Assembly: GCA_002691145.1 (NCBI GenBank)
Contig: NZHE01000029.1
Location: 19,246-60,409, forward strand
Direction of reading: 5' to 3'
Origin: Rickettsiales bacterium
GTDB taxonomy: Bacteria; Pseudomonadota; Alphaproteobacteria; Methylaequorales; Methylaequoraceae
Length of the DNA: 41,164 nucleotides
Shown here in pieces: positions 1-41,164 of the stretch. Positions within the stretch are counted from its first letter, which is position 1. Each line of letters opens with the position of its first letter. The position numbers and the translations under genes were made by a program. The notes beneath the pieces are model-generated. The model saw nothing but the letters and a program-made list of their open reading frames with translations. It had not been told where the DNA came from and did not search any database.

Positions 1-164
1 GTTGAGGCAAGTTTATCTTTTTCTCTCGTATAGATTCCTTGTGCCCTCATATCATTTTGTTTCAAAGGGACTACTTCAGCATCTGGATCTCTACGTTTTA
101 TTGAGTGTTCGCAAACTTGGTATGCTATATCTTCTCTGGAGTCCCAACCGACATAAATTTTCAT
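1..164 (-). CDS. Glycosyltransferase-like protein, N-terminal fragment
   Basis: Reading the minus strand from the ATG at 162-164 gives an open frame to the window edge, 54 residues beginning MKIYVGWDSREDIAYQVCEH. This opening (a beta strand, then GWDSRE, then an amphipathic helix) resembles the N-terminus of small nucleotide-sugar glycosyltransferases common in marine T4-like phages. The family call is from memory of such sequences, not a search. The C-terminal part lies outside the window, so neither a DXD motif nor the length can be checked. A TAAATA element lies 5 nt upstream of the ATG, with no strong Shine-Dalgarno. The plus-strand frame over the same bases is a shadow. Confidence 0.6.
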   Translation of the reverse strand, partial: MKIYVGWDSREDIAYQVCEHSIKRRDPDAEVVPLKQNDMRAQGIYTREKDKLAS

Positions 165-169
165 GTAGA

Positions 170-177
170 TATTTAAT
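170..177 (-). promoter_or_regulatory. Late-promoter-like octamer ATTAAATA
   Basis: On the minus strand ATTAAATA ends 5 nt before the ATG of the glycosyltransferase-like gene. It fits the TAAATA core seen upstream of many genes here and resembles the T4 late promoter TATAAATA. Confidence 0.5.
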
Positions 178-194
178 CTCCAATAGAATGGTGG

Positions 195-818
195 TTAAGA
201 AAGTTGAGTGAGGCTATGGATTTCTTTCCAATCCTTTACTCTTGTTATTTCTGGATGACTGAATTGTTTGTTATATAAATGGTCTATTAATAGGGGTTTT
301 AAACCGCATTTAAGACCTTCTAAAGCGTTCTGCCACTTGTCCTCTACCCAAAACAGTCCGGTATTTTTAAACTCGTTTAAAGCGGTGGTTTTGCTGGCGC
401 CTGTCTCCAATATTAGGTAGTTTTGGAAAACATGATCTCCAAACAGTTCAACTAGTCTTTTTTTTCGCAATATTTGTGCAGGTACATCTGAGGTCTGTGA
501 TGTTATTGGTATAAAAGTCCAACCTTCCGCGGCCATTAACTTTACCCAAGTAATTGAATTTGGCATAGGAGGCTGTGTGTACATCCACGCACTTCTATTG
601 AATTCTCGTATTTCTTGTTGTATTTGCCATGCTTCAATACCAAATCGTTTTTCCATTGCATATTCGGATTCCATATTTGGTAATAAATTGTAGGTTTGGA
701 TTCTTTGGCCCTTTTGGTCAAAATGGCTTCTTTTGAGCATCCATTGTGTAAAATGGTTTTCCCATTCTAAAAGTACACCGTCGACGTCTGTTAAGATTAT
801 TCTATTTGAGCGTGGCAT
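195..818 (-). CDS. HAD-superfamily phosphatase-like protein
   Basis: This 207-residue protein carries the four haloacid dehalogenase motifs. Motif I is TDVDGVL with nucleophile D11 and general acid D13. Motif II is PITS at about 104-107, motif III is the lysine of ASKTTAL (K143), and motif IV is WVEDKWQNA (about D160). The cap region between motifs I and II is about 90 residues. Such enzymes dephosphorylate small metabolites or nucleic acid ends; the substrate cannot be read here. Its start overlaps the end of uvsY by 17 nt, so it is translated with the recombination genes, which would suit a nucleotide or DNA-end phosphatase. That role is inference. Confidence 0.75.
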   Translation of the reverse strand: MPRSNRIILTDVDGVLLEWENHFTQWMLKRSHFDQKGQRIQTYNLLPNMESEYAMEKRFGIEAWQIQQEIREFNRSAWMYTQPPMPNSITWVKLMAAEGWTFIPITSQTSDVPAQILRKKRLVELFGDHVFQNYLILETGASKTTALNEFKNTGLFWVEDKWQNALEGLKCGLKPLLIDHLYNKQFSHPEITRVKDWKEIHSLTQLS

Positions 819-1260
819 CTTCCATACCTGCTACTCGTAGTTTCACAATATTTGTAAGTTGCCATTGTTTTTGATCTAAACCTTTAGTAATTCCTAACCA
901 TTTATTTCTTATTAAAGCAAACTCATTAATAATTTTTTCTAAGTCAACTACATCCTGTTCTCCGTCGACATATTTGTCTGCATCTCTACTACTCAAAACT
1001 TTATTGTATTTCTCAAGATAATTTCTAAATGTTTTTGATCTTAATCTCCGTTTTTCAATATTGAGATATTCAAGTATTGCTTCGATCTCTTGTAATTGAT
1101 TAAACCTCTGCTCTACAATGCCAGGTAAGGCGGCACTTGCTTTCTCGAGATTGCCATATATACCACATTCTCGTTTTGCCTGTGCTAGTTCGTCCTCGAA
1201 ATGCTTGATGCATTCTGGAATCAAACTTATGTTTTTGCTTACTTTATTATACCAACTCAT
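802..1260 (-). CDS. uvsY: UvsY recombination mediator
   Basis: This 152-residue, mostly helical protein matches the marine T4-like UvsY family. The diagnostic part is the second half, with LSSRDADKYVDGEQDVVDLE, then INEFALIRNKWLGITKGLD and an end of VKLRVAGMEDATL. UvsY loads UvsX recombinase onto single-stranded DNA covered by gp32. The gene sits downstream of uvsX with one small gene between them and overlaps that gene by 4 nt (ATGA type), so translation is probably coupled. Its length is close to T4 UvsY (137 residues). The basic segment IEKRRLRSKTFRNYLEKYNK is a plausible DNA-contact region (inference). Confidence 0.85.
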   Translation of the reverse strand: MSWYNKVSKNISLIPECIKHFEDELAQAKRECGIYGNLEKASAALPGIVEQRFNQLQEIEAILEYLNIEKRRLRSKTFRNYLEKYNKVLSSRDADKYVDGEQDVVDLEKIINEFALIRNKWLGITKGLDQKQWQLTNIVKLRVAGMEDATLK

Positions 1261-1505
1261 TCGTTATTGTCCGAATATTCATCATAGTAATCATCATCAC
1301 CTTCTTCGTCACCATAAACTGCATTAACCGCCTCTTCGTACTTGGGATCAAATTCTGCGGCCTGTTTTATTGCAGAATCTTCAACGCCCAATTCCTGCAA
1401 ACTATTAATAAAGTCCACAGCCGCGTCTAATTTCATTTTTTCTGGTATCCAATGTGATAAAGAACTCCATATTCGGTCAATGTGTTCGTGTTGCATCTCA
1501 ATCAT
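1257..1505 (-). CDS. Small acidic protein between uvsX and uvsY
   Basis: This 82-residue protein has a helical N-terminal half and a very acidic tail (GDEEGDDDYYDEYSDNNE). No family is recognised. The frame opens at 1505, 8 nt inside uvsX, but a second ATG at 1494-1496 sits directly after the uvsX TGA (TGAGATG) and is an equally good restart codon. It lies in the uvsX-uvsY transcription unit and overlaps uvsY by 4 nt. The tail resembles the acidic tails that let T4-type replication proteins compete for DNA-binding surfaces, so a partner of UvsX, UvsY or gp32 is possible but unproven. Confidence 0.75.
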   Translation of the reverse strand: MIEMQHEHIDRIWSSLSHWIPEKMKLDAAVDFINSLQELGVEDSAIKQAAEFDPKYEEAVNAVYGDEEGDDDYYDEYSDNNE

Positions 1506-2568
1506 TCATTTCTTCCTTGGAACTAGCAGAAGTTAATTCTTCTGTTGTTGATAATTTATCAAAATCATTCATCAACATTGTTAATTTATCTCCAGTCCAA
1601 GATTTTCTGAAATCAAGATGTTCTTTACCTGCCGAGTCTACATATTTTAATCTGTTGCCCTGTTGAGTCAAAATGCCTTTTTTCTCAAACAAATCAACAA
1701 GTCCGCTGTACGGATCCATTCCTGTATCATACGGAATCTTTACTTGTACACTCTCAAATGGTTTAGCATATCTTGTTTTCATTACCTTACAAGCCGCTCT
1801 AATACCTCTCACATCAGATATTTTGTTACCTTTTTCGTCCTCTTTAAGTTTTAATTTTTTCATTGCAACCACAATTGAACTTGCATATATGAATCCTTGG
1901 CCACCTGATATCTTGTCATCTGGATCAAACATATCTTGTGATGCGTATGTATGATTTGTAGCCATAAGTCCTACGTTCCATGAACCAAACATATTAACAC
2001 AGTTTCTTACAAGTGCTGTCAATGCCTTAGGTTTTCTACCTAAGTCACCTTTCATTTCACCTTTTTGAAACTGGTCTACATCTGTTGGAGTTAGTAACAT
2101 ACCTAAACTGTCTATTACAAATAATACTTTAGGTGCACCTTCTCTGTTCTCCGAGTGTTCTGTTTTGTACTCTTTCATAAACTCAGATACAGTTTTTGCT
2201 ACATCATCAACCATTGATAAACTTAACTTTAATAATTTTTTTTCATCTGTGTCAACGCCTAGTGCTTTCAACCATGCTTCGTCTAGTGCATTCTCTGAAT
2301 CAATTAATATTACGAATATACCTTGGTCCTGTGCGTTTTTAATAATGTTGCCTGATGCTATGTAAGATTTACCTGCACCAGACTCACCGGCAAGTACTGA
2401 TACTTTGCCTAGGGGAATACCTTTGTTAAAATCACCAGATATCAAATAATTTAATGCATAGTTGCCTGTTGATATCCAATCTGTTGGATCACTAAAACCT
2501 ATACCCAATCCGGATATAGACTTTGTAATGCTTTTTCTAAATTTAGTTGCGTCAAATGGTTTTGTCAT
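1498..2568 (-). CDS. uvsX: UvsX RecA-like recombinase
   Basis: This 356-residue protein is a T4 UvsX-type strand-exchange ATPase. Walker A is GESGAGKS at residues 61-68 and Walker B is KVLFVIDSLG at about 147-156. A RecA-like core follows with ATNHTYASQD and the SGGQGFIYASSIVVAM segment. UvsX forms filaments on single-stranded DNA with help from UvsY and drives recombination-dependent replication. The length is close to T4 UvsX (391 residues). The C-terminus is Ser/Glu-rich (TTEELTSASSKEEMND). Upstream bases have only a weak Shine-Dalgarno. Together with gp32 and uvsY it forms the recombination module of this window. Confidence 0.95.
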   Translation of the reverse strand: MTKPFDATKFRKSITKSISGLGIGFSDPTDWISTGNYALNYLISGDFNKGIPLGKVSVLAGESGAGKSYIASGNIIKNAQDQGIFVILIDSENALDEAWLKALGVDTDEKKLLKLSLSMVDDVAKTVSEFMKEYKTEHSENREGAPKVLFVIDSLGMLLTPTDVDQFQKGEMKGDLGRKPKALTALVRNCVNMFGSWNVGLMATNHTYASQDMFDPDDKISGGQGFIYASSIVVAMKKLKLKEDEKGNKISDVRGIRAACKVMKTRYAKPFESVQVKIPYDTGMDPYSGLVDLFEKKGILTQQGNRLKYVDSAGKEHLDFRKSWTGDKLTMLMNDFDKLSTTEELTSASSKEEMND

Positions 2569-2575
2569 ATTTTGC

Positions 2576-2674
2576 CTATAATATAATCCATAGGATAATC
2601 AAAACAAGAATAACCCATGCGGGTATTTGTTTATAGAGAATCCAATCGATTGCCTTTTTAATTTGTCTTTTCAT
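2576..2674 (-). CDS. Putative 32-residue membrane mini-protein
   Basis: The 163-nt gap between gp32 and uvsX holds an ATG-to-TAG frame encoding MKRQIKKAIDWILYKQ followed by IPAWVILVLIILWIIL. A positively charged amphipathic N-terminus precedes a single hydrophobic segment of about 16 residues, ending right before uvsX. This layout is typical of phage membrane mini-proteins. The ribosome binding site is poor (AAGG only 2 nt from the ATG), and 33 open codons in AT-rich DNA can arise by chance. The non-random charge-then-hydrophobic pattern is the main support. No family is recognised. Confidence 0.45.
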   Translation of the reverse strand: MKRQIKKAIDWILYKQIPAWVILVLIILWIIL

Positions 2675-2690
2675 ACCTTATATTAACATA

Positions 2691-2721
2691 CAAGGCCCTG
2701 ACAGTCAATATCAAGGCCTTG
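2691..2721 (-). repeat. Inverted repeat CAAGGCC/GGCCTTG downstream of gp32
   Basis: A 7-bp perfect stem (2691-2697 with 2715-2721, 17-nt loop) lies just past the gp32 stop. The right arm is itself part of the palindrome CAAGGCCTTG. There is no T-run on the minus-strand side, so it is at best a weak terminator or an RNA-processing or stability hairpin. Confidence 0.4.
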
Positions 2722-2731
2722 GTATTTTAGG

Positions 2732-3721
2732 TTAGTTACTTTGTCTTGCACGAATCAATTTCAGTATATCTTCTGCTCTTTTGGCGCTGTCACCATTTCC
2801 ATTTGCCTCTGGTGCTGGTGTTGTCGCTGTTGGATTTGCAGTGGTAGTTACTGTTTGTTCTGCAACTGTATTAGTTGCTGATGCAGTGTCAACTGGTGCA
2901 GGTTTACTTGCTTGTGGAGTTACCACTCTAGGTGCAGATGTTCCTGCCGGTCTAAAGTATTGTCCATATTTTTCCAAGTCGTATGCTTCACCTTCAACAG
3001 ATTGTTCAAATAATTCTTTAATTATTTTTACTTCTGATTCTGTTGGTTCTTTTGGTCTGAAGTCATTTAAATTGTGCAAACCGTTTTTATCGATTGCCGC
3101 TCTTTCGGCCTCGTCTAAAGCACGTTCTCTTCTCGACCATTTGGACGTTGAGTAGTCAGCATATCCACCTTTAGAAGTTTTAGTTATTCTAAAGTCTACA
3201 CCTCTTACACTGTCAGTTGGCAGTTCTTCCATCTCTGGATCTAGTAATGCCGATCTAATAATGTTAAAGATCTGAGGACCAATTATAAATCTTCTGATTG
3301 GATTCTCAGGTGTAGTTTCTTCGTTAAGCGGATTTTGAACTACGAAACCTTGGAAAATATAACTTTTCTTTTTCCAATATTTTCTGCCCATGTCTTCCAT
3401 GCTTTTGTCTTTGAACCACGGTCTAACTTCAGTTAGCACTGGACAAGTTTTTCCATACATCTCCATACACGGAACTTGTACCTGCACTGGTTTAGAATCT
3501 GTCTGACCTTTTATACCTGCAAAAGGTAATTTAATCATATTCCTTTCAGTCCAGAAAAAAGTGTTGTTCGGATCCTTATCGGGTAAGAATCTAACAACTG
3601 CTTCCTGTCCTTCTTGAATATTCCAGTGTGGATAAATGGCGTTGTCGCCACCTGTTGATGAAGTGGAGCGATTCACTTCTTGAGATTTTAACTTCGCTCT
3701 TATTTCAGCCAATGTAGCCAT
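2732..3721 (-). CDS. 32: Single-stranded DNA-binding protein gp32
   Basis: This 329-residue protein is the T4-like gp32 that coats single-stranded DNA at forks and recombination intermediates. The N-terminus (MATLAEIRAKLKSQEVNRS) matches the basic cooperative-binding domain. The core has WNIQEGQEAVVRFLPDKDPNNTFFW and the family segment CMEMYGKTCPVLTEVRPWFKD. A Thr/Ala/Pro-rich linker of roughly 60 residues follows, then a short ending EDILKLIRARQSN. Only two cysteines (C85, C93) occur where T4 has a His-Cys3 zinc site, so the classical zinc site is not complete. The end is not strongly acidic like T4's. The ATG has a strong AGGAGG ribosome binding site and a sigma70-like promoter. Confidence 0.92.
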   Translation of the reverse strand: MATLAEIRAKLKSQEVNRSTSSTGGDNAIYPHWNIQEGQEAVVRFLPDKDPNNTFFWTERNMIKLPFAGIKGQTDSKPVQVQVPCMEMYGKTCPVLTEVRPWFKDKSMEDMGRKYWKKKSYIFQGFVVQNPLNEETTPENPIRRFIIGPQIFNIIRSALLDPEMEELPTDSVRGVDFRITKTSKGGYADYSTSKWSRRERALDEAERAAIDKNGLHNLNDFRPKEPTESEVKIIKELFEQSVEGEAYDLEKYGQYFRPAGTSAPRVVTPQASKPAPVDTASATNTVAEQTVTTTANPTATTPAPEANGNGDSAKRAEDILKLIRARQSN

Positions 3722-3761
3722 AATGTAAGCCTCCTATTTTGCCTATGTTTGTGCCTAAATG

Positions 3762-3807
3762 TATATTAAGCATTTCTTAATATACTACTATATTTATTAA
3801 ATGTCAA
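3762..3807 (-). promoter_or_regulatory. Sigma70-like promoter of gp32 overlapping an inverted repeat
   Basis: On the minus strand TTGACA (3802-3807) and TATATT (3779-3784) are separated by exactly 17 bp, a near-ideal bacterial promoter and unlike the TAAATA elements elsewhere. The -10 hexamer lies within one arm of a perfect 9-bp inverted repeat (TATATTAAG 3762-3770, CTTAATATA 3776-3784, 5-nt loop), and the predicted start point falls in or near the loop. The repeat could be an operator or a 5' hairpin in the gp32 mRNA. Confidence 0.7.
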
Positions 3808-3814
3808 GATTATT

Positions 3815-4687
3815 TTAAGTAAACTGACGGTATAATGCCTGTAAATCTTGGTTATTTGTCTTTTCTGCAATATCACGCATTTGTTTTATGATGCCTATCT
3901 CTTTATTGTAATATTCAATAGGATCACCTCTTTGCTTAAGAACATCAGATGCGTATATCCTCAACTTAATGTCGGGAAACTCTCTATCAAATTTGGTAAA
4001 ACTTTCAAGAAAATCTTCGGTGATTGTACCTTTTACATTAATATATAATTGGACTTCGTCTTCCGCACCATTAAGTATACCTTGTATTTCCTTTACCTTT
4101 TCTATAGTTTCGCTATTAGAATTATTTTTAAGATTATGAATAACCGAAACTCTTCTGCTCCTGCTTTGCACACCTAAAAATTCTTTGTCAAACCTGATTT
4201 TGTCAGTTTCGCCACAGCAATAGAAGTGTCCCATTTTATTTTTTAGTTCATTAAATGCTTTACTCCAGTCTTGCATAAAATTTATTTTATAAAGTTTAAG
4301 CACTCTAATTCTTGGTAACGATGCAATTACTTTTTGTAATTTCTCAACATTGTCTTCTCTGTAATCTATGTAAAAAGGCTCAAAATTTGTGGTGCCATCT
4401 TCCTTTGTTTGTGATATAAATTCATCTTGCCACTTGCCCCAAATACGCAAACTTTCTTTTCTTTTGGTGTTCCAGTATTCGTTTTTTTCTCGTTCATAAC
4501 AGAATTCACAACCATCAACTTGGTCACCATCAAGCATTTTCTTTCTTGCAATTTTTAAATTTTCAGTATTTTTCCGGTCTGACGCTGGGTCGTATTCAAC
4601 ATCTCTGTTGGCTCCGCATACTTTGGTTTTATTTCCTGGCAGGAATGTTAAACTTGTCCATGGATATGTGCAAAATGTCTTATTCAT
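3815..4687 (-). CDS. Twitch-type four-cysteine protein lacking the radical SAM core motif
   Basis: The chosen start gives 290 residues beginning MNKTFCTYPWTSLTFLPGNK; an upstream ATG at 4714 would overlap the neighbour by 35 nt instead of 8. The N-terminus has C6, C24, C60 and C63 (DGCEFCYERE), the same pattern as the N-terminal cluster of the adjacent radical SAM enzyme (C5, C23/C24, C78, C81). No CX3CX2C follows. The protein therefore looks like an auxiliary iron-sulfur (SPASM/twitch-like) module with a diverged C-terminal domain. It is translationally coupled to the radical SAM gene, which suggests a partner or substrate-recognition role (inference). Low GC and many Lys/Asn codons suggest acquired DNA. 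Confidence 0.6.
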   Translation of the reverse strand: MNKTFCTYPWTSLTFLPGNKTKVCGANRDVEYDPASDRKNTENLKIARKKMLDGDQVDGCEFCYEREKNEYWNTKRKESLRIWGKWQDEFISQTKEDGTTNFEPFYIDYREDNVEKLQKVIASLPRIRVLKLYKINFMQDWSKAFNELKNKMGHFYCCGETDKIRFDKEFLGVQSRSRRVSVIHNLKNNSNSETIEKVKEIQGILNGAEDEVQLYINVKGTITEDFLESFTKFDREFPDIKLRIYASDVLKQRGDPIEYYNKEIGIIKQMRDIAEKTNNQDLQALYRQFT

Positions 4688-5885
4688 ATAAAAATTGCAT
4701 TTCTGGAATAGCATCAGTTACTTTTTTTCCTCTAGATGCTTCCATTAATTTGTTGTGATTTCGTAGTTTTTCTAAGATTTGCGGATCTTTTACTTCAACA
4801 TCCTTTTCAATAATTTTAGCAAAGTTAGGAAAACGATCTTCTAAAGTTTTTGCATATTTTATCCTTTTTTCAAGTGGCATAACATAAGGAGACAGGTGAT
4901 CAACTCCCCACACACTATTGCTTATTACTTTGTATTGGTACTTGTCATCTAGATATTCTAGTAATTTTCCAATATTTAAAATATTATAGACTTGTAATGT
5001 ACTGATAATTTTAATATCCCAATTTTCATGTAAGTCAGACAATAAGTTTAAAGTGTTTTCACACTTTGACCATTTTGCTGGGTATCTTATGTACTCGTTA
5101 ACCCGATCAAAACCATCAATACTGTATCTAAGGTATCCTTTTTTGAATTTATTAAGTATTGGTATGAAATGTTTTGGAAATTGTTGACCGTTAGTGACAA
5201 TGTCTATTCTAATGTTTTTGGCATACTGGGTATGAGAAACATCAGTGATAAAATCCATAACGTTTCTATCAACCAGAGGTTCACCACCTCTAAATTCAAA
5301 AAAATTAATTTTGTCTAAATTGTTTTTTACTTGTTTTATGAAGTCAGAATTAGCAATGCTCAGTTTGTAATGACTTTTTGCTTTATCTATCTGGTCTATT
5401 TTATCTTTGTCTAAAAACTTACTGTGTTTCTTCCAGTCCTTGAACAAAAAATTACTACTGCCAGGACCACACATAGTACAACTTGAATCACAGGCAATAC
5501 TGAACCTAAAATCATACCATTGAGGTAGTGAAACCGAGTGGCCTGCTTGGTGTTGTCCTACCCTTTTTTCGATTTCAATGGGATCAAAATGAGAATTGTA
5601 TTTTTTACGCATCGTGAATACACCTTGATTGTTATGCGTGATGCATCTCGAACACGCTTTGTCAAATCCTCCAGTCAACATTTTGTTTCTGAAGTCCTTC
5701 ATGTATTCGCTGTTCCAAATGTCATGAAAATTATCAATATTTAGGTTAAATTTTTCAGAGCCTGGGTTATCGTACGTGCCTGTTTTTGTGATTCCTTCAG
5801 ATTTGTTGATGTTGCAACAAATTTTTGCCGTACCATCATGTCTAGCACTCAATCCAACAAAGGGAACATTGCAAAACGGTTTCAT
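4680..5885 (-). CDS. Twitch-domain radical SAM enzyme
   Basis: This 401-residue protein begins MKPFCNVPFVGLSARHDGTA with an N-terminal cysteine set (C5, C23, C24, C78, C81) typical of twitch/SPASM auxiliary clusters. The radical SAM CX3CX2C is FSIACDSSCTMCGPGSS (C132, C136, C139), and the SAM-binding FEFRGGEPL follows at about 197-204. These enzymes use a [4Fe-4S] cluster and S-adenosylmethionine to make 5'-deoxyadenosyl radicals; relatives modify peptides, sugars or cofactors. The substrate is unknown. It has its own TAAATA element 5 nt upstream and overlaps the next four-cysteine gene, so the two form a late-expressed pair. Confidence 0.85.
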   Translation of the reverse strand: MKPFCNVPFVGLSARHDGTAKICCNINKSEGITKTGTYDNPGSEKFNLNIDNFHDIWNSEYMKDFRNKMLTGGFDKACSRCITHNNQGVFTMRKKYNSHFDPIEIEKRVGQHQAGHSVSLPQWYDFRFSIACDSSCTMCGPGSSNFLFKDWKKHSKFLDKDKIDQIDKAKSHYKLSIANSDFIKQVKNNLDKINFFEFRGGEPLVDRNVMDFITDVSHTQYAKNIRIDIVTNGQQFPKHFIPILNKFKKGYLRYSIDGFDRVNEYIRYPAKWSKCENTLNLLSDLHENWDIKIISTLQVYNILNIGKLLEYLDDKYQYKVISNSVWGVDHLSPYVMPLEKRIKYAKTLEDRFPNFAKIIEKDVEVKDPQILEKLRNHNKLMEASRGKKVTDAIPEMQFLYE

Positions 5886-5890
5886 ACTGA

Positions 5891-5898
5891 TATTTACT
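5891..5898 (-). promoter_or_regulatory. Late-promoter-like octamer AGTAAATA
   Basis: AGTAAATA on the minus strand ends 5 nt before the ATG of the twitch radical SAM gene. No Shine-Dalgarno fits in between, so translation would be leaderless or nearly so. Confidence 0.55.
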
Positions 5899-5905
5899 CT
5901 AGATT

Positions 5906-6283
5906 TTAGGCTCTATTATAGTCATCTTCATACCTAGTGATGTCATCTTCTCCAAAATATGAGCCTTGTTGTATTTCTATAACAACCAATTGGTCTGTAT
6001 GATGTGTATTTTCTAATCTATGAATAGCACCTTGGGGTATATGAACTTGTTGTCCTTTTTCAAGGTAAATTTTTTCTTTATTAAGTGTTACTCTTGCGTA
6101 CCCTTGTTCAATTATCCAGTGTTCTTCCCTTTTTTTGTGCGATTGTAGGCTTAATTTACTTTTAGGATTTACTTTGATTACTTTAACATTAATGAGTTCA
6201 TTCTTGTAGATTTCCTTGAATGATCCCCATGGTCGTTTTTCTGAATTAAGATTTTGCGAGTCTAACGATGTCTGCAATTTCAT
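5906..6283 (-). CDS. Mannose-6-phosphate isomerase type II-like cupin
   Basis: This 125-residue single cupin domain matches the C-terminal isomerase domain of bifunctional mannose-1-phosphate guanylyltransferase/isomerases: KRPWGSF, then SLQSHKKREEHWIIEQG, IPQGAIHRLEN and IEIQQGSYFGEDDITRYEDDY. Likely metal ligands are H49, E54 and H88. Such proteins interconvert fructose-6-phosphate and mannose-6-phosphate at the start of GDP-mannose-derived sugar synthesis. The guanylyltransferase half is absent. The start overlaps the 3' end of the 718-residue gene by 38 nt, and no later ATG precedes the domain. Low GC and an accessory neighbourhood suggest transfer. Sugar-isomerase activity is inferred from the family; other sugar-phosphate roles are possible. 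Confidence 0.8.
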   Translation of the reverse strand: MKLQTSLDSQNLNSEKRPWGSFKEIYKNELINVKVIKVNPKSKLSLQSHKKREEHWIIEQGYARVTLNKEKIYLEKGQQVHIPQGAIHRLENTHHTDQLVVIEIQQGSYFGEDDITRYEDDYNRA

Positions 6284-8402
6284 GGTCTGCTCTTGATTCT
6301 ATTGCAGTAATAATCTTTGCTCTCTGCTCGTTCAATGATTCTTGTGATTCTACTCTTTGGTCTTTGTCTTTTTTAAGTTTGTCAAAATTTCTTGAAAGGT
6401 ATTTCATAGCCAGTTTGGCATCATGAGTTTTAAATGCAGATTCGCCGTCTTTATCTAAAACGTCATAAGTCATCTTACCGCTATCTTTATCTGAGTACAT
6501 CGATACGTAAGGTTTGATGTCCTCAAAAGTGATTTCTTCGCCTGCAAACATTGGCTCTTTAGCCGGAATGCCTGGAAGTTCTTTTTGTCTGTCGTCTTTT
6601 TTATAAACTGACACTGCTTTTTGTAATTTTGCTTTAATTTCTGGAGATAATTCAGATGAGTAGTTTCCTTGTGGTACTAACATCTGCATCACATAGTCTT
6701 GTACTATAGGTCTAGCGTCTGCTCTCTCGCCATCTCTGTCGTATAAGTCTCCTAATTCGTCGTATAGACTGTCATCGCCAAATCCTAGTCTTGATAGCAT
6801 AGTTGTGGCGTTGGTTGCGTCTGTTCCCACGTCAAACTGATTTTTCATAACCGCTTCTAAATCTTCTATGTCCTCGTCTTTATTTGGAAGCGACCAAGTC
6901 CCTTCGGTAACTCTGTTTGCCCATGATTCAAAAGAATCTTCTTTTGCTTTTCCTGTTCTGTCTTTTTTAGGAGCAAAAGCACCAGGCTCCATTCTTACTT
7001 CATCCGCATAAGATGGATCTGATTTCATTTTTTTGTAATCGTCGATATATCTTTTTGCAAGTTGAACTGCAATTTTTTTATTTTTTGAATGATCTTCATC
7101 TGGCTTGAAAAACGGTTGACCTTCCTGGCTAATTGCATCTGCTACTCTTGAAGCAAAGTTTGCCACTCTATCATCTTGATTATCTTTAGTCAACATTCTA
7201 GATGCTATATCAGATAATATAGAACCAAGCATTGTGTTTTTGTCATTAAATTTTGTGACCGATAACATTTTATCGGCCGCATCGTCTTTCCTTAACACTA
7301 GTTTTTTATCTGGATCTGTTAAAAAAGAAGTTACTATTGCACCGTGATCAACTGGTGGTTCGATTTTAGCGTCCTTATCTGTTGGCTCGTCATCTGGTTT
7401 ATACTCACTCATTATTTTATGAATAAGTGGTAATGCCTCTTCTACTCTATTATCTAAATTTCTTAATGTAAATTTTTCTTTGTATGAATTTGCTGTTTCA
7501 TCATCTAAAACAATCTCATCAGATTGTTTGAAATCTTTTACTGCATTTTCATAATGTCCTTGTTTTGCAATACTTTTTACATATGTTCTTAAATTTTCTA
7601 ACTTTAATTTTGTTTGCTCGATAATATCGCCTGCTGAATCGTTTAATTGATCTTTATGAGCAACGTATCTTGAAAATGAATTAAGTTTTGCAATATCTTC
7701 TGATGTATTAATAATATGTTGACCAAACTCGTCATGAGGTCTGCCACCATTTGCAACGTGTCTTGTCATTGCTCTAGCACCTGCTAAATGAATCACTGGA
7801 TACTTGAATCTTTCACCGTCATCGTTTTCAATGTATAAGGAATTAATGTGTCTAGTTCTTGCACCCGGAACAGTTTCATCAACTGGACCAGAATGCCTAA
7901 CAATTAATCTTGTTTTATCAAGGTTTTCATAGGAAGATTTTGAAGTACCTGTAAGGCCCTCTTTGACTTCTACGCCTGCTAGTTTTGTAATTCTGTTAAG
8001 TTCTTCTGACATTTCATCAGTATTTACCGTTTGGTTCGTGTCTGCAAGATTCTTGTAATCCTGCTTCGTTAGGTTAGATTTAGTTATGTCTCTAACGTCA
8101 AACCCTAACTGGTGTTGTACTGCAAACTGTTTTAGTTCATGTAAAAATGCATAAAATTCTGCTTTACTATCTTCGTCTATTTTCTCAGTCAAACCACGAT
8201 TATAGTAGACTTTCATAGTTTCATCTTCTGCTAGACTAACGCTCATTCTGCCGAATGTGTCAGCATCTTCCATATATTCAAAATCAAAAAATCTTGCTTC
8301 TTTTGGATCAGCAGTAGGACTTCCTTCAGAATCTCCGATTGTAATATTCGAAAATTTAGACCTAATTTTATTAAACAAATCGCTTGAAATTTGTGCGTTC
8401 AT
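6246..8402 (-). CDS. Large probable virion protein of unknown function
   Basis: This 718-residue hydrophilic protein has many Asp, Lys and Glu residues and no membrane segment or cysteine-rich motif. I recognise no enzyme motif. Segments such as LNRITKLAGVEVKEG, a stretch around HLAGARAMTRHVANGGRPHDEFGQH and FESWANRVTEGTWSLPN resemble proteins encoded near the terminase in marine T4-like phages, often annotated as virion structural proteins. It could be an internal head protein. It begins 5 nt after a TAAATA-type element, which supports late expression, and its end overlaps the cupin gene. Function is open; an enzymatic domain in the 150-330 region is not excluded. Confidence 0.75.
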   Translation of the reverse strand: MNAQISSDLFNKIRSKFSNITIGDSEGSPTADPKEARFFDFEYMEDADTFGRMSVSLAEDETMKVYYNRGLTEKIDEDSKAEFYAFLHELKQFAVQHQLGFDVRDITKSNLTKQDYKNLADTNQTVNTDEMSEELNRITKLAGVEVKEGLTGTSKSSYENLDKTRLIVRHSGPVDETVPGARTRHINSLYIENDDGERFKYPVIHLAGARAMTRHVANGGRPHDEFGQHIINTSEDIAKLNSFSRYVAHKDQLNDSAGDIIEQTKLKLENLRTYVKSIAKQGHYENAVKDFKQSDEIVLDDETANSYKEKFTLRNLDNRVEEALPLIHKIMSEYKPDDEPTDKDAKIEPPVDHGAIVTSFLTDPDKKLVLRKDDAADKMLSVTKFNDKNTMLGSILSDIASRMLTKDNQDDRVANFASRVADAISQEGQPFFKPDEDHSKNKKIAVQLAKRYIDDYKKMKSDPSYADEVRMEPGAFAPKKDRTGKAKEDSFESWANRVTEGTWSLPNKDEDIEDLEAVMKNQFDVGTDATNATTMLSRLGFGDDSLYDELGDLYDRDGERADARPIVQDYVMQMLVPQGNYSSELSPEIKAKLQKAVSVYKKDDRQKELPGIPAKEPMFAGEEITFEDIKPYVSMYSDKDSGKMTYDVLDKDGESAFKTHDAKLAMKYLSRNFDKLKKDKDQRVESQESLNEQRAKIITAIESRADHEIADIVRLAKS

Positions 8403-8407
8403 AAATG

Positions 8408-8415
8408 TATTTATT
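8408..8415 (-). promoter_or_regulatory. Late-promoter-like octamer AATAAATA
   Basis: AATAAATA on the minus strand, 5 nt (CATTT) before the ATG of the 718-residue gene. No ribosome binding site fits in the gap. Confidence 0.6.
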
Positions 8416-8420
8416 GCTGT

Positions 8421-10460
8421 TTAACTATTAATGTAAGTTCCTTGCATAAGCATATTTCTGTTACCCCTATGATATCTAGCCGCTATTACTGTGTTTGCAA
8501 AGGATTTGAGTTGTTTTTTTTCGTCTTTTTCTTTATGCCAGTTAATTTTATTGTTAGCAGAAACTTCACTCAATGACACTTTTTTTTGTTTTCCTAGCCA
8601 TTTAATTTTATCTTTTTTAGGTTTAAAGTTAATATTTGAGCCAGGAACATGACAAGTAAAATTACTTCTTTCAAAGTATTCAATCCAGTCATAATTCATT
8701 TCAACCAGTTTGCCATCTTCGGGATTGTAATCTATAGTCAAAAATAGTCTCGGTAATACTTTAAATAAATCCTCCAGTTCTTCATTCCACCCATGACTAT
8801 TTTTCACATATTCTTTTATGAGGTTGAAAAATTTGATGTTAATTTTCCACTCCTTATCATACAAAAAATGAAACAAAAATTTGTCTTCTTGTTCATAAAA
8901 ATTATCATTTCCTATCTGATCAATTTTTTCTTCGAGAATATTTTTTGGATTATCTAAAAAATTTTTAATTCTCTGATGTTCTCTAGTAACAATATCTTCT
9001 TTCATAAGCAGATCAAAAAAGCCTTTGTAAAAACTATAAAAACTTACGTTCATTGTGTTTCTCAAGTACATAGATAGATATTTTGTAATGTTACCAGTAT
9101 GACAAGCAATGAAAAGTTTAGTATGCAACTTCATTGTTATCCAATCTTCTCTAGTGTATGTTTTTGTACTGACAATAAATTCTTGTACATTTGGATCATC
9201 TTCGTCCATGTGAAAAAAATCTTCTTCTAAATCTGCCTTTTCTTTTTCATTTAACATATGTTTTTCGTGTGGTAGGTGCCTTCTGTGTACAGTTTCAATT
9301 TCCCATTTCTTTTTATATGCAGGATCGTTTGCAGGAGCATTGGGTAACATCTGAAAATCGTAGGCCTGTAATTCATTGTGTATTCCATATTCTGCTGTGT
9401 CAGTGAGTGCAGATAACCATAAGTCTATTGTATCTCCAGGCATTCCCATGATTAATTGTGCAACGGTCGGCATTTTATTTTTCTGCATATCTTCAATTAT
9501 TGGAATTTGTCTAGCGACAGGAATATTTTTCCTATCGATACAATCTAAAACTTCTTGTCTTGTATGTTGTAAACTGATCAAGTGTTTTGTAACAAGTCCA
9601 CAGTCAAAAAACATTTTTCCAATTTCTAAAGATCTTTCAGGAGTGTTTTTACTTGGATTGTACTGTATTCCTTTAAGCCAATTAGTTTTTTTCTGTAGGC
9701 TGTACAATTTTTTTACAATATCAATATCTCTAGGTAGGATTCCAAGATTTGCACCTACGTGCCACATCCATGGAATTTTTAATTCGTGAGCGAAAAACTC
9801 TAGTTCTTGTTCAATTCTCTCCATTGGCACACGTCTTACTTTTTGCATCGTTGCAGAACCCCAATCGCAAAAACTACACGCAAAAGGACAGCCTCTATCA
9901 GTTTCCCACATGACAACTCCTGCTTTTGTGTCCGGATGATCAACGTGTTTCTTTTTAAATTCTAACAACCATTCTTTATTATGCAACCATGGACTGGATC
10001 TAAAATCTTCTAATAGACTTATTGGACCTATGCCATCTCTTGTAGCAGTGCCTGGAGCATTCTTGTCTCCTTTGAGTAGACTAGCAAATGCCTTTTCTCC
10101 GTCGTGGTGTACAACTGAATCAATCATTGGATATTTGTCCCAGAATTTTGGATTTTTATAATCTGGATGAGGACCGCCCGCAATTACATTTATCGATGGA
10201 TTTATTTTTTTTGCATGGTTGGCTATTTGGGTGTTAAGTTGCCAATTCCATTCATAACAACTGAGACCTAAGACGTCCACATCTCTGAAGTCTATCCCGG
10301 CAACCATCTGTTCTAATGGTCGATTTCTAAATAAAGGATCTAACCATTGAACGTTTTTAATATCAGTCTGGCATTCGATATAAGTTTTTAAGTTTAAAAA
10401 TGTAGTTGGTAGATATACTCTTGCGTCGTAAATGTTAGGACCAGAAATTAGTACTTTCAT
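8421..10460 (-). CDS. B12-binding-type radical SAM protein
   Basis: This 679-residue protein has the layout of cobalamin-dependent radical SAM enzymes. An N-terminal Rossmann-like domain (MKVLISGPNIYDARVYLP through VDVLGLSCYEWNW, NVIAGGPHP and VVHHDGEKAF, about 1-130) is followed by the cluster motif DRGCPFACSFCDWG (C191, C195, C198), a TIM-barrel-like region and a long C-terminal extension with no recognised motif. No DXHXXG cobalamin signature is visible, so B12 may bind differently or not at all. Relatives methylate or rearrange unactivated carbons. The gene starts 1 nt after gp17 with GGAG upstream, so it is co-translated with the packaging motor. The substrate is unknown. Confidence 0.82.
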   Translation of the reverse strand: MKVLISGPNIYDARVYLPTTFLNLKTYIECQTDIKNVQWLDPLFRNRPLEQMVAGIDFRDVDVLGLSCYEWNWQLNTQIANHAKKINPSINVIAGGPHPDYKNPKFWDKYPMIDSVVHHDGEKAFASLLKGDKNAPGTATRDGIGPISLLEDFRSSPWLHNKEWLLEFKKKHVDHPDTKAGVVMWETDRGCPFACSFCDWGSATMQKVRRVPMERIEQELEFFAHELKIPWMWHVGANLGILPRDIDIVKKLYSLQKKTNWLKGIQYNPSKNTPERSLEIGKMFFDCGLVTKHLISLQHTRQEVLDCIDRKNIPVARQIPIIEDMQKNKMPTVAQLIMGMPGDTIDLWLSALTDTAEYGIHNELQAYDFQMLPNAPANDPAYKKKWEIETVHRRHLPHEKHMLNEKEKADLEEDFFHMDEDDPNVQEFIVSTKTYTREDWITMKLHTKLFIACHTGNITKYLSMYLRNTMNVSFYSFYKGFFDLLMKEDIVTREHQRIKNFLDNPKNILEEKIDQIGNDNFYEQEDKFLFHFLYDKEWKINIKFFNLIKEYVKNSHGWNEELEDLFKVLPRLFLTIDYNPEDGKLVEMNYDWIEYFERSNFTCHVPGSNINFKPKKDKIKWLGKQKKVSLSEVSANNKINWHKEKDEKKQLKSFANTVIAARYHRGNRNMLMQGTYINS

Positions 10461-10461
10461 C

Positions 10462-12057
10462 CTAAACTCCTAAATTTGCAAAAATTGGCATTGGAGCCAC
10501 AAATTCGGAATCTCTATCTGTCCATTTTTCAAAAATCTTAGGATCAAAATCTGCTAATACTTTTATCATTCTTGTCATTAAAAGACACGCACTGACTAAA
10601 TCGTCATGCTGTCCTGGTTTTGCTTTGTATGACACGCCACTAGCAACATAATCTTTGAGTTCTGAAATTAAGGGTTTACTATTAATAATTAATTTTTTAT
10701 TTTCAATTAATTCTTTAAATTTAGCACAGGCATCAATTTTATGTTTGGCAGTGGTGTTAAAACCTCTCCTAAATTTACGTCTGTGTCCTTTTCTTATTGG
10801 TTCAGATATAAACATACCGGGTATATTTTCTTCACCTATCTCCATTACTCTCTGCAATGCCGCTTCACCTAAAGTGTTATTTTCCATTGAATAAAATATT
10901 TGAGGATTTGAATTTTTATCTTTTTCAATAATGGTATCATGTATGTACTTGTTGATGCTTTGTAAAATCCTTATTTGTTGGTTTGCTGGAGTCATGTTGT
11001 GATGCCATTCTGCAACTTGCTCAAAGGTAGGAAGTTCAACTACTTGAATCGCTGAATAATCCCCACCAGTTCCTAAACTTGGATCTAATGAAACCATATA
11101 AGTTCTTCCTGGTTTAGGTTCTTTCCACCAACGAACTTGTCCTTGATTATATATTGGATTTTGTCCTTCCAATTCTGCTAATGTAATTGCATTTACTAAT
11201 GTTTCGTCAAAAATTAAAAATTCACACTCGTGTTCTCTTCTAAATCTTTCTTCGCCTATTCTTGCTCGTTCTTCAACTGCCCAAGTTTCATCTCTGTCTG
11301 GATGTTCTGACCAGTGGGCCTTCATGGCATAAAATCCATTTGTACCAACTATGTTGTCGTTTCCAAATTCATCAAAACGTTTGTTTGCTTCCTTCCAAAT
11401 TAATGCAAACTGATCTTCGTCACTGTTTGGTGTAGATGTGATTAAACATTTACCACCAGTTGACAATGTAGGTGAAAGTGATGTCCAAAATTCTACTGCC
11501 TTGTCGGGTGGCTGAACGAACGCAAACTCATCACAGTATATCATAGATAAGGACATACCTCTACCTGTGTTCTCTGTCGTTGTGGTTGCCATAATCTTTG
11601 AACCGTTGTCAAATTCTATACTATTCCTATTGTAAGAATTTACTCCGGCTTTTATCCACCCTGGCAACATCTCATACGCATACCGCACCCTCGACATAAT
11701 GTCTGATGCTCCTGCGTATTTGTGTGCCGCTATCAATATTTGAGAATCAGGCTTAAACATAGCATACCAAATGATATAACCTGACGCACAGGTAGTTTTG
11801 CCTGTTTGTCTAGGTAGCATTGATATACTAAATCTGTGTGAATTATACGATTCAATCAATCTTTCTTGATATGGATAAGGATTAAAAGACATTTCGCCTT
11901 TCGTTGGGTGTTGTATCTTCATAAAAGTTTTCATGAAATACAAAGGGCCAGTTTTTTCATCCATACACTTTTCAAGTTGTATAACCTGTTCTTTCGTGTA
12001 TTTGTGTTTCTTATTGGCTCTTTTAACCTGTTCTGTATCTAAAGAAACGTATGCCAT
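10462..12057 (-). CDS. 17: Large terminase subunit gp17
   Basis: This 531-residue protein is the DNA-packaging ATPase-nuclease of T4-like phages. Walker A is PRQTGKTT at about 82-89 and Walker B is MIYCDE at about 172-177, followed by the coupling motif ITSTP (206-210). The RNase H-like nuclease has acidic residues D325 (VSLDPSLGTGGD), E392 (SMENNTLGEA) and D485/D486 (GQHDDLVSA), corresponding to the T4 nuclease triad. It pumps DNA into the prohead and cuts headful lengths. A CTTAAATA element lies 7 nt upstream. It is separated from gp16 by several virion genes and a sulfotransferase-like gene, unlike the adjacent gp16-gp17 order of T4. Confidence 0.95.
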   Translation of the reverse strand: MAYVSLDTEQVKRANKKHKYTKEQVIQLEKCMDEKTGPLYFMKTFMKIQHPTKGEMSFNPYPYQERLIESYNSHRFSISMLPRQTGKTTCASGYIIWYAMFKPDSQILIAAHKYAGASDIMSRVRYAYEMLPGWIKAGVNSYNRNSIEFDNGSKIMATTTTENTGRGMSLSMIYCDEFAFVQPPDKAVEFWTSLSPTLSTGGKCLITSTPNSDEDQFALIWKEANKRFDEFGNDNIVGTNGFYAMKAHWSEHPDRDETWAVEERARIGEERFRREHECEFLIFDETLVNAITLAELEGQNPIYNQGQVRWWKEPKPGRTYMVSLDPSLGTGGDYSAIQVVELPTFEQVAEWHHNMTPANQQIRILQSINKYIHDTIIEKDKNSNPQIFYSMENNTLGEAALQRVMEIGEENIPGMFISEPIRKGHRRKFRRGFNTTAKHKIDACAKFKELIENKKLIINSKPLISELKDYVASGVSYKAKPGQHDDLVSACLLMTRMIKVLADFDPKIFEKWTDRDSEFVAPMPIFANLGV

Positions 12058-12064
12058 AGTGTTG

Positions 12065-12072
12065 TATTTAAG
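12065..12072 (-). promoter_or_regulatory. Late-promoter-like octamer CTTAAATA
   Basis: CTTAAATA on the minus strand ends 7 nt before the gp17 ATG. The gap (CAACACT) contains no Shine-Dalgarno. Confidence 0.5.
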
Positions 12073-12083
12073 TGAATAATAAC

Positions 12084-12869
12084 CTAAGATCTAATCTTCT
12101 GCTGGTATTCTGATATAAGTTTTTTAAAAAAATTATTTGTTCTTGATCCGTATGTGGGTGAAACCTTTTCCAGCCATTGTCTTTCATGAAATCTACATAT
12201 CTCATTATTTAAAAGTTGATGTAAATTAACATCTTCCTTGTACTGGTACAGCCACTGATTATAAAAATTATTACTTTTAAATAAATTATCTAGTTTGATT
12301 AAATTATTTTTATTTGTTTGATTGAGAGTAATATTTTCATAACCGACCTTTGTAAAAACTTGAACAGCATTATTAATTTCATGCATTGGATAGATTGTTA
12401 GTACCGGACATAAAAATCTTTCTTGAGCCAATTTCCAAAGTAAAAAAATATGTCTAGTAAGTTGAATACTTGAATGAGGATATTTTTTATTTTTAATATT
12501 CTTGCTATATTTAAAACTCCAATTCTTCAATAGACTTTTTTCAATATGTTGTACGTCTTTATCTGATAATTCTTTTTGATTTTTAACACCCGATGTTACC
12601 TTACCAAGATGTAGTTCGGTTTCATAGTCTTGAATTAATGCAGACAGCCATCTCTCCCACGGATTACGCCATAAACACCAAATCTGTTTTAGTTTATCGC
12701 TCTTATCTAACTTTAAAATATCTGAATTTTCATTGAAGTATTGTGACTTAACATTTTTATTATTCCATAAGGCATACAATGATGTTGTTGCACATTTGGG
12801 TAAGCCAATCCAAATCGAATCTTCAATCAACCCGTATGAATTGTGGGCCATTAATCTATGTTTGCTCAT
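12084..12869 (-). CDS. Sulfotransferase-like protein
   Basis: This 261-residue protein has the two PAPS-binding signatures of sulfotransferases. The 5'-phosphosulfate loop is IGLPKCATTSLYAL (24-30 is PKCATTS), and the 3'-phosphate site is CLWRNPWERWLSAL (about 65-78). The remainder is rich in Lys, Asn and aromatic residues, as in bacterial and phage sulfotransferases acting on sugars or proteins. Such enzymes move sulfate from 3'-phosphoadenosine-5'-phosphosulfate to a hydroxyl or amine. It lies between gp17 and small virion genes on the same strand, with no strong ribosome binding site or TAAATA element. AT-rich composition compared with its neighbours suggests recent acquisition. Confidence 0.75.
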   Translation of the reverse strand: MSKHRLMAHNSYGLIEDSIWIGLPKCATTSLYALWNNKNVKSQYFNENSDILKLDKSDKLKQIWCLWRNPWERWLSALIQDYETELHLGKVTSGVKNQKELSDKDVQHIEKSLLKNWSFKYSKNIKNKKYPHSSIQLTRHIFLLWKLAQERFLCPVLTIYPMHEINNAVQVFTKVGYENITLNQTNKNNLIKLDNLFKSNNFYNQWLYQYKEDVNLHQLLNNEICRFHERQWLEKVSPTYGSRTNNFFKKLISEYQQKIRS

Positions 12870-12878
12870 GTAGATTTT

Positions 12879-13019
12879 TTATTTTGACATGGCTTGTTTT
12901 GTTGCAGTGGCATACATAACTGCATCTGCATCTTTGCCATATCTCTTTTTGAATCCGGATTTGTCTTTTTTCATTCCCTTGACGATTTTTTCACGTTTAT
13001 TCATTTCGCCTTTGGTCAT
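12879..13019 (-). CDS. Small basic protein, possible frameshift extension of the upstream gene
   Basis: This 46-residue frame reads MTKGEMNKREKIVKGMKKDK, then SGFKKRYGKDADAVMYATAT and KQAMSK. It is strongly basic, and the YGKDADAVMYATATK ending resembles a short module I recall at C-termini of marine T4-like phage structural proteins. A modest AGG ribosome binding site lies 7 nt before the ATG. The same frame stays open upstream through NTPEAHGGQHSTSGRS to an A9 run at the end of the 13067-14137 gene. It could therefore instead be reached by a -1 frameshift as a C-terminal extension. Either reading makes it a real coding segment in an otherwise empty 200-nt gap. Confidence 0.65.
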   Translation of the reverse strand: MTKGEMNKREKIVKGMKKDKSGFKKRYGKDADAVMYATATKQAMSK

Positions 13020-13066
13020 GCTTCTACCTGATGTAGAATGTTGTCCGCCGTGTGCTTCAGGAGTGT

Positions 13067-14137
13067 TTAGTCTTTTTTTTTCTCAGCGTCTTTTGCCGCT
13101 TTTTTCATTGGCTCAGTTTTGTTTCCATCTTTATCTAAGTCAACGTAATCAGGCTTTGCCGCTTCGTTCGCCGCTTGTGTATAAGCAGTTTTAAAGTTTT
13201 CGTATTGTGCTCTAAGATCAGTCGCTATTTCGTCTTCAGTTACTTCTCTTACTGCTAGTGGGTTATCGCCTGGATATTCTTTTTTCACTTGTTGTTTTTG
13301 CTTATTCATACCACCTGACATTTTGTTTACAAGTGTGTCAACATCATCTACTTTTTCGTCTGGTGTGTTTGCGTATGTTTCATCTGCTGGTTCGTCTGCC
13401 AAAGATTTTGCAACAACATCTCTCATTGCATCCATTCCCATTTCTGGTTTTTGCATTGGCTCTTGATCTTGTTCTGGTTCTTGTTCAGGTTCCTGCCCCA
13501 TCATATCTGGAGTTACTGGTTTTACACCTGCAAGTTTTAAAATTTGCATTAAAACACCTGCTTCTTCTGGTGTATCAGCAGTCATTTGAATTGCTTCTTT
13601 AATTTCTTTTTTCTCTTCTTTTTTACCTTTGTTTTCCATGGTACTTGTATTTACCTGTTCAAAATCGCTATCTCTTAATGTGTGCTCTTCGTCTCCAACT
13701 TTAAATTTATCACCCTTTTTAAGGCCTGACGCTTTTGCTTGTTGTACTGCCTGTGCGAAAGCATTGCCTTCGTCTGTGGGTTGTTCTGAGTTCATATCCA
13801 TATCCATATCTATTTTCTGGCCTTGATCATCGAACTCTTTTTCAACTTTATCCATTGCAATGTTAATTGAGTAGTTTTTCATTGCATCTTTTTCCATTTT
13901 AGATTTTGCTTTAAGATCATATATCACTTTATCTTTAGGCATTTTAAGGTCTCCGTCGTCATTTACGTAGTCGCCTATCATCTCTTCAGCGCCTATAACG
14001 GCATCTTTTACTCTACCTTCGTCTGTTTGAATTTCCTCTGGATTTGTTCTCTGCACATTGTCTAATGCATCAGCAACTATTTCAGGATTAGTGTCTGCAA
14101 TTTCTTTTAATTTTTTAAGTACATCTAACATTTCCAT
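13067..14137 (-). CDS. Acidic virion-associated protein of unknown function
   Basis: This 356-residue protein is highly charged and Met/Gln/Asp/Glu-rich, with a repeat-like stretch QEPEQEPEQDQEPMQKPEMG at about 218-237. The C-terminal segment KPDYVDLDKDGNKTEPMKKA resembles a module I recall in marine T4-like virion proteins. DLDKDGNKTE looks like a calcium-binding loop (DXDXDG). The segment after QMTADTPEEAGVLMQILKLAGVKP also recalls those proteins. It lies in the small-gene run between gp16 and gp17, 4 nt downstream of the next gene. The frame ends in KKKD and a stop right after an A9 run. Function unknown; packaged head protein or scaffold are possibilities. Confidence 0.75.
   Translation of the reverse strand: MEMLDVLKKLKEIADTNPEIVADALDNVQRTNPEEIQTDEGRVKDAVIGAEEMIGDYVNDDGDLKMPKDKVIYDLKAKSKMEKDAMKNYSINIAMDKVEKEFDDQGQKIDMDMDMNSEQPTDEGNAFAQAVQQAKASGLKKGDKFKVGDEEHTLRDSDFEQVNTSTMENKGKKEEKKEIKEAIQMTADTPEEAGVLMQILKLAGVKPVTPDMMGQEPEQEPEQDQEPMQKPEMGMDAMRDVVAKSLADEPADETYANTPDEKVDDVDTLVNKMSGGMNKQKQQVKKEYPGDNPLAVREVTEDEIATDLRAQYENFKTAYTQAANEAAKPDYVDLDKDGNKTEPMKKAAKDAEKKKD
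13073..13081 (-). other. A9 homopolymer, candidate -1 frameshift slippery site
   Basis: The minus strand reads GAG AAA AAA AAA GAC TAA at the end of the 13067-14137 gene. The A9 run provides A-AAA-AAA slippery heptamers. A -1 slip bypasses the stop and enters the frame that continues to the 46-residue basic segment ending at 12879. An assembly or polymerase indel in the homopolymer is an alternative explanation. Confidence 0.4.
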
Positions 14138-14141
14138 ATTA

Positions 14142-14750
14142 TTATCTCTTTGGTTTAGGGTTTGTTGTTTTTGTTAATGGTGATGGCGTTGGCTTATCTT
14201 CTTTTTCTTGTACATCATGCTTTTCGGGTTTTGCCGCGTACTCGTGTCTGTGTGTAGTTTCACCATCTTTTTTGTCTTTTAATAATTCTTTCAAGAGACT
14301 CATATTTGCTTGAGTTGAATGGAAATCCTCACCTTTTACTTTTGGTGCATCTTGATATTCTAAGTCAAGCAATCTTGTTTTATATTCTGATTTTGCTTTT
14401 ACTTTTGCTTCTTCTTGATATTCTTCTGTTGGTTCATTTGGTTTTCTGACTACAACAAAATTAGGTGCCATTCTCATATAATCTGCAACCAACTCTCTTA
14501 ATTCCATGACTGATGCTGGATAGTGTGTAGTTACATCAAAAATTGTTACTTTTTCATTTTTAAGATTTGGAAAATCCAACGGCATTTCTACAATTGGAGT
14601 TGTTTTGCCAGCAGAAAGTTTTGCTACTTCATATTTCTGTAGGCAAGTTTCTAATTTAGTACCAAAATCCTTATCTAAATCGCCAGCGACCTTTATTCTA
14701 TAGTCATATTCTTTAGATGATTCTGTTAAATATTTTGCGAATTCACTCAT
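14142..14750 (-). CDS. Conserved-type virion protein, function unknown
   Basis: This 202-residue protein begins MSEFAKYLTESSKEYDYRIKVAGDLDKDF and has a compact central domain ending near ADYMRMAPNFVVVRKPNEPTEEYQ. A charged tail rich in Lys/Glu/Pro follows (ending TPSPLTKTTNPKPKR). No enzyme motif is visible. The combination of a folded N-terminal domain and a disordered basic tail, inside the gp16-gp17 cluster, suggests a head or neck component; this is inference. A TAAATA element precedes the ATG by 8 nt and overlaps the gp16 stop, so the gene can be transcribed independently. Confidence 0.7.
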   Translation of the reverse strand: MSEFAKYLTESSKEYDYRIKVAGDLDKDFGTKLETCLQKYEVAKLSAGKTTPIVEMPLDFPNLKNEKVTIFDVTTHYPASVMELRELVADYMRMAPNFVVVRKPNEPTEEYQEEAKVKAKSEYKTRLLDLEYQDAPKVKGEDFHSTQANMSLLKELLKDKKDGETTHRHEYAAKPEKHDVQEKEDKPTPSPLTKTTNPKPKR

Positions 14751-14758
14751 AGCACGTT

Positions 14759-14765
14759 TATTTAG
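14759..14765 (-). promoter_or_regulatory. Late-promoter-like heptamer CTAAATA
   Basis: CTAAATA on the minus strand, 8 nt before the ATG at 14750, embedded in the end of gp16. It belongs to the TAAATA family found throughout the window. Confidence 0.45.
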
Positions 14766-15280
14766 TCTTTTTTATTAAGTTTTCTCATCAATTCATTACG
14801 GTTCGTTATAACGTATCCGTCCGCTTCTATAGGTTCTGGGTCGTCTTTACCATCTTTATCGATCTTATGTTTCTTTAATTGTAGTTCAACCATCTTCAAT
14901 TTCTTGTCAATTTTGCTGGATTTGGCATCAATGGCATTTCGTAACATGGTACTTGCAACCTCAAATATACGTCCACTATATCTGCTGTCTACATTCATTC
15001 CCAAGTCCATCAGATTCTTATATGATTCTTCAGCCTCACCGGCTAATTTATCAAGTTCTAGATCTGACAATTCGCCCAGACCTTTCACAGCCGGCAGTGC
15101 CTTTTCAATTTTGTCAAACTCGGCATAAGTTTTTTCTAATGCTTTTGCAGTTTGAGGATCTACGTTTTTAGGAATAGTTTTCCCATTTGTATCTTGCCTT
15201 TGTGCTTCTTTGGCATCAACTTTTTGAAATGCTTCTTTTATATTTGGTAAATTTAAAATGTCTTCTAATTTCTTTGTCAT
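14762..15280 (-). CDS. 16: Small terminase subunit gp16
   Basis: The frame is open from 15328, but the ATG at 15278-15280 is chosen (MTKKLEDILNLPNIKEAF, 172 residues). It lies 4 nt after the gp4 stop and matches the usual marine T4-like gp16 N-terminus. Diagnostic segments are ALPAVKGLGELSDLELDKLA, LMDLGMNVDSRYSGRIFEVA and the coiled-coil-like KIDKKLKMVELQLKKHKID. The small subunit recognises DNA and regulates gp17 during packaging. Its length is close to T4 gp16 (164 residues). Unlike T4, it is separated from gp17 by at least three virion genes and a sulfotransferase-like gene. Confidence 0.88.
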   Translation of the reverse strand: MTKKLEDILNLPNIKEAFQKVDAKEAQRQDTNGKTIPKNVDPQTAKALEKTYAEFDKIEKALPAVKGLGELSDLELDKLAGEAEESYKNLMDLGMNVDSRYSGRIFEVASTMLRNAIDAKSSKIDKKLKMVELQLKKHKIDKDGKDDPEPIEADGYVITNRNELMRKLNKKD

Positions 15281-15284
15281 TATA

Positions 15285-15719
15285 TTATTTACGCGAGCCG
15301 TTGTGGAATAATTGTTCTTCTGATACAACTCTAAATTTTATTTTTTGTTGTTTTGCATAGGCATTTGCCGCTTCCCATTTTGCATTGTTAATTATTACCT
15401 GTTGCTGTTTTTTATAACTCCTACCTGCCTTTTCCATGGTTGTTTGTGCCGCTGGTTTAACTTCAATTAGTTCTGCGTGTTTACGTCCACTCTTATCAAC
15501 ATAAACTACAAAAAAATCCGGAACGTATATTGTATATTTTCCAGTGAACGGATGCCTGTAAGGTATCTTTATCGATTCACTTGCCCATTTTGCCACGTTA
15601 GGATGTTCGTCACACAATCTCATGAATGCGTGTTCCCATCCTGATCTATATGTTGGAGTTTTTAAGCCAATATATTTTTCTTGATTCTTAAGATTATATT
15701 TGCCGTGTGCGAACTTCAT
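15285..15719 (-). CDS. 4: Head completion nuclease-like protein gp4
   Basis: This 144-residue protein matches the T4 gp4 head-completion family, which has a TnsA-like endonuclease fold. Features are YRSGWEHAFMRLCDEHPNV, WASESIKIPYRHPFTGKYTI and VPDFFVVYVDKSGRKHAELIEVKP. The catalytic set of this fold is visible as E in GWEHAF, D in PDFF and the EVK motif (ELIEVK). In T4 it acts on the packaged head before tail joining. It is 3 nt downstream of the 125-residue gene and 4 nt upstream of gp16, in a tightly spaced late operon. Confidence 0.87.
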   Translation of the reverse strand: MKFAHGKYNLKNQEKYIGLKTPTYRSGWEHAFMRLCDEHPNVAKWASESIKIPYRHPFTGKYTIYVPDFFVVYVDKSGRKHAELIEVKPAAQTTMEKAGRSYKKQQQVIINNAKWEAANAYAKQQKIKFRVVSEEQLFHNGSRK

Positions 15720-15722
15720 GGG

Positions 15723-16100
15723 TTACCCCAATATGTTTCTTGAAACTGAATCTTTTGCAGTCTTTTTTGATCTGGTGCCTAAAGCACTCGATCTAAATCT
15801 GTTGGCATTTAGTATCATTGTCACAACCTCATTTAGTTGTGCAGGATTTGTGTTTCCAAGTTTTTGTAAAACTTCCTGTGAGTTAATATTATCTACCTTT
15901 GCCTGTTGTAAAATTATGTAGGCTAATTGTTCTGCTGGTTCTCTGTCGAATCCACGTTTTACAAAAAAGCCAATAGTAGCATCATATTCACCAACGTTGA
16001 ATTCAAGTGGTTCCACGTACTGATTATTTGTTAATTCGTCTATAGATTTTTTTAATGAATCGTTGTTTTCTGATGGTAAATTTGAATATACTTTTGTCAT
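15723..16100 (-). CDS. Small virion-type protein, function unknown
   Basis: This 125-residue protein has a central segment VGEYDATIGFFVKRGFDREPAEQLAYIILQQAKVDNINSQEVLQKLG and an end of NRFRSSALGTRSKKTAKDSVSRNILG. The helix-rich core with a basic tail matches a recurrent gene next to gp4 in marine T4-like phages, but I cannot name its T4 counterpart. Candidates are a baseplate or tail component, given its position between gp4 and the tube-like protein. Its ATG overlaps the stop of the preceding gene by one base, so translation is coupled. Confidence 0.7.
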   Translation of the reverse strand: MTKVYSNLPSENNDSLKKSIDELTNNQYVEPLEFNVGEYDATIGFFVKRGFDREPAEQLAYIILQQAKVDNINSQEVLQKLGNTNPAQLNEVVTMILNANRFRSSALGTRSKKTAKDSVSRNILG

Positions 16101-17497
16101 TATAAATTAGCCTTTTCTGCTTCTATTTCAACTTCGTTTGTTTCTCTATCTATTTTTATATATCCATCTGTTACTAGTTGATTTACATTTGCAACTGCTT
16201 GATTATTGTATGTATTTTTTACGCTATCACTTTGAGCCGCATATTCAATTTCACTTTCTGCGACTGATAGTCCTTTTCTTGATCCAATGTCTTTAAAATA
16301 CATTGATGCCGCAATACTTTCTCTTACCTGTGTATTGCTGTTGACTAAATTTGTTGCTTCCGTAGAACTTAAAAAATTTACTGTGTCCTGCGTTGCTATA
16401 ACAGTTGTTGACTGATTATTTTTATCATCAATTAATGATTTTGCATTAGCGACTGTGCCTGCAAGTGCAACTGTTGCCGCCGCGGCACCTACGGAAAAAT
16501 CTCCAACTGGATTAGCAATAGTACCAGCACTTTCGCCTATTTTTTTAATCTCATCTTTTACTATTCCGCCTATCTCTTCTTTCAAGGCATCTTTTGCTTT
16601 TACTTTTTTTGCATTATTGTAAGTGTTGATTCCTTTTAAAATTGTACCTAGTCCAACTTGCCCCCGCTGTACATCGCTTATCACTGAACCTATGCCATCT
16701 ACTATACCACCAGGACCAAAAATAGATGTAGTACCTCCACCTAAAACTGATAATGGTGATGGTTCTAAATCATAATGTACCGTTGCAAATCCAGGAACGC
16801 CTCCTCCTTTTATTAATCCAGATCTATATAATACTGTTTCGTAAAATATTTCCATCGTGTTTTGCATAATACCTTGCCCGTCTGCTTGATCTAAATTGTC
16901 ATGACTGAATGACCCTATTACTGGATTTATTAAGGAGAACGATGTAAATCTTTGTTTGTGCAAAACAAAAATATCTATTCCTCTTATGAGTGGTTTCTTA
17001 CTAACCACTGCTGTGTCCATACCAAATTGTGTGTTCTTTATAGCATCTGCATTGTCATATAAAGTATCTTTGTTCATTGTTCGCATATTTGGATCTGTCA
17101 CAATTGAGTCAGCAATATGATATTCATAATATGATTTCCAAAAAGCATTCACAGTATCAGCGTTGTCATCATGAAAAGTTATATTGACTGGTGAATATTG
17201 TATTCTCGTTGCCACATATGTTTTTTTGTTGTACTGCTGTTTCTCTTCTAAGTTCAAGTTATACTTAGGAAGGTCAATTGCTTTCACAAGCATATTAAGA
17301 TCCAACATAACATTTTTGCCAAAATTTTTGTTTTGTAAAACTGTTGAGTCTATGTCAAATACTACATGGAATAAAAATTTATTTTTTGGTGCAAGTTTAA
17401 AATTGTCATCAAAATACAGACGCGATGCGTGTCTGTAATCTTTCATTCCTGGTAAACCAGAAGAGAATCCTTTTAAGAAATTGTTTATACTTGGCAT
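16100..17497 (-). CDS. Baseplate-tail tube junction protein (gp48/gp54-like)
   Basis: This 465-residue protein has an N-terminal tail-tube-like domain. DYRHASRLYFDDNFKLAPKNKFLFHVVFDID, VKAIDLPKYNLNLEEKQQYNKKTYV and RIQYSPVNITFHDDNADTVNAFWKSYYEYH are typical of T4 gp54/gp48/gp19 relatives. The long C-terminal part is Gly/Ala-rich with VGAAAATVALAGTVANAKSL and charged helices. It sits next to gp19 and would cap or initiate the tail tube on the baseplate. Whether it is the gp48 or gp54 equivalent cannot be told by eye. Its late promoter is only 4 nt from the ATG. T4 gp54 is 320 residues, so this one is longer. Confidence 0.72.
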   Translation of the reverse strand: MPSINNFLKGFSSGLPGMKDYRHASRLYFDDNFKLAPKNKFLFHVVFDIDSTVLQNKNFGKNVMLDLNMLVKAIDLPKYNLNLEEKQQYNKKTYVATRIQYSPVNITFHDDNADTVNAFWKSYYEYHIADSIVTDPNMRTMNKDTLYDNADAIKNTQFGMDTAVVSKKPLIRGIDIFVLHKQRFTSFSLINPVIGSFSHDNLDQADGQGIMQNTMEIFYETVLYRSGLIKGGGVPGFATVHYDLEPSPLSVLGGGTTSIFGPGGIVDGIGSVISDVQRGQVGLGTILKGINTYNNAKKVKAKDALKEEIGGIVKDEIKKIGESAGTIANPVGDFSVGAAAATVALAGTVANAKSLIDDKNNQSTTVIATQDTVNFLSSTEATNLVNSNTQVRESIAASMYFKDIGSRKGLSVAESEIEYAAQSDSVKNTYNNQAVANVNQLVTDGYIKIDRETNEVEIEAEKANL

Positions 17498-17501
17498 ACT
17501 G

Positions 17502-17509
17502 TATTTATA
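17502..17509 (-). promoter_or_regulatory. Late promoter TATAAATA, 4 nt from the start codon
   Basis: An exact T4-type late promoter octamer on the minus strand, only 4 nt (CAGT) before the ATG of the tube-junction gene. It lies just downstream of the gp19 terminator on the same strand. Confidence 0.75.
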
Positions 17510-17514
17510 GTCAC

Positions 17515-17540
17515 AAAAAAAGCGCCATAAAAGGCGCTTT
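17515..17540 (-). terminator. Intrinsic terminator after gp19
   Basis: The stem AAAGCGCC/GGCGCTTT (8 bp, 6-nt loop) is followed on the minus strand by a run of T residues, 23 nt past the gp19 stop. It is a canonical rho-independent terminator. Confidence 0.88.
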
Positions 17541-17563
17541 CCTTGTATTATATTTGAAAATTA

Positions 17564-18190
17564 TTATACTCCGCCACCTGTTGCAAGTGTGCCAAGAGTT
17601 CTAGTTACCGCACTACCAATTCCTGTTCCTTGTGGAGTTTGTACTGCGTTATCGTATCTGATAGCAAGTGTTATTGTTGCTGGATCAGATGTTGCGTATG
17701 CTAAAGTGTTGTAGTTAACAGACTCGACGTAAGCACCGTATAATTCAAACGTTTCTAATACGCCTGGTGCCGCCGCTCCATTACCACCGTCTAGCATTTC
17801 AATTCTAGTTGTAAATTTGTAATCTACGCCTGAAGAAGCAGATGCTTGTTCAAAGAAATCAAATTGTTTCTGTACTTGTTCACCAACTAATTTAGACACT
17901 GCGTTGTTTACGTCATCTCTAATTGTAAGTGTTATTGGTGCCCAAGTGTGTTTCCCTGCCATGTATACTCTTGAGTTATACACGTCTAAAGTAATTTGGT
18001 CAAAACTTAGATCTGGTCTTGTTACATCAACAACTTGTTTTGTAATTTCTGATCTAGGAGTAGATATACCAAAGTTTTCTAGTATCACTCTAAATCTGTA
18101 TTGTAATTTCGGCATCAGCAAACCTTGGTTTGCGGCGCTCTGATCACTTGCTAGTGGTACTGTAAATTTTGATAATGTTGAAATTGCCAT
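17564..18190 (-). CDS. 19: Tail tube protein gp19
   Basis: This 208-residue protein is the T4-like tail tube monomer. Features are MPKLQYRFRVILENFG, the DVTRPDLSFDQITLDVYNSRVYMAGKH segment, WAPITLTIRDDVNNAVSKLV and the C-terminal LETFELYGAYVESVNYNTLAYA. Stacked hexamers form the inner tube through which DNA passes. T4 gp19 is 163 residues, so this one has a loop or C-terminal extension (ending TLATGGGV). It has its own AATAAATA element with a GAGAGGAAG ribosome binding site and is closed by a strong terminator, consistent with very high late expression. Confidence 0.92.
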   Translation of the reverse strand: MAISTLSKFTVPLASDQSAANQGLLMPKLQYRFRVILENFGISTPRSEITKQVVDVTRPDLSFDQITLDVYNSRVYMAGKHTWAPITLTIRDDVNNAVSKLVGEQVQKQFDFFEQASASSGVDYKFTTRIEMLDGGNGAAAPGVLETFELYGAYVESVNYNTLAYATSDPATITLAIRYDNAVQTPQGTGIGSAVTRTLGTLATGGGV

Positions 18191-18206
18191 ATTTTATCTT
18201 CCTCTC

Positions 18207-18214
18207 TATTTATT
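18207..18214 (-). promoter_or_regulatory. Late-promoter-like octamer AATAAATA of gp19
   Basis: AATAAATA on the minus strand, 16 nt before the gp19 ATG. The short leader contains GAGAGGAAG, a Shine-Dalgarno, so this gene belongs to the leadered class. Confidence 0.6.
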
Positions 18215-18218
18215 CTGG

Positions 18219-21200
18219 TTACGAACCAAGTTGTGATATCTCTCCAGTGTTTTTTAGTCTTAATGGTATGTAAATAAATTCAACCGATTTCACTGGTTCA
18301 ATTGCTATATCAACATACAATTCATTTCTGTCTATTCTTGTTGGTGTGTTGTTTGTGGTATCACAAACTACCAAGAAGTCATAAAGTGCTCTTTGACCAA
18401 CTAATTCTAGTAAGAATGATTCAACCGCTTGTTTAATTTCATTTCTTGTTAGTTCATCATTTGGTTCAAAAATAAATGGTTTACCTATTTTGTTTAATTG
18501 TGTTCTTAGGTAAACTGTCAATCTTGATACGTTGATTCTATCTAATGCACTTGTCATTGTTGGTGCAACTTTAGTTAGGTTACCGTAGTTAACAATACCT
18601 GCACCTGCAAAGAATGTAATTGGATTGATCTTCGCTGTGTGCATCGCATCTCTTAAACCTTCATTTACTGAAATTGTTTCGAACTCTCCGCTTGTTGAAT
18701 CAATATATCCAACTGCTGTTGCGTTATCTACAACTCCACGTCTTGTTCCTGCTGGAGCGAACCATGGGAATGCCACGTTGTCGTTGTTTGCTAACACTCT
18801 CATTATCATATGAGATGGTGGTACAATGATTGATTTACCACTGTTGTCGCTTGTTCTTCCTGATGGATAAAACACGCCTAGGTATTCATCACTTGATACT
18901 AAACCTTTATCACCGTTATCAACTGCGCCTGCGTTGTTGTTAGACCAGTTAGATAATTCTGTTGCTGTTGAACCTAATCTAAATGGTGTGTCTCCAACAA
19001 CAAATGCTGTGTAATTTCTATCAGCATTTAAGTTTAACATATTTGCAATCAATTCTGGATAACCAGGAGCCGCCATAACGTTGAATCCTCTTTGATCTTC
19101 TCTGATTGCTTGGTTAGTGTTTACTTCTGCTTTTAGTTGCTCAATAATAACTTTTCTTTGTGCTTTTCTACCCATGTTTGGAGAACCGTCAAGTTCGTTA
19201 GCAGACCTGTTTACCCATCTGTCTGGGAAATAAGTTGCAACAGACTCATTGCTCTGTCTAGTGTTACCTAAACCAGTTGATCCTGAACCTGGATATGCCG
19301 CAGTTGTTATGTAACTGTTTTTGTATTCTTTTACATTGTAACCGCTTCTTCTTGTATTATAAAGCAACATACCTTTTGGATATAATGCTGGATCTGGTGA
19401 ATCAGGGTCTACAAAGTTATCACTTAAAAGATCTTTAATTGATCCTGCTGTTCCAACTCCGCCTGTTGTTGCTGAATCTGTTTTTCCATTTGTTGTGTGG
19501 AATCTTGCATCTGCAAAAACCACACCTGATTCAGTAGTTTGGTCTGTATTGTCTACAAGTTCCCAAGCAGGCTGATTAGTTGAATAACTTATTCCAGATA
19601 CACTGTTTTTTACTGTAGATGTTGTGTTGTATCTGTAAAGTTTTGGATAATTTTCTAAATCGCTAGTGTCAACCCATAAGTCATTATCAACAAGTGCAGT
19701 TCCATCTGATTGTGTAGTTGGTTCTGTTGCACTAAATTGTGGACCATTTGGATCTGTACTAGCATACACATTTAAGTAGCCTTTGAAAGATGTTCCGTCG
19801 TGTGCTAAAATGTCTGCTTCTAAATTTGTGTCATACCAAAGTGTTCCATTTGCTGGTTCATTAGTCGGAGCAGTAGTTGATGCAACATATGATAATCTTT
19901 TCCAGTTAGATATTAATAGTGCATTGTTTGCCGTTGAGTCTAAAGTTTCGCCAGTTGGCACTTGATACAAGTTGTCAATTTTATTTGTTCTTGTTGTAGC
20001 GTAATCTCCGTATGCATCTGCATTACCTGAAGTAAAACCTGCATCTGCTAATGGAGTTCCTAAAGAATCAACCATTCTTATTTCGCCACCAAGTTTGTGT
20101 GTAATTTGTACAGCGCCTCTATATTGACCTGAACTTACAATACTTGCTTCAACGTTAGTAAAGCCTGCACCGTTAATTGCTGATACAAAGTCTTCGTTGT
20201 CAGCAATAGAAGAACCATCACCGTTAGTTACTGTAACTGTTTTTTCAGTTGATAGAGTCAATGATGATGCAGTAGATTCTTGCATCTTAAATTGCTCACC
20301 ACTTGTAAATGTTGGAAATATAGTTTTTGATTGTGCTACTGTTGTTCCACCTTCATATCTAAAAATTTGGAAATCACCCACATTTGGTGTAGTGTCAAGT
20401 CCTGAATTTTCAGTTATGTTAAATTGTGTGTAAAGTTGTCCTACAGTTAAACCAGATCCGCCACCTGCTGGATCTAAATTATAGATCGCATTGTGGTGTG
20501 TTGAGTATAATGGTGAACTTACAGTTGAAAACAAAGATGTTGCTGAACTGTAAAGTTTTGCTACTATGCTAGTACCATTGTTTGGAGTAGTAGTCTTGAA
20601 CCATACTGAACCATTTGGTCTTGGTGTAGTGTCTGCCGATTTCCATTCAGGTCTTAGCGTGTGTCCTGCTTGATAAAATTGTGGAGCCGCGTATGTTCCT
20701 GCTGTCAATCCTGTGTCAGTTAAAATTGATCCACTGCCATTAGCAAGTGTAATTTTTCCATCTAAAGTCGAACCATCTGATTTGCTAGTTCCATTTGAAT
20801 ATATTTCTATGAAACCTGTATTTGCGTCAACTGCCGCTGTAACACCCGTGATTGATGCCGCATTGATTCTTTCTGCAACGTTGGCAAAAGTTGTGCTGTT
20901 TGTAGTAACTGTTGTGCCATTGATTACAATCGAATGACCAGATGTGACTGCTCCAGTTGATTTAGTACCAATGATTGTTGGATGTGATATACTCCAAGCA
21001 TTTGAACCCAGTTGTACCCAACTGTTACCGTCGTTTTTAAAATAAATTTTGTTTGATGCGTGTGTTGTGTTCACTGCATAATCACCTACCGATCCTACTG
21101 ATGTTTTTGGTGCACCAGTTGAAAGGCCCCCAACTAAATCTCCGGTAGAAGTAATTAAAGTTGGCGTTTTAGTAGTGAATTGTTGATTAGTTGCAGACCA

Positions 21201-21647
21201 TTCAAAAATACCTATTTTCGAAGTTGCTAAATCAAACCAGTATGTTCCGTCAGTTGGAGCAGATGTTGGTGCGTTTGCACTTCCAGTCAACTGTGATAAG
21301 TTGACATTTGCTCTCATTACGTATGCTCTATTGGCAATTCCTAAAAATGAGTATGCCGCTTGTAACCCGTATTCATTTAATTCATAACCTTGCAATGGAT
21401 TACTTGATGCGTCTGTATAGAAAGTTGGGTCACCAAACGTTTCTGTTAAATCTCTTTGTGATGTTAATAGGTAAACTTTATTTGCATTTGCAGTAGTTGT
21501 ACCCGGTGCAGTTGTTTCACCTGAACCGCTTTTTTTGTCTTGTGCTGATGCTACTATGAAAAGTGGTGTTGTACCCGCATCTGATGGTACGTAGAAACTC
21601 TCGTCAATTACTGAGACTGCTACTCCTGGACTCGTTAATGTTGGCAT
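18219..21647 (-). CDS. 18: Tail sheath protein gp18, enlarged
   Basis: This 1142-residue protein is the contractile tail sheath. The N-terminus MPTLTSPGVAVSVIDESFYV and the C-terminal region (RLTVYLRTQLNKIGKPFIFEPND, then ELTRNEIKQAVESFLLELVG and EPVKSVEFIYIPLRLKNTGE) are clear sheath signatures. T4 gp18 is 659 residues. The extra length lies in the N-terminal half to two-thirds and contains repeated short modules such as PTDGTYWFDLATSKIGIFEW, VGDYAVNTTHASNKIYFKND and ANGTLWYDTNLEADILAHDG. These are probably surface-exposed inserted domains. It has an AAGGAG ribosome binding site 10 nt before the ATG and a late promoter 44 nt upstream. Confidence 0.93.
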   Translation of the reverse strand: MPTLTSPGVAVSVIDESFYVPSDAGTTPLFIVASAQDKKSGSGETTAPGTTTANANKVYLLTSQRDLTETFGDPTFYTDASSNPLQGYELNEYGLQAAYSFLGIANRAYVMRANVNLSQLTGSANAPTSAPTDGTYWFDLATSKIGIFEWSATNQQFTTKTPTLITSTGDLVGGLSTGAPKTSVGSVGDYAVNTTHASNKIYFKNDGNSWVQLGSNAWSISHPTIIGTKSTGAVTSGHSIVINGTTVTTNSTTFANVAERINAASITGVTAAVDANTGFIEIYSNGTSKSDGSTLDGKITLANGSGSILTDTGLTAGTYAAPQFYQAGHTLRPEWKSADTTPRPNGSVWFKTTTPNNGTSIVAKLYSSATSLFSTVSSPLYSTHHNAIYNLDPAGGGSGLTVGQLYTQFNITENSGLDTTPNVGDFQIFRYEGGTTVAQSKTIFPTFTSGEQFKMQESTASSLTLSTEKTVTVTNGDGSSIADNEDFVSAINGAGFTNVEASIVSSGQYRGAVQITHKLGGEIRMVDSLGTPLADAGFTSGNADAYGDYATTRTNKIDNLYQVPTGETLDSTANNALLISNWKRLSYVASTTAPTNEPANGTLWYDTNLEADILAHDGTSFKGYLNVYASTDPNGPQFSATEPTTQSDGTALVDNDLWVDTSDLENYPKLYRYNTTSTVKNSVSGISYSTNQPAWELVDNTDQTTESGVVFADARFHTTNGKTDSATTGGVGTAGSIKDLLSDNFVDPDSPDPALYPKGMLLYNTRRSGYNVKEYKNSYITTAAYPGSGSTGLGNTRQSNESVATYFPDRWVNRSANELDGSPNMGRKAQRKVIIEQLKAEVNTNQAIREDQRGFNVMAAPGYPELIANMLNLNADRNYTAFVVGDTPFRLGSTATELSNWSNNNAGAVDNGDKGLVSSDEYLGVFYPSGRTSDNSGKSIIVPPSHMIMRVLANNDNVAFPWFAPAGTRRGVVDNATAVGYIDSTSGEFETISVNEGLRDAMHTAKINPITFFAGAGIVNYGNLTKVAPTMTSALDRINVSRLTVYLRTQLNKIGKPFIFEPNDELTRNEIKQAVESFLLELVGQRALYDFLVVCDTTNNTPTRIDRNELYVDIAIEPVKSVEFIYIPLRLKNTGEISQLGS

Positions 21648-21669
21648 ACTAGTTATTCTCCTTGCAAGT

Positions 21670-21699
21670 TAGTATTTTTATATACTAGACTTATTTATT
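21670..21699 (-). promoter_or_regulatory. gp18 late promoter AATAAATA and 5'-terminal hairpin
   Basis: AATAAATA (21692-21699) lies 44 nt before the gp18 ATG. Six-bp arms TAGTAT/ATACTA (21670-21675 with 21682-21687) put a hairpin right at the expected mRNA 5' end. AAGGAG follows near the start codon. Confidence 0.6.
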
Positions 21700-21741
21700 G
21701 CGTTTTTACAAATAGTACGACAAATGATGCGTTAATTTGGT

Positions 21742-21763
21742 GCCTATATAGGCGACGTAAATA
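21742..21763 (+). promoter_or_regulatory. 12-bp palindrome and CGTAAATA late-promoter-like element
   Basis: GCCTATATAGGC (21742-21753) is a perfect palindrome placed directly before CGTAAATA (21756-21763), which ends 6 nt before the ATG of the HNH-like gene. The palindrome could be an operator or an upstream promoter feature. Confidence 0.5.
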
Positions 21764-21769
21764 CAATAT

Positions 21770-22129
21770 ATGGATATAGGCACCAGACCACTATGTAAAA
21801 AATGCAATGACAAACCGCGGGCGTACGGCTATAAGCGGAATGGAAAAGTGTATTGGCGGAGCAAGTGTGACACCTGTATACGCAAAGAAAAAAACCTTAA
21901 GGTTGGTGGTATTACACCACTTCAAAGATCTGGGTATAAGTTGAAAAATAAATGTGAATTATGTGGCTTTAAAGCAGTTGAAAAAAGTCAAATGAATGTA
22001 TACTTTGTGGACGGCAATAAGAAGAATGTAAATCCAATTAACTTAAAAACTGTGTGTGCTAATTGTCAACGATTAACCAGTGTGAAGAGACTCGGCTGGA
22101 GAATGGGTGACCTCCAGGCTGATGACTAA
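21770..22129 (+). CDS. HNH-like zinc-finger protein with altered active site
   Basis: This 119-residue basic protein has four CXXC pairs: C9/C12, C33/C36, C62/C65 and C96/C99. The last two frame an HNH-type treble clef (CELCGFKAV ... VYFVDGNKKNVNPINLKTVCANC). HNH relatives of this type usually have His before VDGN as the general base (from memory of the family). Here the residue is Phe (YFVDGN), and the last pair is followed by Gln, so nuclease activity is doubtful. It lies divergently from gp18 and its 3' end overlaps gp1 by 57 nt on opposite strands. Possible roles are a freestanding endonuclease relic or a DNA-binding regulator. Confidence 0.72.
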   Translation: MDIGTRPLCKKCNDKPRAYGYKRNGKVYWRSKCDTCIRKEKNLKVGGITPLQRSGYKLKNKCELCGFKAVEKSQMNVYFVDGNKKNVNPINLKTVCANCQRLTSVKRLGWRMGDLQADD

Positions 22130-22678
22130 TTCATCAACTTTTTGGAATAGTTCATCTTTTGTGCCGTAGTTGTCTATAATAAAATCGAAATCACTGTTCA
22201 ACCAGTCCCATTCTGACCTATGAGCACCTCTTTCCTGCATTTCTTTTTGTGAAGGCAAATCTCCTCTTTTTACGCAAATTATTTTGCCACCGTGTGCTTT
22301 GATTGTTTTAATTTCGTTTACAAACCTAGTATCTGATATGACTGTGTTTTGTCCTCTGTATCTACCCAAGCAACTATCAATCCAAATTGCATCATACATC
22401 TTGCCTCGCATTACCTCAGTGCCAAAATATTGCAAGACCCACCTGGGAGTGACGCTTTTTCCAAATCTTTCACTCCAAAATTTGTCCGGCTGTTCTCTCC
22501 AGTGTCGGCTAGATGAGGTGTTTCCTTCTAGCATTTCTCTATCCCAATTGAACATGGATGCTACTGCATCTTTTAAACTTTTTGCAAAACTGTCTCGTTG
22601 AAATCCATGCTTTTCAACCAGTCTTTGTGCAACAGTGTCTTTTCCAGAACCTATAAGTCCTACAATTCCTAATAGCAT
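22073..22678 (-). CDS. 1: Deoxynucleoside monophosphate kinase gp1
   Basis: This 201-residue P-loop kinase matches T4 gene 1. Walker A is GLIGSGKDT (7-15), followed by VEKHGFQRDSFAKSLKDAVA and MFNWDREMLEGNTSSSRHWR. Further on are PRWVLQYFGTEVMRG and the Walker-B-like NTVISDTRFVNEI. It phosphorylates dNMPs to dNDPs for phage DNA synthesis. Its length is close to T4 gp1 (241 residues). The last 19 codons overlap the 3' end of the convergent HNH-like gene. It follows the small coiled-coil gene by 15 nt. No TAAATA element is seen at its own start. Confidence 0.9.
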   Translation of the reverse strand: MLLGIVGLIGSGKDTVAQRLVEKHGFQRDSFAKSLKDAVASMFNWDREMLEGNTSSSRHWREQPDKFWSERFGKSVTPRWVLQYFGTEVMRGKMYDAIWIDSCLGRYRGQNTVISDTRFVNEIKTIKAHGGKIICVKRGDLPSQKEMQERGAHRSEWDWLNSDFDFIIDNYGTKDELFQKVDELVISLEVTHSPAESLHTG

Positions 22679-22693
22679 CTTACGATTATACTA

Positions 22694-22891
22694 TTATTTT
22701 ATTCGTTTTGCAATCTCTATTTTTGTGTCTTTTACGTTACGCAAAACTTGTTTTCTCAGTTGGGGATCTTTTTGCACACGTTTTGCTTCTTTTTCCAATT
22801 GGTTCACTTTAGTTTCCAATTCTTTCATCGTCAATTCTTGGTAGGATTTACTACGATTATCGTTGTTTGTAAAAATATTAATCTTTGCCAT
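22694..22891 (-). CDS. Small coiled-coil protein between gp13 and gp1
   Basis: This 65-residue protein is mainly one helix: SYQELTMKELETKVNQLEKEAKRVQKDPQLRKQVLRNVKDTKIEIAKRI. The heptad-like spacing of Leu/Val suggests a coiled coil. T4 has the small fibre-assembly chaperone gp57A beside gene 1, which is a tempting positional match, but I see no clear sequence identity. A TTTAAATA element lies 9 nt upstream and ATGGCAAAG is a good start. It ends 15 nt before gp1. Confidence 0.65.
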   Translation of the reverse strand: MAKINIFTNNDNRSKSYQELTMKELETKVNQLEKEAKRVQKDPQLRKQVLRNVKDTKIEIAKRIK

Positions 22892-22900
22892 AATGGCTAT

Positions 22901-22908
22901 TATTTAAA
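22901..22908 (-). promoter_or_regulatory. Late-promoter-like octamer TTTAAATA
   Basis: TTTAAATA on the minus strand, 9 nt before the ATG of the small coiled-coil gene; a weaker member of the TAAATA set. Confidence 0.4.
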
Positions 22909-22924
22909 GGAGTATATTTGAGAA

Positions 22925-23686
22925 TTAACCTATCACAAAACTATGAGGCGTGCCACCGTCAGCAAATTTATTGATATCTTCTTCTAATCTTTCCATTTCT
23001 GCCTGGCCCTGATTCTTCAAGTCAGCACCATTTAATGTTGTGCCCCCTTGTGGACCAGCGATTTGTCCAAATTTACTTCTTGCTTCACCTAGCATTATTT
23101 TACATACTGCAAGTGTGTAATCTCTAATCCATGGTTTAGAATAGATATCTTTGAATAATGTTATGTCAGGTCTGTAATTGTCAGTATGCATCAACACTGT
23201 TTCGTCATCTGCTCTAGGTCTTTGTGTGATAGTCAAAGTTTTAGTGGCCACATCAAAATGAAATTGGATAAATGAACCGAACAGTTTCCCTACCAACTCT
23301 TGATAACTTGCAAAGGCATAGTAAGTGGCTAGTCCGCCTGTTGCGCCTGCCCTTAATAGATATGTGTTGGTGTAGGCCAAATTGAATGGTTCAAATAATG
23401 TACCACCTTGCCCACCTTCTGTCCTGGATCCCACGGTTCTTCTAAATAATTTTCTTACATTTATTACTTCATCTGGTAAAATGTATTTGTTCTGATCTTT
23501 TTTCAGTGTAAGAAATGCATATGATTCTTCAACAGCATTTGATGATCTTTGCCTGTATTTGTTTACTGCTCTTTCTAGGGCCGTTTCGTAATGTTTTGGG
23601 TCTAATTCAACATCGATCATACCCTCGCCTAGATTATTTTTTACGTAATCAAATACTTCTTGTTGGCCTGTTTGTAGTTCTGACAT
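22925..23686 (-). CDS. 13: Neck protein gp13
   Basis: The start at 23684-23686 gives 253 residues (MSELQTGQQEVFDYVKNNLG). An in-frame ATG at 23692 overlaps the AATAAATA element and is rejected. Diagnostic segments are LGEGMIDVELDPKHYETALE, KYRQRSSNAVEESYAFLTLK and the C-terminal LAVCKIMLGEARSKFGQIAG with the GGTTLNG loop. gp13 with gp14 closes the filled head and joins it to the tail. T4 gp13 is 309 residues. It is transcribed away from gp14, unlike the co-directional order in T4, from a late element 5 nt before the ATG. Confidence 0.87.
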   Translation of the reverse strand: MSELQTGQQEVFDYVKNNLGEGMIDVELDPKHYETALERAVNKYRQRSSNAVEESYAFLTLKKDQNKYILPDEVINVRKLFRRTVGSRTEGGQGGTLFEPFNLAYTNTYLLRAGATGGLATYYAFASYQELVGKLFGSFIQFHFDVATKTLTITQRPRADDETVLMHTDNYRPDITLFKDIYSKPWIRDYTLAVCKIMLGEARSKFGQIAGPQGGTTLNGADLKNQGQAEMERLEEDINKFADGGTPHSFVIG

Positions 23687-23691
23687 ACACA

Positions 23692-23699
23692 TATTTATT
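23692..23699 (-). promoter_or_regulatory. Late-promoter-like octamer AATAAATA of gp13
   Basis: AATAAATA on the minus strand, 5 nt (TGTGT) before the gp13 ATG. Only 15 bp separate it from the divergent gp14 promoter. Confidence 0.65.
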
Positions 23700-23714
23700 G
23701 CGAAACGAACAATC

Positions 23715-23722
23715 TATAAATA
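23715..23722 (+). promoter_or_regulatory. Late promoter TATAAATA of gp14
   Basis: An exact T4-type late octamer on the plus strand, 8 nt before the gp14 ATG, back-to-back with the gp13 element. Confidence 0.75.
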
Positions 23723-23730
23723 TACGTAAG

Positions 23731-24900
23731 ATGCCAAGATTATCAATATACAAGCCTGAGAAAGGCAATGACTATAAATTCTTCGATAAGAACATAAAAG
23801 AGATGTTCACTGTTGGAGGCACCGACCTTTTAATACACAAATATATAGGCCCGTATGATCAGGGAGACACGAATAAAGACGGCGCGGCATCTCCTACTCA
23901 ACCAAATTATTCGGGTAGTAACATTAGTGAGTTAACAATACAAGATTTACTTTTTTTAGAAAATCGAGATAGAAAATATGCTCCAGATGTATACACAATT
24001 AGGGGAATTTACAACGTCCAAGATATGGATTTTAATCTAAGTCAATTTGGAATGTTTTTACAAAATGATACGGTATTTGTAACAGTTCATCTAAACGATT
24101 CTGTTGAAAGATTAGGAAGAAAACCAATATCGGGTGATGTTATTGAATTCCCACATCTTAAAGATGACTTTAGTTTAGACAAAAATATACCTATCGCATT
24201 AAAAAGATTTTACGTGATAGAAGATGTTAATAGAGCGGCGGAAGGATTTTCACAAACATATTGGCCACATCTATTAAGATTAAAATTAAAATCATTAGTA
24301 GACTCTCAAGAATACAGAGACATATTGGGTGACGCTACAACACAAGGTTCACTTGCAAATTATATGTCTTCTTTCAACAAAGAAAAAGAAATTAATGATG
24401 CTATTGTAAATCAAGCAGAAGCAGATGCGCCTAAATCAGGATTTAATTACAAACAATACTACGTTGCCCCTATTGATGAGAGAGGTAATGTAAGATTAGA
24501 TACTGTAAACAATACAAGTGATACAGTTTCAACTGATAAAAAAGTAAGTGCAGAGTTAGATACGCCTGCAGGCCATCACTATGGTTTCCAATTCCAAGGC
24601 GATGGTGTGCCACCAAATGGGCATCCATTAATCTCAGATACTAAATTTCCTCAGTCTAATGTAAACAAAGGTGATTATGTTTTAAGGACAGATTTCTTGC
24701 CGAACAGGTTGTTTAGATACGACGGTAATAGATGGGTGAGAATAGAGGACGCCGTTAGATTAACAATGACAAATAATAATACTAGAGGAAATTACAAAAC
24801 TAAATTTATTAATAATAGTTCAACATCAACAATAAACGGTTTAACTGTAGAACAAAGGCAGTCACTTACTGATGCACTTAAACCTAAGGAAGATGAATAA
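23731..24900 (+). CDS. 14: Neck protein gp14
   Basis: The start is set at ATG 23731 (MPRLSIYKPEKGNDYKFFDK); the frame is open further upstream but that part is antisense to gp13. The 389-residue protein has the gp14 signatures FFDKNIKEMFTVGGTDLLIHKYIG, DVYTIRGIYNVQDMDFNLSQFG and PISGDVIEFPHLKDDF. It forms the neck with gp13. T4 gp14 is 256 residues; the extra C-terminal part includes a KGDYVLRTDFLPNRLFRYDG NRWVRIE module like those in gp18. Its stop shares one base with the gp15 ATG, so translation is coupled. Confidence 0.88.
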   Translation: MPRLSIYKPEKGNDYKFFDKNIKEMFTVGGTDLLIHKYIGPYDQGDTNKDGAASPTQPNYSGSNISELTIQDLLFLENRDRKYAPDVYTIRGIYNVQDMDFNLSQFGMFLQNDTVFVTVHLNDSVERLGRKPISGDVIEFPHLKDDFSLDKNIPIALKRFYVIEDVNRAAEGFSQTYWPHLLRLKLKSLVDSQEYRDILGDATTQGSLANYMSSFNKEKEINDAIVNQAEADAPKSGFNYKQYYVAPIDERGNVRLDTVNNTSDTVSTDKKVSAELDTPAGHHYGFQFQGDGVPPNGHPLISDTKFPQSNVNKGDYVLRTDFLPNRLFRYDGNRWVRIEDAVRLTMTNNNTRGNYKTKFINNSSTSTINGLTVEQRQSLTDALKPKEDE

Positions 24901-26342
24901 TGCTACATTTTTACGAAGGGCAGATACGAAAATTTGTAACACAATTTATTAGAGTTTTAAGCAACTTTTCTATAGAAGAAGGTAAAACGAAGGAAGGCGA
25001 AATTAAACTACGTCAAGTACCTGTGATATACGGAGACATGACAAGGCAAGTTGCAAATATAATCAAAAATAATTCAGAGAATTTTTTACAATCTGCACCA
25101 AGGATAGCCGCATATGTTTCAGCATTAAACTATGACAGAGAAAGAATGCAAAATCCTTACCATATAGAAAAGCAACATTTAAAAGAAAGAGATGTCCTAG
25201 CAGACGGAACTTACAGTGACAAACAGGGTGCTGGATACACAGTTGAGAAAGTTATGCCTTCACCGTTTAGATTAAATGTAAATGCAGATATTTTTACAAC
25301 GAATACAGATATGAAGTTACAAATTTTGGAACAAATTTTATATCTATTCAATCCGGATTTTGAAATTCAAAAATCAGACAATTATATCGACTGGACAAGT
25401 TTAAGTTATATCGAACTGACCGGAGTTAATTTTAGTTCAAGAACTATTCCTGTTGGTGCAGATACAGAGATAGATGTTGCATCACTGCAATTTAGTATGC
25501 CAATTTGGTTATCACCTCCGGTCAAAATATCAAAATTAGGAGTGATACAAAAAATTATTATGAGCATATATGATGACGACGGCGGTATGAACAAAGGATT
25601 AATAGATGGAAGTTTAATATCGAGAAGTTATATCACGCCAAATCAATATGCAATATTTTTAACAGGAAATCAGTTAAGATTGATTGGCTCGAGTGGTACA
25701 AAAGTCACATCAGGAGGAGATGGTTTTTACACAGGCGCGAACGCACCAACTAATTTAGATCCTTTTGACACATTTGGTCCACCACTTAATTGGCAAATTT
25801 TATTGAATCAATATGGAAAAGTACAAAACGGAACCTCTCAGGTGCGACTAAAACAAGCAAATGGCAATGAAGTTGTTGGTACAATTTCAGTATCACCATT
25901 AGATGAAACAATTTTAGTTTTTAACATTGACGGTGATACCATACCCTCTAATACAGTTTCACTACCTAATGTAACAAAAATTATTAATCCATTAACTTTT
26001 ACGCCACCATCTAATCTTGCAAATGGCACTAGATACCTTTTAATAAATGACCTAGGAGATTCAAGCAATACATTTGATGCAAGTGCATGGGGGGATTTCC
26101 ATGCAAGGGCAAATGATGTGATTCAATACAATTCATCATCTAACAGTTGGAGCATTGTGTTTGATGCGTCTGATCCTGACTCAACAGAACACTACCTAAC
26201 AAATTTAAACACTGGAATTCAATACAAGTTCAATGGGTCTGAATGGATCAAAAGTTATGAGGGCGTTTACACCGCTGGTAATTGGTCAATTATGCTCGAC
26301 GGTAACAGTTCAGACTATGACGCATCTCAAGATACACCTTGA
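24900..26342 (+). CDS. 15: Tail sheath stabiliser gp15
   Basis: This 480-residue protein has the T4 gp15 layout: MLHFYEGQIRKFVTQFIRVL then FSIEEGKTK, LRQVPVIYGDMTRQ, SAPRIAAYVSALNYDRERMQ, MPSPFRLNVNADIFTTNTDM and QILEQILYLFNPDFEI. gp15 caps the tail tube and sheath and connects the tail to the neck. T4 gp15 is 272 residues, so about 200 residues are added at the C-terminus. These include YLTNLNTGIQYKFNGSEWIK followed by SYEG, again a short W-containing module shared with gp14 and gp18. The gene overlaps gp14 by one base. Confidence 0.85.
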   Translation: MLHFYEGQIRKFVTQFIRVLSNFSIEEGKTKEGEIKLRQVPVIYGDMTRQVANIIKNNSENFLQSAPRIAAYVSALNYDRERMQNPYHIEKQHLKERDVLADGTYSDKQGAGYTVEKVMPSPFRLNVNADIFTTNTDMKLQILEQILYLFNPDFEIQKSDNYIDWTSLSYIELTGVNFSSRTIPVGADTEIDVASLQFSMPIWLSPPVKISKLGVIQKIIMSIYDDDGGMNKGLIDGSLISRSYITPNQYAIFLTGNQLRLIGSSGTKVTSGGDGFYTGANAPTNLDPFDTFGPPLNWQILLNQYGKVQNGTSQVRLKQANGNEVVGTISVSPLDETILVFNIDGDTIPSNTVSLPNVTKIINPLTFTPPSNLANGTRYLLINDLGDSSNTFDASAWGDFHARANDVIQYNSSSNSWSIVFDASDPDSTEHYLTNLNTGIQYKFNGSEWIKSYEGVYTAGNWSIMLDGNSSDYDASQDTP

Positions 26343-26373
26343 TTTTAACAACTAAAAGTGTTATATTAATAGA

Positions 26374-26802
26374 ATGGATAAAAATATAATATGTTCTGGT
26401 GCATTGTTTTATGCAACAAGCACCAAAAGGTTTATGTTTCTGCAAAGGACCGACAGGAAAACTGCTGGTATGTGGGGTCTTGTGGGTGGTAAGGCAAGAT
26501 ACACGGAATCTGCTTTTGAAGGTTTGAAAAGAGAAATATCAGAAGAAGTCGGTACAACACCCAGTTTTAAAAAGACTATACCCTTAGAACTTTTTACATC
26601 CAACGATCAGAAATTTATTTTTAACACCTATTGTATCTGTGTTGAAAATGAATTTATTCCAAAACTTAATGAAGAACATTCAGGTTATTGTTGGTGCGAC
26701 TTTGAATCTTGGCCAAAGCCTTTACACGCAGGCTTGAAAAATACTTTAAACAATAAAAGTATAAAGGGTAAGTTACAAACTATTTTAGATTTAATAGTTT
26801 AG
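26374..26802 (+). CDS. NUDIX hydrolase
   Basis: This 142-residue protein contains a full NUDIX box, GKARYTESAFEGLKREISEEVG, matching GX5EX7REUXEEXGU with the catalytic REXXEE glutamates. The preceding FLQRTDRKTAGMWGLVGG strand-loop is typical. NUDIX enzymes cleave nucleoside diphosphates linked to another group, such as oxidised nucleotides, ADP-ribose or RNA caps. The exact substrate is not visible. It follows gp15 by 31 nt and converges on the fibre gene with a 4-nt stop overlap. The region before the ATG has TTATATTAATAG but no TAAATA octamer, so it may be read through from gp15. Confidence 0.88.
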   Translation: MDKNIICSGALFYATSTKRFMFLQRTDRKTAGMWGLVGGKARYTESAFEGLKREISEEVGTTPSFKKTIPLELFTSNDQKFIFNTYCICVENEFIPKLNEEHSGYCWCDFESWPKPLHAGLKNTLNNKSIKGKLQTILDLIV

Positions 26803-29486
26803 TCGTTTTTAATATAGGATTTACCTGTAAGTTTTTCAATATCTCTAATCATCTCTTCCATATTGACACGTACAGTCTTACCTGTTTTTGTATTTCTTGA
26901 ATAGTATTCCCACTCGCCTTGTTCGTTGTGAGGAGATATCTTAGTAACGTTACCCGCTTCATCTTGAACATAAACTTCAGCACTTGCGGATTCGTCCTTG
27001 GCATATATTTTTGCAAAGTTGGCAGTTGTTGATGGATCACCTGTCTGCACACCTAGTTCTGTCACTCCGCTGACTCTTAAGTTTGTATCGTTTAATAATT
27101 GTAACGAGTCAGATCTAAACCTTGCAGTGATCACATTTGATCCTGCCTTCCTGTGTGCTATCTCTATTATACCATCTTCAGAACCATCTGATGCATCTAG
27201 TATCTTACCTGTAATTTTTGCATAAAGCACTTCTTGGTCAGCATCATTCTCACCTTTGAATTTGATCTGTCCTAGGTAATCCGCATCTGCCGGACTTGAA
27301 CTGTTTCTCTTCAATGTAAATACCGGGCCTGCTGTACTCGAATCTTCTGTTGTTGTTATTGTAAGTGAATCTTGTGTTGTTACATTTGTAATTGTTTGTG
27401 AGCCAATAATATCCACTGTACCAGTGCCTTCTGGATCTAGTGTGATGCTCTGGTTTGATGCCGCTGATTTTATTGCATCTGTGAAAACACTTCCTTGGAA
27501 TGTAGCATTTGAAGAGAATGTTTTTGCGCCTGTAATTGTTTGAGTACCACCAATGTTAACTGTACTTGCGGCTGAGACACTTTCCTCCCTTTTCATGTTT
27601 ATTCTGTAAGCATTGACAGTTGTCGAAGACCCGCTGGTAGATGAGGCCTGTATAGTCACAGTACTTCCTGATATTGTAGCAGTAAAAGTTAACTGATCTG
27701 TGCCTTTGGTAGATACCATTGGACCTGTTGTGATATAAGCATCAGTTCCGTCAGTGGCCACTGCGAGTTCAGTAATACTTGATGCATTGCTTTCATTAGA
27801 ACTTGTTCCTACAACGTAATAGAAAGCACCATGTATCGCTGAAGCGTCAAACTGATCAATTGTAGTGGCTGTCGAAGAAACTGTTGTTGCGGGAATAATC
27901 TTTTGATTTGTTGCCTCAAATCCTGTCTCGGAATCACTTAACAAGATTCTGTGCATTTTTACATTTAGGTTTGCCCTAGCACCCGATCCTGACAATGTGA
28001 CATTGCTTCCACCTAAGGTGGCTGTTAGTGTGATTAAACTGTTGCTTCCTGTTCTTACACTATTATAGTCTGTGATGTATGCTGTTGTACCATCGTGTAC
28101 AACCAAACATTCTATTGATTCTAATTCATCGTCTACTTCATCATTCACAGAAATAAAATATTTCGCTCCTCTATAAGATGCGTGTGCCCAAGTATCTAAA
28201 CTTTCTGAACTGCTGTCTACATCAGAATTGATTACTATTGCTGTATTTCCACTTGTACCTACACTGCTGTTATCTCCTAATTGTATCGAATATGCAGTTA
28301 CACTGTTAGAAGCAGAATGTCCAGTTGCTCTAAGTCTAACTGAGCCTCCTGATACATCACCGTTGAAAGTTTGTCCTGTTGTGGTTCCTGTCTTAGTCAC
28401 GTGAGATGTGGAAGCATATCCGTTTGAGTTGTTATGGATTACTGAAACTTTTTGTACCGCCACTTGATCATTGATTTCGTCTCGAGATGTTATGTAATAC
28501 AGTGCGGAATCATATTGTGCAGTGGAATTTGATTCTATGGTTTTTTCTTCCGTACTACCTATACCTGTCTTTTGTATCAAAGATGCTGTGGTGTCATCTG
28601 ATATTGTGGTACTGGCAGTGCTTGATAATGCTCCAGAAAAGACAAATCCAGACGCTGTTGATTTGATTGTTTGATCACCAACGTGAATTGTGCCTGAGGA
28701 TGCATATATATCTTTAAATCTTTTACTAGATGAACCAAGGTCAACTGCATTATCAGTTGCTGGAAGAATACTCGAACTTGTTTCTATTATTCCGCTACCG
28801 CTGGCACCAATTTCAATGTTTTCATTTGACCTTTGTCCTGTTATCTTATTGTCATCTATTGTTATGCCACCTGTTGCTAAACTATCAATAGACACAGTGC
28901 CAAAACTAATGCTTCCAGATCCATCTGTTTGTAAAACTTGATTGGCACTACCATCTGCTGTTGGAAGTGTGTAAGCACCGTTGACACTAATTGTGCCTGT
29001 GGTTTGCACCCCTGTATTGATTGTTTTTAATTTTTCTGAGCCATAATAATATAATTTTAACTCACCAGTAGAACCGTCTGCCCTTAGATAATCGGCTAGA
29101 CCACCACTGCCATCATCTGAACCTATGACTACGTCTTTGTTGTCAGCATAAGTTCTAATGTTTATATCGCCGGTTGTCTCGTTGATGTTAAGATTAGTTC
29201 CAGTGTGTTTAATATTTGTGTCTGCATCAGTACCCAATCTCAATTCAATACTGTCATTAAATTTAAGATTATCTGTTACAGTGCCTCCAGCAATAGAGGT
29301 ACCAGCAAGTGTTGTTGCTGTTATTGTTCCGTTTACTTGTAATGCTGTTGTTGGTTCTGAGATACCTATACCCACACGACTGTTTGTTACGTCAAGATAA
29401 AGTAGGTTTGTTTCAAATGCAAGGTCGACGCCATTCCTAGTCAGATTGGACTTTAATACCGACCCTGATATACGACCTATGGCCAT
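26799..29486 (-). CDS. Tail fibre-like adhesin, adapter paralogue 1
   Basis: This 895-residue protein begins MAIGRISGSVLKSNLTRNGV, then DLAFETNLLYLDVTNSRVGIG, a module shared with two other fibre genes here. A long Ser/Thr/Gly-rich beta repeat region follows with TITGAKTFSSNATFQGSVFT. The C-terminus (VYVQDEAGNVTKISPHNEQG, EWEYYSRNTKTGKTVRVNME, ending TGKSYI) matches a conserved terminal domain of marine T4-like fibre proteins. It is likely a virion receptor-binding or whisker component. The ATG has an AGAGGA ribosome binding site and a long structured leader (promoter 86 nt upstream). Beta-rich, low-charge composition contrasts with the accessory enzymes. Confidence 0.82.
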   Translation of the reverse strand: MAIGRISGSVLKSNLTRNGVDLAFETNLLYLDVTNSRVGIGISEPTTALQVNGTITATTLAGTSIAGGTVTDNLKFNDSIELRLGTDADTNIKHTGTNLNINETTGDINIRTYADNKDVVIGSDDGSGGLADYLRADGSTGELKLYYYGSEKLKTINTGVQTTGTISVNGAYTLPTADGSANQVLQTDGSGSISFGTVSIDSLATGGITIDDNKITGQRSNENIEIGASGSGIIETSSSILPATDNAVDLGSSSKRFKDIYASSGTIHVGDQTIKSTASGFVFSGALSSTASTTISDDTTASLIQKTGIGSTEEKTIESNSTAQYDSALYYITSRDEINDQVAVQKVSVIHNNSNGYASTSHVTKTGTTTGQTFNGDVSGGSVRLRATGHSASNSVTAYSIQLGDNSSVGTSGNTAIVINSDVDSSSESLDTWAHASYRGAKYFISVNDEVDDELESIECLVVHDGTTAYITDYNSVRTGSNSLITLTATLGGSNVTLSGSGARANLNVKMHRILLSDSETGFEATNQKIIPATTVSSTATTIDQFDASAIHGAFYYVVGTSSNESNASSITELAVATDGTDAYITTGPMVSTKGTDQLTFTATISGSTVTIQASSTSGSSTTVNAYRINMKREESVSAASTVNIGGTQTITGAKTFSSNATFQGSVFTDAIKSAASNQSITLDPEGTGTVDIIGSQTITNVTTQDSLTITTTEDSSTAGPVFTLKRNSSSPADADYLGQIKFKGENDADQEVLYAKITGKILDASDGSEDGIIEIAHRKAGSNVITARFRSDSLQLLNDTNLRVSGVTELGVQTGDPSTTANFAKIYAKDESASAEVYVQDEAGNVTKISPHNEQGEWEYYSRNTKTGKTVRVNMEEMIRDIEKLTGKSYIKND

Positions 29487-29518
29487 ACTTAGGTTCCTCT
29501 CATATAATAATGTTAGTA

Positions 29519-29580
29519 CGGCAATACACCATACACGGCCTCGTTATCATTGCCGGCCGACAGCAGTAACAGTATTTATG
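29519..29580 (-). promoter_or_regulatory. CATAAATA promoter and pseudoknot-capable leader
   Basis: CATAAATA (29573-29580) lies 86 nt before the fibre gene ATG. The leader contains CGGCC (29555-29559) pairing with GGCCG (29536-29540), and a second stem from 29549-29555 (CGGCAAT) with 29519-29525 (ATTGCCG). The stems cross, so they form either an H-type pseudoknot or two alternative folds. Confidence 0.5.
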
Positions 29581-29584
29581 TTTA

Positions 29585-29818
29585 TTATGTGCCAATAACT
29601 AGATAGTGTGCCCATTGTGGTGGTAACCACTGCAATATCCATGCCCTATTACGCCACAATAGGTATAAATCATCTAGTTCTATCTGGTCTAAATTTTTAA
29701 ACTGCACTCTAAAATATGGCCAGTCGTAGGATGTCAATACCAAATCAAAATCATCCTCGCCTTTGAATACCCTTAGGTGAAGATATTTGTACCTATTTTC
29801 TTTTATAAGTTTTTTCAC
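29585..29818 (-). CDS. 77-residue protein under a glutamine riboswitch-like leader
   Basis: The frame starts with GTG at 29816-29818, supported by AGGAGAGG just upstream; there is no earlier ATG. It encodes MKKLIKENRYKYLHLRVFKG, then EDDFDLVLTSYDWPYFRVQF and many aromatic residues up to ILQWLPPQWAHYLVIGT. No signal peptide, membrane segment or family is recognised. It lies between two fibre genes and has its own TATAAATA promoter. The regulation suggests a nitrogen-linked role. In cyanobacteria the same RNA class controls small glutamine synthetase inactivating factors, but these have different, basic sequences. A phage analogue that tunes host glutamine metabolism is a hypothesis only. Confidence 0.7.
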   Translation of the reverse strand: MKKLIKENRYKYLHLRVFKGEDDFDLVLTSYDWPYFRVQFKNLDQIELDDLYLLWRNRAWILQWLPPQWAHYLVIGT

Positions 29819-29877
29819 GCACCTCTCCTGTTGGTGCGTTCCTTCGGTTGCCCTACTTCCGTCCTGTGGATGAACGT
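29818..29877 (-). promoter_or_regulatory. Glutamine riboswitch (glnA/Downstream-peptide class)
   Basis: The minus-strand leader carries the conserved core of the glutamine aptamer. ACGTTCATCC opens P1 and P2, GGACGGAAGTAGG holds the invariant junction, then CCGAAGGAACGC closes P3 and P1. P1 pairs 29872-29876 with 29837-29841. Directly downstream CGCACC (29833-29838) pairs with GGTGCG (29818-29823) around AACAGGAGA, so the Shine-Dalgarno is in the loop and the GTG start is in the stem. This stem shares two nucleotides with P1, so ligand-bound P1 should weaken it. That suggests glutamine turns translation on (inference). Confidence 0.85.
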
Positions 29878-29882
29878 AAAAG

Positions 29883-29890
29883 TATTTATA
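29883..29890 (-). promoter_or_regulatory. Late promoter TATAAATA of the riboswitch gene
   Basis: An exact late octamer on the minus strand immediately upstream of the aptamer. The expected start point falls at the first aptamer bases, so the transcript begins with the riboswitch. Confidence 0.75.
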
Positions 29891-29896
29891 AATCGT

Positions 29897-29932
29897 AAAA
29901 AAAAACGGGTCTACATTCCTGCAAACCCGTTT
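29897..29932 (-). terminator. Intrinsic terminator after the 337-residue fibre gene
   Basis: Stem AAACGGGT/ACCCGTTT (29903-29910 with 29925-29932, 14-nt loop) with nine consecutive T residues on the minus strand. It lies 20 nt past the stop and isolates the riboswitch unit. Confidence 0.85.
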
Positions 29933-29952
29933 AATTCTAAAGATGTAATATC

Positions 29953-30966
29953 TTAGTTGTTTGTTCTAACAACTGCTAATACTAAACCAATTCCTGCATC
30001 TGTCTTGTCTTCTAATGCTCTTCCAACTACGTGGAATGGATTGATTGACTCACCCTCTGCTACTGCTCTCGCAGTACCTTTAATTGAAGATGATACTAAT
30101 CTTTGACCTTTGCTTACTGCACCTGTTACTCTTACAGGAGTTCTTCCTGTCATTGCAACAAATGGGTGTGACTCGTCGTTACCTGCTAGTGCATTCATTC
30201 TGTATGCTGGTTGAGTAGAAATAACACCAAAAATCGTGTCTGATAAATCAGTTGTTGATTCTGTGATTTCTGCCGCACCGCCTAGTGTAACAACAGCACC
30301 TTCTGACATAGGAGCGTCTGCTTCGAAACGCTCGCCAACGTCCGCGTATGCCGCCGATGTTGCCTGTGCGTGTACCACATTTGCTCTGATATCTACAAGG
30401 TCTTTGTTTGATAAGTCGTCGTCTGATCTGTAAGCAGTCCAGGCACCACTTGCGTTACCAAAAGTTGATGTTCCGTCGTCTGCGAATGTTTCATCCCAAA
30501 CCCAGAAAAGATCTTCTTCTGTGGCACTTGATGTTGCACCTCTGTTGGCTTTTAAGCCAGAAAAAGATGGCATACCTGCCGCACTTGACACGTTTCTGTT
30601 AACTTCGATCATGTTGTCTTCAACTGATAATGTAGTTGTATTCAACTCTGTTCTAGTTCCGTCAACTGTTAAGTTTCCTGTTATTCTTACAAGACCATTA
30701 GTCGCTATTAACTGATCAGTTCCACCTATGTCTAATGTCACAGATGAAGCACCTACAGTTACATTGTTTGAACCTGACACAATTGAAGTTTTTGCTGTCA
30801 ATTGGTCGTCAACGTATTTCTTGTTAGCCAAAACTGCATCACTACCTGGTGCACTTGAGTTATCAAGTGTTAAACTTGATATCCCAGTCACTGCGTTTGA
30901 AGACGCCGTGATTGCTACATCACCTACTGATAATCCGTTATTGACTCTAAAGTTTCTCGCCGCCAT
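29953..30966 (-). CDS. Tail fibre-like protein with G2-peptidase-like C-terminus
   Basis: This 337-residue protein begins MAARNFRVNNGLSVGDVAIT. It has the LANKKYVDDQL junction and the repeat VRITGNLTVDGTRTELNTTTLSVEDNMIEVN common in marine T4-like fibre genes. The C-terminal domain (YADVGERFEADAPMSEGAVV, GVISTQPAYRMNALAG, MTGRTPVRVTGAVSKGQRLV) resembles the intramolecular chaperone/peptidase G2-type domain of phage tail proteins; no self-cleavage site is proved here. The ATG has a GGGAG ribosome binding site and a 5' hairpin leader. A strong terminator follows. Codon and base composition (GC-richer) fit high expression. Confidence 0.78.
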   Translation of the reverse strand: MAARNFRVNNGLSVGDVAITASSNAVTGISSLTLDNSSAPGSDAVLANKKYVDDQLTAKTSIVSGSNNVTVGASSVTLDIGGTDQLIATNGLVRITGNLTVDGTRTELNTTTLSVEDNMIEVNRNVSSAAGMPSFSGLKANRGATSSATEEDLFWVWDETFADDGTSTFGNASGAWTAYRSDDDLSNKDLVDIRANVVHAQATSAAYADVGERFEADAPMSEGAVVTLGGAAEITESTTDLSDTIFGVISTQPAYRMNALAGNDESHPFVAMTGRTPVRVTGAVSKGQRLVSSSIKGTARAVAEGESINPFHVVGRALEDKTDAGIGLVLAVVRTNN

Positions 30967-30997
30967 AGTTCACTCTCCCTTATGGTTGATTGTTAAT

Positions 30998-31027
30998 GTT
31001 AAACTATTGTTTAACGTATTATTTACC
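30998..31027 (-). promoter_or_regulatory. GGTAAATA promoter and 5'-terminal hairpin
   Basis: GGTAAATA (31020-31027) lies 53 nt before the ATG. GTTAAAC and GTTTAAC (30998-31004 with 31009-31015, 4-nt loop) form a 7-bp hairpin starting at the expected mRNA 5' end. Confidence 0.6.
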
Positions 31028-31070
31028 AAGATTTCGCTATTAATGTGTTGTAGTTTAATAATTCCGCCGT

Positions 31071-31104
31071 AAAAAAAAGGCCCTATATTTCTACAGGGCC
31101 TTTT
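31071..31104 (-). terminator. Intrinsic terminator after the 711-residue fibre gene
   Basis: Stem AAAAGGCCCT/AGGGCCTTTT (31075-31084 with 31095-31104, 10-nt loop) and a T8 run on the minus strand, 20 nt past the stop. Confidence 0.88.
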
Positions 31105-31123
31105 AATATTCTATGTTATGCTA

Positions 31124-33259
31124 TTACACGCCTTGTAAAGAGTACTGTACTTTAGCAGATGAAGATCCACCTGTACTAGTTGCTTTTACTTCGACTGTGC
31201 TTGAACCGTCGTGGTTGAATGTAATTGTAGCAAGATCAGATGATCCTGAGTTAGTTACACCGTACACTGTTCCAAATGCAGTTGAACCGTTGTGTAAAAC
31301 CAGTGACTTCATTACAGAGTATTCTGAGTTAGCAGAATCAGTTATTGTGATCAATAACTCTGCTGATCTGTAAGATGCCGCATTAAACGTCATGATGTTA
31401 GTTGCAGTTGATTCAAACGAGACTGAACTTGTTTGAGTTCTTGCAACACCACCTGTCGCTAGTGCAGTGTTATCAAAACCAGTCATTGCAAATATTCTTG
31501 CACCACTGTGTGGAGCAGAAGTAAATGTAATGTTTGTTCCTGATACTGTGTAGTTTTCTGTTGGTTCTTGGTAAACGTTGTCAATAAACACAAGGACATT
31601 GTTAGCATTTTCAGGTGCTGAACTAAAGAATCCTGTGATTGTTGTTGTTGAACCGTCACCAGTTGATGATACTTTAGAAATTGTTGGTGTGTCACCAGCA
31701 ATCGCTAATTCAACGTAAGTTGATCCATCATTACAAGCCTCATACTTAGAAGTTTGAGAGTTGAATCTGATGATACCAGTTGCCGCTGTTGGTCTTTGAG
31801 CAGTGTTACCTACCGGTACTCTTAACGCATCAGTTGATCCAGAGGCATCTAACGCAAAACTTGGTGAACTTGTCATTACACCAACTCTGTCGTTACCCGC
31901 GTCTACGAATAAACCGTGTGTGTTACCGTTTGATTCTACTCTAAAGTCAACATCAGCAGATGCTTCGTTGAATACAACTGAACTTGACGCCGCAGTTGTT
32001 ATAGTTAAGTTACCAGTTGCGTTTGCAATGGCAGTGTTTGCACCATCGTGTGCGATTGTAAAGTCATCACCGGCACCAACTGCGAAGTTAGTACTGTCGG
32101 CTTTAACTTTTAATGTGCTACTAGTTTCTAATGTAGTAAATTTACCACTAGAAGCCGTAGTTGCACCAACCGTAGCATTGTCAATAGCACCACCATTAAT
32201 GTCGACTGTGTCTGACTTGAACGTACCGATTGCTTCTACTACACCTGTACCAGCCGCATCTAAAACCAAATTGTCATTTGATCTAGATGATACTACTTTG
32301 TTATCCTCAATGGCTACACCTTGTGTAGACACTTTGTTAAATGTAGCATCTTTTGCCTGGATGTCAGCGTAGGAATCGATTGTTACGTTACCTGCTGTCG
32401 TTCCATCCTCAGAAGCCGTAGTTGCAAACACAAATTCGTCTGCTGACTCGTCCCATAAGAATGATACGTTTGCTAAAGATCCTCTGTTAAAGAATAGACC
32501 TTGGTCAAAGGCATTCGCCGCTCCACCTGAGTTATTCTTCGCTAATTGAATTAGCGGATCTTCAACTGTTAATGTTGCACTGTCAACTGTTGTAGTTGTT
32601 CCGTTAACTGTGAAGTTACCTCCAACAACAACGTTGCCGGAAGTTGTTACAGTTGTAAACGTTCCCGCCGCCGCTGTGTTGGCACCGATTATGATTCCAT
32701 CCATGTTACCAGATGAGTCAATGTCTATTGTACCATTTGCAGTTAAGTTTGTAAACGTACCAGCCGCGGCTGAGTTAGCACCAATTATTGTGCCATCCAT
32801 CTCACCACCACCGATGTTTACTTTTGATAGAACAACCTCACCTGTACCGTTTGGTGTGATTGATATGTTTTCATTAGATCTCGCGGATACAATGTCGAAT
32901 CCGTTAATATCTAAGTTACCGCCTAGTTGGGGTGTAGTATCTTCTACCATATTGTCAATACCGTCGCCCGCCAAACTTGCATATGCTCCGCCAGTGTAAC
33001 CCTCAATCCTACTTAAAGTAGAATTGTATCTGATGTCACCGTTTGCTGGTGAACCAGGTCTTTGAGCCGTCGTTCCCGAAGGAAGTCTCAAACTGTCTGT
33101 TGCAGAGATGTGAAGTTTTACGGCCGGACTAGCAGTTCCAATACCTACTCTTGAATTCGTTACGTCTAACGCCAAGAGGTTCGTTTCAAATGCTAAATCC
33201 GTTCCTGATCTCTCAAGATTGGCTTTGAGCATCTGTCCTGATATTCGTCCTATTGCCAT
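31124..33259 (-). CDS. Tail fibre-like adhesin, adapter paralogue 2
   Basis: This 711-residue protein shares its first 45 residues with the 26799-29486 product (MAIGRISGQMLKANLERSGT, then DLAFETNLLALDVTNSRVGIG). It contains two LPSGTTAQRPGS/VPVGNTAQRPTA modules and two copies of GTIIGANSAAAGTF-type repeats. Near the C-terminus is the module STGDGSTTTITGFF ... NNVLVFIDNVYQEPTENYTV, also found in two other genes here. The last domain is beta-rich. It is a virion adhesin or fibre component. The ATG has AAGGAG 7 nt upstream, a palindrome-rich leader and a GGTAAATA element; a terminator follows. Confidence 0.82.
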   Translation of the reverse strand: MAIGRISGQMLKANLERSGTDLAFETNLLALDVTNSRVGIGTASPAVKLHISATDSLRLPSGTTAQRPGSPANGDIRYNSTLSRIEGYTGGAYASLAGDGIDNMVEDTTPQLGGNLDINGFDIVSARSNENISITPNGTGEVVLSKVNIGGGEMDGTIIGANSAAAGTFTNLTANGTIDIDSSGNMDGIIIGANTAAAGTFTTVTTSGNVVVGGNFTVNGTTTTVDSATLTVEDPLIQLAKNNSGGAANAFDQGLFFNRGSLANVSFLWDESADEFVFATTASEDGTTAGNVTIDSYADIQAKDATFNKVSTQGVAIEDNKVVSSRSNDNLVLDAAGTGVVEAIGTFKSDTVDINGGAIDNATVGATTASSGKFTTLETSSTLKVKADSTNFAVGAGDDFTIAHDGANTAIANATGNLTITTAASSSVVFNEASADVDFRVESNGNTHGLFVDAGNDRVGVMTSSPSFALDASGSTDALRVPVGNTAQRPTAATGIIRFNSQTSKYEACNDGSTYVELAIAGDTPTISKVSSTGDGSTTTITGFFSSAPENANNVLVFIDNVYQEPTENYTVSGTNITFTSAPHSGARIFAMTGFDNTALATGGVARTQTSSVSFESTATNIMTFNAASYRSAELLITITDSANSEYSVMKSLVLHNGSTAFGTVYGVTNSGSSDLATITFNHDGSSTVEVKATSTGGSSSAKVQYSLQGV

Positions 33260-33269
33260 AATAGTTTCT

Positions 33270-33333
33270 CCTTGTTACTTTCGAAAGTTAATTTAACGTT
33301 AAATTAATTTATGATTTAACGTCAGTATTTACC
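33270..33333 (-). promoter_or_regulatory. GGTAAATA promoter and palindrome-rich leader
   Basis: GGTAAATA (33326-33333) lies 66 nt before the ATG. GTTAAAT/ATTTAAC arms (33298-33304 with 33314-33320) start at the expected mRNA 5' end. The 20-bp perfect palindrome TTAATTTAACGTTAAATTAA (33288-33307) and ACTTTCGAAAGT (33277-33288) lie further in. The folds compete, so a switch or protein-binding site is possible. Confidence 0.55.
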
Positions 33334-33354
33334 GTGCCATGCAGATTTACCCGG

Positions 33355-33362
33355 CTTAAATA
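33355..33362 (+). promoter_or_regulatory. Late-promoter-like octamer CTTAAATA (plus strand)
   Basis: CTTAAATA ends 8 nt before the ATG at 33371 and is divergent from the fibre-gene promoter at 33326-33333, with 21 bp between them. Confidence 0.5.
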
Positions 33363-33370
33363 CAGATGTT

Positions 33371-33910
33371 ATGAAATATACGCACATTACTGTCCTAGGA
33401 AATATACCCATAGAATACGACATGAAGACTCCTGCAAAACTGGGTGATGTGATTGCAAGTGGCATTTGTAACAAAACTGTAAAGTTTAAGTATGCAGTCA
33501 CCAACAATGAATTAGAATTACAAAACATGATCAACTTTTCACACTACAAAGACACCATGCTTTTAACAAATACCGGCCTATATAAAAAGTATTTCTTTTT
33601 TGACAATGTGGATTATCTACCCATATTTGGTGATGTTGCAAGTGTAGGTTTAGATTTTTCAGAATTAAGCAATCAAAATCTAGCACTTTTATTGGCAATT
33701 TGGTCCGACGCCGACAGAATATTCCTTTGCGGATATGATATTGAAGATCTAGATGAAAGAGAGATTCTAATTAAAGTGATGACCAATCATCCAACAACAC
33801 ATTTTTACTTTTGTAGGAAGCCTAATATTAACAAAATTAAATTGTTTGATCATTTGAAAAATGTGAAAGTGTTTGATTATCCGGAGTTTAAGACATATGG
33901 CAAAAATTAA
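33371..33910 (+). CDS. Unknown 179-residue protein on the plus strand
   Basis: The protein begins MKYTHITVLGNIPIEYDMKT and has alternating beta/alpha character (THITVLGN, DRIFLCGYDIED, TTHFYFCRKPN, VKVFDYPEF), which suggests a Rossmann-like or sirtuin-like fold. No catalytic motif is recognised. It is inserted on the opposite strand between two fibre genes and has its own TAAATA element. Its 3' end overlaps the next gene by 14 nt, so they form a two-gene plus-strand unit. Low GC and lack of fibre repeats suggest an accessory insertion; function unknown. Confidence 0.7.
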   Translation: MKYTHITVLGNIPIEYDMKTPAKLGDVIASGICNKTVKFKYAVTNNELELQNMINFSHYKDTMLLTNTGLYKKYFFFDNVDYLPIFGDVASVGLDFSELSNQNLALLLAIWSDADRIFLCGYDIEDLDEREILIKVMTNHPTTHFYFCRKPNINKIKLFDHLKNVKVFDYPEFKTYGKN

Positions 33911-34268
33911 AACAGAAACATTTTACAAATATTCAGTTATATTAAAATGGCCAATGGTCGCAAGAAATAGGTCATTAGAAACTTTACAAGAGCGTCCTGA
34001 TATAGTGCAAGAAATGAATCATTTCAGACAAAAAATTGAAAATGTTTTAAAATTAATTTTAAAGAAAGAATTTAGAATAGAAGATAAATTTCATATGAAC
34101 GGAGTAAGGATTGAATTTGCAAGTGGACAAGATTTATACGAATTTATTATTAGACAGCCTGAGTTCGAATGGGAGATTGTCCCAGAAATAGGTACAGTAA
34201 ATAAACTTACCGGCGAATATAGAAAATTTATTTTGAATTACCAACCAGATGGTATCAGTGTTGATTAA
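33897..34268 (+). CDS. Unknown 123-residue protein on the plus strand
   Basis: The frame opens at 33873, but the ATG at 33897 (MAKIKTETFYKYSVILKWPM) has the shorter 14-nt overlap with the upstream gene and is preferred. The protein is charged and mixed alpha/beta, with a helix at LETLQERPDIVQEMNHFRQK and FEWEIVPEIGTVNKLTGEYR near the end. No family is recognised. Its stop overlaps the convergent 347-residue gene by 4 nt. It is translated with the 179-residue gene and may share its function. Confidence 0.65.
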   Translation: MAKIKTETFYKYSVILKWPMVARNRSLETLQERPDIVQEMNHFRQKIENVLKLILKKEFRIEDKFHMNGVRIEFASGQDLYEFIIRQPEFEWEIVPEIGTVNKLTGEYRKFILNYQPDGISVD

Positions 34269-35308
34269 GTTTGTGCTTCGGCAAATCCCGACATTATCAC
34301 AATCCTTGCACCTGTGTGTGGAGCCTCACTGATTGTAATCGAAGATGTTGAACCATCTGTGATATAATTTTCTGTAGGTTCCTGCATCACACCATCTATA
34401 TACACAATTAAATTTTTTGGATCTGTCGCAACATTTATTGACGCGAATGTATTCGTAGATCCATCTCCTGTAAAAACATCTTTTTTAACTTCTTGAGATG
34501 TGTGTTCTGTTCTTAAACTTGTAAAAGTAGATCCGTCTTCTGAAACTTCATACTTGCCTGTGGTACTGTTAAATCTTATAAGTCCTGGTGTCGCACTTGG
34601 CCTTTGTGCAGTAGTTCCCACTGGTACTTTTATGCCTGAGTTTGTATTGAATACAAAATTACCTGTGCCTGTTGTGTTAAGAGTAAAGTCTGCATTTGTT
34701 GTATCTTGGTTTATTGTTGATCCTGAAAATGAAAAATTACCTGTGTCTCCAGCACCACCACCTGAAATGTTTTGTAAACCTATTTGTCCAGTGTATCTTG
34801 CTCCAGATATGTAGACTGATTTTCCTGTAAAGTTTATTCCATTTGGTAGATTCGTTCCAATGAAATGTAGGACACCGGATTGATAATCAAAGAACCATTC
34901 GTCGTTGTTTCCTGAACCAGTACCAAATAACTGATCTCCCGAACCAGCGGCGTTGCCGGCATCACCCGACGTATGAACATAAACTTTTACACCATATGTT
35001 GATCCAAATTCAGGTGGTATCCAATCTGTTAACTCTGTTTTCCAGGTTCGATTTGCTGATGCTGTGTTGTCAGCGGCTGTTTCGTCCGGCGTACTTGTTG
35101 GATAGACTGTTACTACACCCGAACTTGATCCTGGCATTACTGCGGGAATACTTGATGCTTGGTTCCAAGTTTTATCACCTCTTATTAGTAAAGGTGATGC
35201 AATGGCTTCGTTAGGTGCTTTCTTATTCGCATTGGTATCTGTTTTGGTTGCACCGTAACCAATTTTCTTCCAAAGATAATCTATTTTTTTTGCGTCTGTA
35301 ATTGCCAT
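34265..35308 (-). CDS. Virion fibre/baseplate-associated protein with adhesin C-terminus
   Basis: This 347-residue protein starts MAITDAKKIDYLWKKIGYGA followed by TKTDTNANKKAPNEAIASPL, an N-terminal domain recurrent in marine T4-like virion proteins. TDWIPPEFGSTYGVKVYVHT and NDEWFFDYQSGVLHFIGTNL form a beta domain. The C-terminal part has the VPVGTTAQRPSATPGLIRFN module and FTGDGSTNTFASI...LIVYIDGVMQEPTENYI, shared with the 711-residue fibre. The ATG overlaps the stop of the upstream 1217-residue gene by one base, so they are co-translated. It is probably an accessory to that adhesin; exact virion position unknown. Confidence 0.78.
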   Translation of the reverse strand: MAITDAKKIDYLWKKIGYGATKTDTNANKKAPNEAIASPLLIRGDKTWNQASSIPAVMPGSSSGVVTVYPTSTPDETAADNTASANRTWKTELTDWIPPEFGSTYGVKVYVHTSGDAGNAAGSGDQLFGTGSGNNDEWFFDYQSGVLHFIGTNLPNGINFTGKSVYISGARYTGQIGLQNISGGGAGDTGNFSFSGSTINQDTTNADFTLNTTGTGNFVFNTNSGIKVPVGTTAQRPSATPGLIRFNSTTGKYEVSEDGSTFTSLRTEHTSQEVKKDVFTGDGSTNTFASINVATDPKNLIVYIDGVMQEPTENYITDGSTSSITISEAPHTGARIVIMSGFAEAQT

Positions 35309-38300
35309 TAATCTATTGCTAGTGCCGTGACACTGTCTCCTGAATTCAATTTAATTCTTATTAAAATTACGTTTCCTGTTGCATTTGTTCCGTTCTCAGT
35401 CCCTAACGTGAATGTAAATTCTTGTGAAGAATAAGAGGTGCCGTCGACTACCCTATCTCCAGAATTGAATGCACATCCATTAGAACCATTTCCGCCATTG
35501 CCTGTGTCTGATCCTGGTACTCCCGATCCTCCATATGTTGTTGAACAGTCTAACCATCCGTTCAATCCTGATGCATTATCTATCGCAGTGCCTGGCGCCG
35601 CAATAAACATACCTGACACTGTACCTGATAAGGTTACATTGAAGTTGGCCATTGTTGACCTTCTAAATGCAATAGTAAAATATTGTGTGTTGGTATCACT
35701 AGATCTATCAGGACCAACAGGTAAGAATGTTGAATAGTCTGTTGTTTCATGTTTTATTGTTCCAAATCTTACGCCTGCTTCTCTTGTACCTGCAACTGTT
35801 TTTGCACCTGTGAATAAGTTGTTTGTATAGAAGTTTGTGCCTCCAGCAAATGATGGTGTATCTGTTGTTTCTCCTGCGAAGTCGTATATACGCAAAGCAT
35901 CGTCATCGTGGGTTGCACCCAGTGAGTCGCTTACTGTGATACCACCTTGCTCGTTGTCTAGGCCTGTAGGAGTTGGATTGTAAACCTGTATTTTTGTACT
36001 GCTACCTGTGTTATAACTTCCTGTGCCGTTGGCATTCCTTGCCCTAATTTTTATTTCGTTAACTGCTTTAGTTGATGATGTCTGATCAACATTTATTGAT
36101 AATGTGCCCAACGTGTATGCAGACGCAACACCTGTATCTGTAACTGGAGTCCCACCGCTCAACATTGTTGAAGCACCATCTATGTCACTGTAAGTGTAAT
36201 CTGTATCTGATATGGCATTACCAGATGACCCTTCTGATCTAGTATCATAGTCGACTTCAACAATGTTTGATTGGTCGGTGTATGCTTGTCCTGTAAGATT
36301 TTGGACTTGTACACCTGTGAGATTCAGTGTTGGTTGAGAACCATCATCTGAATAGTATGGCACTCCGGCAATATATCTCAATGTGCCAGAGGCATTCTGC
36401 GCCAACGTACCTACATTTGAGATTGTTGGTGTTGCAGAAATATCGTCTCTTAAAACATGGACCACGTTTGTGTTTCCTGTTGCAGAGTGTTCTAATCTTT
36501 GTGCATTTAATCCTACACTGTAACTTGTTAATGCCTGTGTAATTTTTGCATCAAAGGTTTGATAAAAATTTGATGGATAAGTTGATGAACTGATTGTAGT
36601 GTTTGCATCATCCTGTCCTGACACAACTAGAGATGTGAATGTTCCGTTTTCTCCAGTTGATGTTGAAAATGATTTGGCACCTGCGGCAGAGCCATTAATG
36701 TTCGCTGTTAAGGTACCTGTGGCACCGTTATACGCATTATTAACATCAGCAGTATCAATAGTTCCTGATGTGTATCTTCTTGCTGTGGAAGAACTTAATG
36801 ATGTAGCGGCACTAATGTTTGATAAAGAACCTGTGTTGTCAGTGAAACCTGAACACAATTTAGGTGATGTACCTTGTGCTGAATCACTCAACGTTAAACT
36901 AAAAGTGCTTAAATTACTAGGAGCCGCCGGCACTGCGTTCATAGTAAATGTTATTGTTTCTTCATCGTCTTGCTCAATTGTGTCTGGTGTGCCGTGTGCT
37001 CTAAATCTTGTTGTGAAACTTCCGTTGCTAGTGCCTGAAAAGTTTTTATCTAAGGTTGCACCTATTGTTCCTGCTGTTGATCCATCTTCGCCAATGCTTA
37101 ATGTGTCTGATGAATCATCTTTAAAATCATAAGTGTAATCGTCCGCGTGTTGTGACGTATTTGTGAATCTTACTAATGCCCTGTTATTTCCTGCTAGGTC
37201 AGTGAAATCATATAAGTCAAATGCGTCGTCGCCACTTTTGTTTGAAACAGTAACAGCAGTTGCGGCAATATTTGCTCTCACGTCTGGTTCAACTATAATT
37301 TTCATGTCTGCCGCAAAAGGAGAACTTGTATGTTCGTTTGCAAGGCTCAATGTTGTAGTATATGTCACTGTTGTTTTTGCATTCTGTTGTGCAGTGCTAA
37401 GGTTGAATGTATTTGAAATTGTTTGTCCTGTGTCACCACTCGAACCAGATCCTACATTGACGTTTGTCGCTCCAGCGCCTTCTCCAAAGTTCCAACTGTA
37501 TATGTTGCTTGAGAAAACTGATTGTGCGCCTGGATTAGTTGCTGTATTGTTTGTAAAGGTAACAGGAAAGCCTGAAGTACTTTCTTCATTTACTCCTCTT
37601 ACAGTTGAATCAGCCGCTGAATACAGAACTGTGTGCGTTGAATAAACATCAAAGTTCTTAGTAATACCTGTTGGTATATCACTTGGGGCCGCTGTAGAGT
37701 GTGCTTCTAAGACAAGCCTTATTGCATACCTAGTATCACCTGTTCCGGTACCTGCAATAGTACTACCGTCGTCTGCACCACTGTTATTGTATGTGTGTGA
37801 TAGCCTACCACCACCTACTCCACCTGGATCACTATCGCTGGTTACGGATTGTGAATTACCATCTCCCCAGTCTATCCTATAGTTCACTGTTGCACCACTT
37901 GTATTTGTTGAGGTGTTTTCAAGATACACAGTTGATCCTGTATCTGCTTTTGTAATTGCACTGCCACCTGATGATGCCGCATATATAAAAAAGTTTGGCA
38001 CCGGAGTTGCAGTAAAAATTGTGATGTAATTAGTTTGTGTTGATGTGGCAAATGAACCAGCGGAATCTGTAACAGCAGTGTTGTTGAATGCTTTAACAGT
38101 CACAGTCATCGATCCTGTCGCTGTGTATGTGTGTGAAGGTGTCGAATCTGAAGTTGCAGTTGTTGTATCGCCATCACCCCATGTGATTGTATATCTGTTT
38201 GCTCCTCCACCAACTGTGGAAATAGTTAGAGTGATCGTTGTTCCGCTGGACGCCGCAGTGGTATCTGCCACGAAAGAAACTGATTTCACAAATGTGTTTG

Positions 38301-38961
38301 CTCTGATGTTTTCCATGGTTTCATTGAGATCGTCTATTGCTCCAGTCACCGAATGGGCGTCACCTAAAGTTATTAGTGCACCATCACCAAAACTTGAATC
38401 TGATGGTGAACCTATAGGAATACTTGATCCTATTACTGATCCAGAACCGGCAAATCCTGCTGTGTTTACATCAAAATAATTTTTTGTTACAAAGTCTCTA
38501 GCATCTGTTGGATCCGCGCCTGCCAGTTTAGCATATGCAGTATCAGTGATTGTTGAAGTTGTCGAGCCGTCTGACGCAGTTGTTACTAGTTTAAATTTGT
38601 CGTTTGCTTCATCCCAATAGAATAATGCCGGATTTGAGGCACCTCTGTTGATCATTACTCCTGCAGATGTTGCCTGACTTGAGCCTGAATTCAAGACAAT
38701 GACGTTGTCTTCTACAGTTAAATTTCTTGAGTCTATTGTTGTAGTAGTTCCTTGTACTTCTAAATTACCTGTGATAGTCTGATTACCTGTAATTCTAGTA
38801 TTTCCTACTACATCTAGTTTGAATCCAGGACTGTCAGTACCAATACCTATTCTAGCATTGGATACATCTAAAAATAATAGATTTGTTTCAAAGGCTAGAT
38901 CTACACCCTGCCTGGTAAGATTAGACTGTAAGAGTTCGCCTGGTATTCGTTGTATTGCCAT
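35308..38961 (-). CDS. Giant PKD-domain tail fibre/adhesin, adapter paralogue 3
   Basis: This 1217-residue protein has the same N-terminal adapter (MAIQRIPGELLQSNLTRQGV, then DLAFETNLLFLDVSNARIGIG), then NTRITGNQTITGNLEVQGTT and the DARDFVTKNYFDVN junction. From about residue 225 it carries PKD-like domains: RYTITWGDGDTTTATSDSTP with HTYTATGSMTVTVKAFNN, then NYRIDWGDGNSQSVTSD with LSHTYNN and a third degenerate YSWNFGEGAG. More Ig-like beta repeats follow. PKD domains often bind glycans or extend adhesins. It is the largest gene here and probably a host-recognition fibre. A late element lies 8 nt upstream of the ATG. Confidence 0.83.
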   Translation of the reverse strand: MAIQRIPGELLQSNLTRQGVDLAFETNLLFLDVSNARIGIGTDSPGFKLDVVGNTRITGNQTITGNLEVQGTTTTIDSRNLTVEDNVIVLNSGSSQATSAGVMINRGASNPALFYWDEANDKFKLVTTASDGSTTSTITDTAYAKLAGADPTDARDFVTKNYFDVNTAGFAGSGSVIGSSIPIGSPSDSSFGDGALITLGDAHSVTGAIDDLNETMENIRANTFVKSVSFVADTTAASSGTTITLTISTVGGGANRYTITWGDGDTTTATSDSTPSHTYTATGSMTVTVKAFNNTAVTDSAGSFATSTQTNYITIFTATPVPNFFIYAASSGGSAITKADTGSTVYLENTSTNTSGATVNYRIDWGDGNSQSVTSDSDPGGVGGGRLSHTYNNSGADDGSTIAGTGTGDTRYAIRLVLEAHSTAAPSDIPTGITKNFDVYSTHTVLYSAADSTVRGVNEESTSGFPVTFTNNTATNPGAQSVFSSNIYSWNFGEGAGATNVNVGSGSSGDTGQTISNTFNLSTAQQNAKTTVTYTTTLSLANEHTSSPFAADMKIIVEPDVRANIAATAVTVSNKSGDDAFDLYDFTDLAGNNRALVRFTNTSQHADDYTYDFKDDSSDTLSIGEDGSTAGTIGATLDKNFSGTSNGSFTTRFRAHGTPDTIEQDDEETITFTMNAVPAAPSNLSTFSLTLSDSAQGTSPKLCSGFTDNTGSLSNISAATSLSSSTARRYTSGTIDTADVNNAYNGATGTLTANINGSAAGAKSFSTSTGENGTFTSLVVSGQDDANTTISSSTYPSNFYQTFDAKITQALTSYSVGLNAQRLEHSATGNTNVVHVLRDDISATPTISNVGTLAQNASGTLRYIAGVPYYSDDGSQPTLNLTGVQVQNLTGQAYTDQSNIVEVDYDTRSEGSSGNAISDTDYTYSDIDGASTMLSGGTPVTDTGVASAYTLGTLSINVDQTSSTKAVNEIKIRARNANGTGSYNTGSSTKIQVYNPTPTGLDNEQGGITVSDSLGATHDDDALRIYDFAGETTDTPSFAGGTNFYTNNLFTGAKTVAGTREAGVRFGTIKHETTDYSTFLPVGPDRSSDTNTQYFTIAFRRSTMANFNVTLSGTVSGMFIAAPGTAIDNASGLNGWLDCSTTYGGSGVPGSDTGNGGNGSNGCAFNSGDRVVDGTSYSSQEFTFTLGTENGTNATGNVILIRIKLNSGDSVTALAID

Positions 38962-38969
38962 ATCTTACA

Positions 38970-38977
38970 TATTTATT
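38970..38977 (-). promoter_or_regulatory. Late-promoter-like octamer AATAAATA
   Basis: AATAAATA on the minus strand, 8 nt before the ATG of the PKD adhesin, divergent from the plus-strand TATAAATA at 39003 with 25 bp between. Confidence 0.6.
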
Positions 38978-39002
38978 TTTAATTGCAAGGTCAAAACACA
39001 CC

Positions 39003-39010
39003 TATAAATA
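39003..39010 (+). promoter_or_regulatory. Late promoter TATAAATA
   Basis: An exact late octamer on the plus strand, 6 nt before the ATG at 39017, with no room for a normal Shine-Dalgarno. Confidence 0.75.
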
Positions 39011-39016
39011 TCGTTA

Positions 39017-39931
39017 ATGTCAATCGAGCAAAGTATTCAAAATCTGGTCACAGAACACGTTGAAAATGCAATGAAACGCACGGTCAGTAAACTGAACAGT
39101 GATAATCATAGCCTATCTACACGACTAGAATGGACTGAGAAGAAGTTATCAGAAGCACTAGAACAACTTAAATCAAAAAATAATGCATTATTTGAAAATG
39201 AGTTATCTGGTGACAAAATTGACGGTGGTACTATCACAAATTTTAGTTCTACAGGCATCAAGGATGAGGCAACTAAAGCAAAAATAACCATCAAAGATGG
39301 AGACATTGTTGTTGATGGTCCAATGCACGTTGAAGGAAAATTTGCCGCAACTGAAATCATGTACTACCAAGCAGTATGCGAAGATATGGATGTTAAAAAT
39401 AGTGTCAGAATTGGTGGCAATGAAGTGATTTGGTCTGACAGACTAGGCAATGCAATTAAAAAATCAAAACTACAAGAAGTTGGAATCTTGAAAAATTTAA
39501 ATGTTGCAGATGTTTTTACTGTAGAAAATAATAAGGTCGGTGTGAATACACTCCTACCTGGAGGACCTTTTGCAGTTGCCAAAGATGGACTCGAAGTTGT
39601 AACAGATGTGGTTGGTTCTACACCATACATTGGCACAATAACTTCGGACAAGTTTTCAATTGGCACAAACAGAGAACCAACATTGTTTGTATCACATGAC
39701 AACAAGATTGGAATAAAAGTTAAAGCACCCAAGGAAGATTTAGAAGTAGCAGGACCAATAAGATATCAAGGACAAACGCACAGATATGAGCCAGAAATTC
39801 CAAATAATGGCAGTCATAGTAAAGGTGATATTTGTTGGAACTCTCAACCTGAGGTAGGTGTTCCTTTAGGATGGGTATGTATTAAATCCGGTGCACCTGG
39901 TACTTGGCGTGCCTTTGGAAATATTTCTTAA
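39017..39931 (+). CDS. Coiled-coil fibre-like virion protein
   Basis: This 304-residue protein opens with a coiled coil (MSIEQSIQNLVTEHVENAMK, then SLSTRLEWTEKKLSEALEQL). A beta-helix-like region follows with IDGGTITNFSSTGI, GDIVVDGPMHVEGKFAATEI and VFTVENNKVGVNTLLPGGPF. The C-terminus HSKGDICWNSQPEVGVPLGW, then VCIKSGAPGTWRAFGN, is a lectin-like or tip-type ending often found in phage fibre proteins. It is the only fibre-like gene on the plus strand in this window. Its stop overlaps the convergent 135-residue gene by 4 nt. It may be a short tail fibre or whisker component; exact role is inferred. Confidence 0.75.
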   Translation: MSIEQSIQNLVTEHVENAMKRTVSKLNSDNHSLSTRLEWTEKKLSEALEQLKSKNNALFENELSGDKIDGGTITNFSSTGIKDEATKAKITIKDGDIVVDGPMHVEGKFAATEIMYYQAVCEDMDVKNSVRIGGNEVIWSDRLGNAIKKSKLQEVGILKNLNVADVFTVENNKVGVNTLLPGGPFAVAKDGLEVVTDVVGSTPYIGTITSDKFSIGTNREPTLFVSHDNKIGIKVKAPKEDLEVAGPIRYQGQTHRYEPEIPNNGSHSKGDICWNSQPEVGVPLGWVCIKSGAPGTWRAFGNIS

Positions 39932-40335
39932 ACTATATCTAAACCGTGAATAATTGTAACAACTTTTGAGGTGTCGCCTGGATATGATGGTGTTAAAGTT
40001 ATGTTGCTACCTGAAATAGAATACGTGCTGTGTTTCTGAAATACACCTTCCATAAACACTAAAATATTTTTTTCATCTGTTGGAGTTACTGACATTGGAA
40101 ATACAGTTGTTGATCCGTCAAGTGTTATTGTATCTACTGTGATGCCGGCAACACCTGCAGTTCCGCCTTGTAAATTTTTAAATGCAGTACCGTTATGAAA
40201 TTCTAACTGATTTAAAGTTTCGTTAAATCTTAACATACCTTTTTTTGGAGATGCTGGTCTTTCAGCAGTTGTCCCAACAGGAATTTGTATCGAATCCTCG
40301 CCTGCTAGTATTGGGTTTTTTACAAATCTACCCAT
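39928..40335 (-). CDS. Small fibre-module protein
   Basis: This 135-residue protein consists of two modules shared with the larger fibres: IPVGTTAERPASPKKGMLRF then NETLNQLEFHNGTAFKNL, and ITLDGSTTVFPMSVTPTDEK then NILVFMEGVFQKHSTYSI. It is a free-standing copy of the C-terminal part of the 711- and 347-residue proteins. That suggests an exchangeable tip or a fibre accessory subunit. It lies 5 nt downstream of the 109-residue gene on the same strand. No enzyme motif is visible. Confidence 0.7.
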   Translation of the reverse strand: MGRFVKNPILAGEDSIQIPVGTTAERPASPKKGMLRFNETLNQLEFHNGTAFKNLQGGTAGVAGITVDTITLDGSTTVFPMSVTPTDEKNILVFMEGVFQKHSTYSISGSNITLTPSYPGDTSKVVTIIHGLDIV

Positions 40336-40340
40336 GATTA

Positions 40341-40670
40341 TTACAATCCTATAGTTGAAATAGTAGCCACAACAGAACCTGAAGAGTCAGGAGTTTCAAT
40401 ATAAATTTTATCTCCTGTTGCTAAAATTAATTTTTCAGTGTCGATAACGTATGTATCAGTGCCTGATATTGTTAATGTGTTGTAAAGTTTGTTATTTTCT
40501 GTTGGCACAGTTGTTGAACCATCGTTTTTTAGGACATAGATGTTGACAGTAGCATCTGCAGATGAGATGTTACATAAGTGTATTGACGTCACAGCGGTAC
40601 CTTCAGTTGCCGCAAATGCTTGGCTGGTGTTTGTTAAAATGTTGTTACATACTCTTTGTGTTATTGCCAT
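40341..40670 (-). CDS. Small beta-rich virion-type protein
   Basis: This 109-residue protein (MAITQRVCNNILTNTSQAFA, TEGTAVTSIHLCNISSADAT, VNIYVLKNDG, then KLILATGDKIYIETPDSSG) has the alternating strand pattern of a beta sandwich. It resembles small proteins encoded among marine T4-like fibre genes. No signal peptide is seen. It is 2 nt downstream of the next gene and 5 nt upstream of the 135-residue gene, forming a tight fibre-accessory operon. Confidence 0.7.
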   Translation of the reverse strand: MAITQRVCNNILTNTSQAFAATEGTAVTSIHLCNISSADATVNIYVLKNDGSTTVPTENNKLYNTLTISGTDTYVIDTEKLILATGDKIYIETPDSSGSVVATISTIGL

Positions 40671-40672
40671 TT

Positions 40673-41164
40673 TTATCCTAATGCAATGGCCAATGCCGTT
40701 GCTTTCTTTTTACTTATCAATTCATCTTCTGTGCCAGAATTGATTGCTGAGTTGTTGAAATACAAGCCAGTGCCTCCACCGCCTGCTGTTTTGTTATAGA
40801 TCTTGGTTACTGAGCCTGCCGTTGGTGTTGATGCCGCGCCAGAGAACGTCAAAGTGTCATTTATTACCACGTCACCTGTACCATTTGATGCTAAAGTTAA
40901 ATTTGCATTAGATGTTGCTGATGATATTGATTCTATATTTGTTAAATTCTGTCCTAGACTAATTGTTAAATTGTCACCTGTTGTGATGGCAGTGCTAATG
41001 TTAGAGCCGCCTAAAAATTGTAATTTTTGTCCTGTGCTATATGTGACTTCAGTTGAATCGTCAGCACCAATGTTTAAGATGAATCCACCACCTGTTACTG
41101 AATCATCAACATATTTTTTCGAAGCGGCATGGTTGTTATCAGATGGTGTTGTTGCTATTTTAAT
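40673..41164 (-). CDS. Fibre-like protein, C-terminal 163 residues (window edge)
   Basis: The minus-strand frame is open from the window end to the TAA at 40673. It reads IKIATTPSDNNHAASKKYVD and continues through DDSVTGGGFILNIGADDSTE, a GQKLQFLGGSN segment and VVINDTLTFSGAASTPTAGS, to KKKATALAIALG. AASKKYVDDSV matches the junction motif of other fibres here (LANKKYVDDQL). Starting only at the internal GTG at about 40870 would cut the protein to 65 residues and is not supported. The N-terminus lies beyond the window, so size and adapter type are unknown. Confidence 0.75.
   Translation of the reverse strand: MKIATTPSDNNHAASKKYVDDSVTGGGFILNIGADDSTEVTYSTGQKLQFLGGSNISTAITTGDNLTISLGQNLTNIESISSATSNANLTLASNGTGDVVINDTLTFSGAASTPTAGSVTKIYNKTAGGGGTGLYFNNSAINSGTEDELISKKKATALAIALG

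Follow-up and report, generated by a model that had tools for sequence, protein, structure and literature searches.

A glutamine-riboswitch-family aptamer between a late-promoter motif and a conserved 77-residue protein in a marine phage: a candidate late translational switch

A locus of a large marine phage, on the minus strand of the DNA analysed here (a stretch of 41,164 nucleotides, referred to as the window), raises the question of whether glutamine controls the synthesis of a small protein late in infection. The original prediction listed a late promoter, the core of a glutamine riboswitch, a hairpin and a 77-residue ORF. Each of these elements was found on the minus strand, where the order is terminator, late promoter, aptamer, hairpin and GTG-started ORF. 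The features of the locus are given below.

29903..29932, minus strand: intrinsic terminator with a 13-pair stem and a T tract, which ends the transcript of the upstream 337-aa fibre-like gene
29883..29890, minus strand: putative T4-type late promoter TATAAATA, a motif whose place is kept in homologues
29833..29878, minus strand: glutamine riboswitch aptamer (RF01739, glnA/type 1), a covariance-model match
29876-29872 with 29841-29837, minus strand: aptamer P1, CGUUC/GAACG
29870-29868 with 29864-29862, minus strand: aptamer P2
29817..29839, minus strand: expression platform hairpin of 7 bp, ACGCACC (29839-29833) with GGTGCGT (29823-29817), loop sequence AACAGGAGA
29829-29825, minus strand: Shine-Dalgarno AGGAG in the hairpin loop
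29585..29818, minus strand: 77-aa ORF with a GTG start at 29818, 77 codons and a stop that ends at 29585
29487..29580, minus strand: intergenic region 3' of the 77-aa ORF, with its own ATAAATA from 29579, ahead of an 895-aa ORF

The riboswitch core listed in the prediction was recovered by the covariance-model search that had been proposed as its check. RF01739 matches 29878-29833 on the minus strand with 50.0 bits (gathering score 35) over the full model (1-53 of 53) and an E-value of 3.6e-8, computed over 4227 Rfam families. This is the sole Rfam match in the 41-kb window at gathering thresholds, and RF01704 (Downstream-peptide) was found to be below its cut-off everywhere in the window. Where other homologue loci were scanned, RF01739 scored 50.9 to 55 bits, and the conserved core of the aptamer was observed to be unchanged across homologues. 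In addition, all cells of P1, P2 and P3 are paired across 10 distinct leaders, with one compensatory pair in P1. A chance match was rejected on the basis of this score and conservation. We regard the element as confirmed, at the level of sequence, to be an aptamer of the glutamine-riboswitch family, for which glutamine would be the ligand.

The promoter had been described as followed at once by the aptamer. The order is as described but the two are not adjacent, as six bases separate the promoter from P1 and a CTTTTA spacer lies between TATAAATA and the aptamer elements CGTTCATCC, GGACGGAAGTAGG and CCGAAGGAACGC. On its own, TATAAATA does not occur above chance in the window (4 found against 4.2 expected) and therefore its weight comes from its position and conservation. 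The predicted late promoter before the aptamer is supported by its place, where ATAAATA or CTAAATA was observed to be kept in the homologue loci, and by enrichment across the 120 listed viral sites that were usable for this test, in 68 of which the late-promoter motif ends 4-10 nt before P1 (0.7 for random positions). By analogy with T4 geometry, the +1 position is predicted at about 29877, the base preceding P1. A T tract resembling that of the window is visible just 5' of the promoter in most relatives, as seen in the upstream DNA of the homologue loci. On the other side of the ORF, the intergenic region 29487-29580 is conserved in locus L003, and the 895-aa ORF, which is fibre-like by position and composition, probably lies in a separate transcription unit. 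A special RNA structure in this region was ruled out, as its folding is ordinary (z 0.7).

Three loci with a homologous protein were found in a first IMG/VR scan and 16 in a profile scan, from which L245 (truncated) and L231 (the window's own contig) were left out. L230, which has the same protein, comes from a different metagenome contig, L233 is the contig of L058 and L234 is that of L003. A full-length homologue is present in 14 other IMG/VR loci, which amount to 12 distinct ORFs, all 12 of them starting with GTG. The upstream DNA of all 14 loci carries the late-promoter motif (ATAAATA/CTAAATA), the aptamer core, the hairpin in the form CGCAC...GTGCG (or GTGTG) and GTG. The late-promoter motif, aptamer, sequestering hairpin and small protein are thus conserved together in every one of these loci.

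Ten representative homologues are 56-73% identical to the 77-aa protein of the window. Pairs with unsaturated synonymous sites give dN/dS values of 0.07-0.09, and against the window protein, where synonymous sites are saturated, pN is 0.17-0.27; the ORF is therefore under purifying selection and encodes a real protein. Its predicted structure consists of four strands followed by two helices (AlphaFold, mean pLDDT 83). The proposal that the small protein is new agrees with the libraries searched, since no usable match was found in PHROGs, Pfam, NCBIfam, PADLOC or PDB sequences, and hence none to PF14105 (DUF4278 / IF17-like) in Pfam. A relative, L232, gave an irrelevant weak Pfam hit only, and some other phage peptides match PF14105. 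Isolate phages and GTDB genome contigs gave no homologue, and Foldseek with the AlphaFold models gave no significant structural match. A likeness to AcrF1 was weak (E 0.5-0.8, TM about 0.47) and was dropped as evidence.

In the leader, the hairpin ACGCACC/GGUGCGU overlaps P1, as the P1 3' strand ends in the ACG with which the hairpin begins. Because these bases are common to both, the complete P1 and the complete hairpin are mutually exclusive. At its other end, the hairpin closes with the G and U that open the GUG codon, and the predicted placement of the start codon within the stem is therefore correct for these two bases but not for the third, which lies outside. By computation, this expression platform is coupled to the aptamer, as it has three bases in common with P1 and an opening cost that changes with P1. 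In a folding model that takes account neither of tertiary structure nor of coaxial stacking between P1 and the 4 bp left of the hairpin, opening positions -12 to +3 of the window leader costs 10.2 kcal/mol with P1 forbidden and 4.0 kcal/mol with P1 forced. The cost is lower with P1 forced in 10 of 10 tested leaders of the window's family, the effect being small in L238 and L243. Stacking between P1 and the hairpin could keep the site closed with glutamine bound.

The leader folds better than its shuffles (z -2.2). Covariation in P1 consists of one double change, CG to GC in L243 and L244, and that in the hairpin of one double change, UA to CG in the window, with all cells paired. Slid controls are lower on cells paired, and shuffle controls reached the observed values in 16 to 500 of 500, depending on the measure. 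Since the shuffle controls are not clearly beaten, we take the covariation in a family of this small size as no more than suggestive.

In a set of 91 distinct phage leaders, the hairpin arms were observed to vary together (CACC/GGTG, CACT/AGTG, CATC/GATG and CAATC/GATTG), and the mean stem among these leaders from the matches listed is 5.18 against 4.57 (sd 0.07) with the arms re-dealt, kinship being ignored. The ribosome site is also blocked more strongly in these wider phage leaders than in their shuffled counterparts (p about 1e-13, kinship again ignored). Forcing P1 in the wider set opens the site no more than in shuffles (median difference 0.5 versus 0.1 kcal/mol, p 0.5). As the wider set is without a general coupling between P1 and opening cost, we claim the ON direction for the window's family only. 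The idea that all phage versions are ON switches was rejected, as this test gives it no support, and in the folding model a clear ON geometry is limited to the family of the window and a few others.

In the model that we favour, the late promoter would start the mRNA at or beside the first aptamer base. Without glutamine, the P1 3' strand (ACG of GAACG) would instead pair with leader bases further on, and the resulting ACGCACC/GGUGCGU would close the ribosome site with the Shine-Dalgarno in its loop and the GU of GUG in its stem. When glutamine binds, P1 (CGUUC/GAACG) would be held and would take back the three bases, and the blocking hairpin would then shrink to CACC/GGUG and allow ribosomes to start the 77-aa protein. 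This protein would most likely be a late host-directed or metabolic modulator made at plentiful glutamine and not a virion part. We consider it reasonably probable that the locus is such a late-expressed, glutamine-activated translational riboswitch controlling a modulator of this kind. The model builds on the computed aptamer family, promoter position, hairpin, strand overlap and protein conservation, while glutamine binding, the ON direction, the transcription start and the role of the protein are the steps that we infer. Types 1 and 2 of the cyanobacterial glutamine riboswitches have been described as activating upon binding (PMC6316151).

The same riboswitch might act in the opposite direction, with the glutamine-held P1 stacking on CACC/GGTG so that the site is closed and synthesis of the protein goes with glutamine shortage. 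Many other phage leaders would suit such an OFF switch, as their hairpin follows P1 directly, the two overlapping slightly or not at all, and is not weakened when P1 is forced. The window's family, however, shares three P1 bases with the blocking hairpin and keeps GTG in all 12 ORFs, which fits competition, and the glutamine riboswitches that have been studied activate (PMC6316151); we therefore regard the OFF direction as unlikely. A decayed or ligand-shifted aptamer, in which glutamine sensing has been lost and only the blocking hairpin matters, would be consistent with the 50 bits of the window element against the 59.3 bits of the presumed host copy in the same assembly, and with its short P2 and P3. 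Such a loss seems very improbable given that the core is unchanged across homologues and that P1 is compensated in L243 and L244.

The protein could also be glutamine-switched and yet help to assemble tail fibres or act as a structural accessory. The gene, which would be read late, sits between fibre-like genes in the window and in L238, and beside one in L058, but the L244 homologue has no recognisable fibre gene beside it and adjoins a second glutamine-switched peptide, and no PHROG fibre family matches the 77-aa protein at a usable E-value. We find the accessory role possible but doubtful. A late host-directed modulator is favoured because of the neighbours of the L244 gene, but this role is a guess, since neither the homologues nor the fold searches were informative.

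The window is part of a contig (C2) of a 2.03-Mb alphaproteobacterial assembly. Near-identical 4.4-kb copies of the locus are found on contigs C2, C10 and C26 of this assembly, and these are perhaps strain variants or an assembly effect. The other aptamer of the assembly (59.3 bits) lies in a stretch of 27% GC and precedes a circularly permuted ATP-grasp gene (PF14403), the nearest relatives of which are from uncultured marine alphaproteobacteria. An aptamer precedes the ATP-grasp gene in 18 of the 19 relatives' loci read, the exception being L208, and an aptamer match was found in 23 of the 60 genomes searched, all 23 in the same family. Aptamers before this gene were observed across the alphaproteobacterial family, outside cyanobacteria (L004 and L209-L226). 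The original description of the class as mainly cyanobacterial is not supported by this assembly and its relatives. A cyanophage origin was rejected on the basis of the assembly and of the nearest sheath proteins, the phage tail sheath being closest to those of jumbo phages such as Paride and PA5oct. From the shared assembly only, we infer that its bacterium is the phage host.

Phage-borne glutamine riboswitches had also been taken to be rare, which is at odds with the at least 120 viral contigs found to carry such aptamers in an IMG/VR pattern scan and with the phage cases already published (PMC9004378, PMC9964418). Most aptamers among the matches listed precede basic peptides of 26-81 aa. 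We analysed 136 aptamers, 13 of which are the first of a tandem pair, and the ORFs downstream among the matches listed encode 104 distinct peptides with a median length of 41 aa, a median net charge of +7 and YRG in 19; as these short ORFs were chosen by rule (Shine-Dalgarno and start), single assignments may be in error. Two YRG peptides were scanned for DUF4278, a domain that spans the N-terminal region of IF17, the factor that inactivates glutamine synthetase (PMC6316151); one exceeds the cut-off and the other matches with a score under it. The 77-aa protein of the window is unlike these peptides.

Several arrangements were observed beside these counts. Tandem glutamine aptamers precede one small ORF in L021, L026, L110, L116, L119, L123 and L125, and L244 (4926-5536) carries two back-to-back units, each made up of a late-promoter motif, a glutamine aptamer and a short ORF, 78 aa long in one and 64 aa in the other. 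In the cyanophage loci L228 (1011-1109) and L229 (1001-1220), the aptamer contains a long insert, and an annotated ORF overlaps this insert in DSL-LC02.

We lean slightly towards a reading in which a modular late cassette is common to the marine T4-like phages of cyanobacteria and of heterotrophs and gates late host-modifying proteins by glutamine level. To this the window would add a so far undescribed protein family, together with a platform in which P1 and the start codon compete. The shared cassette would consist of a late promoter, a glutamine aptamer at the extreme 5' end, a ribosome-site hairpin and a swappable mini-protein. It could give lytic phages a testable route to read the host nitrogen supply late in infection, and such a route would span marine heterotrophs as well as cyanobacteria. 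The analysis also defines a conserved protein family without a match in the libraries searched, and suggests that annotation overlooks tiny phage genes under glutamine switches; the isolate Melnitz, in which the riboswitch was assigned to tmRNA, would be one example.

Both glutamine motifs were described by Weinberg in 2010 (PMC2864571), and a 2018 review treated them as restricted to cyanobacteria and activated by glutamine (PMC6316151). Glutamine riboswitches have been published for the phages Melnitz, Mosig and AG-345-P14 (PMC9004378) and a glnA riboswitch for S-CREM1 (PMC9964418), and Riboswitch Scanner detected no riboswitches in one survey of pelagimyophages (PMC7029224). Because phage glutamine riboswitches are already published, novelty is confined to the protein family, the P1/start-codon platform and the breadth, which appear to be new within the libraries searched.

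Among the closest systems is glnA RNA or type 1 (RF01739, cyanobacterial gifB), which is like the window in aptamer sequence, P1-P2-P3 layout and a small protein downstream. In contrast to gifB, the window has a predicted phage late promoter beside P1, a P1 3' strand that would pair with the start codon, a protein unrelated to IF17/DUF4278 and an assembly that is not cyanobacterial. The Downstream-peptide or type 2 motif (RF01704) resembles the window in having a small ORF of no known family directly 3' (17-100 aa, PMC2864571), whereas the window matches RF01739. Methylophilales phage Melnitz (PMC9004378) is, like the window, a T4-like marine phage of a heterotroph with the same aptamer and a ribosome-site hairpin. 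In its sequence (L227, MZ577097.1, 1500-1669), a tmRNA match ends at 1492, the aptamer occupies 1500-1548, and beyond it lie a CACTT...GAGTG hairpin and, directly behind this, a 32-aa ORF that is not annotated (MTLYQQWCYLKAQKEYRRRQKILMYFRIRLKG). This switch was reported as controlling tmRNA, and the 32-aa ORF belongs to a different peptide family from that of the window. S-CREM1 (PMC9964418) shares with the window a phage-borne aptamer and a small ORF next to it, but it is a cyanophage, its aptamer carries an additional insert, and the small peptide has YRG and resembles DUF4278.
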